From an uncultured Pelagibacteraceae bacterium (lineage in GTDB: Bacteria; Pseudomonadota; Alphaproteobacteria; Pelagibacterales; Pelagibacteraceae): 64,000 bases of DNA. The stretch lies in NCBI GenBank assembly GCA_902538445.1, contig CACBFE010000004.1:1-64000 (forward strand), in the 5' to 3' direction. Of the stretch, positions 1 to 64,000 are shown in pieces (the stretch's first letter is position 1; every line of letters begins with the position of its first letter). A program made the position numbers and the translations under genes. Under the pieces are notes generated by a model. That model did not search any database. It was not told the origin of the DNA and saw only the letters and a program-made list of their open reading frames with translations.

Positions 1-91
1 TTATAGAAATTTTGATTTTGAGAGTCCTTGGGAGGGAACAAACTACATAAAAGAAGTAAAAAACTTGGAAAAAGATGGTAAAAAAAACTAA
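1..91 (+). CDS. nuoC: NADH-quinone oxidoreductase subunit C, C-terminal end only (partial)
   Basis: An open frame enters from the left edge (first full codon at base 2) and stops with TAA at 89-91. It encodes 29 residues beginning [12 protein letters not shown]. This matches the conserved [11 protein letters not shown] tail of the 30-kDa NuoC subunit, which sits in the peripheral arm of complex I. Its last 17 bases overlap the start of nuoD, which fits a tightly coupled nuo operon whose nuoA, nuoB and most of nuoC lie outside the window. The identification rests on this short tail and on position directly ahead of nuoD. Confidence 0.85.
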
Positions 92-1250
92 ATCATTAAG
101 TTTAAATTTTGGACCTCAACACCCTGCAGCCCATGGTGTGTTAAGATTAATATTAGAATTAGATGGTGAGATAGTTCAAAAAGCAGATCCACATATTGGC
201 TTGTTGCATAGAGGAACGGAAAAATTAATTGAACAAAAAACTTACACTCAAGCATTACCTTATTTTGATAGATTAGATTATGTAGCACCAATGAACCAAG
301 AGCATGCTTTCGCTTTGGCAGCAGAAAAGTTACTTAATGTAGAAGTCCCAATAAGAGCGAAATATATAAGAGTTATTTTTTGTGAAATAGGAAGAATTTT
401 AAGTCATATTTTAAATGTAACGACACAAGCTTTAGATGTTGGAGCCCTTACTCCTTCATTATGGGGTTTTGAGGAAAGAGAGACTCTAATGACTTTTTAT
501 GAAAGGGCGTCCGGCTCAAGGTTACATGCAAATTATTTTAGAACAGGTGGTGTGCAAAAAGACATTCCATTAAAACTTGTTGAAGATATAGAAAAATTTT
601 GTAAGTCGTTTCCTAAAATAATTGACGATTTAGAGGGTCTACTTACTGATAACAGAATATTTAAACAACGTAATGTTGAGATTGGTATTGTATCAAAACA
701 AGAGGCATTAGATCATAGTTTTTCTGGTGTTATGTTAAGAGGTTCAGGAGTGCCCTGGGATTTAAGAAGGTCACAACCGTATGAAATCTATAAAGATTTG
801 GACTTCAAAATACCTGTTGGAAAAAATGGTGATTGTTATGATAGATACTTGTGTCGGATAGAAGAGATGAGAGAGAGTGTAAAAATTATTCTACAATGTA
901 TTGAAAAGTTACCTAAAGGACCAGTTAAATCTATTGATAATAAAATTTCTCCTCCAAATAGAGACGAAATTAAACAATCAATGGAGGCATTAATTCATCA
1001 CTTTAAATTATTTACTGAGGGATACAGAGTACCCAAAGGAGATGTTTATACTGCTGTTGAAGCTCCAAAGGGAGAATTCGGCGTATATTTAATATCGGAT
1101 GGTAGTAATAAACCTTATAGATGTAAAATTAGAGCCCCAGGTTTTTCTCACCTCCAAGCAATGGATTATTTAATTCGTGGACATATGTTAGCTGATGTGC
1201 CTGCAGTGCTTGGTTCACTAGATATCGTTTTTGGAGAGGTAGATAGATGA
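75..1250 (+). CDS. nuoD: NADH-quinone oxidoreductase subunit D (49 kDa)
   Basis: This is a 391-residue protein of the usual NuoD length. NuoD lies at the junction of the peripheral and membrane arms of complex I and forms much of the quinone site with NuoB. The N-terminal signature GPQHPAAHG (residues 13-21), followed by [12 protein letters not shown] near residue 40, is diagnostic; this histidine-containing loop lines the quinone pocket in characterised enzymes. The family-typical end [13 protein letters not shown] is intact. The ATG at 75 overlaps the nuoC tail, and the 3' end overlaps nuoE by 4 bp, so translation is probably coupled along the operon. Confidence 0.97.
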
Positions 1251-1852
1251 GTATAAAGAAAATTCATACAAGCCAACCGAAAGAATTCAAATTTTCAGGG
1301 GAAAATATGAGAAAAGTAGAGCAGATTTTAAAAAAGTATCCAGAAAAAAATAAAAAAAGTGCAGTGATGCCTTTACTTTATTTGGCACAGAGACAAAATG
1401 ATAATTGGATACCCTTAGCAGCCATGAAATTTATAGCAAAGCATCTATCAATGCCTTATATTTCAGTTTATGAAGTAGCCACCTTCTATTCCATGTATAA
1501 TCTTGAGCCTGTGGGAAAACATTTTATTCAAGTTTGCACCACAACTCCTTGCCTACTTAGAGGTGCTGATAAAATAGTAAAATTATGTAAAGAAAATATT
1601 TCTCCTAACGAGCATGAGATTTCTAAAAAAGGTAACTGCTCATGGACAGAAGTTGAGTGTCTTGGAGCATGTGTAAGTGCACCTATGATTCAAGTTAATG
1701 ATAACTACTATGAAGATTTAGACGAAAAAAGCACAAAGGAAATACTTATCTCCTTAATAAATGATAAACCTTTAAAACCAGGTTCCTATCGAGGTAGAAA
1801 AAATACTGCCCCAGAAAAAATTTCAATAAATGAGGAGGACAAACATGCTTAA
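1247..1852 (+). CDS. nuoE: NADH-quinone oxidoreductase subunit E (24 kDa, 2Fe-2S)
   Basis: This 201-residue thioredoxin-fold subunit of the complex I NADH-dehydrogenase module carries the off-path [2Fe-2S] cluster N1a. The four ligands are visible as CTTTPC (Cys97 and Cys102) and CLGAC (Cys138 and Cys142). The helical N-terminal half contains the conserved stretch [10 protein letters not shown] near residues 75-84. The short Lys-rich tail after about residue 180 is not conserved and covers the start region of nuoF. It overlaps nuoD by 4 bp (ATGA) and nuoF by 8 bp. Confidence 0.96.
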
Positions 1853-3176
1853 AAAAGAAAATAAAATTTTTAAAAATCTTTATAATGAATTTGGTTGGGA
1901 AATTGAACATTCATTAAAACGCGATGACTGGAAAGATACAAAAGATTTAATCTCTAAAGGTCGAGAGTGGATAATTAATGAAATTAAAACATCAGAGCTT
2001 AGAGGACGAGGTGGAGCAGGTTTTTCTACTGGTTTAAAATGGTCTTTTGCACCAAAAGAGATTGGTTCACGACCTCACTATTTGGTAATAAATGCAGATG
2101 AGTCTGAACCTGGGACATGTAAAGATAGAGATATTCTTAGATTTGAACCACAAAAATTAATTGAAGGATGTTTGATAGCAGGTTTCGCGGTCAATGCTCA
2201 TATTTGCTACGTATATATAAGAGGAGAATATCTTAATGAAGGAAAAAGACTTCAAGATGCTATTGATCAAGCTTACAAAAAAAATTTTTTAGGAAAAAAT
2301 GCGTGCGGTACCAATTGGGATTTTGATATTCATATTCATTATGGAGCCGGAGCGTATATTTGTGGTGAGGAAACTGCTTTACTAGAAAGTATCGAGGGTA
2401 ATAAAGGGCAACCAAGACTAAAACCGCCATTTCCAGCTTTAGTTGGCTTGTACGGTTGTCCAACTATTGTAAATAATGTTGAAACAGTCGCTGTTGTTCC
2501 CACAATTTTAAGAAGAGGTGGTAAGTGGTTTTCATCAATTGGAAAACCAAAAAACACTGGCACTAAAATTTTTTGTATTTCAGGAAATGTGAATTCCCCA
2601 TGTAATGTTGAGGAGGAAATGGGCATTCCTTTAAAAGATCTAATTGAGGAATATGCAGGTGGCGTTGTTGGAGGATGGGATAATCTTCAAGCAGTTATCC
2701 CGGGTGGTTCATCTATGCCTTTATTACCTAAAAAAATTTGCGATACAATTACAATGGATTTCGACTCTTTAATTGAAAATAAAAGCGGATTAGGAACTGC
2801 AGGTATCGTAGTAATAAATAAAGATCAAGATATCGTCGAATGCATGGCGAGAATAGCAAGGTTTTATAAACATGAGAGCTGTGGCCAATGCACTCCTTGC
2901 AGAGAGGGATCAGGTTGGATGTGGAGAATTTTAGATAGAGTCGTGAAAAGAAAAGCAACTTTTAGTGATGTGGAATTACTTTCAGACGTAACTAAACAAA
3001 TAGAGGGTCATACAATTTGTGCTTTTGGAGAAGGTTCTGCTTGGCCAGTTCAAGGTTTGTTGAGACACTTTAGAAAAGAAGTAGAAAGTCGTTGTAGAGA
3101 AGAGCCATTAATAAAGAAAAAATTAAATAATCCGTATTTAGTTGATCAGCATTTATTGGAGAATAAAAATGCCTAA
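1845..3176 (+). CDS. nuoF: NADH-quinone oxidoreductase subunit F (51 kDa, FMN/NADH binding)
   Basis: The protein has 443 residues from the ATG at 1845. I chose this start over an in-frame ATG at 1830 because GAGGAGG lies just upstream of it and the homologous region begins here. NuoF oxidises NADH, passes electrons to FMN and on to cluster N3. [14 protein letters not shown] (about residues 53-66) is the NADH/FMN glycine-rich loop, and [14 protein letters not shown] follows near residue 170. The [4Fe-4S] ligands are in ESCGQCTPC (Cys346, 349 and 352) plus Cys392 in GHTICAFG. It overlaps nuoE upstream and nuoG downstream by 8 bp each. Confidence 0.96.
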
Positions 3177-5223
3177 AATTACAATAAACGGAAAAGAAAT
3201 AGAGTTTGAAAAAGGAATGACAGTTCTACAAGCTTGTGAATTAGCTGATGTAGAAATTCCCAGATTTTGTTATCACGAAAAGCTTTCAATAGCTGGTAAT
3301 TGTAGAATGTGTTTAGTTGAAATGGAGAAATCTCCGAAACCAATCGCATCATGTGCAATGCCAGCAACAGAAGGGATGAATATAAAAACGAACACTGCAT
3401 TAGTCGAGAAAGCTAGGAAAGGTGTTATGGAATTTCTATTAGCAAATCATCCTTTAGATTGTCCGGTATGTGATCAAGGCGGTGAGTGTGATTTACAAGA
3501 TCAATCTTTATATTATGGGGTAGATAAATCTAGATTTGTTGAGAATAAAAGATTTGTAAAAGAAAAATACATGGGGCCATTGATCAAAACACAAATGACA
3601 AGATGTATACACTGCACAAGATGTGTAAGATTTGCTACTGAGGTTGCTGGCGTTCCAGAGATAGGAGCAATTGGAAGAGGTGAAAATATGGAAATCACAA
3701 CTTATTTAGAAAAATCGATGGAATCAGAGTTGTCTGCAAATGTAATTGATTTATGTCCGGTTGGAGCATTAACGTCAAAACCCTACGCTTTTGAAGCTAG
3801 ACCATGGGAACTTAAAAAAACAGAAAGTATTGATGTTACGGATGCATTAGGATCAAACATAAGAGTAGATACTTATAATTGGGAAGTAAAAAGAATTTTA
3901 CCAAGACTAAATAATGAAATTAATGAAGAATGGATTTCTGATAAAACAAGATACTCGTGTGATGGGTTGCTAAAGCAAAGATTAGACACACCATATATTA
4001 AAAAAGAAAATAAATTACAAAAATCTAGCTGGGATGAGGCCATCAATCTATTAGTTGGTAAAATACGGTCTGTAAAACCAGATGAAATCGCTGGACATAT
4101 TGGCGATATGATAAATATGGAAAATGCTCTTGCATTTAAAAAATTATTTAAAATAATAAAAAGCGACAACTTAGAATTTAGAGAAAAAAATTTTTATATT
4201 AATCCAAATGAAAAAATGAATTATATTTTTAACTCTTCAATAGCTGGTATCGAAAACTCAGATTTGATACTACTTATTGGGTCCAATCCTAGACATGAAG
4301 CTACAATCTTAAATGCAAGAATAAGAAAAACATTTGTACAAAAAAAAATTCCTATTTTTTCAATTGGTGATCCAGGCGAATTAACTTATGATTACGAAAT
4401 AATTGGCAATAGTACTGATGATATTAAAAAGATTATTAATCAAGAGCATAAATTTTCACAAAAGCTATTATCCGCCAAAAAGCCTCTTATAATAATTGGC
4501 GAGTCAGCTTTAGAGCTAAAAAGTGGGCCGTACATTTTTGAACAATTGAAAAAATTTTTAGTTGATAATAACTTTATAAATAATGATTGGAATGGATTAA
4601 ATATACTTACTCAAAACGCGTCAACTACCGGGCTAATAGATTTAAAAATTCTCAAAAATCAAAAAGAAAAAAATTCGTCTTTTTTTGACGATTTAAAAAG
4701 TAAAAAATTTAAAATTTTGTATTTGTTAGGCTCCGACAATCTTGAGTTTCAAAAAGATAATGAATTTGTTATTTACCAAGGAAGCCATGGAGATCGAGGT
4801 GCTGAAATAGCAGACATTGTTTTACCAAGTCCAGCCTTTACAGAACAAAACGGTTTGTATGAAAATTTAGAGGGTAGAGTTCAGGAAGCAAACAAAGCAT
4901 CATACCCAATTGGAGATTCTTTAGAAGACTGGAAAATTTTTAATCGTGTAATAAAAAAACTAGATAATCAAAATCAATCTTTAAATTTTGATGAACTAAG
5001 AAAAGAAGTTTTGCAAAGTATACCAAACTTTTCTGGATTAAATCAATTACCAACAAAATCAGAGATAGAAAAAAAAGAAATAGAAACAAATTTTTTTAGT
5101 GAAAAAATTTTAATAAAAAAATTAGATTATTATTTTACTAATTCTATTTCTCGATCATCCAAAACTATGAGCGAGTGTAGACAAATTCGACAAAAAGTTA
5201 AAAAAGATGGAACAAATAATTAA
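3169..5223 (+). CDS. nuoG: NADH-quinone oxidoreductase subunit G (75 kDa, iron-sulfur)
   Basis: The protein has 684 residues from the ATG at 3169, preceded by GGAG. A longer frame from 3142 would add nine residues that are not family-like. NuoG carries several electron-relay clusters of complex I. The N-terminal ferredoxin domain shows Cys34, 45, 48 and 62 for a [2Fe-2S] centre, then [14 protein letters not shown] (His94, Cys98, 101 and 107), then CIHCTRC (Cys146, 149 and 152) with Cys196 for the [4Fe-4S] centres. The remaining two thirds is a molybdopterin-oxidoreductase-like fold that in complex I is structural. The stop overlaps the nuoH start by one base. Confidence 0.96.
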
Positions 5224-6230
5224 TGCTTGAATATTTAGAAATCTTAGGTGGGGAAATCTATAAAATTTTATTTTTATTAGTCCCAATACTTGTTTCAGTA
5301 GCCATGATTGTTTGGTTGGATAGAAGAGTTTGGGGTATGGTACAAAAAAGAAAAGGACCAAATGTGGTAGGCCCGTTTGGTTTACTGCAAACATTAGCAG
5401 ATGCTTTGAAATATATTTTTAAAGAAATAATTATTCCTGCTAGCGCTAACAAGGCAGTATTTATTTTAGCTCCAATTGTTACAATGACTTTAGCTTTAGT
5501 AGCTTGGGCTGTAATTCCAATGAGTGAGGATTTAGTATTATCTGATATTAATGTGGGCGTTTTATATTTGTTTGCTGTTTCATCTCTTGGTGTGTATGGA
5601 ATTATAATGGGGGGATGGGCATCAAATTCGAAATACCCTTTTTTAGGAGCAATAAGATCTGCTGCTCAGATGGTATCGTATGAGGTATCTATAGGAATTA
5701 TAATTATAAATGTGCTTCTGTGTGTAGGCTCACTAAATTTAAAAGACATTGTGTTGGCACAAAAAGAAATTTGGTACGTAATTCCTCTGTTTCCAATGTT
5801 TATAATTTTTTTTATTTCTTCACTAGCAGAGACCAATAGACCTCCTTTTGATTTGCCAGAGGCCGAAGCCGAGCTAGTTGCAGGATATCAGACAGAATAT
5901 TCTGGAATGATGTACGCAATGTTTTGGCTTGGAGAATATGCAAATATACTTTTGATGTGTGCAATGGGATCAATCCTTTTTCTAGGCGGGTGGTTACCAG
6001 TTATTGATATTTATCCAATCAATTTAATACCTGCTCCTATTTGGATGATTTTAAAAATTTTATTCTTATTCTTTCTTTTTGCTTTAATAAAGGCGATAGT
6101 ACCAAGATATAGATATGATCAGTTGATGAGGTTGGGTTGGAAAATTTTTCTACCATTCTCCCTAATTTATTTAGTACTTACTGCAAGTTTTTTATTTTAT
6201 TTTGATAAATTACCAAAAGGGAATTTTTAA
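5223..6230 (+). CDS. nuoH: NADH-quinone oxidoreductase subunit H (membrane, quinone chamber)
   Basis: This 335-residue polytopic membrane protein has about eight hydrophobic helices. NuoH connects the peripheral and membrane arms and closes the quinone chamber. The signatures [17 protein letters not shown] (about residues 31-47) and [19 protein letters not shown] (about residues 205-223) are the most conserved NuoH loops, and the acidic cluster in the second is implicated in coupling. It sits between nuoG and nuoI with single-base overlaps (TAATG), the standard order. Confidence 0.97.
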
Positions 6231-6715
6231 TGACTATTGGAAGAATCCTTAGAACAATTTTTTTAACAGAATTTATCAGGGGACTATTAATGGCATTTAA
6301 ACAAATGTTCAAAAAATCTAAAACTGTAAATTATCCATTTGAGAAGGGGCCTATTAGCCCTCGTATGAGGGGAGAACACGCTTTAAGAAGATACCCAAAT
6401 GGTGAAGAAAGGTGTATCGCCTGCAAACTTTGTGAAGCTGTTTGCCCAGCTCAAGCTATTACAATCGAGTCAACTGAAAAGAAAGACGGAAGCAGAAAAA
6501 CCACAAGATATGATATCGATATGTTAAAATGTATTTATTGTGGTTTATGCCAAGAGTCTTGCCCAGTAGAAGCAATAGTGCAGGGTCCAAATTTTGAATT
6601 CGCAACTGAAACTAGAGAAGAACTTTATTACAATAAACAAAAACTACTAGACAATGGAGACAGATGGGAGTCCGTGTTAGCTAAAAATATTAAATTGGAT
6701 AAACCTTATAGATAA
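6230..6715 (+). CDS. nuoI: NADH-quinone oxidoreductase subunit I (two 4Fe-4S)
   Basis: This 161-residue 8Fe ferredoxin-like subunit carries clusters N6a and N6b, which bring electrons towards NuoB. Both binding motifs are intact: [12 protein letters not shown] (Cys62, 65, 68 and 72) and [12 protein letters not shown] (Cys101, 104, 107 and 111). The alphaproteobacterial stretch [20 protein letters not shown] precedes the first motif. An amphipathic N-terminal helix should lie on the membrane. The gene starts on the last base of nuoH and ends directly against nuoJ. Confidence 0.97.
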
Positions 6716-7342
6716 ATGTTAGCCCACTCTATTTTTTTTTATTTTTTTTCTATTATTGCAATTTTTTCATCACTGATGGTAATCACATCAAGAAGCACGG
6801 TTAATTCAGTTTTTTTTTTAATTCTAGATTTTATATCAGTTGGCTGTCTTTTTATAATGGTTGGAGCTGAATTTTTAGGAATGATAATATTAATTGTCTA
6901 TGTTGGTGCTGTAGCAGTATTATTTTTATTTGTCGTAATGATGCTTAATGTAGCAGAGCAAAAACAATCTTGGTTTATTGGAAAAAAATCAACGCATATA
7001 CCAATCGGATTAATTGTGAGCTTATTAATTCTCTTAGAACTGTTAGTGGTTGTTGGAGGATGGAAATATAAGGATGATCTTATGACAAGCAGTACTTTAA
7101 GTGTATCTAATATTTCAAATACGCATCAGATAGGTCTAGTTATGTACACTGACTATATATTATATTTTCAATTGGCCGGAATTATCCTTTTGCTATCAAT
7201 GATCGGAGCTATACTTTTAACATTTAGACAAAGAATAGGTGTAAAAAAACAAAGTTATTTTAATCAAATTTCTAGAAATCCATCATCATCAATTGAGCTT
7301 AAAGATGTAGAGAGCAATAAAGGGGTTAAAATTGATGATTGA
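6716..7342 (+). CDS. nuoJ: NADH-quinone oxidoreductase subunit J
   Basis: This 208-residue protein has about five hydrophobic helices. NuoJ is a membrane subunit of the proton-translocating arm. The third helix contains [20 protein letters not shown] (about residues 54-73), the conserved region with a pi-bulge involved in coupling. The C-terminal 35 residues are polar and variable. The ATG directly abuts the nuoI stop, with no spacer. The 3' end overlaps the nuoK start by 8 bp. Confidence 0.95.
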
Positions 7343-7646
7343 AATTGGACTAGGTCATTATTTATCTCTAGGTGCAATAATATTTTTTCTTGGAGTAATT
7401 GGCATTTTTTTAAATAGAAAAAACGTAATAGTAATATTGATGTCTATTGAATTAATATTGTTATCAGTAAACATAAATCTAATATCATTCTCAATTTTCT
7501 CTGGAGATATAGTTGGCCAAATATTCACAATGTTAATTTTGACAGTGGCTGCAGCAGAAGCAGCAATAGGATTAGCAATAATTGTTATTTATTATAGAAA
7601 TAGAGGTTCTATTAGAGTTGAAGATATCCATGGAATGAGAGGATAA
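7335..7646 (+). CDS. nuoK: NADH-quinone oxidoreductase subunit K
   Basis: The protein has 103 residues from the ATG at 7335; an in-frame TTG one codon upstream is a less likely start. NuoK is a three-helix membrane subunit homologous to MrpC and is part of the proton path. Helix two contains the key glutamate in [14 protein letters not shown] (about residues 35-48), and a second conserved glutamate lies in [11 protein letters not shown] near residue 70. Length and hydrophobic pattern match the family. It starts inside nuoJ and abuts nuoL. Confidence 0.95.
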
Positions 7647-9554
7647 ATGGAGTACGCTGTAATTTTTTTACCCTTAGTTGGATCTATACTGGGTTTTGTA
7701 GGCAAGTCTTTAATTAAATATTTTTCTGAAATTACAACAAGCTTATTTGTAAGTATTTCAGCTGTGTTTTCAATAATTTTGTTTTGGAATGGAATTCAAA
7801 ATAATACGTATGGAAATTTTATAATATTTGAATGGATTAGTTCAGGAAATTTTGTTGCTAATTGGTCTATCAATATTGACCCATTAAGTTCAGTAATGCT
7901 TGTAGTTGTCACTTTTGTTTCAGCTTTAGTGCATATTTATTCCATTGGCTACATGAGCAACGATCCACACAAACCAAGATTTATGTCCTACTTATCATTA
8001 TTTACATTTTCAATGTTAGTTCTTGTTGTATCAGATAACTTTTTGCAATTATTTTTTGGATGGGAGGGAGTAGGACTTTGTTCATATCTATTAATTGGTT
8101 TTTGGTATAAAAAAGAAAGTGCAAATAACGCAGCAATTAAAGCCTTTATTGTAAATAGGGTAGGCGATTTTGGTTTAGCAATTGGAATTTTTCTAATATT
8201 TTTTTATTTTGGTACAATAAATTTTCAAGAAGTCTTTAATTTAGCTCCACAATTTATTGAAAAAAAATTGTTATTTTTTGGTTTTGAGACAACTTTAATC
8301 ACATTAATTTGTTTATTTTTATTTATTGGAGCGATGGGTAAATCTGCTCAATTTTTATTACATACTTGGTTACCTGATGCCATGGAGGGGCCCACACCAG
8401 TTTCAGCACTTATTCACGCAGCTACAATGGTAACAGCCGGTGTGTTTTTAGTCGTAAGATGTTCCCCGTTGTTTGAATATTCTCAAACTGCTTTGAACTT
8501 AGTTACAATAATTGGAATGATCACAGCAATTTTTGCAGCATCAGTTGCTCTTGTTCAAAATGATATAAAAAAAATAGTTGCTTACTCAACTTGCAGCCAA
8601 TTAGGCTATATGTTTTTTGCTGCAGGTGTAGGTGCGTATCATGTAGCAATGTTTCATTTATTCACCCATGCTTTTTTTAAAGCTTTATTATTTTTAGGTT
8701 CAGGATCAGTCATTCACGCGTTTAAAGATGAACAAGATATAAGGAATATGGGTGGCGTAAGAAAAAAACTTCCTTATACATATGTTTTCATGTTGATAGG
8801 AACTTTGGCGTTAACTGGATTTCCTTTTTTGTCTGGTTTTTACTCTAAAGATGCAATTATTGAATTTGCTTATTTAAGAAATTCTTCTTTAGGGAACTAT
8901 GCGGCAACTATTGGAATTTTTACAGCTTTTTTAACTTCAATTTATTCTTGGAGATTATTTTTTAAAACATTTCATGGTCCATACAATAATTTGAAAGTGC
9001 CAATCAATGAAACTCATGAGTCTTCTTTTGCTATGTTAGGTCCGTTGTTATTTTTAGCTATTGGCGCAATTTTCGCTGGTTATTTTTTTAAAACGACATT
9101 TATTGGCGATAATAGTAATGAATTTTGGCAGTCATCAATATTTTTTTTAAATGAAATAAAACATGACCCGATCCCTTTTTGGTTTTTAATTTTAACACCT
9201 GTGTTAGTAGTAATTTCTATACCAATCTCATATTACTATTTTATTTCTAATACAAAAATTTTAGATGAATTTAAAAATACTAATTCACCACTTTATAATT
9301 TTTTACTCAATAAATGGTATATAGATGAATTATACGAATTAATATTTGTAAAGCCTGCTAAGAAAATTGGCTCATTTTTCTGGAAAAAAGGTGACTTAGG
9401 TTTCATAGATAGATTTGGTCCTGACGGTATTTCAAAATTAATAAAAAAACTTTCTGACAAGGCAGGTATTTTTCAAACAGGGTTTATATATGATTACGCT
9501 TTTGTAATGTTGATAGGTTTATCAATTCTATTAACTTATTTGATTTTAAATTAA
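7647..9554 (+). CDS. nuoL: NADH-quinone oxidoreductase subunit L (antiporter-like)
   Basis: This 635-residue polytopic protein is the distal antiporter-like subunit of complex I, with a long lateral helix at its C-terminal end. Conserved motifs include FFGWEGVGLCSYLLIGFW (about residues 137-154), the helix holding the coupling glutamate, and LLHTWLPDAMEGPTPVSALIHAATMVTAG (about residues 237-265) with channel lysine and histidine positions nearby. The family end, where the hydrophobic tail returns after an amphipathic stretch, is present. It starts immediately after the nuoK stop. Confidence 0.97.
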   Translation: MEYAVIFLPLVGSILGFVGKSLIKYFSEITTSLFVSISAVFSIILFWNGIQNNTYGNFIIFEWISSGNFVANWSINIDPLSSVMLVVVTFVSALVHIYSIGYMSNDPHKPRFMSYLSLFTFSMLVLVVSDNFLQLFFGWEGVGLCSYLLIGFWYKKESANNAAIKAFIVNRVGDFGLAIGIFLIFFYFGTINFQEVFNLAPQFIEKKLLFFGFETTLITLICLFLFIGAMGKSAQFLLHTWLPDAMEGPTPVSALIHAATMVTAGVFLVVRCSPLFEYSQTALNLVTIIGMITAIFAASVALVQNDIKKIVAYSTCSQLGYMFFAAGVGAYHVAMFHLFTHAFFKALLFLGSGSVIHAFKDEQDIRNMGGVRKKLPYTYVFMLIGTLALTGFPFLSGFYSKDAIIEFAYLRNSSLGNYAATIGIFTAFLTSIYSWRLFFKTFHGPYNNLKVPINETHESSFAMLGPLLFLAIGAIFAGYFFKTTFIGDNSNEFWQSSIFFLNEIKHDPIPFWFLILTPVLVVISIPISYYYFISNTKILDEFKNTNSPLYNFLLNKWYIDELYELIFVKPAKKIGSFFWKKGDLGFIDRFGPDGISKLIKKLSDKAGIFQTGFIYDYAFVMLIGLSILLTYLILN

Positions 9555-9558
9555 AATA

Positions 9559-11046
9559 ATGGACTTTCCTATTTTATCTACTCTTATATTTTTACCATTG
9601 GTAAGCTCTTTCTTCATTTTCCTATCCAGAGGACAAAAAAATAATAATAGCGCAATTTACATTTCTTTATTTAGTAGTTTAGCAACATTTATATTGTCCT
9701 TATTCGTTTGGTATTCAATGGATTATACATCAGCAGATTTTCAATTCTTAGAGGAACAATCTTGGATAAATGATTTCATTAAATTTAAGCTTGGCATAGA
9801 CGGAATTTCAATTCTCTTTATAGTACTCACAACATTAATAACCCCTATTTGCATCATCTCGTGCATAAATAGTGTTAAAGATAGAATTAAAGAGTTTTTA
9901 ATAGCGATTTTGATATTAGAAACTTTTATGATCGGAGTTTTTTGCTCATTAGATTTAGTTGTATTTTATTTATTCTTTGAGGCTGGGTTAATTCCAATGT
10001 TTTTAATCATTGGAGTATGGGGTGGGCCAAGAAGAGTATATTCAGCCTTTAAATTTTTTCTATTTACTTTATTGGGATCAGTTTTAATGCTTGTTGCTAT
10101 TATTGCGATTTATTGGATAACAGGAACAACTGACGTAACTGAAATTTATAAGATTAAAATACCAAAAGAGTATCAAAACTTATTATGGTTAGCTTTTTTC
10201 AGTTCTTTTGCAGTGAAAACACCAATGTGGCCTGTGCACACTTGGTTGCCTGATGCTCATGTTGAAGCACCTACAGCTGGGTCAGTAATACTAGCTGCCA
10301 TACTTTTAAAAATGGCTGGATATGGTTTTTTAAGATTTTCATTACCCATGTTTCCACTGGCTTCAGATTATTTTACACCATTAATTTTTACATTAAGTAT
10401 AATTGCTATTATTTACACCTCTTTAGTCGCCTTAATGCAAGATGATATGAAAAAATTGATTGCATATTCTTCAGTTGCGCATATGGGCTATGTAACCCTT
10501 GGAATTTTTACATTTACCAAACAAGGAATTGAAGGGAGTATTTTTCAGATGATTAGTCATGGATTGATTTCAGCAGCACTTTTTCTTTGTGTAGGAGTCG
10601 TTTATGACAGATTATACTCCAGAATGATCAGTACATACGGTGGCCTAGTAAATTATTTACCAAAATATTCATTTTTATTTATAGTTTTTGCTTTAGCTGG
10701 ACTGGGTCTTCCAGGAACAACTGGTTTTTTGGGTGAATTTTTAGTTTTAACAGGGACCTTTCAGAAAAATTATTTGGTTGCAATGTTAGCTACATTTGGA
10801 GTTGTCTTAGGAGCTGCATATATGCTTTGGCTCACGAAGAGAGTAATTTTTGGTGTTACTAAAAATGATCAAATTAAAAATTTAAAAGATGTAAATAAAT
10901 CAGAGATGATTATGTTAGTTATATTAGCTTTACTAGTAATTTTATTTGGCTTTTATCCAGTTCCTTTGATGGAAACTTTAAACGTTTCAGTAGACAATTT
11001 AATTAATAATTATGAGACAGATATAAAAACAATTAGTCTAAACTAA
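9559..11046 (+). CDS. nuoM: NADH-quinone oxidoreductase subunit M (antiporter-like)
   Basis: This 495-residue membrane protein is one of three antiporter-type proton channels of complex I. The conserved FFEAGLIPMFLIIGVWGG segment (about residues 138-155) contains the essential glutamate. MWPVHTWLPDAHVEAPTAGS and LPGTTGFLGEFLVLTG are further NuoM signatures. It follows nuoL after a 4-bp gap and is followed by nuoN after one base. No internal irregularities were seen. Confidence 0.97.
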   Translation: MDFPILSTLIFLPLVSSFFIFLSRGQKNNNSAIYISLFSSLATFILSLFVWYSMDYTSADFQFLEEQSWINDFIKFKLGIDGISILFIVLTTLITPICIISCINSVKDRIKEFLIAILILETFMIGVFCSLDLVVFYLFFEAGLIPMFLIIGVWGGPRRVYSAFKFFLFTLLGSVLMLVAIIAIYWITGTTDVTEIYKIKIPKEYQNLLWLAFFSSFAVKTPMWPVHTWLPDAHVEAPTAGSVILAAILLKMAGYGFLRFSLPMFPLASDYFTPLIFTLSIIAIIYTSLVALMQDDMKKLIAYSSVAHMGYVTLGIFTFTKQGIEGSIFQMISHGLISAALFLCVGVVYDRLYSRMISTYGGLVNYLPKYSFLFIVFALAGLGLPGTTGFLGEFLVLTGTFQKNYLVAMLATFGVVLGAAYMLWLTKRVIFGVTKNDQIKNLKDVNKSEMIMLVILALLVILFGFYPVPLMETLNVSVDNLINNYETDIKTISLN

Positions 11047-11047
11047 T

Positions 11048-12463
11048 ATGATAAATAACTTAAATATATTACTGCCAGAAATTTTTTTAACTTTATCCAT
11101 ATTTTCTATTTTGATGGTTGGCGTATTTGTTAAAAATAGTTTCAATTTAATTTTTAATTTAAGCTCATTAATAATTTTATCAACCATAGTCTTAATTTTA
11201 AATAGTTCGAATAATGTAGAAAAAATATTTTTAGAGAGCTTCACGAGAGACGCTTTTTCCAATTTTTTCAAAATTTTAATTCTTGTCGCAAGCTTATTTG
11301 TACTCAATTCATCGAAAAATTTTATTTTAGATAAGAAGTTAGCAAAATTTGAATATCCAATAATAATATTGCTTTCAATTTTAGGTATGTTCTTTATGGT
11401 AAGCTCTAACGATATAATATTATTTTATTTAGGTTTAGAGCTACAATCATTATCACTATACATTTTAGCTTCAATTGACAGAGATAATTTAAAGTCTTCC
11501 GAGTCTGGAATAAAATATTTTGTATTAAGCGCTCTATCATCAGGTTTGTTATTATACGGTTGCTCTTTATTATATGGTTTCACAGGTTCCACTAATTTTG
11601 ATTTAATTGCTGGTGAACTAGGAAAAGATAATACTGGCGCAGTATTTGCTATGGTATTTATTTTAGTTGGTCTCGCATTTAAAGTTTCAGCAGTTCCTTT
11701 TCATATGTGGACGCCTGATGTGTATGAAGGAGCGCCAACATCCATAACAAGTTATTTTGCAGTAGTACCAAAAGTTGCTGGACTGGCAGTTTTAATTAAA
11801 TTTATGCTCATACCGTTTTCAAAAATATTAATGGAGTGGCAAACTATAATTATTTTTATATCCATAGCTTCAATGATTTTAGGTGCAGTTGCTGCGATTG
11901 GCCAAAAAAATATAAAGAGATTACTAGCTTATAGCTCAATAGGGCACATAGGTTATGCTTTAGCTGGTGTAGCAACAGGCGTGATCTCAGGTTATGAAAG
12001 TTCAATAGTTTATATTTCTATTTATGTTGTAATGAATCTCGGTGCTTTTTCATGTTTGTACCTACTAAAAAAAGATGGCGAGTATAAAGAAAATATTTCT
12101 GATTTATCAGGAATTTCAAAAAAACATCCAGTCTTAGCTTTATCATTTTTAGTAATATTATTTTCCCTTGCAGGCATCCCTCCGCTTGGAGGATTTTTTG
12201 CTAAATTTTACGTCTTTACTGCGGTGGTTGAACAAAAGATGTATGCTTTAGCAATAATAGGATTACTAACCACTGTAATATCAGCTTTTTATTATCTTAA
12301 AATAATTAAGACTATTTATTTTGACGATAGTGTTATTAGTTTTGATAATTCAAAGAATAAATTCGCTCAATTTTCAATTTTTATAAGCTGTAGTATTTTA
12401 CTAACTTTCTTCCTATACCCTTCGATTTTGAGTAATGTAGTGGATACATTATTTTTGAATTAA
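11048..12463 (+). CDS. nuoN: NADH-quinone oxidoreductase subunit N (antiporter-like)
   Basis: This 471-residue membrane protein is the third antiporter-like subunit, and the last nuo gene here. Conserved segments are FYLGLELQSLSLYILAS (about residues 126-142, containing the coupling glutamate), FHMWTPDVYEGAPTSITSYF, and LAGIPPLGGFFAKFYVF. Its terminal TAATG provides the start of birA. NuoN is the usual last subunit in alphaproteobacterial nuo operons. Confidence 0.96.
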   Translation: MINNLNILLPEIFLTLSIFSILMVGVFVKNSFNLIFNLSSLIILSTIVLILNSSNNVEKIFLESFTRDAFSNFFKILILVASLFVLNSSKNFILDKKLAKFEYPIIILLSILGMFFMVSSNDIILFYLGLELQSLSLYILASIDRDNLKSSESGIKYFVLSALSSGLLLYGCSLLYGFTGSTNFDLIAGELGKDNTGAVFAMVFILVGLAFKVSAVPFHMWTPDVYEGAPTSITSYFAVVPKVAGLAVLIKFMLIPFSKILMEWQTIIIFISIASMILGAVAAIGQKNIKRLLAYSSIGHIGYALAGVATGVISGYESSIVYISIYVVMNLGAFSCLYLLKKDGEYKENISDLSGISKKHPVLALSFLVILFSLAGIPPLGGFFAKFYVFTAVVEQKMYALAIIGLLTTVISAFYYLKIIKTIYFDDSVISFDNSKNKFAQFSIFISCSILLTFFLYPSILSNVVDTLFLN

Positions 12464-13032
12464 TGAAATTAAGATCACTTAAATTTAAGAGTGTTAAAAG
12501 TACAAATGATATTGCCTTAATGCTTATAAAGAAAGATAATATAAAACCTTCAATAATCTTATCAGAGCGTCAGACAAAAGGTAGAGGCACTATGGGTAAA
12601 AAATGGGTTTCACAAAAAGGAAATTTATTTTTAAGTATTTTTTTCGATATGAGTGAAAAGAAAATAGATTTTAATAAATTTGCAATTTTAAATGCATATT
12701 TGCTAAAAAATATTTTAGCTAAAAAATTTTCAAAAAAAATAAAGATCAAATGGCCTAACGACCTTTTGTTTAAAAAAAAAAAAATTTGTGGAATTTTACA
12801 AGAGACTATTATTAATGCAGAGAAAAAATTTCTAATAGTTGGAATAGGAATAAATACTAATTTAGATCCCAAAAACAGTAGTTTTCCTTCTACTTCATTG
12901 AAACATATTACAAATAAAAATGTAGATAATAAAAAACTATTTATTATGATTAAAAAAAACTATGAAAAACTTTTATTTAAAGCTCATCAAAATTCATTTT
13001 CAGAGCTAAAAAAATTTACACAAACAATATGA
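12463..13032 (+). CDS. birA: Biotin--[acetyl-CoA-carboxylase] ligase, catalytic domain only
   Basis: This 189-residue protein joins biotin to the carboxyl-carrier lysine through biotinyl-AMP. The adenylate loop GRGTMGKKW (residues 40-48; GRGRxGRxW in most homologues), KWPNDL (96-101) and GIGIN (127-131) are visible. There is no N-terminal DNA-binding domain, so unlike E. coli BirA it cannot act as a repressor. It also looks to lack most of the SH3-like C-terminal domain, making it shorter than the usual 230-250 residues for class I ligases. Position between nuoN and coaX is the normal alphaproteobacterial one. It overlaps coaX by 4 bp. Confidence 0.9.
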   Translation: MKLRSLKFKSVKSTNDIALMLIKKDNIKPSIILSERQTKGRGTMGKKWVSQKGNLFLSIFFDMSEKKIDFNKFAILNAYLLKNILAKKFSKKIKIKWPNDLLFKKKKICGILQETIINAEKKFLIVGIGINTNLDPKNSSFPSTSLKHITNKNVDNKKLFIMIKKNYEKLLFKAHQNSFSELKKFTQTI

Positions 13033-13775
13033 AATTTTTAATTGGTGATATAGGAAATACTTCTACAAAAATTTGTATTTTGAATAAAAAATTTCAAATT
13101 TTAAGATCGTATAACTTTGAAACTATTAAGATGTATAGAAATAACCTTTTAAAAAACATTATTAAAAAAAAAACTAACAAAAATATAAATCCAGTTTTTC
13201 TATTTTCAAGTGTTGTACCAAAAGTATTTGCAAATATTAAAAATAGTTTAAAGTCGACTAAATTTAAACTATTAGAAATTAAGAATTTAAAAATAAATAA
13301 AATAATTAAAATTAATATTAAAAATAAAAAAAATTTAGGATCGGATAGAATTGCAAATGCAATTGGTGCAAAAAAATTAAAAAATTGCCTTGTTATAGAT
13401 TTTGGAACAGCAACAACATTCGATGTGATTAAAAATGGTATATACATGGGAGGTGTAATTGCTCCTGGCGTAAATCTTTCTATAAAAAATTTAAGTCAAG
13501 AAACTGCTTTGCTTCCCAAAATTAATTTAAAAAGTCATCAAAAAAGCTACGGGAAAAATACAATCGAAGCTCTGAATGCTGGTTTTGTATGGGGATATGA
13601 GGGTTTAATAAATAATATTATAGATAAAATAATTTCTAGAAGTAAAATTAAATACAAAATTTTACTTACAGGCGGATATGCAAACTTTTTTAAGAAAATG
13701 ATTAAAAAAAAAGTAGTTATTGACCAACATATAACTATTAAAGGAATAGCAAATGCTTATAAAGAATTAGTATGA
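13029..13775 (+). CDS. coaX: Type III pantothenate kinase
   Basis: This 248-residue enzyme catalyses the first step of coenzyme A synthesis, phosphorylation of pantothenate, in the cytoplasm. It belongs to the ASKHA fold. Motifs are GDIGNTSTK (residues 6-14, phosphate 1), GSDRIAN (104-110), DFGTATTFD (124-132) and GGVIAPG (141-147). It is very rich in lysine and asparagine, as expected from the base composition. The start overlaps birA and the end overlaps rnj by 4 bp each. Confidence 0.95.
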   Translation: MKFLIGDIGNTSTKICILNKKFQILRSYNFETIKMYRNNLLKNIIKKKTNKNINPVFLFSSVVPKVFANIKNSLKSTKFKLLEIKNLKINKIIKINIKNKKNLGSDRIANAIGAKKLKNCLVIDFGTATTFDVIKNGIYMGGVIAPGVNLSIKNLSQETALLPKINLKSHQKSYGKNTIEALNAGFVWGYEGLINNIIDKIISRSKIKYKILLTGGYANFFKKMIKKKVVIDQHITIKGIANAYKELV

Positions 13776-15433
13776 GTAAAGAAAAATTAATTTTTTGCCC
13801 TTTAGGTGGATCTGGAGAAATAGGTGGCAATATGAATTTATACGCCTATGGAGAAGAAGATAATCAAAAATGGATAATAGTTGATATGGGCGTTTCTTTT
13901 GCCGATGACTCAGTTCCTGGAGTTGATTTAATAATGCCTGATGCAGGATTTATAATTGATAAAAAAGATGACTTACTTGGGATAGTTTTAACGCATGCTC
14001 ATGAGGATCACATTGGAGCCGTCGCTCATATTTGGCCTAATTTAAATTGCAAAATTTATGCCACTCCATTCACTGCTGCATTAATTTTAGAGAAATTTAA
14101 AGAAAAAAAAATTGATATATCTTCGTATTTAAATGTCGTACCTTTAAATAGTAAAATTAAACTCGAAGCATTTGAAATCGATTTTGTAACGTTAACTCAT
14201 TCTATTTTAGAACCTAACGGATTAAGTATCAAAACTCCGCTTGGTACAATTCTTCACACTGGTGACTGGAAAATTGATCCTAATCCACTAATTGGGAGCC
14301 AAATAGATGAAAAAAAACTAAAATCTATCGGTGAAAGTGGAGTGTCTGCAATGATCTGCGACTCAACAAACATCTTCAGTCCAGGCAGATCAGGCTCAGA
14401 GTCAGATGTGCGGGATAGTTTATTAAGAATTATGGAAATTAAAACTAACAGAATTTTAGTAACTTCTTTTGCATCTAATGTGGCAAGAATGGAGTCCATA
14501 TTTTATTGTGCAAAAAAAACAGGACGAAATATTTGTTTAGTCGGGCGATCAATGCAAAGAATATATAAAGCAGCAAGAAAGTGCGGTTATCTTAAAGGCT
14601 TAATTGAGCCATTAGAACCGAGAGATGCAAAAAAAGTTCCAAAAAATAAAATTTTATATTTAGCAACTGGAAGTCAAGGGGAACCCATGGGAGCGATGAA
14701 CAGAATAATTAATGGTGTGCACCCTGATGTTTTTATGGAAGGTGGCGATTGTGTAATTTTTTCATCTAAAATTATACCTGGTAACGAAAAAAAATTATAT
14801 TCTATACAAAATTTAATTGTAAAAAATAAAATGGAGATAATAAGTGAAGAAAACGCTTTTGTTCATGTATCTGGTCACCCCAATCGAGATGATTTAAAGG
14901 ATATGTATAATTGGGTTAAACCTCAATGTGTTATTCCAGTCCATGGCGAACATCGACATATGGCTGAGCATGTTTTATTTGCAAAAGAAATGCAAGTTCC
15001 AAAAACTTTATTAATAGAAAATGGAGATATTATAAAGTTATTACCTGGAGATAAGCCTGAAATTATAGATAAAGCACCATCTGGTAAAATTTATTTAGAC
15101 GGAACCATTAATGTTGAAACTGACTCTCAATCAATTAAAGATAGAAAAAATCTATCAATTAATGGATACTTAGAAATTACACTTTTAGTGTCTAATAATG
15201 GGAAAATCAAAAAACCAATAATTTCATTTAAAGGCATTCCTGAAAAAGAAAATTCTGATCATTTTATCTTTGATATGGAAGATGAAATTTTTAATATATG
15301 TAGAACTTTTTCTTTAGATAATAAAAACCAACAAAAAAATTTAATAGAAACCATTAAACAAAATTGTAGAAGAATCATCAGAGAAAAAACTGGAAAAAAA
15401 CCTTTTACAAATATAAATATAGCGAGAATTTAG
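13772..15433 (+). CDS. rnj: Ribonuclease J (metallo-beta-lactamase/beta-CASP nuclease)
   Basis: This 553-residue enzyme processes and degrades RNA as an endonuclease and 5'-to-3' exonuclease. The zinc-binding motif HAHEDH (residues 75-80) is intact, HTGDWKIDP follows, and a C-terminal beta-CASP motif with HVSGHPNRDD and PVHGEHRHM supplies the remaining metal ligands. The length matches alphaproteobacterial RNase J. The gene overlaps coaX by 4 bp, and its TAG shares a base with the GTG start of the next gene. Confidence 0.94.
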   Translation: MSKEKLIFCPLGGSGEIGGNMNLYAYGEEDNQKWIIVDMGVSFADDSVPGVDLIMPDAGFIIDKKDDLLGIVLTHAHEDHIGAVAHIWPNLNCKIYATPFTAALILEKFKEKKIDISSYLNVVPLNSKIKLEAFEIDFVTLTHSILEPNGLSIKTPLGTILHTGDWKIDPNPLIGSQIDEKKLKSIGESGVSAMICDSTNIFSPGRSGSESDVRDSLLRIMEIKTNRILVTSFASNVARMESIFYCAKKTGRNICLVGRSMQRIYKAARKCGYLKGLIEPLEPRDAKKVPKNKILYLATGSQGEPMGAMNRIINGVHPDVFMEGGDCVIFSSKIIPGNEKKLYSIQNLIVKNKMEIISEENAFVHVSGHPNRDDLKDMYNWVKPQCVIPVHGEHRHMAEHVLFAKEMQVPKTLLIENGDIIKLLPGDKPEIIDKAPSGKIYLDGTINVETDSQSIKDRKNLSINGYLEITLLVSNNGKIKKPIISFKGIPEKENSDHFIFDMEDEIFNICRTFSLDNKNQQKNLIETIKQNCRRIIREKTGKKPFTNINIARI

Positions 15434-15687
15434 TGGGTATAACTGGCTCAATTATAGTTTACGTATTAATTTGGTGGATAATTTTCTTTTCAGTTTTGCC
15501 TTTAGGAATTCAATCAAATAAAGAAAAATTTAGAGAAAGAATAGAGGGAATTGATCCAGGAGCCCCTAATAATCCAAAAATAGCTAAAAAATTTTTAATT
15601 ACTACGATAATTACTTCAATAATATTTATTGTAATATATTATCTAGTTGAATTTGATTTATTAAACTTAAGAAAATATTTACAATAA
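15433..15687 (+). CDS. Small two-helix membrane protein, DUF1467-like
   Basis: This 84-residue protein starts with GTG, overlapping the rnj stop by one base. It has two hydrophobic segments (about residues 3-25 and 52-72) separated by a polar loop with GIQSNKEKFRERIEGIDPGAP. The layout and position between rnj and proS match the DUF1467 family found at this locus in many Alphaproteobacteria. No function is established. Some relatives have a methylmalonyl-CoA epimerase gene between rnj and this gene; it is not present here. Confidence 0.8.
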   Translation: MGITGSIIVYVLIWWIIFFSVLPLGIQSNKEKFRERIEGIDPGAPNNPKIAKKFLITTIITSIIFIVIYYLVEFDLLNLRKYLQ

Positions 15688-15688
15688 A

Positions 15689-17002
15689 ATGTATCTATCA
15701 CAATTATTTATTCCAATAATCAAAGATTTACCTGCAGAGGCTAAAATAAAGTCTCACCAATTAATGTTACAAACTGGAATGATTAGACAATCTTCTGCAG
15801 GCATTTACTCTTGGTTACCATTAGGATTTAAAGTCATGAAAAAAATTGAGCAAATAGTAAGAGAGGAACAAAATTCTATCGGAGCTCAAGAGATGTTAAT
15901 GCCAACCATTCAATCAGCTGAAATCTGGAAAGAGAGCGGCAGGTATGATGATTATGGTGAGGAGATGTTAAGAATTAAAGATAGGCAAGGAAGGGAAATG
16001 CTTTACGGACCTACCAATGAAGAATTAATTACAGACGTTTTTAGATCAAGTGTTAAATCATATAAATCACTTCCACAAATTCTTTATCATATACAATGGA
16101 AATTTAGAGATGAGATTAGACCAAGATTTGGCGTAATGAGATGCAAAGAATTCTTTATGAAAGATGCGTACTCATTTGATTTAACAGACGATGCTGCTAA
16201 AAAATCCTATAACAAAATGTTTTTTTCTTATTTAAAAACTTTTGATAGATTAGGTTTAAAAGCTATTCCAATGGCTGCAGATACTGGTCCAATTGGTGGA
16301 GATCTTTCTCACGAGTTTATAATTTTGGCAGAAACCGGCGAGAGTAAGATATTTGCTGATAAAAGAATATTTGAGATAAACTTAGATAAATATGATTTTA
16401 CAGATGACTCCCTTTCCAAAATGAGAAAAGATTTCACAGATATTTACGCAGCAACAGATGAAAAATTTGATGAAAAACAATTCAATTCAGAAGTAGATAA
16501 AAAAAATCAGATTAAAACAAAAGGTATTGAGGTAGGACATATCTTTTACTTTGGAGATAAATATTCTAAACCGATGAATTGTTTAATTGATGATAAAAAT
16601 GGGAAAAAAGTTTCTGTAAAAATGGGATCTTATGGTATTGGAGTTTCTAGACTTGTGGGTGCCGCAATTGAGGCAAACTATAATAATGGTATCATGAAAT
16701 GGCCAAAGCCAATTTCACCATTTGAAGCTGTTATCATTCCAAGTATAAGCAAAAATAATAAAGAAAACTTACAAAAAGCTGAAAAAATTTATCAAGAATT
16801 AAAAAAACAAAATATTGACGTATTGTTGGATGATGTTGATGAGAATATGTCAAATAAATTTAAAAAACATGACTTAATAGGTATCCCGTTTCAAGTTATT
16901 ATTGGATCAAAATCGGAAGAAAATAAATTTGAGTTTAAAGAGCTAAATTCTGAAAGTGAGCTGTTAAGTCTAGAGGATATTAAATCTAAACTTAAAAGAT
17001 AA
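15689..17002 (+). CDS. proS: Prolyl-tRNA synthetase (short alphaproteobacterial type)
   Basis: This 437-residue class II synthetase charges tRNA-Pro. Motif 2 region (FRDEIRPRFGVMRCKEFFMKD, about residues 139-159, quoted in part) and motif 3 GSYGIGVSR (313-321) are clear, followed by an anticodon-binding domain at the C-terminus. The protein lacks the large editing insertion between motifs 2 and 3 seen in the 570-residue E. coli enzyme, which is normal for this alphaproteobacterial subtype. It starts one base after the upstream stop and leads into the lolC frame after 4 bp. Confidence 0.96.
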   Translation: MYLSQLFIPIIKDLPAEAKIKSHQLMLQTGMIRQSSAGIYSWLPLGFKVMKKIEQIVREEQNSIGAQEMLMPTIQSAEIWKESGRYDDYGEEMLRIKDRQGREMLYGPTNEELITDVFRSSVKSYKSLPQILYHIQWKFRDEIRPRFGVMRCKEFFMKDAYSFDLTDDAAKKSYNKMFFSYLKTFDRLGLKAIPMAADTGPIGGDLSHEFIILAETGESKIFADKRIFEINLDKYDFTDDSLSKMRKDFTDIYAATDEKFDEKQFNSEVDKKNQIKTKGIEVGHIFYFGDKYSKPMNCLIDDKNGKKVSVKMGSYGIGVSRLVGAAIEANYNNGIMKWPKPISPFEAVIIPSISKNNKENLQKAEKIYQELKKQNIDVLLDDVDENMSNKFKKHDLIGIPFQVIIGSKSEENKFEFKELNSESELLSLEDIKSKLKR

Positions 17003-17006
17003 TATT

Positions 17007-18239
17007 TTGTTCACAAAAGTAGAAAGACTTATTTCAGCAAGAAATTTAAGGCCAAAGAAAAAAGAGGGTTTTTTAAAGATAATTTCAATCTTTTCTTTTT
17101 TAGGGATAATGTTAGGTGTTGCAATTCTTATAATTGTAATGTCAGTAATGAATGGTTTTAAAAATGATTTAACAGAGAAGTTATTAGGCTTAAACCCACA
17201 TATTGTTATTCAACCAAATAGTTTTGTTATAGACCAGGAATTCGTTAATAAATTAAAGAAAAAGTATAGTGATATAAATATAAGCAAAACTTATTTTGGT
17301 GAAGGAATTGTTATTAGCAACGAGAAAGCAAAAGGATTAATTCTAAAAGGAGTAGATAAAAAAGAAAAAAAAATAATTGAGTTTTTAGAAAGAAATTTAA
17401 CCAGCGGAAAAGTGCAAAATTTCAAAAAAAATCATATATTTATTGGAACAGAACTCGCTTTTGACTTAGAATTAGATGTAGGTGACACCATAAATCTCAT
17501 GTCCTCAACTTTTGTTACCACACCCTTTGGAACTTTACCAAAACAAGAAAGTTTCAAAATAGCAGGTACATTTAATACTGGTTTTTTAGAATTTGACAAG
17601 AATATTATCTTTTTAAATATAGAAGATGCTTTATCAATTTTTGATAAAAATTTTGGAGATCAAAATATTGAAATTTATTTAAATGACCCACTTGAAGCTG
17701 ATAATCTAAAAGATAAAATTCAAGACATAAATCCCAACTTCTTTGTTTATTCTTGGTCTGATTTAAATAAATCTCTCTTCAGTGCTCTTAAAGTAGAAAG
17801 AAATGTAATGTTTATTATCCTTGCATTAATAATTATTGTGGCAGCATTTAATATAATCTCAGGTTTAACAATACTTATAAAGAATAAGACAAAAGAGATC
17901 GCAATTTTAAAAACCTTAGGTTTGAATAATTCTTCTATTAAAAAAACTTTTTTTTTAACTGGTTTTACAATCGGTTTTTTTGCCACGATTACTGGAATTA
18001 TTGTTGGGATTATTTTCTCTTTAAATGTTGAGAAAATAAGAATGTTTTTGTCATCAACTTTCAATTTAAACATATTTCCCGCTGACATTTATTTTTTAGA
18101 AAAACTTCCTAGTGAAATAAATTTTTACTCAATAATGATAATTTTCGTATTTTCTTTATTAATTTCTGCTATAGCCTCATATATACCAGCGAAAAATATT
18201 TCTAAAATGAAAACATTCAGAGCTTTAAAATATGAATAA
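17007..18239 (+). CDS. lolC: Lipoprotein-releasing ABC transporter permease, LolC/LolE family
   Basis: This 410-residue inner-membrane protein releases outer-membrane lipoproteins to LolA, together with LolD. The start is TTG at 17007: the family-typical N-terminus (E-R-L-I-S-A-R-N-L-R followed by KKKEGFLKIISIFSFLGI) begins right after it and no ATG fits. There is one transmembrane helix near residues 25-48, a large periplasmic domain, and three C-terminal helices with the FtsX-like end. Only one permease gene is present, so the complex is likely a homodimeric LolF-type arrangement (inference). It overlaps lolD by 8 bp. Confidence 0.93.
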   Translation: MFTKVERLISARNLRPKKKEGFLKIISIFSFLGIMLGVAILIIVMSVMNGFKNDLTEKLLGLNPHIVIQPNSFVIDQEFVNKLKKKYSDINISKTYFGEGIVISNEKAKGLILKGVDKKEKKIIEFLERNLTSGKVQNFKKNHIFIGTELAFDLELDVGDTINLMSSTFVTTPFGTLPKQESFKIAGTFNTGFLEFDKNIIFLNIEDALSIFDKNFGDQNIEIYLNDPLEADNLKDKIQDINPNFFVYSWSDLNKSLFSALKVERNVMFIILALIIIVAAFNIISGLTILIKNKTKEIAILKTLGLNNSSIKKTFFLTGFTIGFFATITGIIVGIIFSLNVEKIRMFLSSTFNLNIFPADIYFLEKLPSEINFYSIMIIFVFSLLISAIASYIPAKNISKMKTFRALKYE

Positions 18240-18921
18240 GACATTAATTGAAACTGTTAATTTAAAAAAAACTTACAAACATTTAAATGGGAATATTACT
18301 CTTTTTAAAGATTTAAATTTAAAAATTAAACATGGTGATTTAGTAGCTCTAGTCGGTCCGTCAGGTTCAGGAAAATCATCTTTATTGCATTTATTTGCTT
18401 TATTAGATGAACCAACGAAAGGGGAGATAAAAATAAATGACATATCAATTGAAAAATTTGAAGAAGAAAAAAAGGATGAGTTAAGAAGAAACAATATCTC
18501 TATCATTTTTCAAGACAATAATTTATTAACTGATTTTACTGCTATTGAAAATGTCATGATGCCATTACTTATAAAAGGAAATAATATTGAAAATGCTAAG
18601 GTAAAAGCAAAAAAAATTTTAGCGTCAGTAAAAATTTTAGACAGATCTAATCACTTCCCAAACGAACTTTCAGGAGGAGAGCAACAAAGAGTAGCAATTG
18701 CAAGAGCTCTGATTGCTGAAACAAATTTGATTTTAGCAGATGAACCTACTGGAAATCTTGATTATAAAACTTCTAAAGAAATATTTTCATACTTTTTAAA
18801 ATTAAAAAAATTAAAAAAAACAATTATTTTTGCAACTCATAATAGAGAACTTGCTAACAAGGCAGATTACAAGTTGTTTATTTCAGAGGGTATTATAAAA
18901 CGAGTTAATGCCAAACTATGA
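18232..18921 (+). CDS. lolD: Lipoprotein-releasing ABC transporter ATP-binding protein
   Basis: This 229-residue ATPase powers lipoprotein release with the adjacent permease. It has Walker A GPSGSGKS (residues 42-49), Q-loop IIFQDNNLL, signature LSGGEQQ (146-152), Walker B LILADEP (166-172) and H-loop FATHN. LolD-type ATPases share this form with other MacB-like ATPases; the paired upstream lolC makes the assignment firm. The end overlaps dnaE by 14 bp. Confidence 0.95.
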
Positions 18922-21900
18922 AAATAATTTTAATAATTTTAAAATTCACTCTCAGTACTCAATATGTGAGGGAGCTATTAAAATTGATGATCTCGCCGAC
19001 TATTGTAAAATTAATAAAATAAAGTCTATAGGTTTAGCAGATAGTTTTAATTTGTGTGGTGCATTAGAATTTTCTGAAAAGATTTCTAAAGTAGGCACTC
19101 AACCAATTATTGGGACTCAGATAAATATAATTGATCAAAATGTTATTGGAAAAATAAGTTTGTACGCGACGTCTGAAATTGGTTATAAAAATCTTACAAA
19201 ACTTTCTTCATTAAGTTATTTAAAAAATACTGAAAATAAAGAACCCTCTTGTAATTTTGATGACCTAATAAATAATTGTGATGATCTAATTTTGCTTACA
19301 GGAAATTACACAAACTTTTTTGGTAAACTCTTTTTTAAAAATAAACTCAAAGAAATGGAAAAATTACTTAATTCGTTCAAAAAAATATTTAAAGACAGAA
19401 TTTATATTGAAATCCAAAGACATAATGAAAAACAAGAAAAAAATTTTGAAAACTATTTACTGAATATTTCAAAAAAGGTTCAAATACCTTTAATAGCGTC
19501 ACAAGAAGTTTTCTATCTTAGGGAAGATATGTACGAGGCCCACGATGCTTTAATCTGTATCGGACAAAAAAACTTTATTGATGATAAAAATAGACTCAAA
19601 TATAATAATCAACATTATCTTAAATCACATAATGACTTGAAGAAGCTTTATTTAGATATTCCAGAAGCTTTAGAAAATAATTACAATTTTCATTTAAGAT
19701 TTAATTTTAAACTAAAAAGATCAAAACCTATATTACCTTCCATTGCAAATAAACAAAACAATTCGCCAGAAGAACAATTGTCTTTACTAGCTAAAAAAGG
19801 TCTAGAAAATAGAATTGAAAATTTTATTTTGAAAAAAAATAAAAAAAAATCTAAAGATCAAGTTTTAAAAGTTTATAAGGAAAGGCTGAATCATGAAATT
19901 GATATAATAAATTCGATGGATTATGCCAGTTACTTTTTAATAGTTTCTGATTATATTAAATGGGCGAAACTTAACTCAATACCTGTAGGACCAGGAAGAG
20001 GATCTGGCGCAGGTTCATTAGTAGCTTACTCTTTAGATATTACAGATTTAGATCCAATTGAATTTGATCTAATTTTTGAAAGATTTTTAAATCCAGATAG
20101 AATTTCTATGCCTGACTTTGATATAGATTTTTGTGAAGATAAGAGAGATAAGGTATTTGAATATTTAAAAAAAAAATACAGTAACGGAGTTGCCCATATA
20201 ATTACTTTTGGAAAACTCAAAGCTAGAATGGTTTTGCGAGACGTTGGTCGCGTATTGGGACTATCATATGGTCATGTAGACAGAATATGTAAGATGGTAC
20301 CATTTGATCCCTCGAGGCCACTATCTCTACAGGAGTCAATCGATCGTGAACCAAGATTTAGAGAAGAGGTAAAAAATAATTCTAAGGTAAAAAAACTTCT
20401 AGAATTATCTTTAAAATTAGAAGGACTTAATCGTAATATGGCTACTCATGCAGCAGGAGTCGTGATTGCTGGAGAAAAATTAGCCGAACAATTTCCATTA
20501 TATATTGATCACGGTTCAAATTTAACTTTACCTTCAACACAATATGACATGTATTCATCAGAGAATGCAGGGTTAGTAAAATTTGATTTACTTGGTTTAA
20601 AAACCCTTACTGTTATAGACAATACTATTAAAAGATTAAAATTAAAAAAAATTAATTTAGACATAACTAAAATCGATCATAACGATGAAAAAGTTTTTTC
20701 TATGCTTTCAACGGGTGAAACGACAGGGCTATTTCAATTGGAAAGCGCTGGAATGAGAGAAGCAATTAGACAAATGAAACCAAATAAATTTGATGATATT
20801 ATTGCACTTGTAGCTTTATATAGACCGGGTCCAATGAGCAACATCCCAATATATAATGATTGCAAGAATGGCACAAGGGAACCTGATTATATTCACCCAA
20901 CCTTAAAAAAAATATTAACACCAACTTATGGAATTATAATTTACCAAGAACAAGTTATGCAAATTGCTCAAACATTAGCAGGTTTCACTGCAGGTGAAGC
21001 GGATATCCTAAGAAGAGCTATGGGTAAAAAAAAGAAAGCAGAATTAGATAAACAAAAAGAGAGATTTATAAGTGGAGCTTTAAAAAATGGAATAACAAAA
21101 GATGTTGCTAATTTTGTTTTCACAAAAATAGAGCCTTTTGCTCAATATGGTTTTAACAAAAGTCATGCAGCTGCATATGCTTTAATTGCTTACCAAACAG
21201 CTTATTTAAAAACCTATCATAAAGAAGATTTTATAGCAGCCACGATGTCAACTGAGCTGACAAATACTTCTAAATTAAGAGAATTTGTTGAAGAGCTTAA
21301 AAAATTAAATATTGAGATAATTAAGCCCTCAATAAATGAATGTTATTCGGATTTTAGAGCTATTAATAATAAACTTTATTATGGTCTTGGAGCCATAAAG
21401 AACGTTGGATTTGAGGCTATATCTAACATTGTAAATGAGAGAGAAAAAAAAGGAAAATTTAAATCATTTTTTGATTTTATAAATCGAGTTAATACAAGAG
21501 ATGTGAATAAGCTTCAATTAGAAGGCTTAGTAAAGGCTGGAGCATTTGATGAGTTTGTTAATGATAGAAGTAAAATTTTAAATTCAATACCAAAAATTAT
21601 TCAAAAAATTAAAAATATTAATGATGATAAGGAAAATCATCAATCAAATCTTTTTGATGAACAAGAGAATGAAATTAAAAAATTTGAATTTGCATCTTCT
21701 ACACCTTGGAGTCTAAAAGAACTTTTGTCAGAAGAGTTTAAATCAATAGGGTTTTACCTATCTAATCATCCCCTCAATGAGTATCAAGAAGTATTCGATC
21801 AATTAAATATTAGTTCTTATAATAAATTTTATAATGAGGACGCAAAAGAAGGTTTAGTAGCAGGAACAATCATGTCGATTCAAGAAAAAAAAAGTTCAAA

Positions 21901-22324
21901 GGGAACCCCTTATGCAATTATAAAGTTTAGTGATAAAAAAACCGAATTTGAACTTTTTTTATTTGCTGAAATTCTTATAGCAAATAGAGAAAAATTAAAA
22001 GAGTCAGAGTCATTTATTTTAACTCTTCAAAAAGATAAAATTCCAGGAGAAACGGTGAAAAAAAGAATAAATTTGAAAAAAATCCTAAGTCTTGAAGAAG
22101 TAATAAATAAACCTTATTCAAAAGTCACAATAGAACTGAAGGACAATTTTAAATTGGATGAGATAACAAAATTGTTGTCAAAAAAAGGGGATACAGTTAT
22201 TAATTTAGTTATAAAAGACAAAAACAGGCAAGCTTATTTTTTACTTCAAGAAAATAGAAAATTTGACTTTAATAACCTTAAAACTCTAAAAGCCAAGGAA
22301 TATGTTGAAAAAATAACAGTTTAG
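18908..22324 (+). CDS. dnaE: DNA polymerase III alpha subunit
   Basis: This 1138-residue replicative polymerase has an N-terminal PHP domain (about 1-230), then the C-family polymerase core with GPGRGSGAGS (361-370) and the catalytic PDFDIDF (402-408, two acidic metal ligands), an HhH region, and an OB-fold near the C-terminus. The PHP metal site looks degenerate (IHSQYS in place of a HxHS motif), as in E. coli, so proofreading would come from a separate epsilon subunit. It ends the nuo-to-dnaE gene run. The stop codon lies in the loop of the terminator hairpin. Confidence 0.96.
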   Translation: MPNYENNFNNFKIHSQYSICEGAIKIDDLADYCKINKIKSIGLADSFNLCGALEFSEKISKVGTQPIIGTQINIIDQNVIGKISLYATSEIGYKNLTKLSSLSYLKNTENKEPSCNFDDLINNCDDLILLTGNYTNFFGKLFFKNKLKEMEKLLNSFKKIFKDRIYIEIQRHNEKQEKNFENYLLNISKKVQIPLIASQEVFYLREDMYEAHDALICIGQKNFIDDKNRLKYNNQHYLKSHNDLKKLYLDIPEALENNYNFHLRFNFKLKRSKPILPSIANKQNNSPEEQLSLLAKKGLENRIENFILKKNKKKSKDQVLKVYKERLNHEIDIINSMDYASYFLIVSDYIKWAKLNSIPVGPGRGSGAGSLVAYSLDITDLDPIEFDLIFERFLNPDRISMPDFDIDFCEDKRDKVFEYLKKKYSNGVAHIITFGKLKARMVLRDVGRVLGLSYGHVDRICKMVPFDPSRPLSLQESIDREPRFREEVKNNSKVKKLLELSLKLEGLNRNMATHAAGVVIAGEKLAEQFPLYIDHGSNLTLPSTQYDMYSSENAGLVKFDLLGLKTLTVIDNTIKRLKLKKINLDITKIDHNDEKVFSMLSTGETTGLFQLESAGMREAIRQMKPNKFDDIIALVALYRPGPMSNIPIYNDCKNGTREPDYIHPTLKKILTPTYGIIIYQEQVMQIAQTLAGFTAGEADILRRAMGKKKKAELDKQKERFISGALKNGITKDVANFVFTKIEPFAQYGFNKSHAAAYALIAYQTAYLKTYHKEDFIAATMSTELTNTSKLREFVEELKKLNIEIIKPSINECYSDFRAINNKLYYGLGAIKNVGFEAISNIVNEREKKGKFKSFFDFINRVNTRDVNKLQLEGLVKAGAFDEFVNDRSKILNSIPKIIQKIKNINDDKENHQSNLFDEQENEIKKFEFASSTPWSLKELLSEEFKSIGFYLSNHPLNEYQEVFDQLNISSYNKFYNEDAKEGLVAGTIMSIQEKKSSKGTPYAIIKFSDKKTEFELFLFAEILIANREKLKESESFILTLQKDKIPGETVKKRINLKKILSLEEVINKPYSKVTIELKDNFKLDEITKLLSKKGDTVINLVIKDKNRQAYFLLQENRKFDFNNLKTLKAKEYVEKITV

Positions 22325-22339
22325 ACTGTTGATTTTTTG
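22315..22339 (+). terminator. Intrinsic terminator overlapping the dnaE stop codon
   Basis: AACAGT (22315-22320) and ACTGTT (22325-22330) are perfect 6-bp complements around a TTAG loop and are followed by GATTTTTTG. The stem is short and weak, but it has a U-run directly after it. The dnaE TAG is in the loop. It would separate the dnaE transcript from the rpsB operon. Confidence 0.6.
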
Positions 22340-22340
22340 T

Positions 22341-22443
22341 ATTGATTGTATATATCTGTGGCTTATTTCGCACACAGTTTTAAGGGCATTGCCCTACCGG
22401 TCCATATAATTGGAAACACTGTGGTGGATTAACCGGAAAATAT
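22341..22443 (+). ncRNA. Structured 5' leader upstream of rpsB (candidate S2-binding autoregulatory RNA)
   Basis: This is the only GC-rich spacer in this part of the window. Visible pairings are CTGTG (22356-22360) with CACAG (22373-22377), GGGC (22384-22387) with GCCC (22391-22394) around a 3-nt loop, TCCA (22401-22404) with TGGA (22411-22414), and a longer-range CCGGT (22397-22401) with ACCGG (22432-22436) next to the start codon. A cis-regulatory RNA before the S2 gene was reported from Candidatus Pelagibacter ubique in a published search of its intergenic regions, so this is most likely that class. The pairing nearest the ATG could hide the ribosome-binding region GGAAAA. Autoregulation by S2 is inference. 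Confidence 0.75.
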
Positions 22444-23184
22444 ATGAACGTACCAAAAGTTGATATAAAACAATTGCTAGAAGCAGGAGTGCACCTGGGT
22501 CACAAAACACTTAGGTGGAATCCAAAAATGAAAAAATATATTTTTGGAGAAAAAAACTCAATTCACATAATAGATTTAACCCAAACTGTTGACTTTCTTA
22601 AAACTGCTTTAGTTCAGGTTCATAAAGTTATCGCGGGTGGTGGCAAATTGCTTGTCGTTTCAACAAAAAAACAAGCATCAGAACAAATTAGTGATTTAGC
22701 AAAAGAAACAGGCCAATATTTTGTTAATTATCGATGGCTAGGTGGTATGCTCACGAATTGGAACACTATACAAAATTCTATTAAACGATTAAAAAAATTA
22801 GACGATCAACTATCAAAAGAAAATTTAGGCTTCACTAAGAAAGAATTACTAAAGTTTGCAAAGGAAAAAGAAAAATTACAACGATCGTTAGGTGGAATTT
22901 CTGAAATGAAAAAAATTCCTGATTTAATATTTATTATAGATACAAATATAGAGTCGCTTGCTGTAGCAGAAGCAAAAAAATTAAATATACCCATAATAGC
23001 AGTTCTTGACACTAACTCCGATCCTACAGGAATTGATTTTCCAATACCTGGAAATGATGATGCTAGGAGGTCAATCAATTTATATTGCGATCTTTTAAAA
23101 AATACAATTAAAGATGCTGAAAAATTTATTAAAGGACCTGAAGAAAAAAAAGAAGAAAAATCTAATAAAACTAAAAAAAAATAA
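22444..23184 (+). CDS. rpsB: 30S ribosomal protein S2
   Basis: This 246-residue protein is a component of the small subunit needed for S1 binding. The N-terminal [19 protein letters not shown] and the following [14 protein letters not shown] are family signatures, as are [13 protein letters not shown] and [12 protein letters not shown]. The C-terminus ends in a lysine/glutamate-rich tail. It is the first gene after the structured leader and heads the rpsB-tsf-frr gene run. Confidence 0.98.
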
Positions 23185-23201
23185 TCTTAAGTTATCATCT
23201 C

Positions 23202-24068
23202 ATGTCAAATAAAGATCTATTAGATAATATCAAAAAATTAAGAGAAATGACTGGAGTTGGATTTAAAGATTGTAAATTAGCACTTGATGAAACCAAAGGA
23301 AATATTGAAAAATCAATTGAATTTTTGAGAAAAAAAGGAATAGCTAAAGCCTCAAAAAAAATGAGCAGAACTGCATCTGAAGGTTTAGCTTTAGTAAATG
23401 AGAGCGAGGGTCAGATTTCATTGATCGAGATAAATAGTGAAACTGATTTTGTTGCTAAGAATCAAGATTTTATAAATTTCTGTAGAGAGTTATCAAAAAT
23501 AAATTTCAAAATAAAAGGTGATTTAGATAAACTTAATGTCACTAAAATGGATAATGGAGCAAATGTTAAAGATAATCTTGTAAATTTGATTGCAAAAATC
23601 GGTGAAAAAATATTTATTAGAAGAGCAAAATTTTTTGATAACTCAAAAGGAATGAATTTTTCATACGTTCATTCTGCGATTGAAAAAGGGATTGGGAAAA
23701 TAATCTCTGTGGTTAAAATAGAGGGACTTTCAAAAGGTAAAAATGACGATATCGGGACCAAAGTAGCAATGCATATTGCTGCCTCAAACCCTTTAGCAAT
23801 AAACGTAGATGGTATCGATAAAACTTTAGTTGATAAAGAACTTGAAATTATAAAAGCTGAAATTACAAATTCAGGAAAACCTTTAGAAATGGCAGAAAAA
23901 ATTTCAAAAGGGAAAATTTCAAAATTTTTAAATGATAACTCATTATTAAATCAGGTTTGGATAATGGATCCTAAAAAAAAAGTTTCAGATATACTCGAAG
24001 AAAATTCTTCTGATAACAAAATTAAAGTATTAGAATTTGTTAGATATAAAGTTGGAGAGGGAGTTTAA
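23202..24068 (+). CDS. tsf: Elongation factor Ts
   Basis: This 288-residue factor is the guanine-nucleotide exchange factor for EF-Tu. The N-terminal UBA-like domain with LREMTGVGFKDCKLAL (about residues 13-28) and the dimerisation/core region with NSETDFVAKN (about residues 78-87) are intact. It follows rpsB after 17 bp. The next gene, 2 bp downstream, is frr and not pyrH. Confidence 0.97.
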   Translation: MSNKDLLDNIKKLREMTGVGFKDCKLALDETKGNIEKSIEFLRKKGIAKASKKMSRTASEGLALVNESEGQISLIEINSETDFVAKNQDFINFCRELSKINFKIKGDLDKLNVTKMDNGANVKDNLVNLIAKIGEKIFIRRAKFFDNSKGMNFSYVHSAIEKGIGKIISVVKIEGLSKGKNDDIGTKVAMHIAASNPLAINVDGIDKTLVDKELEIIKAEITNSGKPLEMAEKISKGKISKFLNDNSLLNQVWIMDPKKKVSDILEENSSDNKIKVLEFVRYKVGEGV

Positions 24069-24070
24069 TA

Positions 24071-24631
24071 GTGAGTAGTGAATTTAATGAAAAAGGGTTC
24101 TCCCATAAGATGGAAAAAAGTATTCAATCTTTTAAAAAAGATATTTCAACACTTAGAACTGGTCGCGCTAATACAAATATGCTTGATACAATAAAAGTAG
24201 ATGTTTATGGTCAACTTATGCCAATTGATCAAGTAGGAACAATTAGTGTTCCTGAGGCAAGACTAATATCTATACAAGTATGGGATAAAGCTAACACAAC
24301 TTTAATAGAAAGCGCTATTCAAAAATCCGAGTTAGGAATTAATCCTCAAATAGACGGTCAAATAATAAGATTAAGAATTCCAGATTTGACTGAAGAAAGA
24401 AGAAAAGATCTTATTAAAATTTTAAAAAATATGGGTGAAAAAAGTAAAGTAGCAATTAGAAATATAAGAAGAGAAGCAAATGAAGATTTAAAGAAAAAAC
24501 TAAAGGATAAAAATATATCTGAAGATGAAAGCAAAAACTTTGAAAAAAATATACAAAAACTCACTGATCAAAATATAGAAAACATTGAAAAAATTTTAAT
24601 TGAAAAAGAAAAAGAGATTATACAGATATGA
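24071..24631 (+). CDS. frr: Ribosome recycling factor
   Basis: This 186-residue protein, with EF-G, splits ribosomes after termination. The family motifs LRTGRANTNMLD (about 28-39), DVYGQLMPIDQVGTISVPEAR (about 45-65, quoted in part), and the RNIRREANEDLKK stretch are present, and length equals the usual 185. The start is GTG at 24071. It lies directly after tsf and overlaps uppS by 4 bp. Confidence 0.96.
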   Translation: MSSEFNEKGFSHKMEKSIQSFKKDISTLRTGRANTNMLDTIKVDVYGQLMPIDQVGTISVPEARLISIQVWDKANTTLIESAIQKSELGINPQIDGQIIRLRIPDLTEERRKDLIKILKNMGEKSKVAIRNIRREANEDLKKKLKDKNISEDESKNFEKNIQKLTDQNIENIEKILIEKEKEIIQI

Positions 24632-25296
24632 ATAAACTCAACCATATTGCCTTTATTATGGATGGCAATGGTCGTTGGGGTGAAAAAAAAAATAAGGGTA
24701 GAAATTATGGTCACCTTAAAGGTCTTGAGACAGTAAAAAAAGTAGTAAAAAACTCAATAAAACTTAAAATCCCAATAATAACTTTTTTTGTTTTTTCATC
24801 CGAAAATTGGAAAAGACCAAAAAAAGAAATCAACTTTTTATTTAAATTGATTAATAAATATTTTTTACAAGAGATAAACAACGTTATGAAGGAAGGTATA
24901 AAGATTAATATACTAGGAGAAATTAATAAACTTCCTAAGGGTGTGAGGAATACGTTAAAAAGATCTATAAAACTAACAAAAAAAAACAAAGGAATAACAG
25001 TTAATCTGGCTATAAATTATGGATCAAAAAATGAAATAATTAGTACTCTCAAAAAAATTAAAAAAAAAATAACTTTGAAAAATTTTGAGAAAAATCTTTA
25101 TTTAAAAAATCTTCCCAACCCAGATATTCTTATAAGAACCGGAGGTCATTATAGATTGAGTAACTTTATGTTATGGCAGCTAGCTTACGCTGAGCTTTTT
25201 TTTATAAATAAATTATGGCCTGATTTTAATCTTAACGATTTAGAAAAAATAATCAAAAAATTTAAAAAAACAAAAAGAAATTTTGGAGCAATATGA
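24628..25296 (+). CDS. uppS: Undecaprenyl diphosphate synthase
   Basis: This 222-residue cis-prenyltransferase makes the C55 lipid carrier for peptidoglycan and polysaccharide synthesis. The catalytic region MDGNGRWGEKK (residues 11-21; Asp12) is intact, FFVFSSENWKRP follows, and the C-terminal DILIRTGGHYRLSNFMLWQ is the second substrate motif, where most homologues have RTGGExRxSNF; here His replaces Glu. It overlaps frr and cdsA by 4 bp. Confidence 0.95.
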   Translation: MNKLNHIAFIMDGNGRWGEKKNKGRNYGHLKGLETVKKVVKNSIKLKIPIITFFVFSSENWKRPKKEINFLFKLINKYFLQEINNVMKEGIKINILGEINKLPKGVRNTLKRSIKLTKKNKGITVNLAINYGSKNEIISTLKKIKKKITLKNFEKNLYLKNLPNPDILIRTGGHYRLSNFMLWQLAYAELFFINKLWPDFNLNDLEKIIKKFKKTKRNFGAI

Positions 25297-25943
25297 TCTT
25301 TAAAAATTTAAAAAATAGAATATACACAACTTTTGCTTTATTATTAATAGTAATCTTAATTTTTAAATTTAATTTTTTATTGTTATTTTTTTTAATTACA
25401 TTCGGAGTTTTATCTATAGTTGAATTTTTCAATATTATTAAAAAAATAACTAGAAATAAACAAATTCAATTAATCCAGAATATAGCCTTTATTATATTCA
25501 TATTTATTTTTTGTTCTTTATTTTTCTCTTTTACAAGTATACTTTCCCTCAAAATAATTTTATTTATTTTACTTTTTGGTTGTATTGCCTCAGACATTGG
25601 AGGACTAATTTTTGGTAAAATTTTTAAAGGACCTAAATTAACAAGCATCAGTCCAAATAAAACTGTATCAGGATCCTTTGGTTCATTTTTATTTTCAGCT
25701 ATAATTATGAGTGTGTTATTTTTTTATTTTTATCGGATGTTTAATTTGAATATTTTAGGCCTTTCTTTATTTACTTCCCTTGGGTGCCAAATAGGTGACC
25801 TTTTCTTTTCTTTTCTGAAAAGAAAAGCAAAAATAAAAGATACAGGAAATATTTTGCCAGGGCATGGAGGAATTTTAGATAGAGTAGATGGGATTCTTTT
25901 AGGTATACCAACTGGGTTTATCTCAATTAATTTTTTTTTCTAA
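25293..25943 (+). CDS. cdsA: Phosphatidate cytidylyltransferase
   Basis: This 216-residue integral membrane enzyme makes CDP-diacylglycerol, the precursor of all phospholipids. The family signature (S173 x2 KR, KD at 182-183, PGHGG, DRxD at 196-199) is complete: FSFLKRKAKIKDTG then NILPGHGGILDRVDG. It is shorter than the 270-285 residues of many homologues, having lost N-terminal helices. It overlaps uppS by 4 bp and directly abuts dxr. Confidence 0.93.
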   Translation: MIFKNLKNRIYTTFALLLIVILIFKFNFLLLFFLITFGVLSIVEFFNIIKKITRNKQIQLIQNIAFIIFIFIFCSLFFSFTSILSLKIILFILLFGCIASDIGGLIFGKIFKGPKLTSISPNKTVSGSFGSFLFSAIIMSVLFFYFYRMFNLNILGLSLFTSLGCQIGDLFFSFLKRKAKIKDTGNILPGHGGILDRVDGILLGIPTGFISINFFF

Positions 25944-27107
25944 ATGCAAAAGCTTATTTCTATATTAGGTTCTACAGGCTCGGTAGGAATTTCAACAATT
26001 AAGATAATTGAAAAAAAAAAAAATATTTTTAAGATAAATTTACTTAGCTCAAATAGAAATTACCATAAAATTTGTTATCAAATAAAGAAATACAAACCAA
26101 AAATTTTTTTAGTTTTCGACTATAAAGTTTTCAAAAAAATTAAAAAAAAATTTAAAAATAATAAAGTTAAAATTATTAATAAATTGGGTGAAAACAAATT
26201 AATAAAAAAAAATGATATTACAATTTCTGCAATTCCTGGCATTGCTGGGCTTGAACCTACAATTAATTTAATTAAAAAAAGTAAAAAAATCTTAATAGCT
26301 AATAAAGAGTCTATTATTTGTGGTTGGGAGTTAATTAAAAGAAATGCAAAAAAAAATTCTACAAAAATAATTCCGATAGACTCCGAGCATTATTCAATAA
26401 TGAAATTATTAGAAAATCACAAAATAAATGATATCGAAAAGATCTTTTTAACAGCTTCAGGTGGCCCATTCTTAAATTATAAGTTAAGTGAGTTAAAAAA
26501 TATTACACCTTCAGCTGCTCTTAAACACCCAAAATGGAAAATGGGAAAAAAAATATCTATAGACTCTGCAACTTTAATGAATAAGATTTTGGAATTAATT
26601 GAAGCTCAAAAATTATTTTCAATTCCAAATTCAAAAATAGATATATTAATACATCCAAATTCTCTTGTTCACGCGATTATTAATTTTAAAAATGGCCTTA
26701 CTAAATTACTTTATCATGAGACCTCAATGATTATACCATTAGCTAATGCTATTTTTGATGGAAAAATAAATATCAAAGATTTTTACAAAAAAACAAAACA
26801 AAAAAATAACAAAATTTTAGATAATCTTTACTTTGAAAAGGTAAATAAAAAAACTTTTCCTATAATTAAAATAAAAGATGAAATAAACAAATTTCCATCT
26901 ACCCCAATAATTGTTAATGCTGTTAATGAGGTGCTAGTTGGTGAGTTTTTAAAAAAAAAACTGCCCTATTTGAGCATATACAAACATATCTTAGGCATAA
27001 TGAAGGATAGAAATTTTAAAAAATATGCTATAAAAAATCCAAAAAGTATAAAACAAATCTTGGAAATTGATAATTGGGCTAAATCAACAATAAAAAAGAA
27101 ATTATGA
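25944..27107 (+). CDS. dxr: 1-deoxy-D-xylulose 5-phosphate reductoisomerase
   Basis: This 387-residue NADPH enzyme of the non-mevalonate isoprenoid pathway converts DXP to MEP. The N-terminal ILGSTGSVGISTI (about 7-19) binds NADPH. NKESIICGWEL, the metal-binding DSEHYSIM and the substrate loop with SASGGPF-like TASGGPF are visible, as is HPKWKMGKKISIDSATLMNK (about 192-211). It also matches ispDF at 55580 as part of the same pathway. It overlaps bamA by 4 bp; rseP, which often sits between them, is absent. Confidence 0.96.
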   Translation: MQKLISILGSTGSVGISTIKIIEKKKNIFKINLLSSNRNYHKICYQIKKYKPKIFLVFDYKVFKKIKKKFKNNKVKIINKLGENKLIKKNDITISAIPGIAGLEPTINLIKKSKKILIANKESIICGWELIKRNAKKNSTKIIPIDSEHYSIMKLLENHKINDIEKIFLTASGGPFLNYKLSELKNITPSAALKHPKWKMGKKISIDSATLMNKILELIEAQKLFSIPNSKIDILIHPNSLVHAIINFKNGLTKLLYHETSMIIPLANAIFDGKINIKDFYKKTKQKNNKILDNLYFEKVNKKTFPIIKIKDEINKFPSTPIIVNAVNEVLVGEFLKKKLPYLSIYKHILGIMKDRNFKKYAIKNPKSIKQILEIDNWAKSTIKKKL

Positions 27108-29344
27108 AAAGTTTATTTAAATTTATTACTAAGTCAGGATTGATTTTCTTAATCTTTTCACATTTAAACGCCGCTATAATTAATGAAATTAAAATTGAAG
27201 GAAATGAGAGAGTAAGCGATGAGACCATTAGAGTTTATGGCGAGATTAAACTTAATGAGAATGTAGATGAAAATAAAATAAACGAGATATTAAAAAATTT
27301 ATACTCAACTGGTTTTTTTGAAGATATTAAGGTTAATGAAGCAAATGGTATTTTAAATATTTTTGTTAAAGAGTATCCATTAGTAAACCAATTAATTATT
27401 CAAGGAGAACCTAGTAATCGAATAAAAGAACAAATAAAAAAACAAATTTCTACAAAAGCAAAAAGATCTTTTAATAAATCTTCTCTTTCTAATGACGTTA
27501 ACTTAATTAAGAAACTTTACTCATCTATTGGATACAACTTCGCTAATATCGATATTAAGACAAAAGAATTAGACACATCCAATGTTGATATTTTAATTGA
27601 TATTGATCGAGGTCAAATTACAAAAATTGCATCAATTAGTTTTATTGGAGATAAAAAAGTAAGAGATAACCGTTTAAGAAATGTAATAGCAAGCGAAAGA
27701 GATCGTTTCTACAAAATTATTTCTAGAAATACCAAGTTTAGCGAAAACTTAATTAATTTAGATATAAGATTACTCAAAAATTATTACAAATCTTTAGGAT
27801 ATTACGACGTAGAGATAAGCTCTAATTCAGCTGAGCTGAATGAAGATAAAAATATAGATTTAATATATTCTATAGATGCTGGGAAAAGATATAGAATAAA
27901 TAAAATATCTACAAATGTAGATAAAACTTTTGATAAAGAACTATTTTTGTCTTTAAATCAAAAATATAAAGAATTTATAGGAGAATATTACTCACCATTT
28001 AAGGTGAAAGAACTTCTAGATGAAATTGATATTTTAATTGAAAAAAACAATTTACAGTTTGTAGAACATAACGTTGAGGAAATTATCGATGATGAATCTA
28101 TTTCTATTAAATTTAACATTTTTGAGGGAGATAAAATTCTTGTGGAAAGAATTAATATAACTGGAAACAACGTTACTAGTGAGTCAGTTATAAGAGGTGA
28201 ACTTATTTTAGACGAAGGCGATCCATTTACTAAATTAAATCTTGAGAAATCAATTTCTGAGATTAAATCTAGAAATTTATTCAACGAAGTAAATTATAAA
28301 ATTGTGGATGGTTCCGCCAATAATCTTAAAATTATAAATATTGAAGTTGTGGAAAAGCCAACTGGAGAAATCAGTGCTGGAGCAGGTATAGGAACAGATG
28401 GAGGAAGTTTTGCAATAGGTATAAGTGAAAATAACTGGTTGGGTGAAGGAAAAAAAGTTGATTTTTCTTTAGAGGTTGATGCAGAGTCTTTAGGTGGAAT
28501 TCTTAGATATAGTGATCCAAATTATAATTTTCTAGGAAACTCAATTAGCTATTATATATCAAGTGAGGATAACGATAAACCAGACCAAGGTTATGAGAAT
28601 ACAATCATATCAACCGGTGTAAGCACCACATTTGAGCAATATAAAAAAATTTTCACTACACTAGGCCTAAACGCAAGTTACGATGATTTAAGAACTGACG
28701 GTACAGCAAGCAGCAGTCTTAGTAAACAAAGTGGAGAGTTTTCAGAGTTAGCTGGTACTTATGGATTTAGATATGATGGAAGAGATAGATCTTTTATGCC
28801 AACAAAAGGATCAGTCTTTGGATTTGAACAAACACTACCATTTTATGCAGATAAAAGTTATTTATCTAACACTTTAACATTTAGTAAATATGCTACAATT
28901 TCTGAAAATATAATTAGTGCGAGTAAACTATATCTCTCATCTATAAATGGACTTAATGAAGATGACGTAAGATTGAGTAAAAGAAAGTCCTTGAGTTCTA
29001 GACGTTTAAGAGGTTTTGAAAAAAATAAAGTTGGCCCGGTAGATGGAGGAGATCATGTAGGTGGTAATTACACTGCTGCATTGAACCTTGAAGCAAATTT
29101 ACCAAATTTATTACCAGAAAATTCAAAAACCGATGTTACAGCATTTATTGATTTTGGAAATGTCTGGGGCGTGGATTATGATAGCACATTAGACGAGAGT
29201 AACAAAATTAGGTCTTCTACCGGTTTGGCTGCAAGTTGGCTATCTCCACTTGGCCCAATGACATTTATTTTGTCTACAAATTTGTCTAAGGCAGATACCG
29301 ATAAGACAGAAAGTTTTAATTTTAATTTAGGAACTACTTTTTAA
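27104..29344 (+). CDS. bamA: Outer membrane protein assembly factor BamA
   Basis: This 746-residue outer-membrane protein is the central insertase of the BAM complex. A signal peptide (about residues 1-24, ending near LNAA) precedes five POTRA repeats (about 25-405) and a 16-strand barrel. The L6 loop motif is LRGF in the SSRRLRGFEKN stretch, corresponding to the conserved VRGF. The C-terminus ends in aromatic TF, a normal beta-signal. It is followed after 1 bp by the periplasmic chaperone gene, as in most Proteobacteria. Confidence 0.96.
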   Translation: MKSLFKFITKSGLIFLIFSHLNAAIINEIKIEGNERVSDETIRVYGEIKLNENVDENKINEILKNLYSTGFFEDIKVNEANGILNIFVKEYPLVNQLIIQGEPSNRIKEQIKKQISTKAKRSFNKSSLSNDVNLIKKLYSSIGYNFANIDIKTKELDTSNVDILIDIDRGQITKIASISFIGDKKVRDNRLRNVIASERDRFYKIISRNTKFSENLINLDIRLLKNYYKSLGYYDVEISSNSAELNEDKNIDLIYSIDAGKRYRINKISTNVDKTFDKELFLSLNQKYKEFIGEYYSPFKVKELLDEIDILIEKNNLQFVEHNVEEIIDDESISIKFNIFEGDKILVERINITGNNVTSESVIRGELILDEGDPFTKLNLEKSISEIKSRNLFNEVNYKIVDGSANNLKIINIEVVEKPTGEISAGAGIGTDGGSFAIGISENNWLGEGKKVDFSLEVDAESLGGILRYSDPNYNFLGNSISYYISSEDNDKPDQGYENTIISTGVSTTFEQYKKIFTTLGLNASYDDLRTDGTASSSLSKQSGEFSELAGTYGFRYDGRDRSFMPTKGSVFGFEQTLPFYADKSYLSNTLTFSKYATISENIISASKLYLSSINGLNEDDVRLSKRKSLSSRRLRGFEKNKVGPVDGGDHVGGNYTAALNLEANLPNLLPENSKTDVTAFIDFGNVWGVDYDSTLDESNKIRSSTGLAASWLSPLGPMTFILSTNLSKADTDKTESFNFNLGTTF

Positions 29345-29345
29345 A

Positions 29346-29870
29346 ATGATCAACTTATCAAAAATAATATTTATGATTGCAACAATCTTTTTTATTGCAA
29401 CAAATCTAAGCGCTCAGACACCACATTATATAGATTTCCAGAAAATTTTAAATGAAAGTACAGCAGGAAAAAAAGCGCAAAATGAATTAAAAAACAGATT
29501 AAGTCAAACTATAAAGAAATTAGATAAAACTCAAAAAGATTTACAGAATCAAGAAAAACAAATTATTCAACAAAAAAAACTTATTTCGGCTGAGGAATAT
29601 AAAAAAAAAGTTGATGAGTTAAGAAAAAAAGTTACAGAACTTCAAAAAAATAGAAGTAATGCTTTAGGAAAAATTAGCAAACAAAGAGCTAAAGCTAAAA
29701 ATGAGCTTTTAAAAAATTTAGAACCTATAATCCAAGAATATATGCAAGAAAAACAAATTAGAATGGTTTTGAATAAAAAGGATTTAATTCAAGCAGACAA
29801 TAAGTTAGATATTACTAAAGATATAATGGTTTTACTAAATGAAAAAATTAAATCCGTAAAACTAGATTAA
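29346..29870 (+). CDS. skp: OmpH/Skp-family periplasmic chaperone
   Basis: The protein has 174 residues with a signal peptide (about 1-23, ending near LSAQ) and a long central coiled coil rich in Lys, Gln and Glu (about 45-125). Skp/OmpH trimers hold unfolded outer-membrane proteins in the periplasm before BamA inserts them. The opening YIDFQKILNES is the family start. Position between bamA and lpxD is the conserved one. Sequence identity in this family is low, so the assignment rests on domain layout and context. Confidence 0.9.
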   Translation: MINLSKIIFMIATIFFIATNLSAQTPHYIDFQKILNESTAGKKAQNELKNRLSQTIKKLDKTQKDLQNQEKQIIQQKKLISAEEYKKKVDELRKKVTELQKNRSNALGKISKQRAKAKNELLKNLEPIIQEYMQEKQIRMVLNKKDLIQADNKLDITKDIMVLLNEKIKSVKLD

Positions 29871-29876
29871 TACTAG

Positions 29877-30842
29877 ATGAAGTCAATTTTTTTTTTTAAA
29901 AAAAAAAAAGTTACATTAAAAAAACTTTTCCCTGAAAATAAAATACTAAAAGATCTTAATATTGATAATGTAAGACCGCTTGCTCAAGCTCAAAAAAATG
30001 ATATAACATTTTTTGATAAATCTAATTATTCATCTGAAGCACAAATTACAAAAGCAGGGGCTTGTATCACCACTGAAAATTTAAAAAAATATTTAAATAA
30101 TAAAACTTATGTTGTAATTGTTAAAAACGTTTTATATGAGCTGGCTAAAGTTTTAGGCAAGATATATATGTCCGCTGATATCGATTATCCTGACTTAACT
30201 TTAAAAAAACCTATCAAAAAAAAATATAAAACTGTTAAATTTGGTAATAATGTTTTAATTGGTAAAAACGTTCAAATTGGTAAAAATTCAATTATCGGTT
30301 CAAATTCAATTATTGAACATGATGTAAAAATTGGAGACAACTGTGTTATTGGTTCTGGTGTTATCATTAAAAATTCTATTTTTGGAGATAGAGTAGTGGT
30401 ACAAGATAATTGTAAAATAGGCTTAAAAGGGTTTGGTTTTATCCCTCAAAAGAATAAAAATATAAAATTTCCACATATTGGTAGAGTTCTAATTTATGAT
30501 GATGCAGAAATAGGCTCAGGTTGCACAATTGACAGAGGTTCTATCGACGATACCATCATTGGTTCTAATACTTACTTAGACAATCAGGTCCACATCGCTC
30601 ATAACGTAAAAATAGGAGCTAATTGTATGATTGCAGGTCAAGTTGGTTTTGCTGGAAGCGCGATTATAGGAGACAAAGTTTCAATTGGAGGCCAAGCTGG
30701 GATATCTGGACATTTAAAAATTGGTAATAATGTTAAAATCGGTGGTGGTAGTGGTGTTGTAAAAGACATTGAAGATAATCAAATTGTAATGGGCTATCCT
30801 GCAGTTCCATTAAAAGATTTTATAAAGAAAAATAAAAATTAA
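29877..30842 (+). CDS. lpxD: UDP-3-O-acylglucosamine N-acyltransferase
   Basis: This 321-residue acyltransferase adds the second hydroxyacyl chain in lipid A synthesis. It has an N-terminal uridine-binding domain (about 1-100) and a left-handed beta-helix of hexapeptide repeats (about 115-300), such as [19 protein letters not shown]. The catalytic histidine lies in [11 protein letters not shown]. The start codon ATG is 6 bp after skp. It overlaps fabZ by one base. Confidence 0.95.
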
Positions 30843-31297
30843 TGAGTAAAACAGAATTAAGTAAAAAAGAAATTGAGGCATTGCTTCCGCATAGAGAACC
30901 AATGTTATTAATTGATAAACTAATAAACATTGTTCATTTAAAATCAGCTACAGCTATTATGTATGTAAAGAAGGAGGGATTTTATGTTCAAGGTCATTTT
31001 CCAGGTCAACCTGTTATGCCAGGAGTGCTTATCGTAGAGGCATTTGGCCAAGCAGCAGCAGCGCTTACCGCACATGGTATTGATCCGAAAGAATACGCTA
31101 ATAAATTAGTTTATTTAATGAGTGTAGATAAAGCTAGATTTAGAAATCCTGTGCTCCCTGATTGTGAACTTTGTTTAGAAATAGAAGCTATTAGATCTCA
31201 TGGAAGAGTCTGGAAATACAAAGGAACTGCAAAAGTTGATGGAAAAAGAATGGCAGACGCTGAGTGGTCAGCAACAATTGTAGATAGGAAAGAATGA
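30842..31297 (+). CDS. fabZ: 3-hydroxyacyl-ACP dehydratase FabZ
   Basis: This 151-residue hot-dog-fold dehydratase serves fatty-acid elongation. The catalytic motif GHFPGQPVMPG (51-61; His52) and the paired glutamate in LIVEAFGQ (Glu66) are intact. LLPHREPMLLID is the typical N-terminal stretch. Between lpxD and lpxA it competes with LpxA for hydroxyacyl-ACP, which is the classical reason for its place in this operon. It overlaps both neighbours by 1-4 bp. Confidence 0.97.
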   Translation: MSKTELSKKEIEALLPHREPMLLIDKLINIVHLKSATAIMYVKKEGFYVQGHFPGQPVMPGVLIVEAFGQAAAALTAHGIDPKEYANKLVYLMSVDKARFRNPVLPDCELCLEIEAIRSHGRVWKYKGTAKVDGKRMADAEWSATIVDRKE

Positions 31298-32073
31298 TAC
31301 ATAACTCAAGTGTAATTGATAAAAAAGCTAAAGTGCCTAAGACAGCTAAAATTGGTCCATTTTGTTATGTTGGACCCGAAGTAGAGTTATCTGATAATGT
31401 TGAATTAGTTTCAAATGTACATATTGAAGGTAATACAAAAATAGGAAAAGGAACAAAAATATTTCCATTCGCGAGCATTGGCACTCAACCTCAAGATCTT
31501 AAATTCAAAAATGAAAAAAATAGTTTAACAATAGGCGAGCAAAATATTATTCGGGAGTATGTTACTATTAATCCTGGAACAGAGGGTGGTGGTTCTAAAA
31601 CAGTGATAGGAGATAATTGTTTATTCATGATTTCTTCCCACATCGCGCATGATTGTAATATTGGTAATAATGTAATTATCGCTAACAATGTGCCTTTAGG
31701 TGGCCATGTAACTATTGAGGATAACGTAGTTATCGGAGGAAACTCTGCGGTTCAGCAATTTACAAGGATTGGTAGACTTGCGATGATTGGCGGGATGACA
31801 GGAGTTTTAAAAGATGTTACTCCCTTTGGATTATCTATCGGTAATAGAAATTACCTGCAAGGAATAAATTTAATAGGTCTAAGAAGAAAAAAATATGACA
31901 ATAAAAAAATAATGGGACTAGATAAAGCTTATAAAGAAATTTTTGCCTCAGAAAATTTACATGATAATTTAAGTAGAATTAATGGAGAGTATAAAGACAA
32001 TGAGTTAGTTACAGAGGTAATAAAGTTTATAGAAAAAGATAAAAAAAGACCTATTTGTTCTCCCCAGAAATAG
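31294..32073 (+). CDS. lpxA: UDP-N-acetylglucosamine O-acyltransferase
   Basis: This 259-residue enzyme catalyses the first step of lipid A synthesis. The left-handed beta-helix repeats run over about residues 1-190, with a helical C-terminal domain. The catalytic histidine is His119 in SHIAHDCNIG. FASIGTQPQDLKFK is another LpxA signature. It overlaps fabZ by 4 bp and is followed after 4 bp by lpxI. Confidence 0.97.
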   Translation: MIHNSSVIDKKAKVPKTAKIGPFCYVGPEVELSDNVELVSNVHIEGNTKIGKGTKIFPFASIGTQPQDLKFKNEKNSLTIGEQNIIREYVTINPGTEGGGSKTVIGDNCLFMISSHIAHDCNIGNNVIIANNVPLGGHVTIEDNVVIGGNSAVQQFTRIGRLAMIGGMTGVLKDVTPFGLSIGNRNYLQGINLIGLRRKKYDNKKIMGLDKAYKEIFASENLHDNLSRINGEYKDNELVTEVIKFIEKDKKRPICSPQK

Positions 32074-32077
32074 AATT

Positions 32078-32866
32078 ATGATTGGCCTAATTTTTGGAGA
32101 AACTGATTTTCCAAAATACATATATAAAAAAATAAGAAATAAAAAAAAATATACAATAATTGACTTAACTAATAAAAATTTTTTTAAAAAAGATAAAAAC
32201 TCACACAAAGTCTCAATCGGTCAATTTGGAAAGATAATATCTATTTTAAAAGAAAATAATTGCAATAAAGTATTGTTTGCCGGAAAAGTTCAAAAACCTA
32301 ATTTTTTAAAAATTAAATTAGATCTCAAAGGTCTTTATTATATCCCTAAGGTTATTGAAAAATCAAAACTTGGTGATGTTGCCCTGTTAAAAGAGATAAT
32401 TTATATTTTAAAAAAAGAGGGAATAAAAACTGTATCTTCTACACAGTTTACTCCAGAATTAAATTTATCAAGAGGAAACTATTCTAAACACAAGCCAGAT
32501 AAAGAAGATAAAAAAGACATAAAAAATGCTTTAAAAGCTCTAAATAAGTCCGATCAATATAACCACGTTCAGGGTGCAATAAGTAGAGAAAATATTATTT
32601 TCCTTGAGAAAGAGGAAGGAACACAAAAATTGTTAAATAAATTTAAGAAAATAAAAAATGTCTCTAAAGGTGTTCTTGTTAAATTTCCAAAAAAAGAGCA
32701 AGATCCAAGAATTGATTTACCAACTGTTGGTTTAAATACTTTAAGACAATCTAAAGCTGCAGGGCTAAAAGGGATTGTATTAAAACATAAAAGAAACATT
32801 TTTTTAGATAAAAAAAGGTCAATTGATTTTGCAAATAAAAACAAAATGTTTATTTTGATAAAATGA
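32078..32866 (+). CDS. lpxI: UDP-2,3-diacylglucosamine diphosphatase LpxI
   Basis: This 262-residue enzyme makes lipid X in organisms without LpxH. The N-terminal domain and C-terminal DUF1009 domain are both recognisable; the C-terminal half contains FPKKEQDPRIDLPTVGLNT and AAGLKGIVLKHKR, the usual conserved stretches of the family. It lies in the expected lpxA-lpxI-lpxB order, with one extra gene before lpxB. It overlaps the next gene by 4 bp. Confidence 0.92.
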   Translation: MIGLIFGETDFPKYIYKKIRNKKKYTIIDLTNKNFFKKDKNSHKVSIGQFGKIISILKENNCNKVLFAGKVQKPNFLKIKLDLKGLYYIPKVIEKSKLGDVALLKEIIYILKKEGIKTVSSTQFTPELNLSRGNYSKHKPDKEDKKDIKNALKALNKSDQYNHVQGAISRENIIFLEKEEGTQKLLNKFKKIKNVSKGVLVKFPKKEQDPRIDLPTVGLNTLRQSKAAGLKGIVLKHKRNIFLDKKRSIDFANKNKMFILIK

Positions 32867-33930
32867 ATAAATTAATATTAATTTTTTTTTTAATCTTAAT
32901 CCAAAATTTTCAGGTCCTATCTTATGAGCCAAAGTTGAAAGAAGTTATAAGCAATCTTAATAGTCCGTGGAGTCTATCTTTTATCAAAGACAGCAAAATA
33001 TTAGTAACAGAAAAATCAGGAAATTTAATATTAATAGATTTAAATAATCAAAAAATAAAAAAAATAAATCATAATTTAAAAATTTTAGAGGACGGACAAG
33101 GTGGTTTACTTGAGGTTCTGTATTTTGATAAAAAAGTTTTTGTTTCATATTCAGAAGATCTTAAAAATGGATATTCTGCTACGTCTGTTGCCTCAGCGAA
33201 ATTTAATGAAAAAATATTAAATTTTAAAAATATTTTTAGAGCTGAACCTCCAATTAACTCAGGTTATCATTTTGGATCACGATTAGTAATTAAAGATAAT
33301 TATCTATATATTACGGCTGGAGAAAGAGGCGAAGGAATGATTGCTCAAGATCCAACAAAACATCCCGGAAGCATTATTAGAATTCATTTGGATGGAAAAA
33401 TTCCCAAAGACAATCCAAAGTTTAAAGACAAGAAAGAATGGTTGCCAGAGATTTTTCAAATAGGGGTCAGAAACCCCCAAGGTATGGACCTGTCTCCATT
33501 TGATAATAAAATTTATCTAACAAATCATGGCGCAAAGGGTGGAGACTGGTTTGGAGAGGCTAAATATGGTGAAAACTACGGATGGAAAATTTTAGGGTGG
33601 GGAGGAACCAATTATACCGGGACCCGAATAGGTCCAAAATGGAAGCCGGGTTTTACCAAAGCTATAAAATATTGGGTTCCATCGATTGCAGTAAGTTCCA
33701 TGGTAATTTATAAAGGTAATGAATTTAAAGAGTGGAACGGCGATGCTTTGATAACTTCACTTAAAGACCAATCCCTTAGAAAAATAAGATTTAAAGATAG
33801 TAAATTTATTGATGAAAAAATTATATTTCAAAACAAGATTGGAAGGATTAGAGATATCGAAATTCAAGAGAGAACTGGCAAAATTTTTCTTCTAACAGAT
33901 AGTGGTTCTATTTGGAGTCTTCAAAAGTGA
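32863..33930 (+). CDS. PQQ-dependent sugar dehydrogenase family protein (glucose/sorbosone dehydrogenase fold)
   Basis: This 355-residue protein has a signal peptide (about 1-20, ending LSYEP) and a six-bladed beta-propeller of the GSDH/YliI family. Diagnostic segments are LNSPWSLSFI near the start, GQGGLLEVLY, SGYHFGSRLVI, YITAGERGE, GVRNPQGMDL and YGENYGWKILGWGG. The protein is predicted to be periplasmic. E. coli YliI oxidises aldoses with PQQ, but the substrate here is unknown and no PQQ synthesis genes are in the window. It sits between lpxI and lpxB with a 4-bp overlap on each side, so it is likely co-transcribed. Confidence 0.85.
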   Translation: MNKLILIFFLILIQNFQVLSYEPKLKEVISNLNSPWSLSFIKDSKILVTEKSGNLILIDLNNQKIKKINHNLKILEDGQGGLLEVLYFDKKVFVSYSEDLKNGYSATSVASAKFNEKILNFKNIFRAEPPINSGYHFGSRLVIKDNYLYITAGERGEGMIAQDPTKHPGSIIRIHLDGKIPKDNPKFKDKKEWLPEIFQIGVRNPQGMDLSPFDNKIYLTNHGAKGGDWFGEAKYGENYGWKILGWGGTNYTGTRIGPKWKPGFTKAIKYWVPSIAVSSMVIYKGNEFKEWNGDALITSLKDQSLRKIRFKDSKFIDEKIIFQNKIGRIRDIEIQERTGKIFLLTDSGSIWSLQK

Positions 33931-35057
33931 AAAAAATATTTATTTTAACAGGCGAAGCTTCAGGCGATAAACTAGCATCAAAAGTTATAAGTGAATTAAA
34001 TAAACTGAATTCAAATATAGAATACTTATCAGTCGGAGGTGAAAATTTGGAGAAGTTGGGTATAAGATCTATTTATGATCTTAAAGAAATAACATACTTG
34101 GGATTTACCAATGTATTATTAAATATTTTTAAGATTAAGAAAAAAATCAATGAAACAGTTAGAGCTATAGAAAATTTTAAACCTGATATATTGTTCACTG
34201 TCGATAGCCCCGATTTTACTTTAAGAGTAGCTGAAAGAATTAAAATAAAAATTCCTGAAATTAAAACTATACACTATGTGGCTCCTCAAGTATGGGTTTG
34301 GAGAGAAGGTAGAGTAAAAAAAATTAAAAAATTCATTGACCATATTCTTTTGTTATTTAATTTTGAAAAAAGCTATTTTGAAAAAGAAAATATGAGTCAT
34401 GAGTTTGTCGGCCACCCTTTACTTGATACAACAACTGAAAGCGCAATTGATATCAATCAAATTTTAGGAAAGAATAAAGCATTAATTTCTATTTTTGCAG
34501 GTAGCAGAAGGTCTGAAATAGATGTTTTAACACCGATACTTTTAAATTTTATAAAACTTATGAATAAAAAGTATAATGATTTAACATACGTTTTTCATGC
34601 TACAAAAGAATTTTCAGATTTAATTCTATCTTATATAAAAAAGAATAATTTAAATAATTGCGAAGTTATATATGATAGTAAAATTAAAAATCATATTTTA
34701 AAAAAATCAATATTTGCTGTTTCCAAATCAGGAACAATTTCCCTTGAAATATGTAAAGCTAAAATACCGTCAGTAATATTATATAAGATGGGTTTAATAA
34801 ATTTTTTTATTATAAAAATGTTAGTAAAAACTAAATTTGCAAATATTATTAATATAGCTGCTAAAAAAGAAATTATACCAGAATTACTCCAATCCAATTG
34901 TAAACCGCAAAAAATATTTGAAACTGTTTCTAATTATTTAGATAATCCAAAAAAAATTGACGAACAAATATCAAAAACACAGACAATTTTAAAAAATTTT
35001 AAAACCAATACTTTATCATCAGCATTAGCTGCCAATGCTTTAAATAAGTATTTATGA
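33927..35057 (+). CDS. lpxB: Lipid-A-disaccharide synthase
   Basis: The protein has 376 residues from the GTG at 33927, which overlaps the upstream TGA. I preferred this to an in-frame TTG at 33912 because homology (V-K-K-I-F-I-L-T-G-E-A-S-G-D) begins here. LpxB joins UDP-diacylglucosamine and lipid X to form the disaccharide of lipid A. TGEASGDKLAS and HYVAPQVWVWREGRVKKI are family motifs, as is IFAGSRRSEI. With lpxD, lpxA and lpxI it gives the early lipid A pathway to the disaccharide stage. It overlaps the next gene by 4 bp. Confidence 0.95.
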   Translation: MKKIFILTGEASGDKLASKVISELNKLNSNIEYLSVGGENLEKLGIRSIYDLKEITYLGFTNVLLNIFKIKKKINETVRAIENFKPDILFTVDSPDFTLRVAERIKIKIPEIKTIHYVAPQVWVWREGRVKKIKKFIDHILLLFNFEKSYFEKENMSHEFVGHPLLDTTTESAIDINQILGKNKALISIFAGSRRSEIDVLTPILLNFIKLMNKKYNDLTYVFHATKEFSDLILSYIKKNNLNNCEVIYDSKIKNHILKKSIFAVSKSGTISLEICKAKIPSVILYKMGLINFFIIKMLVKTKFANIINIAAKKEIIPELLQSNCKPQKIFETVSNYLDNPKKIDEQISKTQTILKNFKTNTLSSALAANALNKYL

Positions 35058-35983
35058 TCATTTACACACATAATGATTGTTTAAAAAAATTTAATGGCCG
35101 TAATCACCCTGAAAAAAAAGAAAGATTAGAGAGTATTTTAAATTCAATAAAATCATCCAATTTAAAAGTAGAGTTTAAAGAAGCACCTTTAGCAGATTTA
35201 GAAACTGTTTCATTAGTTCATCCAAAACATCATATAGAACAAATTTTTTCTAATATTCCTAAAGAAGGAATAGTAGGTGTGGAGAAAGAACCTTATGCCG
35301 ATACTATGCTTTGCCCTAACAGTAAAAACGCAATTCTGAGATCATGTGGAGCTGGCATCGCCGCAGTTAAGGATCTTATGGTTAAAAATGAGAGAGTGTT
35401 TTGTGCTGTAAGACCACCAGGACATCATGCTGAAACTGTAAGAGCTAATGGTTTTTGCTTTATCAATAACGTTGCAGTAGCAGCGAAATATTTACAAAAA
35501 CAATACAAAATAAATAAAGTTGCAATAATTGATTTTGATGTTCATCACGGCAATGGAACACAAGAAATATTTTACAAAGATCATACAGTTGCTTACGGAT
35601 CCTCACATGAATTTCCTTTATTTCCTGGAACAGGAGCTGAAAATGAGACTGGAGCTGGAAATATTTTTAATGCAACTTTAAAAGCTGGCACTACAAGCAA
35701 AGAGTTTATAGCAATATTTGATCAAAAAGTTCTTAAATTCATAGATAAATTTAAACCTGAGGTAATTTTAATTTCTGCAGGTTTTGATGCTCACAAAAGA
35801 GATCCTTTAGCTAATATTAGTTTAGAGTCAGATGATTTTTTTAAAATTACAAAAAATATTGTCGACATTGCTAATACTCACTCTAAAGGCAGAGTTATAT
35901 CTTTCCTTGAGGGTGGTTATGATTTACAAGCTTTGTCTGAAAGTATTATAGAACACTTAAATGGTTTAAAACCCCATATTTGA
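35054..35983 (+). CDS. Histone deacetylase-superfamily amidohydrolase
   Basis: This 309-residue zinc hydrolase belongs to the HDAC/acetylpolyamine amidohydrolase/acetoin utilisation superfamily. The key motifs are RPPGHHAE (active-site His pair), FDVHHGNGTQEIFY (zinc ligands and charge relay) and ISAGFDAHKRDPLA. In bacteria these enzymes usually deacetylate polyamines or small molecules; the substrate cannot be told from sequence. It is at the end of the rpsB-lpx gene run. Its final 18 bases overlap a minus-strand microprotein gene. Confidence 0.9.
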   Translation: MIIYTHNDCLKKFNGRNHPEKKERLESILNSIKSSNLKVEFKEAPLADLETVSLVHPKHHIEQIFSNIPKEGIVGVEKEPYADTMLCPNSKNAILRSCGAGIAAVKDLMVKNERVFCAVRPPGHHAETVRANGFCFINNVAVAAKYLQKQYKINKVAIIDFDVHHGNGTQEIFYKDHTVAYGSSHEFPLFPGTGAENETGAGNIFNATLKAGTTSKEFIAIFDQKVLKFIDKFKPEVILISAGFDAHKRDPLANISLESDDFFKITKNIVDIANTHSKGRVISFLEGGYDLQALSESIIEHLNGLKPHI

Positions 35984-36088
35984 CCAGTTATCTGGATCAT
36001 TAAATTTTTTTATTTCTTTTTCAGTTACTGGTCTAAATAGATAGTAAGCAATATATATTGTCAGAAAAAATAAAAAAATTGTCTTCAT
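35966..36088 (-). CDS. 40-residue single-pass membrane microprotein (hypothetical)
   Basis: On the minus strand, ATG at 36088-36086 opens a 40-residue frame that stops at 35966. The N-terminal 18 residues are hydrophobic (MKTIFLFFLTIYIAYYLF), followed by a polar tail RPVTEKEIKKFNDPDNWSN. The hydrophobic segment suggests a single membrane anchor with a soluble C-terminus. The tail reads like real protein with no low-complexity drift. It fills most of what would otherwise be an empty 130-bp spacer and runs antisense to the end of the HDAC-like gene. No Shine-Dalgarno match is strong. No function is known to me; conservation is untested. Confidence 0.5.
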   Translation of the reverse strand: MKTIFLFFLTIYIAYYLFRPVTEKEIKKFNDPDNWSNMGF

Positions 36089-36113
36089 TTCTTTGATATA
36101 TTAAACTAACTTT

Positions 36114-36572
36114 ATGAAATCTAGTAAAAGAAAATTTATTAAAATCCTTAGTTTTTCGACTTTAGTGCTGCTATTTCCAATCAAAACTCTTTTAGCCGCT
36201 TCAAAAAAAATTATTAATCCAAACTTATCTAAAGAGCAAAAAAATATCATGTTTAATGAAGGAACAGAGAGACCTTTTACTAGTGATTTATTAAAGGAAA
36301 AAAGAAAGGGTTTTTATCATTGTGCTAATTGTGGAAATAAACTATTTGCATCAACTGCTAAATTTGATAGCGGAACTGGTTGGCCTTCTTTTTCTGAGGC
36401 TTTACCAGGGGCTTTTAAAACAAAAATAGATTATAGTTTTGGCATGGAAAGAGTAGAATACCATTGCGCAAAGTGTGGAGCACATCACGGACATGTTTTT
36501 AACGATGGTCCAAAAGAATCGGGTAAAAGATTTTGTAACAATGGACTTTGTTTAATTTTCAAACCAGAATAA
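36114..36572 (+). CDS. msrB: Exported peptide methionine-(R)-S-oxide reductase
   Basis: This 152-residue enzyme repairs methionine-R-sulfoxide in proteins. The N-terminal 30 residues form an export signal with SKRKFIK before a hydrophobic stretch, resembling a twin-arginine signal with Lys-Arg instead of Arg-Arg, or else a plain Sec signal. The zinc site is intact (Cys70, 73, 118 and 121), and the catalytic Cys141 is in RFCNNGLC. GTGWPSF is the family stretch. No msrA gene is in the window. A periplasmic location is inferred from the signal. Confidence 0.93.
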   Translation: MKSSKRKFIKILSFSTLVLLFPIKTLLAASKKIINPNLSKEQKNIMFNEGTERPFTSDLLKEKRKGFYHCANCGNKLFASTAKFDSGTGWPSFSEALPGAFKTKIDYSFGMERVEYHCAKCGAHHGHVFNDGPKESGKRFCNNGLCLIFKPE

Positions 36573-36687
36573 AAAGTAACTTCATATTTTAAAAACTCTT
36601 ATTATTTAAGCTTTTTTGTTCACAGACAACACCCAAATCGTCCATGTTTGTAAGTGAATTTTGTAAATTAAGGTTTAAAACTCAGTT
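36573..36687 (+). other. 115-bp spacer before the Pro-Glu repeat gene, holding a stem-loop
   Basis: An imperfect inverted repeat spans 36619-36658. TTCAC (36619-36623) pairs with GTGAA (36654-36658), and after a 2+2 internal loop ACAA (36626-36629) pairs with TTGT (36648-36651). The loop segment ACCCAAATCGTCC is richer in G and C than surrounding DNA. It lies in the 5' untranslated region or promoter of the next gene. It could be a leader RNA or an operator; nothing in it matches a class I recognise. No open frame was seen. Confidence 0.4.
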
Positions 36688-37356
36688 ATGGATCTTATTA
36701 CAGTAATAATAATAGGTGTGGTAGTTGCAGCTACGGGTGTAATTAATCCACAAGCTAAAGATCCAGAAGAAGTAGCTAAAGCCCCTGAAACACAGGTTAT
36801 AACTCCAGAAGTTAAAGAACCAGAACCGGAGCCAGAACCTGAGCCAGAACCAGAACCAGAACCAGAACCGGAGCCAGCAAAAGAGCCAGAACCTGAGCCA
36901 GAACCAGAACCGGAGCCTCAAAAAGAAGAACCAAAAGAAGAAGTAAACGCTGAACCAACTCAGGAACAAGACGCAAAACCTGAAGAGGAAGAGGTTCAAC
37001 CAGTAACAGAAGAAACTACTGAAGCCTCAGAGGAAAAAGGTTTAAGTATGGTGAACATACTTCTATATATATTAGGAGCAATTGCAGTAATCGCAGCTGG
37101 AATATATTTCTTCATGAGAAGAGACCCTACGCCAAAAAGTGCTGCTGACATAGCTAGAGCTCAGTCACAACAAGAGCCTACTCCTGAACCTCAAGAGGAA
37201 CCAGCCCAAGAAGAAACATATTCAGAGCCTCAGTCTCAACCAGAACCTGAACAACCAGCTCAAGAAGAAACACCGACAGAAGCTAATGAGGAAGAGTCTC
37301 AATCAGAAAATAATGACCAATCATCCAATAAAGATGATGAGAATAACAATAGATAA
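36688..37356 (+). CDS. Pro-Glu repeat membrane protein of unknown function
   Basis: The protein has 222 residues. An N-terminal hydrophobic segment (about 3-19) is followed by an extended acidic region with a continuous EP repeat (about residues 44-78, broken once by AKE), then Glu/Thr/Gln-rich sequence to residue 117. A second hydrophobic helix (121-143) ends in RR, and an acidic, Gln-, Pro- and Ser-rich tail follows to residue 222. The RR after the second helix suggests the tail is cytoplasmic and the EP repeat is periplasmic. EP repeats can span the periplasm as stiff rods, as in TonB-like proteins, but no known domain is recognisable. The ATG follows a hairpin-containing spacer. It converges on the nuclease gene 4 bp away. 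Confidence 0.75.
   Translation: MDLITVIIIGVVVAATGVINPQAKDPEEVAKAPETQVITPEVKEPEPEPEPEPEPEPEPEPEPAKEPEPEPEPEPEPQKEEPKEEVNAEPTQEQDAKPEEEEVQPVTEETTEASEEKGLSMVNILLYILGAIAVIAAGIYFFMRRDPTPKSAADIARAQSQQEPTPEPQEEPAQEETYSEPQSQPEPEQPAQEETPTEANEEESQSENNDQSSNKDDENNNR
36817..36917 (+). repeat. Imperfect 6-bp tandem repeat (GAACCA/GAGCCA type)
   Basis: About 17 copies of a hexanucleotide of the form GA(A/G)CC(A/G/T) run without break of frame, with one interruption (GCAAAAGAGCCA). It encodes the Glu-Pro repeat of the membrane protein. Synonymous variation between copies suggests that the Glu-Pro pattern is under selection at the protein level, though slipped-strand change in copy number is possible. Confidence 0.85.
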
Positions 37357-37360
37357 TTAA

Positions 37361-38128
37361 CTAAAATTTTTTTCCACCTTCTAGATAAGCACACTTCTCA
37401 CAAGTTTTTTCAATTTTAGGAGGCTCATCAAGATTTAAAACATTTTTCATTTCAATTAACCTTTCTTCAATCCACGAAGTGTCTACACGGTATGGTATTA
37501 ATGTTGTTTTGAAATCTATTTTATTATCAAATTTATCATTTGATTTTTCTCCATTACAAACATAAAAAAATGTTTGATCCGAAACATCAAAATTCATTTT
37601 TCTTAAAATATGTACATATATATCCATTTGTAATTTATAACTTAGATGCCATTCAGCATCGAGATAGGAGGATACTGTTACAGGATAAGTAGAGGATTGA
37701 GCTTTATAATCTACAACAACTATCTTCTTTTCATTTAAATCAAACCAAAGATCATCAATTCCTCCGTGAATGATTAGATTAGTTTTTTCATCTAAATATG
37801 AAATTCCACCTTTTAAAGAATTTCTCCATGTATCTAAATCTTTATGCTGATAAGGAACAAAATTTAGATTATGTTTAATCATAATCGGATGAGGTTTTTG
37901 CTCTTTTCTATATTGATCAAACTCTTTTTTTAATAACTCATCTACAGCAACATTTAGAGCCCATCCAGGCATAGAAGGTTCTTTTAGGCCCTTAACTCGA
38001 TCTAGATAAAAACAACGTTTACAATTAAGAAAATTGAAAAATTTAGACCTACTTATTTTAAAAGGGGAGTTTGATTTTTTATCGTAAATGGATGTTTTTC
38101 TCGTTCTGAAAGATACAGCGTCTTTCAT
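37361..38128 (-). CDS. RecB-family PD-(D/E)XK nuclease with two CxxC pairs
   Basis: This 255-residue protein carries the RecB nuclease core: GGIDDLW (about 122-128), VVDYKAQ (138-144, catalytic Asp140 and Lys142) and QMDIY (167-171). Four cysteines are placed as CKRC (36-39) and CEKC (243-246), one pair before and one after the core, as in Cas4, AddB and Dna2 nucleases, where they bind a [4Fe-4S] cluster. No helicase or Cas genes are near. It starts one base from the gltX stop and likely shares its transcript, which may also carry lexA. The role is unknown; DNA repair or processing is inference from the family. Confidence 0.82.
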   Translation of the reverse strand: MKDAVSFRTRKTSIYDKKSNSPFKISRSKFFNFLNCKRCFYLDRVKGLKEPSMPGWALNVAVDELLKKEFDQYRKEQKPHPIMIKHNLNFVPYQHKDLDTWRNSLKGGISYLDEKTNLIIHGGIDDLWFDLNEKKIVVVDYKAQSSTYPVTVSSYLDAEWHLSYKLQMDIYVHILRKMNFDVSDQTFFYVCNGEKSNDKFDNKIDFKTTLIPYRVDTSWIEERLIEMKNVLNLDEPPKIEKTCEKCAYLEGGKKF

Positions 38129-39517
38129 TTAAATTTGTTTAAGCCTTTTAAGTACTTCGGTTTTATCTAAAGATAAAATAACATCATATAGACCTGGCCC
38201 AAATCTTGAGCCCACTAGCGCTATTCTTAGAGGCTGACCCACACCTTTAAAATTTGTCTTATGTTTATTTATTAAGGATTTAATTATAGGTTCTAAAACT
38301 TCTCTAGATAAAGAGGATAGTTTTCCATATTCACTAATAAAGTCATTAATTACCTTTTTTGATAAATCATCAATTAATTTTTTATCATCTGCACCAATCT
38401 CAATTTTATCATTAATTATATATTGAGCGTTATTCCAAATATCCTCTAGAGTTTTTGCTTTATTCTTTAAAAAACTCATTGATTTTAAAAGAACATGCTC
38501 TTTTGTTTGATCAATAGATTTTTTGTATTTAGAAACATATTCTTTGAAGAAATAAAAAAGATCTTTTTCATCTATTGTCTTTATGTATGTTTCATTTATT
38601 GAATAAATCCTATTTATATCAAGTTTTGAAGGTGATTTACCGACGCCACTTAAATCAAATAAATCAATGCTTTCTTGCTTAGTAAAAATCTCTTTATCTT
38701 TGTAAGACCATCCTAATCTTAATAAATAATTCCTTAAGGCATCTGAAATAATTCCAATTTTAACATAATCTTCAAGAGTAGATGCATTATCTCTTTTAGA
38801 TAATTTTTTTCCTTGTTCACTATGAATTAATGGAATATGAGCAAAGTTTGGCACATCCCAACCCATTGCGTCATAGATTTGTTTTTGTTTAAAAGAATTA
38901 ATCATATGATCATCTCCTCTAATTACATGGGTTATTTTCATCTCGTGATCATCAACTGTCGCTGATAATTGATATGTTGGTGATTTATCTTTTCTTATTA
39001 TTACAAAATCTTCAATTGTAGAATTTGATATATTTCTTTGTCCTTGAACTAAATCATTTATAATCGTATTTCCTGAAATTTTACTCTTAAATCTAATTAC
39101 CGGTTTAACACCATCTGGGATTTTAAGGTCTTTAGGATCTCTCCATTTTCTATTATAAACATAAGGTATACCTTGTTTTTTACACTTCTCTTTTTGTTCA
39201 TTTATTTCTTCTTCAGAACAGTAACATTCATAAGCAAAACCTTTTTTAATAAGCTCTTCAGCAACCGCAACATGTTTATTAATGTTTTTTGATTGAATGT
39301 ATTCTTCACCATCATGTTCAATACCAAGCCAAGATAATGAAGAAATAATTTGTTTTTTAAATTCATCTTTTGATCGTTCTTTGTCTGTATCTTCAATTCT
39401 TAAAAAATATTTGCCTTTATTTTTTTTAGCCAAAAGCCAATTAAATAAAGCTGTTCGAACACCACCAATATGAAGAGGCCCAGTAGGAGAGGGCGCAAAC
39501 CTACAATTAAAAGACAT
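38129..39517 (-). CDS. gltX: Glutamyl-tRNA synthetase
   Basis: This 462-residue class I synthetase charges tRNA-Glu and feeds both translation and tetrapyrrole synthesis. The HIGH-type motif is PSPTGPLHIGG (9-19) and the KMSKS-type motif is KLSKR (238-242), with the usual anticodon-binding domain to the end. It lies between lexA and the nuclease gene, 19 bp downstream of lexA. The lexA-gltX neighbourhood is common in Alphaproteobacteria, usually with a comEC gene between; none is here. Confidence 0.97.
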   Translation of the reverse strand: MSFNCRFAPSPTGPLHIGGVRTALFNWLLAKKNKGKYFLRIEDTDKERSKDEFKKQIISSLSWLGIEHDGEEYIQSKNINKHVAVAEELIKKGFAYECYCSEEEINEQKEKCKKQGIPYVYNRKWRDPKDLKIPDGVKPVIRFKSKISGNTIINDLVQGQRNISNSTIEDFVIIRKDKSPTYQLSATVDDHEMKITHVIRGDDHMINSFKQKQIYDAMGWDVPNFAHIPLIHSEQGKKLSKRDNASTLEDYVKIGIISDALRNYLLRLGWSYKDKEIFTKQESIDLFDLSGVGKSPSKLDINRIYSINETYIKTIDEKDLFYFFKEYVSKYKKSIDQTKEHVLLKSMSFLKNKAKTLEDIWNNAQYIINDKIEIGADDKKLIDDLSKKVINDFISEYGKLSSLSREVLEPIIKSLINKHKTNFKGVGQPLRIALVGSRFGPGLYDVILSLDKTEVLKRLKQI

Positions 39518-39536
39518 TTCTATTAATTAGACTATT

Positions 39537-40211
39537 TTAGTGAAAGTTTCTATACAAAGAAACAAGTTTACCTTGAATTTTTATTCTATTAGCAGCGTAG
39601 ATTTTTGTACCGTAGTTTCTATTTGCAGCTTCTAGAGCAATAGTGTTTCCTTTTTTTCTAACTCTTTTTAAAGTTGCTTCCTGGTCATCAATTAAAACGA
39701 CTGCAATCTGACCATTATCTACATTTGAAGTTTTCTTAACAATTACTGTATCACCATCATTGATGCCAGCTTCAATCATTGAGTCACCTTTTACTTTTAG
39801 TCCGTAATGCTCACCATTATTTTGTAAATCTTCAGGTAAAGCCACTCTATCAACTTCTTGTTGAATTGCTTCTATGGGAGTTCCTGCTGCAATACTTCCC
39901 AAAACTGATACATCAGTTGATTTTGTTTTTTCTTTATCTAATCCACCTTTAATAACGCTTGGTGTGAAAGTATTAAAAATATCATTAGCACTTGCATTTT
40001 CTGGCAATTTAACAACCTCTAAAGCTCTTGCTTTATGAGCTAATCTTTTTACAAATCCTCGCTCTTCTAAAGCTGAAATTAATCTATGAATTCCTGATTT
40101 CGACTTAAGGTTGAGTGAATTTTTCATCTCTTCATATGAAGGAGAAATACCAGAAGATCTAATCTTCTTATTAATGAATATTAGTAAGTTTTTTTGTTTT
40201 TTTGTAAGCAT
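39537..40211 (-). CDS. lexA: LexA repressor (SOS regulator)
   Basis: The protein has 224 residues from the ATG at 40211. An in-frame ATG at 40229 is less likely because GAGG sits 8 bp before the inner start and homology starts with MLTKKQ. A winged-helix DNA-binding domain (about 1-70) is followed by the S24 autoprotease domain. The cleavage site is Ala109-Gly110 in SIAAGTP, and the catalytic dyad is Ser144 (GDSM) and Lys182 (TLKRV). A LexA box of the alphaproteobacterial type lies just upstream, so it autoregulates. It follows trpC in the same direction. Confidence 0.96.
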   Translation of the reverse strand: MLTKKQKNLLIFINKKIRSSGISPSYEEMKNSLNLKSKSGIHRLISALEERGFVKRLAHKARALEVVKLPENASANDIFNTFTPSVIKGGLDKEKTKSTDVSVLGSIAAGTPIEAIQQEVDRVALPEDLQNNGEHYGLKVKGDSMIEAGINDGDTVIVKKTSNVDNGQIAVVLIDDQEATLKRVRKKGNTIALEAANRNYGTKIYAANRIKIQGKLVSLYRNFH

Positions 40212-40233
40212 AGAACAAACCTCGTACATCTAT

Positions 40234-40248
40234 GTTCTATAAAAGTTC
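40234..40248 (-). promoter_or_regulatory. LexA operator (SOS box) upstream of lexA
   Basis: GTTC-TATAAAA-GTTC occupies exactly 15 bases and matches the alphaproteobacterial LexA consensus GTTCN7GTTC (on the minus strand GAACN7GAAC). It is 23 bp from the lexA start codon. It overlaps a candidate minus-strand -10 element (TATAGA, 40241-40236) whose -35 (TTGTAA) is at 40262-40257, so LexA bound here would block the promoter. Confidence 0.85.
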
Positions 40249-40262
40249 TATTTAAATTACAA
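40236..40262 (-). promoter_or_regulatory. Candidate lexA promoter
   Basis: On the minus strand TTGTAA (40262-40257) and TATAGA (40241-40236) are separated by 15 bp, or 16 bp if the -10 is read as ATAGAA. Both fit a sigma-70 type promoter with a slightly short spacer. The overlap with the LexA box supports it. It would start transcription about 15-20 bp before the lexA ATG. Confidence 0.45.
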
Positions 40263-40281
40263 CTTTAAATAAGCCCTTATT

Positions 40282-41076
40282 TTATTGAATTATTTGAGTA
40301 AATTTTTTCAATAAATCAGCAGGATTGTCGGATTTTAAAAGTGATTCACCTATTAGAAAATTTTTTATACCTGTCTTTTGATAAATATATTTGGCATCGG
40401 TTTCATTCTTAATTCCACTTTCTGAAATGATAGGGCCTTTATGTTCTTTTAAAGTTTCAAAAATAGAAATCGTATTATTAATAGAAATGTTTAATGTTTT
40501 TAAATTTCTATTATTAATCCCAATTAAAGCATTTTCGTATTTTAAGGCATTTTCAGCTTCTTTGTTATCGTGCACTTCAACTATCACTGAAAGTTTATGT
40601 CTTATTGCTTCAGCATAAATTTCATCTGCTAGTTTAGTATCTAAAGCGGCAACTATGATCAAAATACAATCACTACCATAACTTTTAGATAAAGCGATTT
40701 GGTAAGGATCAATAAAAAAATCTTTAGCTAAAACCGGAATTTTAAACTTATTTTTAATATCTCTTATATAATCAAGTTTTCCAAGAAAGTGTTTTTCTTC
40801 AGTTAAAACTGAAAGACAAGTAGCTCCATTATCTACGTACATTTTTGCAATATTTAAATGATTAAAATCTTTCACTAATTCTCCTGCAGAAGGGCTTGCT
40901 TTTTTTATCTCTGTTATTAGCGATGCTCTTTTATTATTAGCTATAACTTCTTTAAAATCTAAGAAGTTATTTAAAGATTTAATTGTATTTTCAATTGAAT
41001 CTAAAGAATTTGTCTTCTTAATACTTTTCAAGGAATCTCTTTTATCTTCAATGATTTTGTCTAGAATATTGGTCAT
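40282..41076 (-). CDS. trpC: Indole-3-glycerol phosphate synthase
   Basis: This 264-residue TIM-barrel enzyme of tryptophan synthesis closes the indole ring. Key stretches are LITEIKKASPSAG (about 52-64, catalytic Lys), ATCLSVLTEEKHFLG, VLAKDFFIDPYQI (catalytic Lys), GINNRNLKTL (Asn) and ISESGIK (Glu and Ser). It is monofunctional, without a fused TrpF. ATG overlaps the trpD stop by one base. trpF, trpB and trpA are not in the window. Confidence 0.96.
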   Translation of the reverse strand: MTNILDKIIEDKRDSLKSIKKTNSLDSIENTIKSLNNFLDFKEVIANNKRASLITEIKKASPSAGELVKDFNHLNIAKMYVDNGATCLSVLTEEKHFLGKLDYIRDIKNKFKIPVLAKDFFIDPYQIALSKSYGSDCILIIVAALDTKLADEIYAEAIRHKLSVIVEVHDNKEAENALKYENALIGINNRNLKTLNISINNTISIFETLKEHKGPIISESGIKNETDAKYIYQKTGIKNFLIGESLLKSDNPADLLKKFTQIIQ

Positions 41077-42071
41077 TATTTCGATTGTAATTTTGTCAAA
41101 TGCTCAAAAACTTTACCAGAACTTAGATGTTTAGTAGCGTTATCGAAAGCATTTTTAAAATTATTTTCTTTTCCTGAAACAATTAATCCTGCAGCAGCAT
41201 TTAAAGCTACGGATTGCGAGAATTCATTAGAGGTCCCTTTATAAATATCTATAATTTTCTCAGCGTTGTATTCTGCATTTTTTCCTTTTAAATTTTCTTT
41301 ATAACCCCCATTAATACCAAGATCTTTCGGCTTGATTGAAAATTCGTTAATTTTACCATTTTTTAATTCAACAATATTAGTTTTTGCAAAAGGCGAAATT
41401 TCATCCATTCCATCTTCACTATGAACAATATAAGCGTGCACAACATTATTTTCTTTCAAAGCCTCAGCAAAAGGTTTCATCCATTTTTTATCAAAAACAC
41501 CTATAACTTGCCTTTTAACTTGGGCTGGGCTACTTAAAGGGCCAATTAAATTAAAAATTGTTTTCTTACCCATTTTTTTTCTAGCAGGACCAACATGTTT
41601 CATGGCTGAGTGATAATTTGGAGCAAACATAAAAGCAAAATTAAAATTTTTGATACTTTCTTCAGCTTCATTTGGTTTTAAATTTATATTAATTTTTAAA
41701 GCTTCCAAAACATCTGCAGAACCACAGTTAGATGAAACAGCTTTATTGCCATGTTTTGCTATTTTAACTCCCATACTAGCTAAAACAATTGCAGCAGCTG
41801 TTGAAATATTTAAGGAATTTTGACCGTCTCCGCCAGTTCCACAAGTATCAATGGTGAGTGGGTCACAAGAAACTTTTGTTGCTTTATCTCTCAAAACAAA
41901 AATACCACCGGCTAATTCATCTTTTGTTTCACCTTTTTTTATTAAGGCCTCTAAAATTTCAATAATTTGACTTTCCTCATGTTTGCCTTCCATTAAGTTT
42001 GAAAATAGTAATTTGCTCTCCTCAAATGAAAGGTTTTGACCTTGTTTTAATTTAGCTGCTATATCAGACAT
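41076..42071 (-). CDS. trpD: Anthranilate phosphoribosyltransferase
   Basis: This 331-residue enzyme transfers ribose-5-phosphate to anthranilate. The PRPP-binding loop is DTCGTGGDGQNSLNISTAAA (about 76-95), and KHGNKAVSSNCGSADVLEA binds substrate. The protein is not fused to trpG, unlike in E. coli. It lies 1 bp downstream of trpG and overlaps trpC by one base. Confidence 0.97.
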   Translation of the reverse strand: MSDIAAKLKQGQNLSFEESKLLFSNLMEGKHEESQIIEILEALIKKGETKDELAGGIFVLRDKATKVSCDPLTIDTCGTGGDGQNSLNISTAAAIVLASMGVKIAKHGNKAVSSNCGSADVLEALKININLKPNEAEESIKNFNFAFMFAPNYHSAMKHVGPARKKMGKKTIFNLIGPLSSPAQVKRQVIGVFDKKWMKPFAEALKENNVVHAYIVHSEDGMDEISPFAKTNIVELKNGKINEFSIKPKDLGINGGYKENLKGKNAEYNAEKIIDIYKGTSNEFSQSVALNAAAGLIVSGKENNFKNAFDNATKHLSSGKVFEHLTKLQSK

Positions 42072-42072
42072 A

Positions 42073-42639
42073 TTAATTAGTGATAAAATTTTTAATTAAT
42101 TTCATACCCATTTTAGTACTTATACTCTCAGGATGAAACTGAAACCCGTGAATATCATAATCTTTATGCATCAACCCCATAATTGTCTTATTTTTAGTTT
42201 CTGCAGTAATTATCAAGTCTTTTGGGAATTTTTTGCGGTCTACCACAAGGCTGTGATATCTCGTAGCTTCAAAATTTTTTTGGATATTTTTAAATAAACC
42301 TATTCTTTGATGTTTTATTTTACTTGTTTTTCCATGCATTAAATTCTTAGCTCTAACGATTTTTCCACCAAATACTTGGCCAATAATTTGGTGACCTAAA
42401 CAGACTCCAAGAATAGGTACTTTTTTATAAACCTCTTTAACAATTTTTAAACAATTACCAGCTTGGCTTGGATTACCTGGGCCAGGTGAAATAACAATTT
42501 TATGGTATTTTTTTCTTAAAATTGTTTTTCCATCAATTTTATCATTTCTTACAACATCAATATTTTTTTTAAAATTTGATATATAATGATACAAATTGTA
42601 AGTAAAACTATCGTAGTTATCTATTAGTAAAATTTTCAT
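42073..42639 (-). CDS. trpG: Anthranilate synthase component II (glutamine amidotransferase)
   Basis: This 188-residue class I glutamine amidotransferase supplies ammonia to TrpE. The nucleophile is Cys80 in LGVCLGHQ, and the His/Glu pair lies in FQFHPESI near residue 170. SPGPGNPSQAG forms the oxyanion region. In some bacteria this subunit also serves aminodeoxychorismate synthase (PabA); its operon position favours TrpG, but dual use cannot be excluded. It directly abuts trpE. Confidence 0.94.
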   Translation of the reverse strand: MKILLIDNYDSFTYNLYHYISNFKKNIDVVRNDKIDGKTILRKKYHKIVISPGPGNPSQAGNCLKIVKEVYKKVPILGVCLGHQIIGQVFGGKIVRAKNLMHGKTSKIKHQRIGLFKNIQKNFEATRYHSLVVDRKKFPKDLIITAETKNKTIMGLMHKDYDIHGFQFHPESISTKMGMKLIKNFITN

Positions 42640-44097
42640 TTAATCTACAGCTCTCATTAATGCTTTAGCTTTATTTACTGTTTCAGTATACTCTCTTTCA
42701 GGTTTGCTATCCGCAACCACACCAGCACCAGCCTGTACATAAAATTTCTTATTTTTTATTAAGGCCGTCCTTAAAGCTATACATGTATCAAATTCTCCAT
42801 TAGGGGTGAAATAACCAATGCCACCTGCGTATAATTTTCTTTTATTTTTTTCTAATTCATCAATTATTTCCATAGCTCTTATTTTAGGGGCGCCACTTAC
42901 TGTACCAGCAGGAAAGCCAGATAATAAAGTCTCAAATAATGAGAATTTATTATTAAATCTTCCTAAAACATTGGAAACAATATGCATTACATGAGAGTAT
43001 TTTTCGACTTTAAACTTTTCAGTTACTTTGACAGTATTTACTTTAGAAACTTTACCCACGTCATTTCTTCCAAGATCTAATAACATTAAATGTTCAGCTA
43101 ATTCTTTTTTATCTTTAAGGAGATCTAACTCATATTTTTTATCCTCTTTACTATTTTTTCCTCTTGGCCTTGTTCCAGCGATAGGTCTAATTGTTACATT
43201 TCCATCTCTAAGTCTGACTAATATCTCTGGGCTGCTACCTAGTATGTTAAAATCTTTATAATTAAAATAAAACATAAATGGTGAGGGATTTGATTTCCTT
43301 AAATGGTTATAAATTTCTATGGGTGTTTTATTTATTTTTCTCTCAAATCTTTGACTTAAAACAACTTGAAAAACATCTCCTTTTTCAATGTAAGCTTTTG
43401 CCTTTTTTACAAGTGATTTAAATTTTTCTTTAGGAGTATTTGATTTAATTAGACTTTTGTTTGGTCTAAATGTGAACTGTTCAGGAAGCTTTATATTTTC
43501 GAAATCCTCATATGAATTAAATCGCTTATTAATCGCACGATATTCTTTCTCATAATTTTTAATTTTTATATCTGAATAAACATTTTCTATGTAAAAAATT
43601 TTTTTTTTAATGTTGTCATAAATAATTAAATTTTTAGGCCTAGATAGCCTAACATCAGGTATTTTGAGATCATCAAAACAATTGTTTGGTATCTTTTCTA
43701 TGTAACGAATAACATCATAAGAAAAATAACCAACAAGCATGGAAGACATTGAAGGTAATTGTTTTGGTATTTTAATTTTAAATTCCTGAATTAACTTATT
43801 AATATATTTTAACGGGTCAGATTTAATTTTAGTTTTTTTACCTGATCTATTAATTGTAATTATATTTTTATTAATATCCCATGTTTTATCAGGATTTAAT
43901 CCAATGATAGTGTAACGACCTTTAATTATCCCTTTTTCGACTGACTCAAAAATAAAGCTGTTTTTTTCAGCTAAAAGAAATCTAAACAAGTTTTCAACTT
44001 TATAATATTGATTAAGAGATCTCGTTCTAAATAAAATTTGATGTTTTTTTTTAGAATGATTATTTTTAAATTCTTTTAAACTTAAATTTAACTTCAT
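42640..44097 (-). CDS. trpE: Anthranilate synthase component I
   Basis: This 485-residue chorismate-utilising enzyme makes anthranilate with TrpG. C-terminal core motifs are PIAGTRPRGKN, GRNDVGKVSK, and AGTVSGAPKIRAMEII. The N-terminal domain includes SMLVGYFSYDVIRYIE. The LLES-type feedback element, usually LLESAD near the N-terminus, reads here as FIFESVEKG, so tryptophan inhibition may differ (inference). No trp leader peptide or attenuator precedes it because the ppiD gene overlaps it by 4 bp. Confidence 0.95.
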   Translation of the reverse strand: MKLNLSLKEFKNNHSKKKHQILFRTRSLNQYYKVENLFRFLLAEKNSFIFESVEKGIIKGRYTIIGLNPDKTWDINKNIITINRSGKKTKIKSDPLKYINKLIQEFKIKIPKQLPSMSSMLVGYFSYDVIRYIEKIPNNCFDDLKIPDVRLSRPKNLIIYDNIKKKIFYIENVYSDIKIKNYEKEYRAINKRFNSYEDFENIKLPEQFTFRPNKSLIKSNTPKEKFKSLVKKAKAYIEKGDVFQVVLSQRFERKINKTPIEIYNHLRKSNPSPFMFYFNYKDFNILGSSPEILVRLRDGNVTIRPIAGTRPRGKNSKEDKKYELDLLKDKKELAEHLMLLDLGRNDVGKVSKVNTVKVTEKFKVEKYSHVMHIVSNVLGRFNNKFSLFETLLSGFPAGTVSGAPKIRAMEIIDELEKNKRKLYAGGIGYFTPNGEFDTCIALRTALIKNKKFYVQAGAGVVADSKPEREYTETVNKAKALMRAVD

Positions 44098-45551
44098 TGA
44101 AATGAATTTTTAACTCGATCAATAGTTCTTTGATTAATCTCAACCTTGTACTTTTGATTAGCATTCTCATCGTATGATTGGTATATTTTATTAATTAAGT
44201 TTAAACGTGCTTTAGCTTCATATTGTTCAAATTCGTTACCATTTTTATTTAGTTTTTTATATTCAGTTTTTTTGGTCGATATTAAAAAACTTTTTGTGAG
44301 TGTACTATTTGTAATTAAATTAATATCTCCATCTTGTGTTAAAAAAATTCTTTTAATCAAGCCTTCGTTAAAAACATCATTTTGTTTTAAATTATTTATT
44401 TTATAATCTTTAATTTCTAATCCATTATCATCAGCAAATTTTTTATAATTGTTACCATCAAAAGAACCTAAGCTTATATCTTTAGCTAATGATGTATTTG
44501 TCTCAATTTTTTCCTTAAAGTTTAATTGAGCATTGAGTGCTTCTAAAACCTCAGGATCATTCATCGGTCTATTCTTTTTTTCTTCATCTTTTATCTCTGC
44601 TAAATAATATTTACCTTCAATATTAATTACTTCAGGAGATTGAGGTATCTTAATATTATAAATCTTTTTAAAAAGGTTATCTGGTAAATTTTCTATTTTA
44701 ATTTTTTTCTCGTTTTCTTTTTTTGCATTTATTTTGTTGAACTCTATAATTCTTAAATTATTTGTTTTTGCGGCTTCTTCAAAAGACTGTCCGTCTAAGA
44801 CATTATTTTCAATAATATCTAATTGTTTAAAAAAACTCTCATTATACCCTTTACCACCACTAATTAATTCAGGTTTAATTTCCGCGTATCTAATTGATTT
44901 AAGCTCAGTAAAAAATACATTTTTATTTCTTTCATACAATTCTTTAATACTCTCTTTCGATGGTTTATTTTTTGAGTGATATTTATCTAAATCTATGTAT
45001 TGAATTGTTTTTGTTTGATTTTCTTTTCTAAATTCTTTTTCTACTAAAATTTCAGGTATAACTATCCCTCCCGCCAAAGAACTTAAAAACTGTCTTCTTT
45101 TTTCTTGTTCAACAATATTATTTTCAAATTGAGGAGCTGTTATTGCACTCTTTATTAAAAATTTTTCATACTCAGTTCTTGAAAATTCATTATCTTTAAA
45201 AAATGATTTATCATTTTTAATTATATTTCTTAGGGCACTATCTGTTATCTCAATACCAAGTTTTTCAATTTCTAATGACATTACTTTTTTTCCGATATAA
45301 TCAGATAAAATTTGTTCAACAAGATCTGTTTTTGATAAATTTTTTATCTGCTCGTTATTTAGATTAAGTCGATTAATATAGTTAATAAATTCTTGTGTAC
45401 TAATTTTATTAGAGTCAACCGTCGCAATCACATTTTGATTTCCACCTCTAAAAACGTCACCCATCCCCCAGAATACAAATGGTAGAATAATTATGCCCAC
45501 CAGAAGCTTAATAAAAAAAGATTTTGATAATTTTCCTATTGATGTTGCCAT
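44094..45551 (-). CDS. ppiD: PpiD/SurA-like membrane-anchored periplasmic foldase
   Basis: The protein has 485 residues with one N-terminal transmembrane helix (about 12-29), followed by a periplasmic chaperone-like domain with NVIATVDSNKISTQEFINYI. The long remainder contains a weak parvulin-like central region and a Lys/Glu-rich tail. PpiD-type proteins bind emerging periplasmic and outer-membrane proteins at the translocon. A PpiD/SurA gene before trpE is a recognised alphaproteobacterial order. Parvulin catalytic residues are not convincingly conserved, so it may be a chaperone only. Confidence 0.82.
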   Translation of the reverse strand: MATSIGKLSKSFFIKLLVGIIILPFVFWGMGDVFRGGNQNVIATVDSNKISTQEFINYINRLNLNNEQIKNLSKTDLVEQILSDYIGKKVMSLEIEKLGIEITDSALRNIIKNDKSFFKDNEFSRTEYEKFLIKSAITAPQFENNIVEQEKRRQFLSSLAGGIVIPEILVEKEFRKENQTKTIQYIDLDKYHSKNKPSKESIKELYERNKNVFFTELKSIRYAEIKPELISGGKGYNESFFKQLDIIENNVLDGQSFEEAAKTNNLRIIEFNKINAKKENEKKIKIENLPDNLFKKIYNIKIPQSPEVINIEGKYYLAEIKDEEKKNRPMNDPEVLEALNAQLNFKEKIETNTSLAKDISLGSFDGNNYKKFADDNGLEIKDYKINNLKQNDVFNEGLIKRIFLTQDGDINLITNSTLTKSFLISTKKTEYKKLNKNGNEFEQYEAKARLNLINKIYQSYDENANQKYKVEINQRTIDRVKNSFQ

Positions 45552-45614
45552 TATATTAATTTATTAAATTCAATTTTATACACCTATAGATTAAAATTTT
45601 AACTAAGGCAAATT
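45552..45614. promoter_or_regulatory. 63-bp divergent promoter region between ppiD and tpiA
   Basis: This is the only space between two divergent operons. It is nearly all A and T. Plausible -10-like segments exist on each strand (TATAGATTA on plus, TATAAAATT on minus), but I cannot pick a firm pair of elements. Both the ppiD-trp and the tpiA-secG transcripts must start here or close by. Confidence 0.4.
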
Positions 45615-46358
45615 ATGAGATATTTTATTGGTAATTGGAAAATGTTCGGAGTGCCAAAATCAATAGGTATTCTCAGTAAAATTAATTCATATTACGAAAA
45701 AGATAAAAATAGAAATAAATACAGAGTAATAATTACCCCTCCTTACACTTTAATTGAAAGCTATTCTAAATATTTCAATAAAAAGAAAATTTTAATTGGG
45801 TCTCAAAATTGTTATCAGAAAGAGCAATTTTCTTCAAACACAGCTGCTATAAGCCCTTACATGTTAAAAAGCGTAGGCGCTAAATATACTTTAATTGGAC
45901 ATTCAGATAATAGAAAAGAGGGAGATTCTGATATGATGCTAAAGGATAAAGTAAGATATGCTATTAAAAAAAATTTAAAAGTAGTTTTTTGTATCGGAGA
46001 AAACAAAACAGAGAAAAAGAATAAAAAAACACTAAGTGTTTTAAAAAGACAATTGACTAAAGTGCTTGAAAAAAAATTTAATAAAAACAATATTATTGTT
46101 GCTTACGAACCTATCTGGTCAATTGGAACAGGAAAAATTCCAACTGCTATTGAATTAAAAAAAACTACTATTTACATTAAAACAGTTTTAAAAAGAATAT
46201 TTAAAAAAAATAGTCCTGCTGTTCTTTATGGTGGTTCAGTAGACGGTAGCAATGTAGAAATGTTTAAAGATATTAGAGAAATAGATGGATTTTTGATTGG
46301 CGGAGCATCAAAATCCTCAAAAAAATTTATTGATATAATAAAGAATTACTATAGATAA
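45615..46358 (+). CDS. tpiA: Triosephosphate isomerase
   Basis: This 247-residue TIM-barrel enzyme interconverts dihydroxyacetone phosphate and glyceraldehyde 3-phosphate. Asn7 and Lys9 (GNWKM), His96 (TLIGHSD) and Glu165 (AYEPIWSIGTG) are the catalytic set, and VLYGGSVDGSN is the phosphate loop. The normally near-invariant GHSERR stretch is GHSDNR here, an unusual substitution next to the catalytic His. It starts a run that ends at coq10 and a small membrane protein. Confidence 0.95.
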   Translation: MRYFIGNWKMFGVPKSIGILSKINSYYEKDKNRNKYRVIITPPYTLIESYSKYFNKKKILIGSQNCYQKEQFSSNTAAISPYMLKSVGAKYTLIGHSDNRKEGDSDMMLKDKVRYAIKKNLKVVFCIGENKTEKKNKKTLSVLKRQLTKVLEKKFNKNNIIVAYEPIWSIGTGKIPTAIELKKTTIYIKTVLKRIFKKNSPAVLYGGSVDGSNVEMFKDIREIDGFLIGGASKSSKKFIDIIKNYYR

Positions 46359-46363
46359 ACATT

Positions 46364-46663
46364 ATGGAAAGCTTACTTATTTTTGTGAACATCGCTTTAG
46401 CAGTAATTTTAGTTATAGTAATTTTATTACAAAGGTCAGAGGGAGGAGCATTGGGTTTAGGTGTTTCACAAGATAATTTCACGTCAACAAGATCAGTTGG
46501 AACTTTTCTTACTAAATTCACATCTATAGTAGCTACTTTATTTATAATATGCAGTATAGCAATTGTTGCTATTTCCCGTGATGAACTTCGTGAAACACAA
46601 TCCGTTCTTGAAAAAGAAGAAGAGGAAAATTCAAACCTTCCACAAATTCCTCAATCAAAATAA
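46364..46663 (+). CDS. secG: Preprotein translocase subunit SecG
   Basis: This 99-residue protein has two transmembrane helices (about 3-22 and 49-68) and a linker with LLQRSEGGALGLG (about 24-36), the family motif. SecG sits with SecYE in the inner membrane and aids protein export. The C-terminal tail is acidic. It is 5 bp downstream of tpiA, the usual tpiA-secG-pyrG order. Confidence 0.95.
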   Translation: MESLLIFVNIALAVILVIVILLQRSEGGALGLGVSQDNFTSTRSVGTFLTKFTSIVATLFIICSIAIVAISRDELRETQSVLEKEEEENSNLPQIPQSK

Positions 46664-46671
46664 TTAAGACT

Positions 46672-48329
<1,658 letters not shown>

Positions 48330-48330
<1 letters not shown>

Positions 48331-49169
48331 TGGCAAATCATAAAGTAAAATGTTCCAACTTTGAAATAGCTAACGACAAGCCATTCACGTTAATTGCCGG
48401 GCCATGTCAGTTGGAAAATGAAGCTCATGCTTTAAAAATTTCTTCTGAGCTTAAAAAAATTACTAGCGATCTTGGAATAAATTTAATTTACAAAACTTCA
48501 TTTGATAAAGCTAATAGAACAAGTCTAAAGGGAAAAAGAGGTATGGGTCTGGATAAATCTCTACCTATTTTCGATAAAATTAAAAAAGAAGTTGGGTTAC
48601 CTGTATTAACAGATGTTCATACAACAGAACAATGTTCTATAGTTGCTAAACACGTCGATGTTTTACAAATCCCAGCATTTCTTTGTCGTCAAACAGATTT
48701 ATTGATCGCTGCAGCTAAAACTGGAAAAATAATTAATGTAAAAAAAGGACAATTCTTGGCACCGTGGGATATGGCAAATGTTGTTAAAAAAATTGAAGAC
48801 TCGGGAAATAAAAATATTCTTATTACAGAGAGAGGAGCAAGTTTTGGTTACAACACTCTTGTATCAGATATGAGAGCTTTACCAATAATGTCTAAATTTG
48901 GTTTTCCAATAGTCTTCGACGCTACACATTCAGTTCAACAACCAGGCGGTATGGGTGAAAAAAGTGGGGGACAAAGAGAGTTTGTTCCATATTTAGCTAG
49001 AGCAGCAATTGCGGTTGGGGTTGGAGCAATTTTTATGGAAACACATGAAGATCCAGATAACGCGCCATCAGATGGTCCAAATATGGTGCCATTAAATGAA
49101 GTGAAAACATTATTAAAAAAATTAACTGAAATAGATAATTTAGTTAAACAAAAGAATGGCAAAAATTAA
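48330..49169 (+). CDS. kdsA: 3-deoxy-8-phosphooctulonate synthase (Kdo-8-P synthase)
   Basis: This 279-residue TIM-barrel enzyme condenses phosphoenolpyruvate and arabinose-5-phosphate, feeding lipopolysaccharide core synthesis. [15 protein letters not shown] (about 21-35), [16 protein letters not shown] [17 protein letters not shown], and [12 protein letters not shown] are family signatures. It matches the lpx genes elsewhere in the window as evidence for lipopolysaccharide. The Cys at the metal site in class II enzymes is often Asn in class I; which applies here was not settled. It overlaps eno by 14 bp. Confidence 0.97.
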
Positions 49170-50412
49170 AAGTGTTAAAGGGCGACAGGTTTTTGATAGT
49201 AGAGGCAACCCCACGGTTGAAGCTGAAATTTTTTTAGATGATGGTTCATCAGCTACCGCAATATCGCCATCTGGCGCATCTACTGGTGCATTCGAAGCTC
49301 ACGAATTAAGAGACAAAGAACAAAATAAATTTTTAGGCAAAAGTGTTAATATTGCAGTTCAAAATATTAATAATAAAATTTCAAATAAACTAAAAAAACT
49401 AGATTTCAACGAGCAAGAAAAATTAGATAAAATTTTGATAGAACTAGATGGCAGTGAAAATAAGACTAACTTAGGTGCAAACGCAACATTGGCAGTTTCG
49501 TTAGCTTATGCAAAGTGTACAGCAATCGCAAATAAACAATCACTTTATAAAAGTTTAGGCACATCTTACTCTCTACCAATTCCATTAATGAATATTATAA
49601 ATGGGGGTGCACATGCTGATAACGATTTAAACATTCAAGAATTTATGATTAGACCTGATTCTGCAAAAAATTTTACAGATGCCATAGAAAAATGTTTTCT
49701 TGTAATACAAAACTTAAAAAAACTTTTACAATCAAAAAAAATGTTAACTAATGTTGGAGATGAAGGCGGTTTTGCTCCATCAATTAATTCTAATGAAGAA
49801 GCTTTAGACTTAATAGTTCAAGCTATTGAAGAATCAAAATTAAAACCGGGTAATGACGTTGTAATTTGTTTGGATGTAGCTGCAAACGAGCTAATAAATG
49901 AAAAAGGAGAATATTCAGTTCAATCATCTAGCTTTTTGCCTGTAGATGATGTTGTAAGCTATTACAAAAAATTAACATCCAACTACCCGATCAAATCCAT
50001 TGAAGATCCATTTGCAGAAGAAGATTGGCAATCATGGAAAAAGATTAGTTCTGCAATAGGAAACAATGTTCAAATTGTTGGAGATGATTTATTTGTAACG
50101 AATTCTAAAAGATTAGAAAAAGGTATAAAAGAAAAAACTGCTAATAGCATTTTAGTAAAACCTAATCAAATTGGAACTTTGACTGAAACTTTAGAAGTTA
50201 TTTCAATGGCAAAAAAAGCAAATTTCAGCACTATCATTTCACACCGATCTGGAGACACAGAAGACACGTTTATAGCTGATTTGGCAGTGGCTACTATGTC
50301 TTCTCAAATTAAAACAGGTTCATTAGCAAGATCTGAAAGAGTAGCTAAATATAATAGATTATTACGCGTCGAAGAAGAACTTGGCAATCAAGCCAAAATG
50401 GCTAGAATCTAG
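49156..50412 (+). CDS. eno: Enolase
   Basis: This 418-residue glycolytic enzyme converts 2-phosphoglycerate to phosphoenolpyruvate. Signatures are [16 protein letters not shown] (about 8-23), [35 protein letters not shown] and [13 protein letters not shown]; the C-terminal [18 protein letters not shown] is complete. PEP produced here is also a substrate of the neighbouring KdsA. The ATG overlaps the kdsA tail. Confidence 0.98.
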
Positions 50413-50415
50413 TAA

Positions 50416-50709
50416 ATGAAATTAATTGAAAGTTTAAAAAAAAAGAAATTTCTTTTATTTAATATTTTTTTTACTCTTTATATAGGTATAAATTTAATTG
50501 GGGGTGAAAGAGGATTGATCTCTTATTTTGATAAAAAAAATACTTATAAAAAATTGATTGAAGAGGAAAAAGTTTTGACTGCAAAATTAAAAGATTTGGA
50601 TCATAAGATTTCATTAATTAACAAAAACGATCCAGATTATTTAGATATGTTATATAGAGAAAAGTTTAACTACGTGACCGATAACGAAATTATAATTAAA
50701 TTAAAATGA
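50416..50709 (+). CDS. ftsB: FtsB/DivIC-family septum formation initiator
   Basis: This 97-residue single-pass membrane protein has a short cytoplasmic start, one transmembrane helix (about 10-28), a coiled coil (about 42-75) and a compact C-terminal end with [12 protein letters not shown]. FtsB bridges FtsL and FtsQ in the divisome. Position between eno and the lipoate/pyruvate dehydrogenase genes is the conserved alphaproteobacterial location. It overlaps lipA by 4 bp. Confidence 0.88.
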
Positions 50710-51650
50710 GTGAAAAACCAAGACACCCAGAAAAAGTAAACAAACCCATAAATCCAATTAAGAAAAAACCTGATTGGATAAGATCTAAAATTGTAGACAC
50801 TCAGGTATTTTTTCAAACCAAAAAAGTTGTAAACCAGAACAATCTTGTGACAGTTTGCCAGGAAGCAAATTGTCCAAATATTACTGAATGTTGGAGTAAA
50901 AAACATGCAACGTTTATGATTATGGGAGATACGTGTACAAGAGCTTGTGCATTTTGTGATGTCAAAACAGGCAAACCAACTGATCTAGATATCTTTGAGC
51001 CATTAAAAATTTCTAAAGCAGTAAAAGATTTAAATTTAAAACATGTTGTGATTACCTCTGTTGATAGAGACGATCTTGAAGATGGAGGATCAGAACATTT
51101 TTATAAAGTCGTTAAAGCTACAAGAGAAAAAAATCCTGAAACTTCTATTGAAGTTTTAACACCTGATTTTTTAAGAAAAGGTGATGCCTATAAAAAAGTT
51201 TTAGAAGCTGACTTAGACGTCTTCAATCACAATATAGAAACAGTTCCTAGACTTTATACAAAAGTAAGACCTGGAGCTCGTTACTTTGCTTCATTGGAAT
51301 TACTTAAAAATGCAAAGGCATTTAATAAAAAAGTTTTTACTAAGTCAGGTATCATGGTTGGCTTAGGTGAAACAAAAGAGGAAGTAATACAAGTGATGGA
51401 TGATTTGAGATCAGCAGAAGTTGATTTCATTACAATAGGTCAATATCTCCAACCTTCAGCAAAACATCATCCTTTGGATCGATATTATCACCCGGATGAA
51501 TTCAAAGAATTTGAAAATATTGCAAAAACAAAAGGCTTCTTACTTGTTTCTTCGTCACCATTAACTAGATCATCATATCATGCCGATGAAGATTTTAGAA
51601 GATTACAGGACGCAAGAAATAAAAAGCTTGAATGTCATCCGCAACACTAA
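50706..51650 (+). CDS. lipA: Lipoyl synthase
   Basis: This 314-residue radical-SAM enzyme inserts two sulfurs into octanoyl-lipoyl domains. The auxiliary cluster ligands are [12 protein letters not shown] (Cys51, 56 and 62) and the SAM cluster is CTRACAFC (Cys77, 81 and 84). [15 protein letters not shown] and [10 protein letters not shown] are also typical. In many relatives the pyruvate dehydrogenase genes lie between ftsB and lipA; here lipA follows ftsB directly. Confidence 0.97.
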
Positions 51651-52075
51651 AAAAAATTATTCCTTGTAAAAAAGATCAACTTGTCGAAATGGTTCTTGAT
51701 ATTGAAAAATATCCTGAATTTGTTCCTTGGTGTATTGAAGGTAAGATTTTTGACAAGAATGAAAGTTCAGACCTAATTACATTCAATGGAGATTTAAAAG
51801 TTGGCAAAAGTATCTTAAATGAAACTTTTTCAAGCCATGTTTCTTACCATAAGGAAACTGATAAAATTATTGTTTCGAATTTAGATGGTCCCTTGAAGCA
51901 CTTAAAAAATGAATGGCATTTCAAAGAAATAAATAATAATACGCAACTAGAGTTTTTTATTGATTTTGAATTGAAAAATCCAATTTTAAATGGAATAATG
52001 AAAAAATCTTTTGAGCTTGGTTTAAATAAAATTGCTAAAGCTTTTGAAGAAAGAGCAATAAAATTATATAAATAA
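51632..52075 (+). CDS. Coenzyme Q-binding protein COQ10/RatA-family START-domain protein
   Basis: This 147-residue START/polyketide-cyclase-fold protein binds hydrophobic ligands. The opening stretch [21 protein letters not shown] (about 17-37, quoted in part) is the family signature. In Alphaproteobacteria this gene usually follows lipA, as here, and is linked by homology to mitochondrial Coq10, which supports ubiquinone function. Its start lies inside the lipA end (19-bp overlap), and its stop shares bases with the next start. Confidence 0.9.
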
Positions 52076-52386
52076 TGTTAGTTATTACAGTCTTATTAGT
52101 AGTTTTTATTTTTACATTTAAAAGTCTGGCTTCATATATTAAAAAAATTAGAACCGGTGACCCTAATGAAAGCGATATAACTTATTGGATGTTTTCTTAT
52201 GATTTTAAATCTCCAAATAAGGATTGGGTGCCCGAAAATAAAAATCTTTTAGCTAAAAAAAGAGCAAGAAATTTCTTAGTCTTTATCCTTTACCTTAATG
52301 CGTTTGGTATATTCTTATTATTAAATAGTTTTACCGCTCATTTGTTGAATTTTATAGTAAATCCGGAATTTAGTTACCCGGTTTAA
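52075..52386 (+). CDS. Small membrane protein of unknown function
   Basis: The protein has 103 residues with one hydrophobic helix at each end (about 2-22 and 67-92) and a polar central segment containing DPNESDITYWMFSYDFKSPNKDW. The two helices flank a short, probably cytoplasmic or periplasmic loop. I do not recognise a family. Its ATG overlaps the upstream stop, so it is likely co-translated with the COQ10-like gene. Its stop codon overlaps the stop of the minus-strand autotransporter gene. Confidence 0.7.
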   Translation: MLVITVLLVVFIFTFKSLASYIKKIRTGDPNESDITYWMFSYDFKSPNKDWVPENKNLLAKKRARNFLVFILYLNAFGIFLLLNSFTAHLLNFIVNPEFSYPV

Positions 52387-54530
52387 AATTTAGTAGATAA
52401 AGAAACGTGGGCGTTTTTATCAGAAGTATCTTGAAAAGATCGATTTACATCAAATTTGAGATCAAATCCGTATAAATTTTTTACAAGATTAAATCCAGCA
52501 GACAGGTCTTCAGATCCACCAAGTGACATTGCGTATTCTGTCTCTCGTTTTGACTTAAAGTTAAGCGAAAGATCAATGGAGTCTGTATGATTTGAAGAAC
52601 TTCTTTGTGTTCTATTATAATTACTAAAAATATTTAGGTTATCTTTAAAAGTAAAGTCAAAACCTAATTTGGATGTTAATACATGATTTTTATTATCATT
52701 TTGATTATAGGAATAAGTAGTACCTGTATCGTTAATGTAACTTAATCTTGCTGATGATATATCTGTAAAATCATATCCATACGCTAAAGATCCAAAAGGT
52801 TTGATTTTGCTATTATTGAAATTAGTCAACCCATCAAATTTTAAGCCTAATGAAGCTATACCAGTTTCTATTTCTTGGCTAGAATACTTTAAAGCATCAG
52901 TGCCTTGCTCAGTAAAGCTTTCTAAAAATGTATAACCAAAGTCTATTTTAGCTGAAGGTGTGATAGTAAACTTATTTTTTTTAATTGGTTTATTTAAATT
53001 AAATGATCCAAATAATTGCTTATCATTTCTATTTCCCGAAAGAACATTGCTTCCATCTACTCTTGTTAGATCATTTTTAATTAATCCAATACCAAAAAGA
53101 CTCTCAATATAGTTATTGTTCTCTAATGGCCTAGTTCTATAAATTGAAAAGTTGTAATTTAAACTGTCAGATCCAGTGCCGCTTTTTCCAACTTCTATAT
53201 CGCTATAACCCACTTGAAAAGCAAATCCTTTTATCTCGTTCTCGTTTATCTTTTTATCAAACCCAATAGTAAGGTTATTTGATAAAATATCTTTTTTTGT
53301 ACTATCATCTAATATTTTACTTAGACTAATTGTTCCTTCATTCCACATTGACCAACCTTCTGGTAACTTATTTTTTAAAGGAGATTGATTTAATTTTTTT
53401 GAGATGGATGATGCATTATACATAGATGTAAATATAGGATTTCCAAAATCTAAATTAATATTTTGATTAGACAAATTTTTATTAGATCTATTATTTTTAA
53501 TAAAATTAAGTCGATTAGAAATTGAATTAATAGAATGAGTAATGACATTCTTTGATAATTTAGCGCTAGTTTTTATAGTTCCGACTACATTACTATCAGA
53601 TGTAGGATCAGAAGTTGATGAACTTGATGAGGAAGAACTAGAAGAACTACATGCCGTAGTTAATATATGAAAAGCACAACTTAGCGAATATTCAGTAATA
53701 TCATCTCCATTGTTACCAACAATATACATCTTAGTTCCATCATTGTTGAACGCTACGTACTGTGAATGACTTTCTTGAGCCGCTATACTAAAACTTCCTT
53801 CCAGTGAGGCTGTTGCCACTGAATATGCGGTAGATAAAGAATATTGAAAAACTTTATCAAATTGTAAATCATTCATAAATAATTTTGTACCGTCATCGTT
53901 AAAAGACATTCCTTCAGTAATGTCAGTTTCACTACTCATTGAAAAACTCGTGACTAATGTTAATGAACCAACATCATAAGCAGACCCTAAGTTGTATTCA
54001 TGAACAGCATCAGAAACTCTTCCTGTTATATAAATTTTTGTTCCATCATCATTAAATAAAATGACCTCAGGATTTCCCTCTTGAGATGTAATGCTTGCAC
54101 TAGATTTAACAAAAGTTACTGTTGAAGTTAAATCAAAACCCGTACTGAGACTGTACTGATGTATTTTATCAGAGGCAGAACCTGTAATAAACATTTTAGT
54201 CCCGTCAGGATTAAAAGCTACAGCATTAAGTGCAGTTTCTTTTGCAGATACGCTGTAATTAGCTGTAATCGAAGCCGTTGAAACATCATATGCTGTTGAC
54301 AATGCGTATTCAAAAACTTTCTTATCATTATAGCCAGTAAGAAACATTTTTGTTCCATCATTATTAAAAACTAACTGACCAGGAGTTGTAGTCTCATCAG
54401 ATATATCAAAAGTATCAACGAAAACTGGAACAGCTGCGTTTACTGATGATGTGTAAGAAGCAAAAATTAGTATATTAATTTTAAAGATAATAATTAACTT
54501 CTTTAAAAAATTTTTAATTTTTTTTTTCAT
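52383..54530 (-). CDS. Autotransporter-like outer membrane protein with propeller-type passenger
   Basis: The protein has 715 residues. A signal peptide (about 1-32, ending VNA) is followed by five or so repeats of about 45-55 residues with the core FNNDGTKMFITG and EYxLSTAYDV (about 40-290), which look like beta-propeller blades. A serine run of 11 residues and a linker (about 292-330) follow. The C-terminal 330 residues look like an autotransporter barrel: they start near LPEGWSMWNEGTISLSKI, show alternating strands, and end in TKF, a C-terminal aromatic beta-signal. This suggests a type V system with a surface-exposed propeller domain. Function and ligand are unknown. It is isolated from its neighbours by an inverted repeat. 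Confidence 0.75.
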   Translation of the reverse strand: MKKKIKNFLKKLIIIFKINILIFASYTSSVNAAVPVFVDTFDISDETTTPGQLVFNNDGTKMFLTGYNDKKVFEYALSTAYDVSTASITANYSVSAKETALNAVAFNPDGTKMFITGSASDKIHQYSLSTGFDLTSTVTFVKSSASITSQEGNPEVILFNDDGTKIYITGRVSDAVHEYNLGSAYDVGSLTLVTSFSMSSETDITEGMSFNDDGTKLFMNDLQFDKVFQYSLSTAYSVATASLEGSFSIAAQESHSQYVAFNNDGTKMYIVGNNGDDITEYSLSCAFHILTTACSSSSSSSSSSSTSDPTSDSNVVGTIKTSAKLSKNVITHSINSISNRLNFIKNNRSNKNLSNQNINLDFGNPIFTSMYNASSISKKLNQSPLKNKLPEGWSMWNEGTISLSKILDDSTKKDILSNNLTIGFDKKINENEIKGFAFQVGYSDIEVGKSGTGSDSLNYNFSIYRTRPLENNNYIESLFGIGLIKNDLTRVDGSNVLSGNRNDKQLFGSFNLNKPIKKNKFTITPSAKIDFGYTFLESFTEQGTDALKYSSQEIETGIASLGLKFDGLTNFNNSKIKPFGSLAYGYDFTDISSARLSYINDTGTTYSYNQNDNKNHVLTSKLGFDFTFKDNLNIFSNYNRTQRSSSNHTDSIDLSLNFKSKRETEYAMSLGGSEDLSAGFNLVKNLYGFDLKFDVNRSFQDTSDKNAHVSLSTKF

Positions 54531-54543
54531 AATGTTTTTGATG

Positions 54544-54610
54544 TAAAAACTTATAGACCCGATCTAAACTTTTTTCAATTTTTAGATATACTCCAGGTTG
54601 TAAGTTTTTA
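54544..54610 (-). terminator. Nested inverted repeat after cinA, possible terminator or leader structure
   Basis: TAAAAACTTA (54544-54553) and TAAGTTTTTA (54601-54610) are perfect 10-bp complements. Inside them ATCTAAA (54562-54568) and TTTAGAT (54581-54587) pair by 7 bp, with ACC/GGT (54557-54559 and 54596-54598) between. On the minus strand this starts at the cinA stop codon and ends just before the autotransporter gene. It may terminate the ispDF-pgpA-cinA transcript or shape the autotransporter leader. The long loop makes a simple intrinsic terminator less certain. Confidence 0.45.
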
Positions 54611-55084
54611 TTTAGAACTAATTAAATTTAATAATAAATGTAGGGATTTTTTTACCGTTTGTTTTTGAATATTAGTCCTACCTTTATTTTTAAAATTACA
54701 TTTATTAACAATAACCTTTTTTCCAACCCTTATGCCGATATAAACTAAACCAACTGGTTTTTGTTTAGATCCGCCCTTAGGACCAGCTATTCCTGTTATT
54801 GAAACACAGACTCTAGACTTACTAATTTTACTTAGGTTATTAACCATAGCTAAACAACATTGAACACTAACAGCACCATACTTTTTAATTATTTTTTGAG
54901 GTACTTTTAAAATACCTGTTTTGGCTTGATTTGAGTAGGTAACTAATCCCATCACAAATACTTTTGATGACCCGCTTACAGACGTAATAGCACTAGATAG
55001 CATTCCTCCAGTACAGGACTCCGCAATCGAAAGCTTCATCTTTTTTCTTTTGATTAATGAAATTATCTTTTTATTTAAACTCAT
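54608..55084 (-). CDS. CinA C-terminal domain protein (nicotinamide-nucleotide amidase type)
   Basis: This 158-residue protein matches only the C-terminal half of CinA, the PncC domain, which deamidates NMN. Characteristic stretches are SIAESCTGGMLSSAIT (about 19-34) and CVSITGIAGPKGGSKQKPVGLVYIG (quoted in two parts: SITGIAGPKGG and KPVGLVY). The N-terminal molybdopterin-binding domain is absent, which is normal for stand-alone PncC. It overlaps pgpA by one base and follows ispDF-pgpA, a common alphaproteobacterial order. Confidence 0.93.
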   Translation of the reverse strand: MSLNKKIISLIKRKKMKLSIAESCTGGMLSSAITSVSGSSKVFVMGLVTYSNQAKTGILKVPQKIIKKYGAVSVQCCLAMVNNLSKISKSRVCVSITGIAGPKGGSKQKPVGLVYIGIRVGKKVIVNKCNFKNKGRTNIQKQTVKKSLHLLLNLISSK

Positions 55085-55587
55085 TAGAAAAATTTTGATT
55101 TAATTACCATAAAAATTATCAACGTAAGGACCACATATAAGCCAGCAACTACATCATCCATTATTACTCCAAAACTATTTTTAAATTTTTTATCGAAAAA
55201 GCTGACCGGAAAAGGTTTTTTAATATCAAAATATCTAAATAAAATGAAAATATATAAATAAAATAAAACCGCTTCATTTGAGTCTTTCGCACTTCCATGA
55301 GCAATTTCATATAAATAAATTGGAATAGATTGCCCAATGAATTCATCTATAACAACTTCTTTAGGATCTTTGTTTTCATTATATTTTATATATTCAGACA
55401 CTGCATAAAAAGAATAAATAAAAAATATTAATAAAATTATTAAAATAGTGTTGTTTGGTAAATTAATTATATGAAATAAGCTGTATAGAAAAACAGTTGT
55501 TATAAGAGACGTTATTGTTCCCGGAGCAAATCTAATTGATCCAATACCAAAACAAGTAACAAGTAAATAATTGAAAGTTTTAATCAT
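55084..55587 (-). CDS. pgpA: Phosphatidylglycerophosphatase A
   Basis: This 167-residue membrane protein dephosphorylates phosphatidylglycerol phosphate. The conserved CFGIGSIRFAPGTITSL (about 13-29) and KEVVIDEFIGQSIP (about 77-90) are the family regions, and several transmembrane helices follow. It ends in IMDDVVAGLYVV, another conserved stretch. It overlaps ispDF by 8 bp and the CinA-type gene by one base. Confidence 0.93.
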   Translation of the reverse strand: MIKTFNYLLVTCFGIGSIRFAPGTITSLITTVFLYSLFHIINLPNNTILIILLIFFIYSFYAVSEYIKYNENKDPKEVVIDEFIGQSIPIYLYEIAHGSAKDSNEAVLFYLYIFILFRYFDIKKPFPVSFFDKKFKNSFGVIMDDVVAGLYVVLTLIIFMVIKSKFF

Positions 55588-56725
55588 ATTTTATTACTGA
55601 GCATATAACTTCGCATGCTATTGCTTTTTCTTTTCCAACTACACCAAGTTTTTCAGTAGTCTTACCTTTAATGTTTATTTGGTCATTGGAAATTTCACAA
55701 AGCTTAGCAATATTATTTATCATTTTATTTTTATAGTTTTTAATTTTAGGAGTTTGAGCAATAATATTAATATCAATATTATTTATGAAATAGCCTTCAA
55801 ATTTAATTTGCTCTATTACTTTTCGAAGTATAATTGTAGATCGTATGTTTTTAAATTTTTTACTTTTATCTGAAAACATTTGACCGATATCGCCCATTTT
55901 ACAAGCACCTAAAATAGCGTCAGTCACTGCATGGAGAACGGGGTCCCCATCTGAATGACCTAGTGTACCTAGTTTTGATTTAATTTTTAGACCAGCTAAA
56001 TAAAGTTTTTTTTTGGGCACTAATCGGTGAACGTCAAATCCAATTCCAACATTTTGTTTAAATTTATAAATATTCTTTAAATTTTGAAAATCTGAATAGT
56101 CTGTTATTTTAAAATTGCTTTTTTCACCCTCAATAAACTTAACTTTATTTAGATCGATATATAACGAGATATCGTCATCTTTGTATTTATCAGAATTGGT
56201 TTTATGTAAATGATAAATTTCCTTTAAAATGAATGCTTGAGGTGTTTGAGTTAAAAATAAATTATCTCTTCTTTTTCCAACGATATATTCCTCTTTACTG
56301 GAGTCGATGATTTGTTTAATAGCATCATGAATCCTGATTTTTGGAACCACAGCCCTTGCATTTTTCATATTTTTTATAATTGAACCAAATAATTTTGTTG
56401 AAAAATTAGGTCTTGCTACATCATGAATTAAAACCTTAGAAATTCCTTTTTGATTTCTCAAATGTCTCAAAGCATTATAAGTAGATAGTTGCCTACTATC
56501 TCCACCAGTTAAAAGCTTAACATTTTTTAGCTTAAGTGATTTGACTCGTTTTAAGTCTTTTTTGTTATAAACAAGAATAATCTTTTTAATTTGTTTAAAT
56601 TTACGAGCTTTAATAACGTTTATTTCAATTAATGATTTGCCCGCTATTTTTTGATATGGTTTGCCAATATTAGACCTAAATCTATGGCTATTACCTCCTG
56701 CAAGAATAATTAAACAAAAACTCAT
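55580..56725 (-). CDS. ispDF: Bifunctional IspD/IspF (MEP pathway)
   Basis: The protein has 381 residues made of two fused enzymes. The IspD domain (about 1-222) is a cytidylyltransferase with ILAGGNSHRF near its start and VLIHDVARPNFS. The IspF domain (about 223-381), MECDP synthase, has IGFDVHRLVPKK, LGHSDGDPVLHAVTDAILGACKMGDIG and the end KGKTTEKLGVVGKEKAIACE (quoted in part). Fusion is usual in Alphaproteobacteria. IspE is not here. It diverges from ntrY across a 48-bp spacer. Confidence 0.97.
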   Translation of the reverse strand: MSFCLIILAGGNSHRFRSNIGKPYQKIAGKSLIEINVIKARKFKQIKKIILVYNKKDLKRVKSLKLKNVKLLTGGDSRQLSTYNALRHLRNQKGISKVLIHDVARPNFSTKLFGSIIKNMKNARAVVPKIRIHDAIKQIIDSSKEEYIVGKRRDNLFLTQTPQAFILKEIYHLHKTNSDKYKDDDISLYIDLNKVKFIEGEKSNFKITDYSDFQNLKNIYKFKQNVGIGFDVHRLVPKKKLYLAGLKIKSKLGTLGHSDGDPVLHAVTDAILGACKMGDIGQMFSDKSKKFKNIRSTIILRKVIEQIKFEGYFINNIDINIIAQTPKIKNYKNKMINNIAKLCEISNDQINIKGKTTEKLGVVGKEKAIACEVICSVIKYD

Positions 56726-56773
56726 GATATTAACTTATATTATATTTATATAGATATTTAATGGTAATTTAAG

Positions 56774-58552
56774 ATGTTCAAGATAATTAAAAATTTTAAT
56801 TGGATTATTTTATCCTCATTTTTGTGTATTTTTATGGGGATCGTTACTTTTTTAACATTTATCAATGAAGGTTTTGTTCCATTAACAGACCGAAATTTAC
56901 AGACACTATTAATTATCGATATTTCACTTTTGCTTATTTTTTTTTCGCTAATATTTAAGAATTTTTACAGATTTTACTACACAGGAAAAAAAAATAAAAA
57001 AGGGGCTCAAACAAATTTAAAATATATCTCTGTTTTCTCTCTTTTTACTGTGATGCCCTCTTTAGTAGTCGCAATTTTTTCACTATTTATTTTCAATTTT
57101 GGCATTCAAAATTATTTTGATAAGCAGATTACAAAGGCTGTAAATAACTCATTTGATGTTGCAAAAAATTATTTAGAGGAAAATAAAGAAAATGTACTTT
57201 CCGATGTATTAATGATGAGCGTTGGTTTAAATCGTGCGTCAGGTTTTTACTATTCTAATCCTAACAGGTTTAAACAGATTATGAGATCAGAGAAAATCTT
57301 AAGAAGAATTGATGATGTTTACTTAATTGATAGTCTAGGAAATATTTTACTTTCTGATGTAAGAGATATTACAGAGGAATTAATTGTCCCTAACGATGAG
57401 GATTATGATCAAGCTTTAGAGGGAAAACCAGTTTTCATTACTGGTAGTTTGGATAATAAAACATCGGTGATGACAAAACTAACATCACTGGTTGATACTT
57501 ATTTGTATATTTCGAGAAATATTGACCCAGAAATTTTAAGATATTTAAATGAAACTGAAGAAGCAGTAAGTTTTTATTATTCTGTGGAAAATAGTCAAAC
57601 TGGAATTAAAGTTACTTTCGCTATAATTTATATAATTGTCGTTACATTATTACTATTTTTGTCTACCTCTATAGCTATTACTTTTGCCTCAAGATTAACA
57701 AAGCCTATTATTAATTTAATAGGAGCATCAGATTCTATTAGTAAAGGGGCCTTGGATGTAAAAGTTCCAGAGGTAGAAACAGATGAAGAACTCAAACAAT
57801 TAAATAAAAATTTTAATCAAATGATTGAGAGATTAAAAGAACAACAAGATAAACTTTTAATCAATGAAAGATACGAAGCATGGGAAAGTGTAGCTAGAAA
57901 ACTGGCTCATGAAATTAAAAATCCACTTACACCAATACAATTATCGATTGACAGTTTAAGAGAAAAATATAAGGACAAACTTACTCAAGAAAGTAAGGAC
58001 TTTGAAAAGTATTTAGAAACAATAAACAGACAGATTAAAGATATTGAAAAGTTAGCAAATGAGTTTTCGAATTTTGCTAGAATGCCAAGACCAATTTTGA
58101 AAAAAATTGATATTATTAAATTAATAAAAAAAACATTAGATTTTTTAAAACTCACATCAAAAAATCCTATAAATATAGTCAATAAAACAAACAATAAATT
58201 TATTAAAGGCGATGATGATCAATTAAATAGAGTTTTTATTAATTTAATTAAAAATTCAGAAGAGTCTTTTTTGGAGCAAATGCGAAAAGAGCCTAATTTT
58301 AAAGGAAATATTGACATAGAAATAGATGACAATAAGGACTATATAGTCATAAGAATAAAAGATAATGGCACAGGTATTACTGACGCTAAAAAAGCAATGA
58401 CTCCATACTTCACCACAAAAAAAACTGGAACAGGTTTAGGCTTACCAATTGTAACAAAAATTATTAATGAACACTCAGGCAAATTTTCAATTAAGAATAA
58501 AACTGATAAAAGTGGTACTTTAATTACAATTTCACTACCAAAATATGAATAA
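56774..58552 (+). CDS. ntrY: Nitrogen-regulation-type sensor histidine kinase NtrY
   Basis: This 592-residue membrane kinase has three N-terminal transmembrane helices (about 10-30, 43-62 and 84-108), a periplasmic domain (about 109-280), a fourth helix (281-302), a HAMP domain (303-355), and a HisKA/HATPase core. The phospho-acceptor is His379 in LAHEIKNPLTP. IRIKDNGTGITD and TKKTGTGLGLPIV form the ATP pocket. No PAS domain is evident between HAMP and kinase, unlike longer NtrY proteins of 700 or more residues. NtrYX has been tied to nitrogen and redox control in relatives; the signal here is unknown. Confidence 0.92.
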   Translation: MFKIIKNFNWIILSSFLCIFMGIVTFLTFINEGFVPLTDRNLQTLLIIDISLLLIFFSLIFKNFYRFYYTGKKNKKGAQTNLKYISVFSLFTVMPSLVVAIFSLFIFNFGIQNYFDKQITKAVNNSFDVAKNYLEENKENVLSDVLMMSVGLNRASGFYYSNPNRFKQIMRSEKILRRIDDVYLIDSLGNILLSDVRDITEELIVPNDEDYDQALEGKPVFITGSLDNKTSVMTKLTSLVDTYLYISRNIDPEILRYLNETEEAVSFYYSVENSQTGIKVTFAIIYIIVVTLLLFLSTSIAITFASRLTKPIINLIGASDSISKGALDVKVPEVETDEELKQLNKNFNQMIERLKEQQDKLLINERYEAWESVARKLAHEIKNPLTPIQLSIDSLREKYKDKLTQESKDFEKYLETINRQIKDIEKLANEFSNFARMPRPILKKIDIIKLIKKTLDFLKLTSKNPINIVNKTNNKFIKGDDDQLNRVFINLIKNSEESFLEQMRKEPNFKGNIDIEIDDNKDYIVIRIKDNGTGITDAKKAMTPYFTTKKTGTGLGLPIVTKIINEHSGKFSIKNKTDKSGTLITISLPKYE

Positions 58553-59912
58553 AGAAATTTTAGTAATTGATGACAATCCAGATATAAGATTTTTGATTTG
58601 CAATATCTTAGAAGATCAAAATTTCAAAGTTCGCTCTGCTGCTAATTATGATCAAGCTGTTCTTGAAATTAATAAGCGTTTACCAGATCTGGCTATAATA
58701 GACATTAAGTTAGACAAACCAGACAAAGACGGTATTGATTTGTTAAAATTAGTTATTAAAAAGAATAAACTTTTACCCGTAATAATGATTTCGGGTCATG
58801 CGACAGTGAAAGTTGCAGTTGAAGCAATAAGATTAGGTGCTTATGAATTTATAGAAAAGCCATTTTCAAAAGAAAAAATAATAAACTACGTTAATAGAGG
58901 TTTGGAGTCTGCTACTCTTAAAAAAGAAAAGGATCTTATTGAAGACAAATTATTTCATTCGTTTGAACTAATTGGAAAAAGCGCCACTATTCTTAAAGTC
59001 AAAAAAATTATAGATAAACTCTCAACCTCTGAAAGTAGAGTTTTAATATCTGGACCTACAGGTTCTGGGAAGGAGTTAGTTGCTAGAAAAATTCATAAAA
59101 ATTCTTCAAGAACTAAAGAGCCTTTCGTTATAATCAATGCTGCATTACTTAAAGAAAAAACTTATGAAAAAGAATTATTTGGTGAAGAATTTGAAGATGG
59201 AAATATATCTTTTGGATCATTAGAGCGAGCTAATAGAGGAACTTTACTGATTGATGAAGTCTCAGAGATACCTTTCGAAACTCAAGCAAATGTTTTAAGA
59301 GTATTAATTGATCAAAAATTCAAAAGAGTTAATGGCTCAAAAGATGTTAATGTTAATATTAGACTTATTTCCTCAACCTCAAAAGATTTAAGTATTTTAG
59401 TAAAAGAGGGAAAATTTAGAGAAGATCTTTACCACCGATTAAATGTAATGCCAGTCGAGCTTACTTCTTTAACTTCTCGAACCGAGGATATTCCTTTGTT
59501 AATTGAGTATTTTAAATCAAAACTATCAGATATCAATGGTGTTCAAAAACCTGATATAGATATAAAAAATGATAATTTATATACTTATAGTTGGCCTGGT
59601 AATGTTAGAGAACTTAGAAATTTAGTAGAGAGACTTACTATTTTATCTTCTAATGAAAGTAAGCAAAAAATTAATAAAATAATTGACGATATTTTAAATC
59701 CTTCCTCAAACATTCAAGAAAATAAAAATATTTTAGAGCAATCATTCCAGTCTCCATTAAAAGAGGCTAGAGAATACTTTGAAAAAGAATACTTAACTAC
59801 ACAATTAAAAAAACATCATGGAAACATCTCTAAAACTGCAGATTTTATTGGAATGGAAAGATCTGCACTTCATAGAAAACTAAAGTCTTTAGGAATTAAG
59901 GGCATTAATTAA
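58545..59912 (+). CDS. ntrX: NtrX response regulator (NtrC family) lacking the GAFTGA loop
   Basis: The protein has 455 residues: receiver domain (phospho-acceptor Asp53), AAA+ domain with Walker A GPTGSGKE (170-177) and Walker B LLIDEVSE (234-241), and a C-terminal Fis-type helix-turn-helix (about 420-453, KTADFIGMERSALHRKL). The sigma-54 contact loop GAFTGA expected near residue 215-225 is absent; the segment reads FGEEFEDGNISFGSLERAN. It overlaps ntrY by 8 bp, so the pair is one operon. It probably does not activate sigma-54 promoters, as reported for Brucella NtrX. Confidence 0.94.
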   Translation: MNKEILVIDDNPDIRFLICNILEDQNFKVRSAANYDQAVLEINKRLPDLAIIDIKLDKPDKDGIDLLKLVIKKNKLLPVIMISGHATVKVAVEAIRLGAYEFIEKPFSKEKIINYVNRGLESATLKKEKDLIEDKLFHSFELIGKSATILKVKKIIDKLSTSESRVLISGPTGSGKELVARKIHKNSSRTKEPFVIINAALLKEKTYEKELFGEEFEDGNISFGSLERANRGTLLIDEVSEIPFETQANVLRVLIDQKFKRVNGSKDVNVNIRLISSTSKDLSILVKEGKFREDLYHRLNVMPVELTSLTSRTEDIPLLIEYFKSKLSDINGVQKPDIDIKNDNLYTYSWPGNVRELRNLVERLTILSSNESKQKINKIIDDILNPSSNIQENKNILEQSFQSPLKEAREYFEKEYLTTQLKKHHGNISKTADFIGMERSALHRKLKSLGIKGIN

Positions 59913-59914
59913 AA

Positions 59915-61288
59915 ATGAATATAATTATATGTGGAGCCGGTAAAGTAGGCTTTTCAATTAGCAAACAATTATCTGCTCAAGGACACTCAGTAACTGTTAT
60001 TGATCAATCTTCTGAGGATATAAAAAAGATTAATGATACTCAGGATGTCAAAGGGATAGTTGGTAGAGCAACTTTACCAACCGTATTGGAAAACGCAGGA
60101 GCTGAAAAAGCAGATATGATTATTGCAGTAACAAGAAATGATGAAACGAATATGATTGTTTGCCAGTTAGCTAGCTCTTTATTTAATGTATCAAAAAAAA
60201 TTGCTCGAATTAGAACCAAAGATTTCTTAGAGGGAAAATGGGGAAAATTATATAATAAGTCTAATATTCCAATTGATGTAATAATATCCCCAGAACTTGA
60301 AGTAGCTAAATCTTTATATAGAAGATTAGAGGCTCCCGGAGCTTTAGATAATGTACCATTTGGAAAAAATAAAGTTAAAATGTTAGAAATCTCTATTGAA
60401 AAAAACTGTCCCATAAAAAATATTCCTTTAAAAAAATTAACAGAAAAATTTCCTGATTTTAAAGCAAATATATTAGGGGCACTTAGAAAAGATAAATTTA
60501 TATACCTAAAAAAAGATGACCAGATGTTAGAAGATGACAACGTTTATGTAGTTGTAAGCAGTGATCAACTTAATCCAATATTGAAAGCTTTTGGACATGA
60601 AGAGAAAATTGCAAAAAATGTTCTAATAATCGGAGGAGGAAATATTGGTTTACATTTAGCCAAAATGTTAGAGGAAAATTTTGAAGATGTTAGAGTTAAA
60701 ATAATTGAAATAAATAAACAAAGAGCAGAGGAAATTGCAAATGAACTATCATCCTCTATAGTAATTAATGGCGATGCTTTAGATGAGGAAATACTCAAAG
60801 AGGCAAATCTTGAGGGATCAGAAACAGTTTTAGCTTTAACAAATGATGACGAAAATAATATGATGGCATGTGTTCTTGCTGAAAAAACTGGATTAAAAAA
60901 AAGAACAATAGCAATTGTAAATAAGACAAACTATAGTTTATTACAAGACTCGCTTAATATAGATGATTTAGTTGATCCAAGAATGACAACAGTATCAAGA
61001 ATTATGGAGCACGTTCACAGAGGAACAATCGGAACTGTTTATTCTTTACTTGATGGTGAATACGAATGTATTGAAGCAAAAATCTCCGAAAAATCAGACT
61101 TAATAAACAAAAAAATTCGTGATGCAAATTTACCTGAAGATATAAGAATAGGTGCTGTTATAAGAAAAGAAAAAGTAATTATCCCAAGATCAAGCTTTAT
61201 TTTTGAAAAAAATGATTTAGTAGTATTTTTAGCTAAAAGAGAAGAATTGAAAGCTGTAGAAAGTATTTTTAGCGTAAGCGCTATTTAA
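59915..61288 (+). CDS. trkA: Trk potassium uptake protein TrkA
   Basis: This 457-residue cytosolic protein controls Trk potassium transport through two RCK/TrkA-N Rossmann domains. The nucleotide-binding loops are IICGAGKVGFSIS (about 3-15) and LIIGGGNIGLHLA (near 232-244), each followed by a TrkA-C domain. It lies 2 bp after ntrX and 5 bp before trkH. The ntrYX-trkA order is found in other Alphaproteobacteria, suggesting shared regulation, but sequence alone does not prove this. Confidence 0.96.
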   Translation: MNIIICGAGKVGFSISKQLSAQGHSVTVIDQSSEDIKKINDTQDVKGIVGRATLPTVLENAGAEKADMIIAVTRNDETNMIVCQLASSLFNVSKKIARIRTKDFLEGKWGKLYNKSNIPIDVIISPELEVAKSLYRRLEAPGALDNVPFGKNKVKMLEISIEKNCPIKNIPLKKLTEKFPDFKANILGALRKDKFIYLKKDDQMLEDDNVYVVVSSDQLNPILKAFGHEEKIAKNVLIIGGGNIGLHLAKMLEENFEDVRVKIIEINKQRAEEIANELSSSIVINGDALDEEILKEANLEGSETVLALTNDDENNMMACVLAEKTGLKKRTIAIVNKTNYSLLQDSLNIDDLVDPRMTTVSRIMEHVHRGTIGTVYSLLDGEYECIEAKISEKSDLINKKIRDANLPEDIRIGAVIRKEKVIIPRSSFIFEKNDLVVFLAKREELKAVESIFSVSAI

Positions 61289-61293
61289 GATTA

Positions 61294-62706
61294 ATGAATC
61301 TCAAAAGTATAAGTTTTTATCTAAGTTTATTTTGTTTTCCTATTGGTCTTCTATCTTTTATTAATATTTTATATGCATCTTATTTTGATTATTTTTTAAG
61401 TATTGATACCTATTTTTCAACATTAATTATTTCTTTATTAATTGGATTTGGATTATTTTACTATGGAAGAAATTCAAAAAAAAATATTAATTTTATTGAT
61501 CAATTAATTCTAATTATTATCTCATACTTGTTAACCGCTATATTGATAGCTATACCTTTTTATCTTAGTGATTATCAAGTTACATTTTTGAACTCTATTT
61601 TCGAGTCAATATCAGGATTAACAGGAACAGGCTTCTCTATTTTTAAAGATATAAAATATCTCGATCCAACACTAATTCTTTGGCGATCTTCATCTCAATG
61701 GATAGGAGGTTTATTTTTTTTATTCTTTTTAATAATAATTTTTTCTAACAAATCCTTTAATTACAAATTGACAAATCTTACTTACTCTGGAGAAAATAAT
61801 TTTAATTCTGAGACAATCATAAAAGAGAATTTATTAAAGATATTTATTATTTATTCTTTACTAAGTATTCTTATTTTAACTTCATTAAGTTTTTCCGGAG
61901 TTAGATTATATAACTCACTTAATATGACCATGACATTAGTTTCCAACGGTGGTTTCTTACCGACAAATAATTTAAGTCAGATTGTTACAACAAACTTACA
62001 AAAATTATCTATCATTTTTTCACTATTAATATCTATGCTAAATTTTTATTTACTTTTTAATTTATTCAATAAAAACGCTTTAATTAGAGAGCATAAAGAA
62101 GATTTTTATTTAACAGTTTCATGTATTATTTTTTGTATATTAATTTATTTTAACAATTATGAAGGCTTAAATATAATTATAAGCGTAGTAAGTAGTTTAG
62201 CCAACTCTGGTTTAACTCTAATGGAAAAGGATAATAATCTGAGTTTATATTTCTTGTTGATTACTATAGTTGGAGGATCATTAATATCAAATTCTTCAGG
62301 AATTAAATTAACAAGATTTTATATATTGTTAAAAATAACCTCATTAGAAATAATTAAATTAATAAGTCCTAATAGTATTATAAATAAAACGATTTTTAAA
62401 TCAGAAAAAAAGATATCGGAGGATAATATAAGAATATCTTTTTTAATATTCATATCTTTTTTTGTAAGCCTTTTTATTTTATCTAGCTTACTAGTATTTG
62501 ACAACATTGGTTTTGAAAAATCTTTTAAATTATCAATACTCACTTTAACTAATACTGTTAATTCTGAAATGTTTAATATGCAAAATTTAAATTTCTCTAA
62601 TCTATTAACATCATCGAAAATAAGTTTAATTTTATTTATGATAATTGGAAAAATTGAGTTAATATCAGTTTTTTTAATTTTCAAAAAAATTTTTTTTAAA
62701 GATTAA
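61294..62706 (+). CDS. trkH: Trk potassium uptake membrane protein TrkH
   Basis: This 470-residue polytopic membrane protein has about ten hydrophobic helices and the four pore-loop pattern of the TrkH/KtrB family. The first pore loop SISGLTGTGFS and the WRSSSQWIGGLFFLFF stretch (about 129-144) are clear, and later loops have VSNGGFLPTNN, ANSGLTLM and the final LTNTVNSEMFN. It partners with TrkA. Its stop overlaps the gpsA start by one base. Confidence 0.94.
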   Translation: MNLKSISFYLSLFCFPIGLLSFINILYASYFDYFLSIDTYFSTLIISLLIGFGLFYYGRNSKKNINFIDQLILIIISYLLTAILIAIPFYLSDYQVTFLNSIFESISGLTGTGFSIFKDIKYLDPTLILWRSSSQWIGGLFFLFFLIIIFSNKSFNYKLTNLTYSGENNFNSETIIKENLLKIFIIYSLLSILILTSLSFSGVRLYNSLNMTMTLVSNGGFLPTNNLSQIVTTNLQKLSIIFSLLISMLNFYLLFNLFNKNALIREHKEDFYLTVSCIIFCILIYFNNYEGLNIIISVVSSLANSGLTLMEKDNNLSLYFLLITIVGGSLISNSSGIKLTRFYILLKITSLEIIKLISPNSIINKTIFKSEKKISEDNIRISFLIFISFFVSLFILSSLLVFDNIGFEKSFKLSILTLTNTVNSEMFNMQNLNFSNLLTSSKISLILFMIIGKIELISVFLIFKKIFFKD

Positions 62707-63752
62707 TGTCAAAAATTGTAATCATTGGCGCAGGTGCTATGGGTTCTGCTTTTTCATTACCCTGTTTAGATAATAACCACGATATAAATATTGTTGGGAC
62801 TCACCTAGAAAATAACTTTATAGACCAATTAAAAAAAAATGAAAATTTACATCCAGGATTAAAAACTAAAATACCGAATGAGGTAAAAATTTTCAAATTT
62901 GAAAAATTTGATGAACTTTTAAAATCAAATGTAGACTTGATTGTCCTAGGAATAAGCTCGAAAGGTATTGAGTGGGTGGCTGATCAATTAAGCAGACTGT
63001 ATAAAGAGGGTAAAATTCCAAAATTATTGATGCTTACAAAAGGTCTAAGCATTCATAATAATCAATATGAATTATTAGTAGATAAACTTGAAAGATTATT
63101 AAAGAATAGAGGAATTAATAAAGTAGACATTTCAGCAGTAGGCGGACCTTGTTTAGCTGCGGGTTTGGCAAATAGAGTGCATAGCAGTGTTGTGATAGCA
63201 AACAAAGATATTCAAACTGCAAAAAAAATAGCAGATATGCTTAATACAAATTATTACCATACATCGCATTCAGATGATCTAAATGGCGTCGAAGTTTCTG
63301 CCGCGATAAAAAATATTTTTTCAATGGCAGTTGGCGCAGCAAAAGGCTTATGTAGTAAAAATATTTCTGATGAGGTTAGAGAAAAAAATTACTTAAATAC
63401 AGCGTCAGCTTTAATCAAACAATCCATTCACGAAATGGAGATTTTTGTTGAACATCTAAAAGGTAAAAAAGAAACTGTTAAAGGTCTTGCAGGTTTAGGG
63501 GATCTTTATGTAAGCTCAGGCGGCGGAAGAAATGCAAAAATGGGATCTTATATTGGTGAAGGATTTACTTTTTCAGAAGCTAAAAAAACAAAGATGGAAA
63601 AAGTTACGGTTGAAGGAGCAGATTTAGCAAAAGAAATTGCGAAAAAAGTAAACGAAGATTTTGATCAAAAAAAATTACCTTTAATGCTAAGTATGATCAA
63701 TGCTATTGTTGATGATAAAAAACTCGAACTTAATTGGGAGTTATTCAGATGA
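62706..63752 (+). CDS. gpsA: Glycerol-3-phosphate dehydrogenase (NAD(P)+) family protein
   Basis: This 348-residue NAD(P)-binding enzyme reduces dihydroxyacetone phosphate to sn-glycerol 3-phosphate for phospholipids. It has the Rossmann loop IIGAGAMGSAFSLP (about 6-19), a catalytic region with EVSAAIKNIFSMAVGAAKG, and GLAGLGDLYVSSGGGRNAKMG near the C-terminal domain. Sequence between residues 20 and 200 departs from the usual bacterial GpsA, including VGGPCLAAGLANR in place of the usual SGPSFAxE. A divergent dehydrogenase with a related substrate is possible. It overlaps the next gene by 4 bp. Confidence 0.82.
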   Translation: MSKIVIIGAGAMGSAFSLPCLDNNHDINIVGTHLENNFIDQLKKNENLHPGLKTKIPNEVKIFKFEKFDELLKSNVDLIVLGISSKGIEWVADQLSRLYKEGKIPKLLMLTKGLSIHNNQYELLVDKLERLLKNRGINKVDISAVGGPCLAAGLANRVHSSVVIANKDIQTAKKIADMLNTNYYHTSHSDDLNGVEVSAAIKNIFSMAVGAAKGLCSKNISDEVREKNYLNTASALIKQSIHEMEIFVEHLKGKKETVKGLAGLGDLYVSSGGGRNAKMGSYIGEGFTFSEAKKTKMEKVTVEGADLAKEIAKKVNEDFDQKKLPLMLSMINAIVDDKKLELNWELFR

Positions 63753-64000
63753 AAAAAATTATTATAGTTTTAATATTAAGTAATCTAATATCGAATTTTT
63801 CTTATGCTAATGGTAAAATACTTATCAGTGGGTTCATCAATAAACAATCACAAGTAAAAAGTGGTACTGAAATTAAAGATCCTAAAAATAAAATTATAAT
63901 TATTTATAATCATGGACAAAATACTAACGATAGAGCAAAAAAGAATGAATGTATCTGGGTAAATCAAATAAATAATCAAGCCTCATTAGTAGATGAGGAA
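63749..64000 (+). CDS. Exported protein of unknown function, N-terminal part (partial at window edge)
   Basis: The ATG at 63749 overlaps the gpsA TGA (ATGA) and 84 codons run open to the end of the window. The first 22 residues form a clear signal peptide (KKIIIVLILSNLISNFSYAN). The next part contains NKIIIIYNHGQNTND, which resembles the HG-containing oxyanion strand of alpha/beta hydrolases. The rest lies outside, so the hydrolase reading is tentative. Confidence 0.65.
   Translation, partial: MKKIIIVLILSNLISNFSYANGKILISGFINKQSQVKSGTEIKDPKNKIIIIYNHGQNTNDRAKKNECIWVNQINNQASLVDEE

What the first reader, a model, noticed from the sequence alone, without database searches (positions are those of the whole stretch)
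37361..38128. Orphan RecB-like nuclease with Cas4-style cysteines on the lexA transcript
The catalytic GGIDDLW, VVDYKAQ and QxxxY motifs are intact and two CxxC pairs flank the core, as in iron-sulfur nucleases of the Cas4/AddB/Dna2 type. No helicase, Cas gene or phage gene is near. It follows gltX by zero bases and lies in line with lexA, whose promoter has a LexA box, so it may be damage-induced. A small single-domain repair nuclease would be notable in a genome this reduced.
Basis: partly seen in the sequence, partly recalled or inferred. Interest (0 to 1): 0.55.

Follow-up and report, generated by a model that had tools for sequence, protein, structure and literature searches.

The report
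Solo Cas4-like nuclease in SAR11
This ocean bacterium carries a small stand-alone DNA-cutting enzyme, related to the CRISPR helper Cas4, as the last gene after its DNA-damage regulator; in sister genomes the same spot is repeatedly swapped for anti-virus gene sets that usually bring such an enzyme of their own, so it is probably a defence nuclease that settled under stress control.

Summary
In detail: 37361-38128 (-) encodes a 255-aa single-domain PD-(D/E)XK nuclease, zero bases after gltX in a trpC-lexA-gltX-nuclease row, with an exact LexA box before lexA. The model (pLDDT 92) matches Cas4, RecE and AdnA nucleases. The cysteines are not Cas4-style: Cas4 has 1+3 (C...CxxCx5C), this family 2+2 (CxxC...CxxC). 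It is the genome's only PDDEXK_1 protein; no RecB/AddA-type helicase was found. New here: the gltX 3' junction is a defence hotspot in this SAR11 genus. Of 115 junctions, 79 hold this nuclease after gltX, 16 a second 2+2-Cys subfamily in the same place, 10 a nuclease on the other strand (6 with methylase/restriction genes), 3 a DUF2779 protein, 7 none of these (one holds umuDC). Operon-linked copies form one clade, evolve as slowly as gltX and track it. Relatives elsewhere often sit beside restriction-modification or CBASS genes. Best reading: a solo Cas4-like DNA-end nuclease of defence origin, domesticated behind lexA-gltX. Damage induction, metal cluster and activity are inferred, not shown. 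Solo Cas4-like proteins are known; this subfamily, cysteine set and locus are a new variant.

The parts
37361..38128 (-). nuclease gene NUC1, 255 aa, PDDEXK_1 / Cas4-like; catalytic D126 (37751-37753), D140 (37709-37711), K142 (37703-37705), Q167, Y171
38012..38023 (-). N-terminal CxxC (C36-K-R-C39) at the start of the second helix
   Evidence: helix limits; conserved in 30 of 30
37391..37402 (-). C-terminal CxxC (C243-E-K-C246) at the start of the last helix; no third Cys at +6 as in Cas4
38129..39517 (-). gltX, directly upstream (gap 0); its 3' end is the hotspot junction
39537..40229 (-). lexA (likely true start 40211, MLTKKQKN; inferred from the reading frame)
40234..40248 (.). exact alphaproteobacterial-type LexA box GTTC-N7-GTTC (motif recalled); a one-mismatch copy follows at 40213-40227
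36688..37356 (+). orf222, convergent neighbour 4 bp away, membrane anchor plus Pro-Glu repeats; usual far boundary of the junction

Best explanation
A solo Cas4/AdnA-type exonuclease of defence-island origin, domesticated as third gene of a lexA-gltX row in one SAR11 genus. It most likely binds free DNA ends and degrades or trims them, using the D126/D140/K142 metal site, with the two CxxC pairs joining the first and last helices round an Fe-S cluster (or zinc). Its main use is probably against incoming DNA (phage DNA, restriction fragments), with the cell's own broken ends as a possible second substrate, in cells that lack RecBCD/AddAB. Placed behind lexA-gltX it would be made at a basal level and raised when LexA is cleaved. 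Shown by sequence: family, conserved active site, cysteine set, gene order, LexA box, hotspot with exchange of nucleases and restriction genes, single arrival and vertical descent of the operon-linked form. Inferred: activity, cluster, substrate, co-transcription, induction, defence role.
For: PDDEXK_1 above cut-off; Cas4 models of PADLOC, best E 1.5e-10 over residues 25-249; model pLDDT 92 matching RecE Z 11.3, Cas4 Z 11.0, AdnA Z 11.0, SSO0001 Z 10.6. 79 of 115 gltX junctions carry it codirectionally, 16 the second subfamily, 10 a nuclease on the other strand, 6 of those with methylase/restriction genes. The two subfamilies are homologous (hhalign 98.9%, E 1e-17, all four Cys aligned). Relatives next to type III-like Mod/Res (L146, L140), SMODS+SLATT (L139), ResIII+Mrr (L135). 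Operon-linked NUC1 one clade, 100/98; dN/dS 0.059 vs gltX 0.053. Only PDDEXK_1 match per genome in 11 of 12 genus members tested. LexA box 74 of 74.
Against: Purifying selection and vertical descent as for a housekeeping gene do not look like an arms-race gene. In most genomes it stands alone, and the window's genome has no Dcm match, so it is no mere accessory of a Dcm system. Four complete same-family genomes of two other genera have no PDDEXK_1 protein at all, so the job is not essential for SAR11. 3 of 30 members lack C246 and 2 lack catalytic D140. gltX is a housekeeping gene, so SOS control of the third gene may be weak. Junction cargo has no tested anti-phage activity.
Confidence: 0.5

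Rival explanations
1. A housekeeping repair nuclease: an SOS-linked stand-in for the missing RecBCD/AddAB nuclease that resects or trims broken chromosomal ends together with the single UvrD helicase.
For: Only PDDEXK_1 protein in the genome; one UvrD-type helicase of 681-742 aa and none longer in 16 of 16 genomes; RecBCD reported absent from SAR11 Ic and IIa.A (PMC12374537, passage); strong purifying selection; umuDC takes the slot in one genome; LexA box conserved.
Against: Four complete genomes of sister genera lack it and any PDDEXK_1 protein; the slot is exchanged for restriction cassettes; relatives outside SAR11 are patchy, 12 of 384 other class members with a stand-alone copy, and often in defence contexts.
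Confidence: 0.27
2. A passenger of a mobile cassette that integrates or recombines at the gltX 3' end; the nuclease serves the movement or upkeep of the element rather than the cell.
For: Eight IMG/VR contigs carry close relatives; a CII-like regulator family sits beside some copies; the junction state needs at least 19 changes on a gltX tree of 61 rows, fewer if only starred branches are trusted.
Against: No integrase was recognised in the junction cassettes read; 0 of 50,697 phage records and 1 of 72,556 plasmid records match; the operon-linked copies descend vertically under strong selection.
Confidence: 0.13
3. A DNA-binding or structural protein whose CxxC pairs hold zinc and whose nuclease activity is weak or lost.
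For: Members L153 and L154 lack the catalytic aspartate yet keep all four Cys, next to an ATP-dependent ligase in L154.
Against: The window copy and 28 of 30 members keep D126/D140/K142/Q167/Y171.
Confidence: 0.06

Closest known systems
Cas4-like proteins of pfam12705 and solo-Cas4 (Hudaiberdiev et al. 2017, PMC5704561)
   Same: single-domain PD-(D/E)XK nuclease outside CRISPR loci, in small-genome environmental microbes, next to type III restriction-modification or Dcm genes, selection pressure near the genomic median (passages read)
   Different: not fused to UvrD, which that paper gives as the largest pfam12705 branch; 2+2 cysteines; tied to lexA-gltX; Pelagibacter and Alphaproteobacteria have zero mentions in its main text
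CRISPR Cas4 (TIGR00372, PF01930)
   Same: fold and motifs; C36, C243 and C246 fall on three of Cas4's four cluster Cys in a profile alignment
   Different: below both curated cut-offs; lacks the last Cas4 Cys and has C39 instead; no cas genes
AddAB / AdnAB / RecBCD nuclease domains
   Same: fold (AdnA Z 11.0, AddB Z 8.8)
   Different: no helicase domain or partner; such helicase-nucleases not found in these genomes
Cas4-like nuclease of Synechococcus elongatus (PMC10653904, passages)
   Same: solo Cas4-like gene whose loss raised transfer or maintenance of an RSF1010 plasmid
   Different: other lineage and context; sequence not compared here

Membership tests
PDDEXK_1 superfamily (PF12705) | score above curated cut-off | tested here: met
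   35.4 vs 22 bits
PDDEXK_1 superfamily (PF12705) | catalytic D, D, K plus QxxxY | tested here: met
   window copy intact; 28 of 30 members fully intact
Cas4 (TIGR00372 / PF01930) | curated score cut-offs | tested here: not met
   26.7 vs 65 bits; 17.4 vs 22.7 bits
Cas4 (TIGR00372 / PF01930) | Fe-S Cys pattern C ... C-x2-C-x5-C | tested here: not met
   last Cys absent in 30 of 30, extra Cys at +3 of the first in 30 of 30; 15 of 15 Cas4 segments have the pattern
Cas4 (TIGR00372 / PF01930) | Cas4 fold | tested here: met
   VIA Z 11.0, rmsd 4.3, 182 aligned, vs Cas4 of 7mi4
Cas4 (TIGR00372 / PF01930) | CRISPR-cas neighbours (CAS-Cas4 only) | tested here: not met
   no cas gene recognised among the window ORFs (read by eye); junction survey
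Cas4 (TIGR00372 / PF01930) | bound [4Fe-4S] or [2Fe-2S] cluster | not testable with these tools
   needs protein
AddAB / RecBCD | UvrD-type helicase fused to or encoded beside the nuclease | tested here: not met
   255-aa protein; one UvrD-type match per genome, 681-742 aa, far from the locus in the window's genome (G000:C5)
LexA regulon | LexA box at the operon promoter | tested here: met
   exact box, 74 of 74; genome-wide the motif is not enriched, 6 exact hits vs 14 for the reversed control
LexA regulon | induction by DNA damage | not testable with these tools
   needs RNA data
Defence-island gene | neighbourhood exchanged with defence genes | tested here: met
   methylase/restriction or AIPR/Z1 genes at 10 of 115 junctions (some of these genes by similarity of the printed starts only)
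Defence-island gene | anti-phage activity | not testable with these tools
   needs experiment

The most novel reading that the evidence does not exclude
In RecBCD-less SAR11, two distinct 2+2-cysteine Cas4-like subfamilies were recruited to the same place behind lexA-gltX and form an SOS-wired innate defence: a damage- or infection-induced solo exonuclease that destroys free DNA ends, doing with one 255-aa protein part of what RecBCD does elsewhere, and being traded in place against restriction cassettes that bring their own version.
Probability: 0.25. Interest if true: 0.78.

Novelty: new variant of a known kind. Interest (0 to 1): 0.55.

Why it matters
SAR11 are among the most abundant cells in the sea, reported to lack RecBCD (PMC12374537), and little defence machinery was found described for them in the searches made. 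What solo Cas4-like nucleases do was called open by the 2017 survey. A fixed, conserved solo copy in a cell with no other PDDEXK_1 nuclease, at a site where natural swaps between nuclease alone, nuclease plus restriction system and no nuclease occur among sister genomes, is a natural experiment. It also predicts a 2+2 ligand set for a Cas4-type metal site that can be checked on a small protein.

Tried and rejected
Rejected: chance ORF; Cas4 membership in the strict sense; a fixed partner gene (neighbours vary); phage gene (0 of 50,697 phage records; the IMG/VR hits are short contigs, several with restriction genes, so the label 'viral' is not proof).

Led nowhere: sequence profiles against the PDB, 0 hits and 9 chance hits; a plain protein scan of IMG/VR found none; phylum-wide search found only the window's own copy, 1 of 398; literature for lexA-gltX operons, ACE1 and Pelagibacter with Cas4 gave nothing on this locus. 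Genome-wide the LexA motif is not enriched, although 2 of its 6 exact hits lie at lexA and umuDC. PMC4285135 had no bearing. A profile comparison through the tool failed, a first script gave empty output, a second worked. The model coordinates are not readable here, so the meeting of the four Cys is inferred from helix positions and the profile alignment with Cas4, not measured.

Full report
What is there. The window comes from a SAR11-type genome (0.91 Mb in 33 contigs, 81% complete); the nearest named record with the gene is Candidatus Pelagibacter ubique HIMB058 at 96% identity, which I recall as subclade II. On the minus strand the order is trpC, lexA, gltX, nuclease; the nuclease ORF 37361-38128 begins in the base after the gltX stop. 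In 79 loci with both genes complete the gap from gltX is 0 in 47, -1 in 28, -4 in 2 and 3 in 2, and in 75 loci the lexA-gltX gap is 18 or 19 bp: no room for a promoter or terminator between them, so read-through and translational coupling are likely (inference).

What kind of protein. PF12705 35.4 bits against a cut-off of 22; Cas4 models below cut-off, though PADLOC Cas4 models match 28 of 31 family members at E 0.01. A model from 30 family sequences has mean pLDDT 92. Its best structural relatives are tied: RecE (Z 11.3, rmsd 5.1, 185 aligned), Cas4 of a Cas4/Cas1/Cas2 complex (Z 11.0, rmsd 4.3, 182 aligned), AdnA (Z 11.0, rmsd 4.0, 190 aligned), then SSO0001 Cas4 (Z 10.6). Foldseek alone gave weak matches, best E 1.6e-4 to a putative exonuclease.

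Cysteines. C36, C39 and C243 are in 30 of 30 members and C246 in 27 of 30; the three exceptions (L150-L152) have Gly or Tyr. A profile alignment with 15 Cas4 segments from other Alphaproteobacteria puts C36 on Cas4's N-terminal Cys and C243/C246 on the first two of its C-terminal three; Cas4's last Cys has no counterpart (0 of 30) and C39 is extra. That alignment is weak as homology evidence (probability 32-39%), so it is used for register only, along with the CxR-(hydrophobic)-L and CxxC anchors. C39 lies one helix turn from C36 and both pairs open helices, so one shared metal site is geometrically plausible. The second subfamily has the same 2+2 set in 9 of 9 aligned members and the same helix layout in its own model (pLDDT 87.9; best matches Cas4 Z 13.7, AdnA 13.1).

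Where it occurs. 30 of 61 relatives, 80 kept of 91 loci in named genomes, all titled Pelagibacteraceae, Pelagibacterales or Pelagibacter. In the class, 16 of 385 genomes match, one of them the window's own and three inside ORFs of 833-1092 aa, leaving 12 others with a stand-alone copy. In the phylum sample, 1 of 398, the own genome. Plasmids 1 of 72,556 records, phages 0 of 50,697. IMG/VR, 8 contigs with up to 64% identity.

The junction. gltX was found in 116 of 151 genomes of the genus; 115 rows hold its 3' end. Codirectional NUC1 within 100 bp in 79; nine more with a nuclease-like hit on the other strand within 5.2 kb; 27 without a profile hit. Reading those 27 (L174, L175, L181-L205): 16 have the second subfamily directly after gltX, one (G897) a divergent copy on the other strand, three a DUF2779 protein (one member tested in Pfam; that DUF2779 proteins are nuclease-like is recalled), and seven none of these: G858 (cytosine methylase, then contig end), G829 (cytosine methylase, AIPR, Z1, HATPase), G830 (umuDC and an ATP-grasp protein), G871 and G878 (ATP-grasp homologue), G828 and G024 (lpxB directly after gltX). 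Totals 79+16+3 (NUC1 opposite: G007, G809, G861)+7 (second subfamily opposite)+3+7=115. Six of the ten opposite-strand cases carry methylase or restriction genes: G861 Dcm+DUF4420+Z1, G863 MT-A70+BglII-type endonuclease+ResIII helicase+HNH, G809 N6_N4_Mtase+SNF2 helicase, G013 ResIII helicase, with G821 and G910 judged by likeness of the printed starts. Four complete genomes of two sister genera keep lexA-gltX next to lpxB or a citrate-synthase-like gene with no nuclease. So lexA-gltX is older than the insertions.

History. In a tree of 50 nucleases the codirectional NUC1 copies form one clade (100/98, 23 rows), next to IMG/VR contigs L135-L137 and island copy L215; G861's copy groups with copies from other orders, while G007 and G809 sit on long branches whose joint place is unsure. 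On a gltX tree of 61 rows the junction state needs at least 19 changes among 8 states (shuffled mean 34.6); starred branches alone force fewer, and many inner branches are weak. Within the operon-linked group NUC distances follow gltX distances (r 0.80, as for lexA 0.81 and trpC 0.78) and median dN/dS is 0.059, against 0.053 gltX, 0.026 lexA, 0.127 trpC. Near-saturated dS (median about 0.9) makes these ratios rough.

Repair background. PF12705 has a single match in the own genome and in 11 of 12 other genus members tested, always the gltX neighbour, and none in 4 sister-genus genomes. One UvrD-type helicase per genome in 16 of 16, 681-742 aa, so no AddA/RecB-sized protein. PMC12374537 states that RecBCD is absent from SAR11 Ic and IIa.A (passage). 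The own genome has no C5 methylase match; other methylase families were not searched there.

SOS. The LexA box is exact, unique in the window as an exact match and kept in 74 of 74 lexA upstream regions. A second exact box in the genome lies just upstream of umuDC. In G830 umuDC itself sits behind lexA-gltX. All this is sequence evidence; induction is not shown, and the motif is not enriched genome-wide (6 vs 14 for the reversed control).

Relatives elsewhere. Pfam-tested neighbours: Mod/Res pairs with a TnsA-like domain in L146 and L140, ResIII/Mrr in L135, SNF2 helicase in L137, SMODS plus SLATT_4 in L139. L154 is followed by an ATP-dependent ligase and, like L153, has Ile for D140. Others (L144, L145, L150-L152) have no defence gene that I recognised beside them.

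Comparison. The 2017 Cas4 survey (PMC5704561, passages) describes solo-Cas4 in small-genome environmental microbes, pfam12705 Cas4-like proteins with type III restriction-modification and Dcm genes, and calls their functions uncharacterised. That is the same kind. I found no paper on this locus or cysteine set with the searches (open-licence PMC full text only). A plasmid-interference effect of a Cas4-like nuclease in Synechococcus elongatus (PMC10653904, passages) supports a role against incoming DNA by analogy.

Judgement. Works like a Cas4/RecB-type end nuclease (likely); member of PDDEXK_1 (tested, met); Cas4 proper (tested, two features not met). Defence nuclease domesticated under lexA-gltX: about even odds; repair stand-in for RecBCD: about one in four.

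Noticed in passing
locus L114 (own genome G000:C8, about 6061-7600): umuDC with an exact GTTC-N7-GTTC box just upstream of umuD, the second exact LexA box at an SOS gene of this genome.
   Followed up: partly
36688-37356 (+): orf222: membrane-anchored protein with long Pro-Glu repeats, 4 bp convergent with the nuclease; it is the next gene in 69 of 80 loci. Function unknown.
   Followed up: no
L158, L181, L183, L185, L206, L207, L211, L212: A small ORF of 61-82 aa (TDFYLL..SEGDLFVTDYIK) sits beside the nuclease in island forms of the junction; no PHROG match for one copy.
   Followed up: partly
L135, L136, L156, L160, L215: A 151-167 aa ORF, weakly CII-like (phrog_101 E 0.0069 in L135; phrog_38866 E 2.9e-10 in L156), lies next to or near nucleases of both subfamilies.
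   Followed up: partly
L153:7771-8490, L154:7355-8092, L155:7574-8311: Family copies in which the catalytic aspartate is Ile (L153, L154; L155 by its printed sequence), followed by an ATP-dependent DNA ligase (tested in L154): a possibly dead nuclease paired with a ligase.
   Followed up: partly
L138 (IMG/VR contig) 1023-3305: Order phosphoesterase-like ORF, nuclease, SRAP/YedK-like ORF (names by eye).
   Followed up: no
L195 (G830): umuD-umuC plus an ATP-grasp gene occupy the slot after lexA-gltX where the nuclease sits in other genomes.
   Followed up: partly
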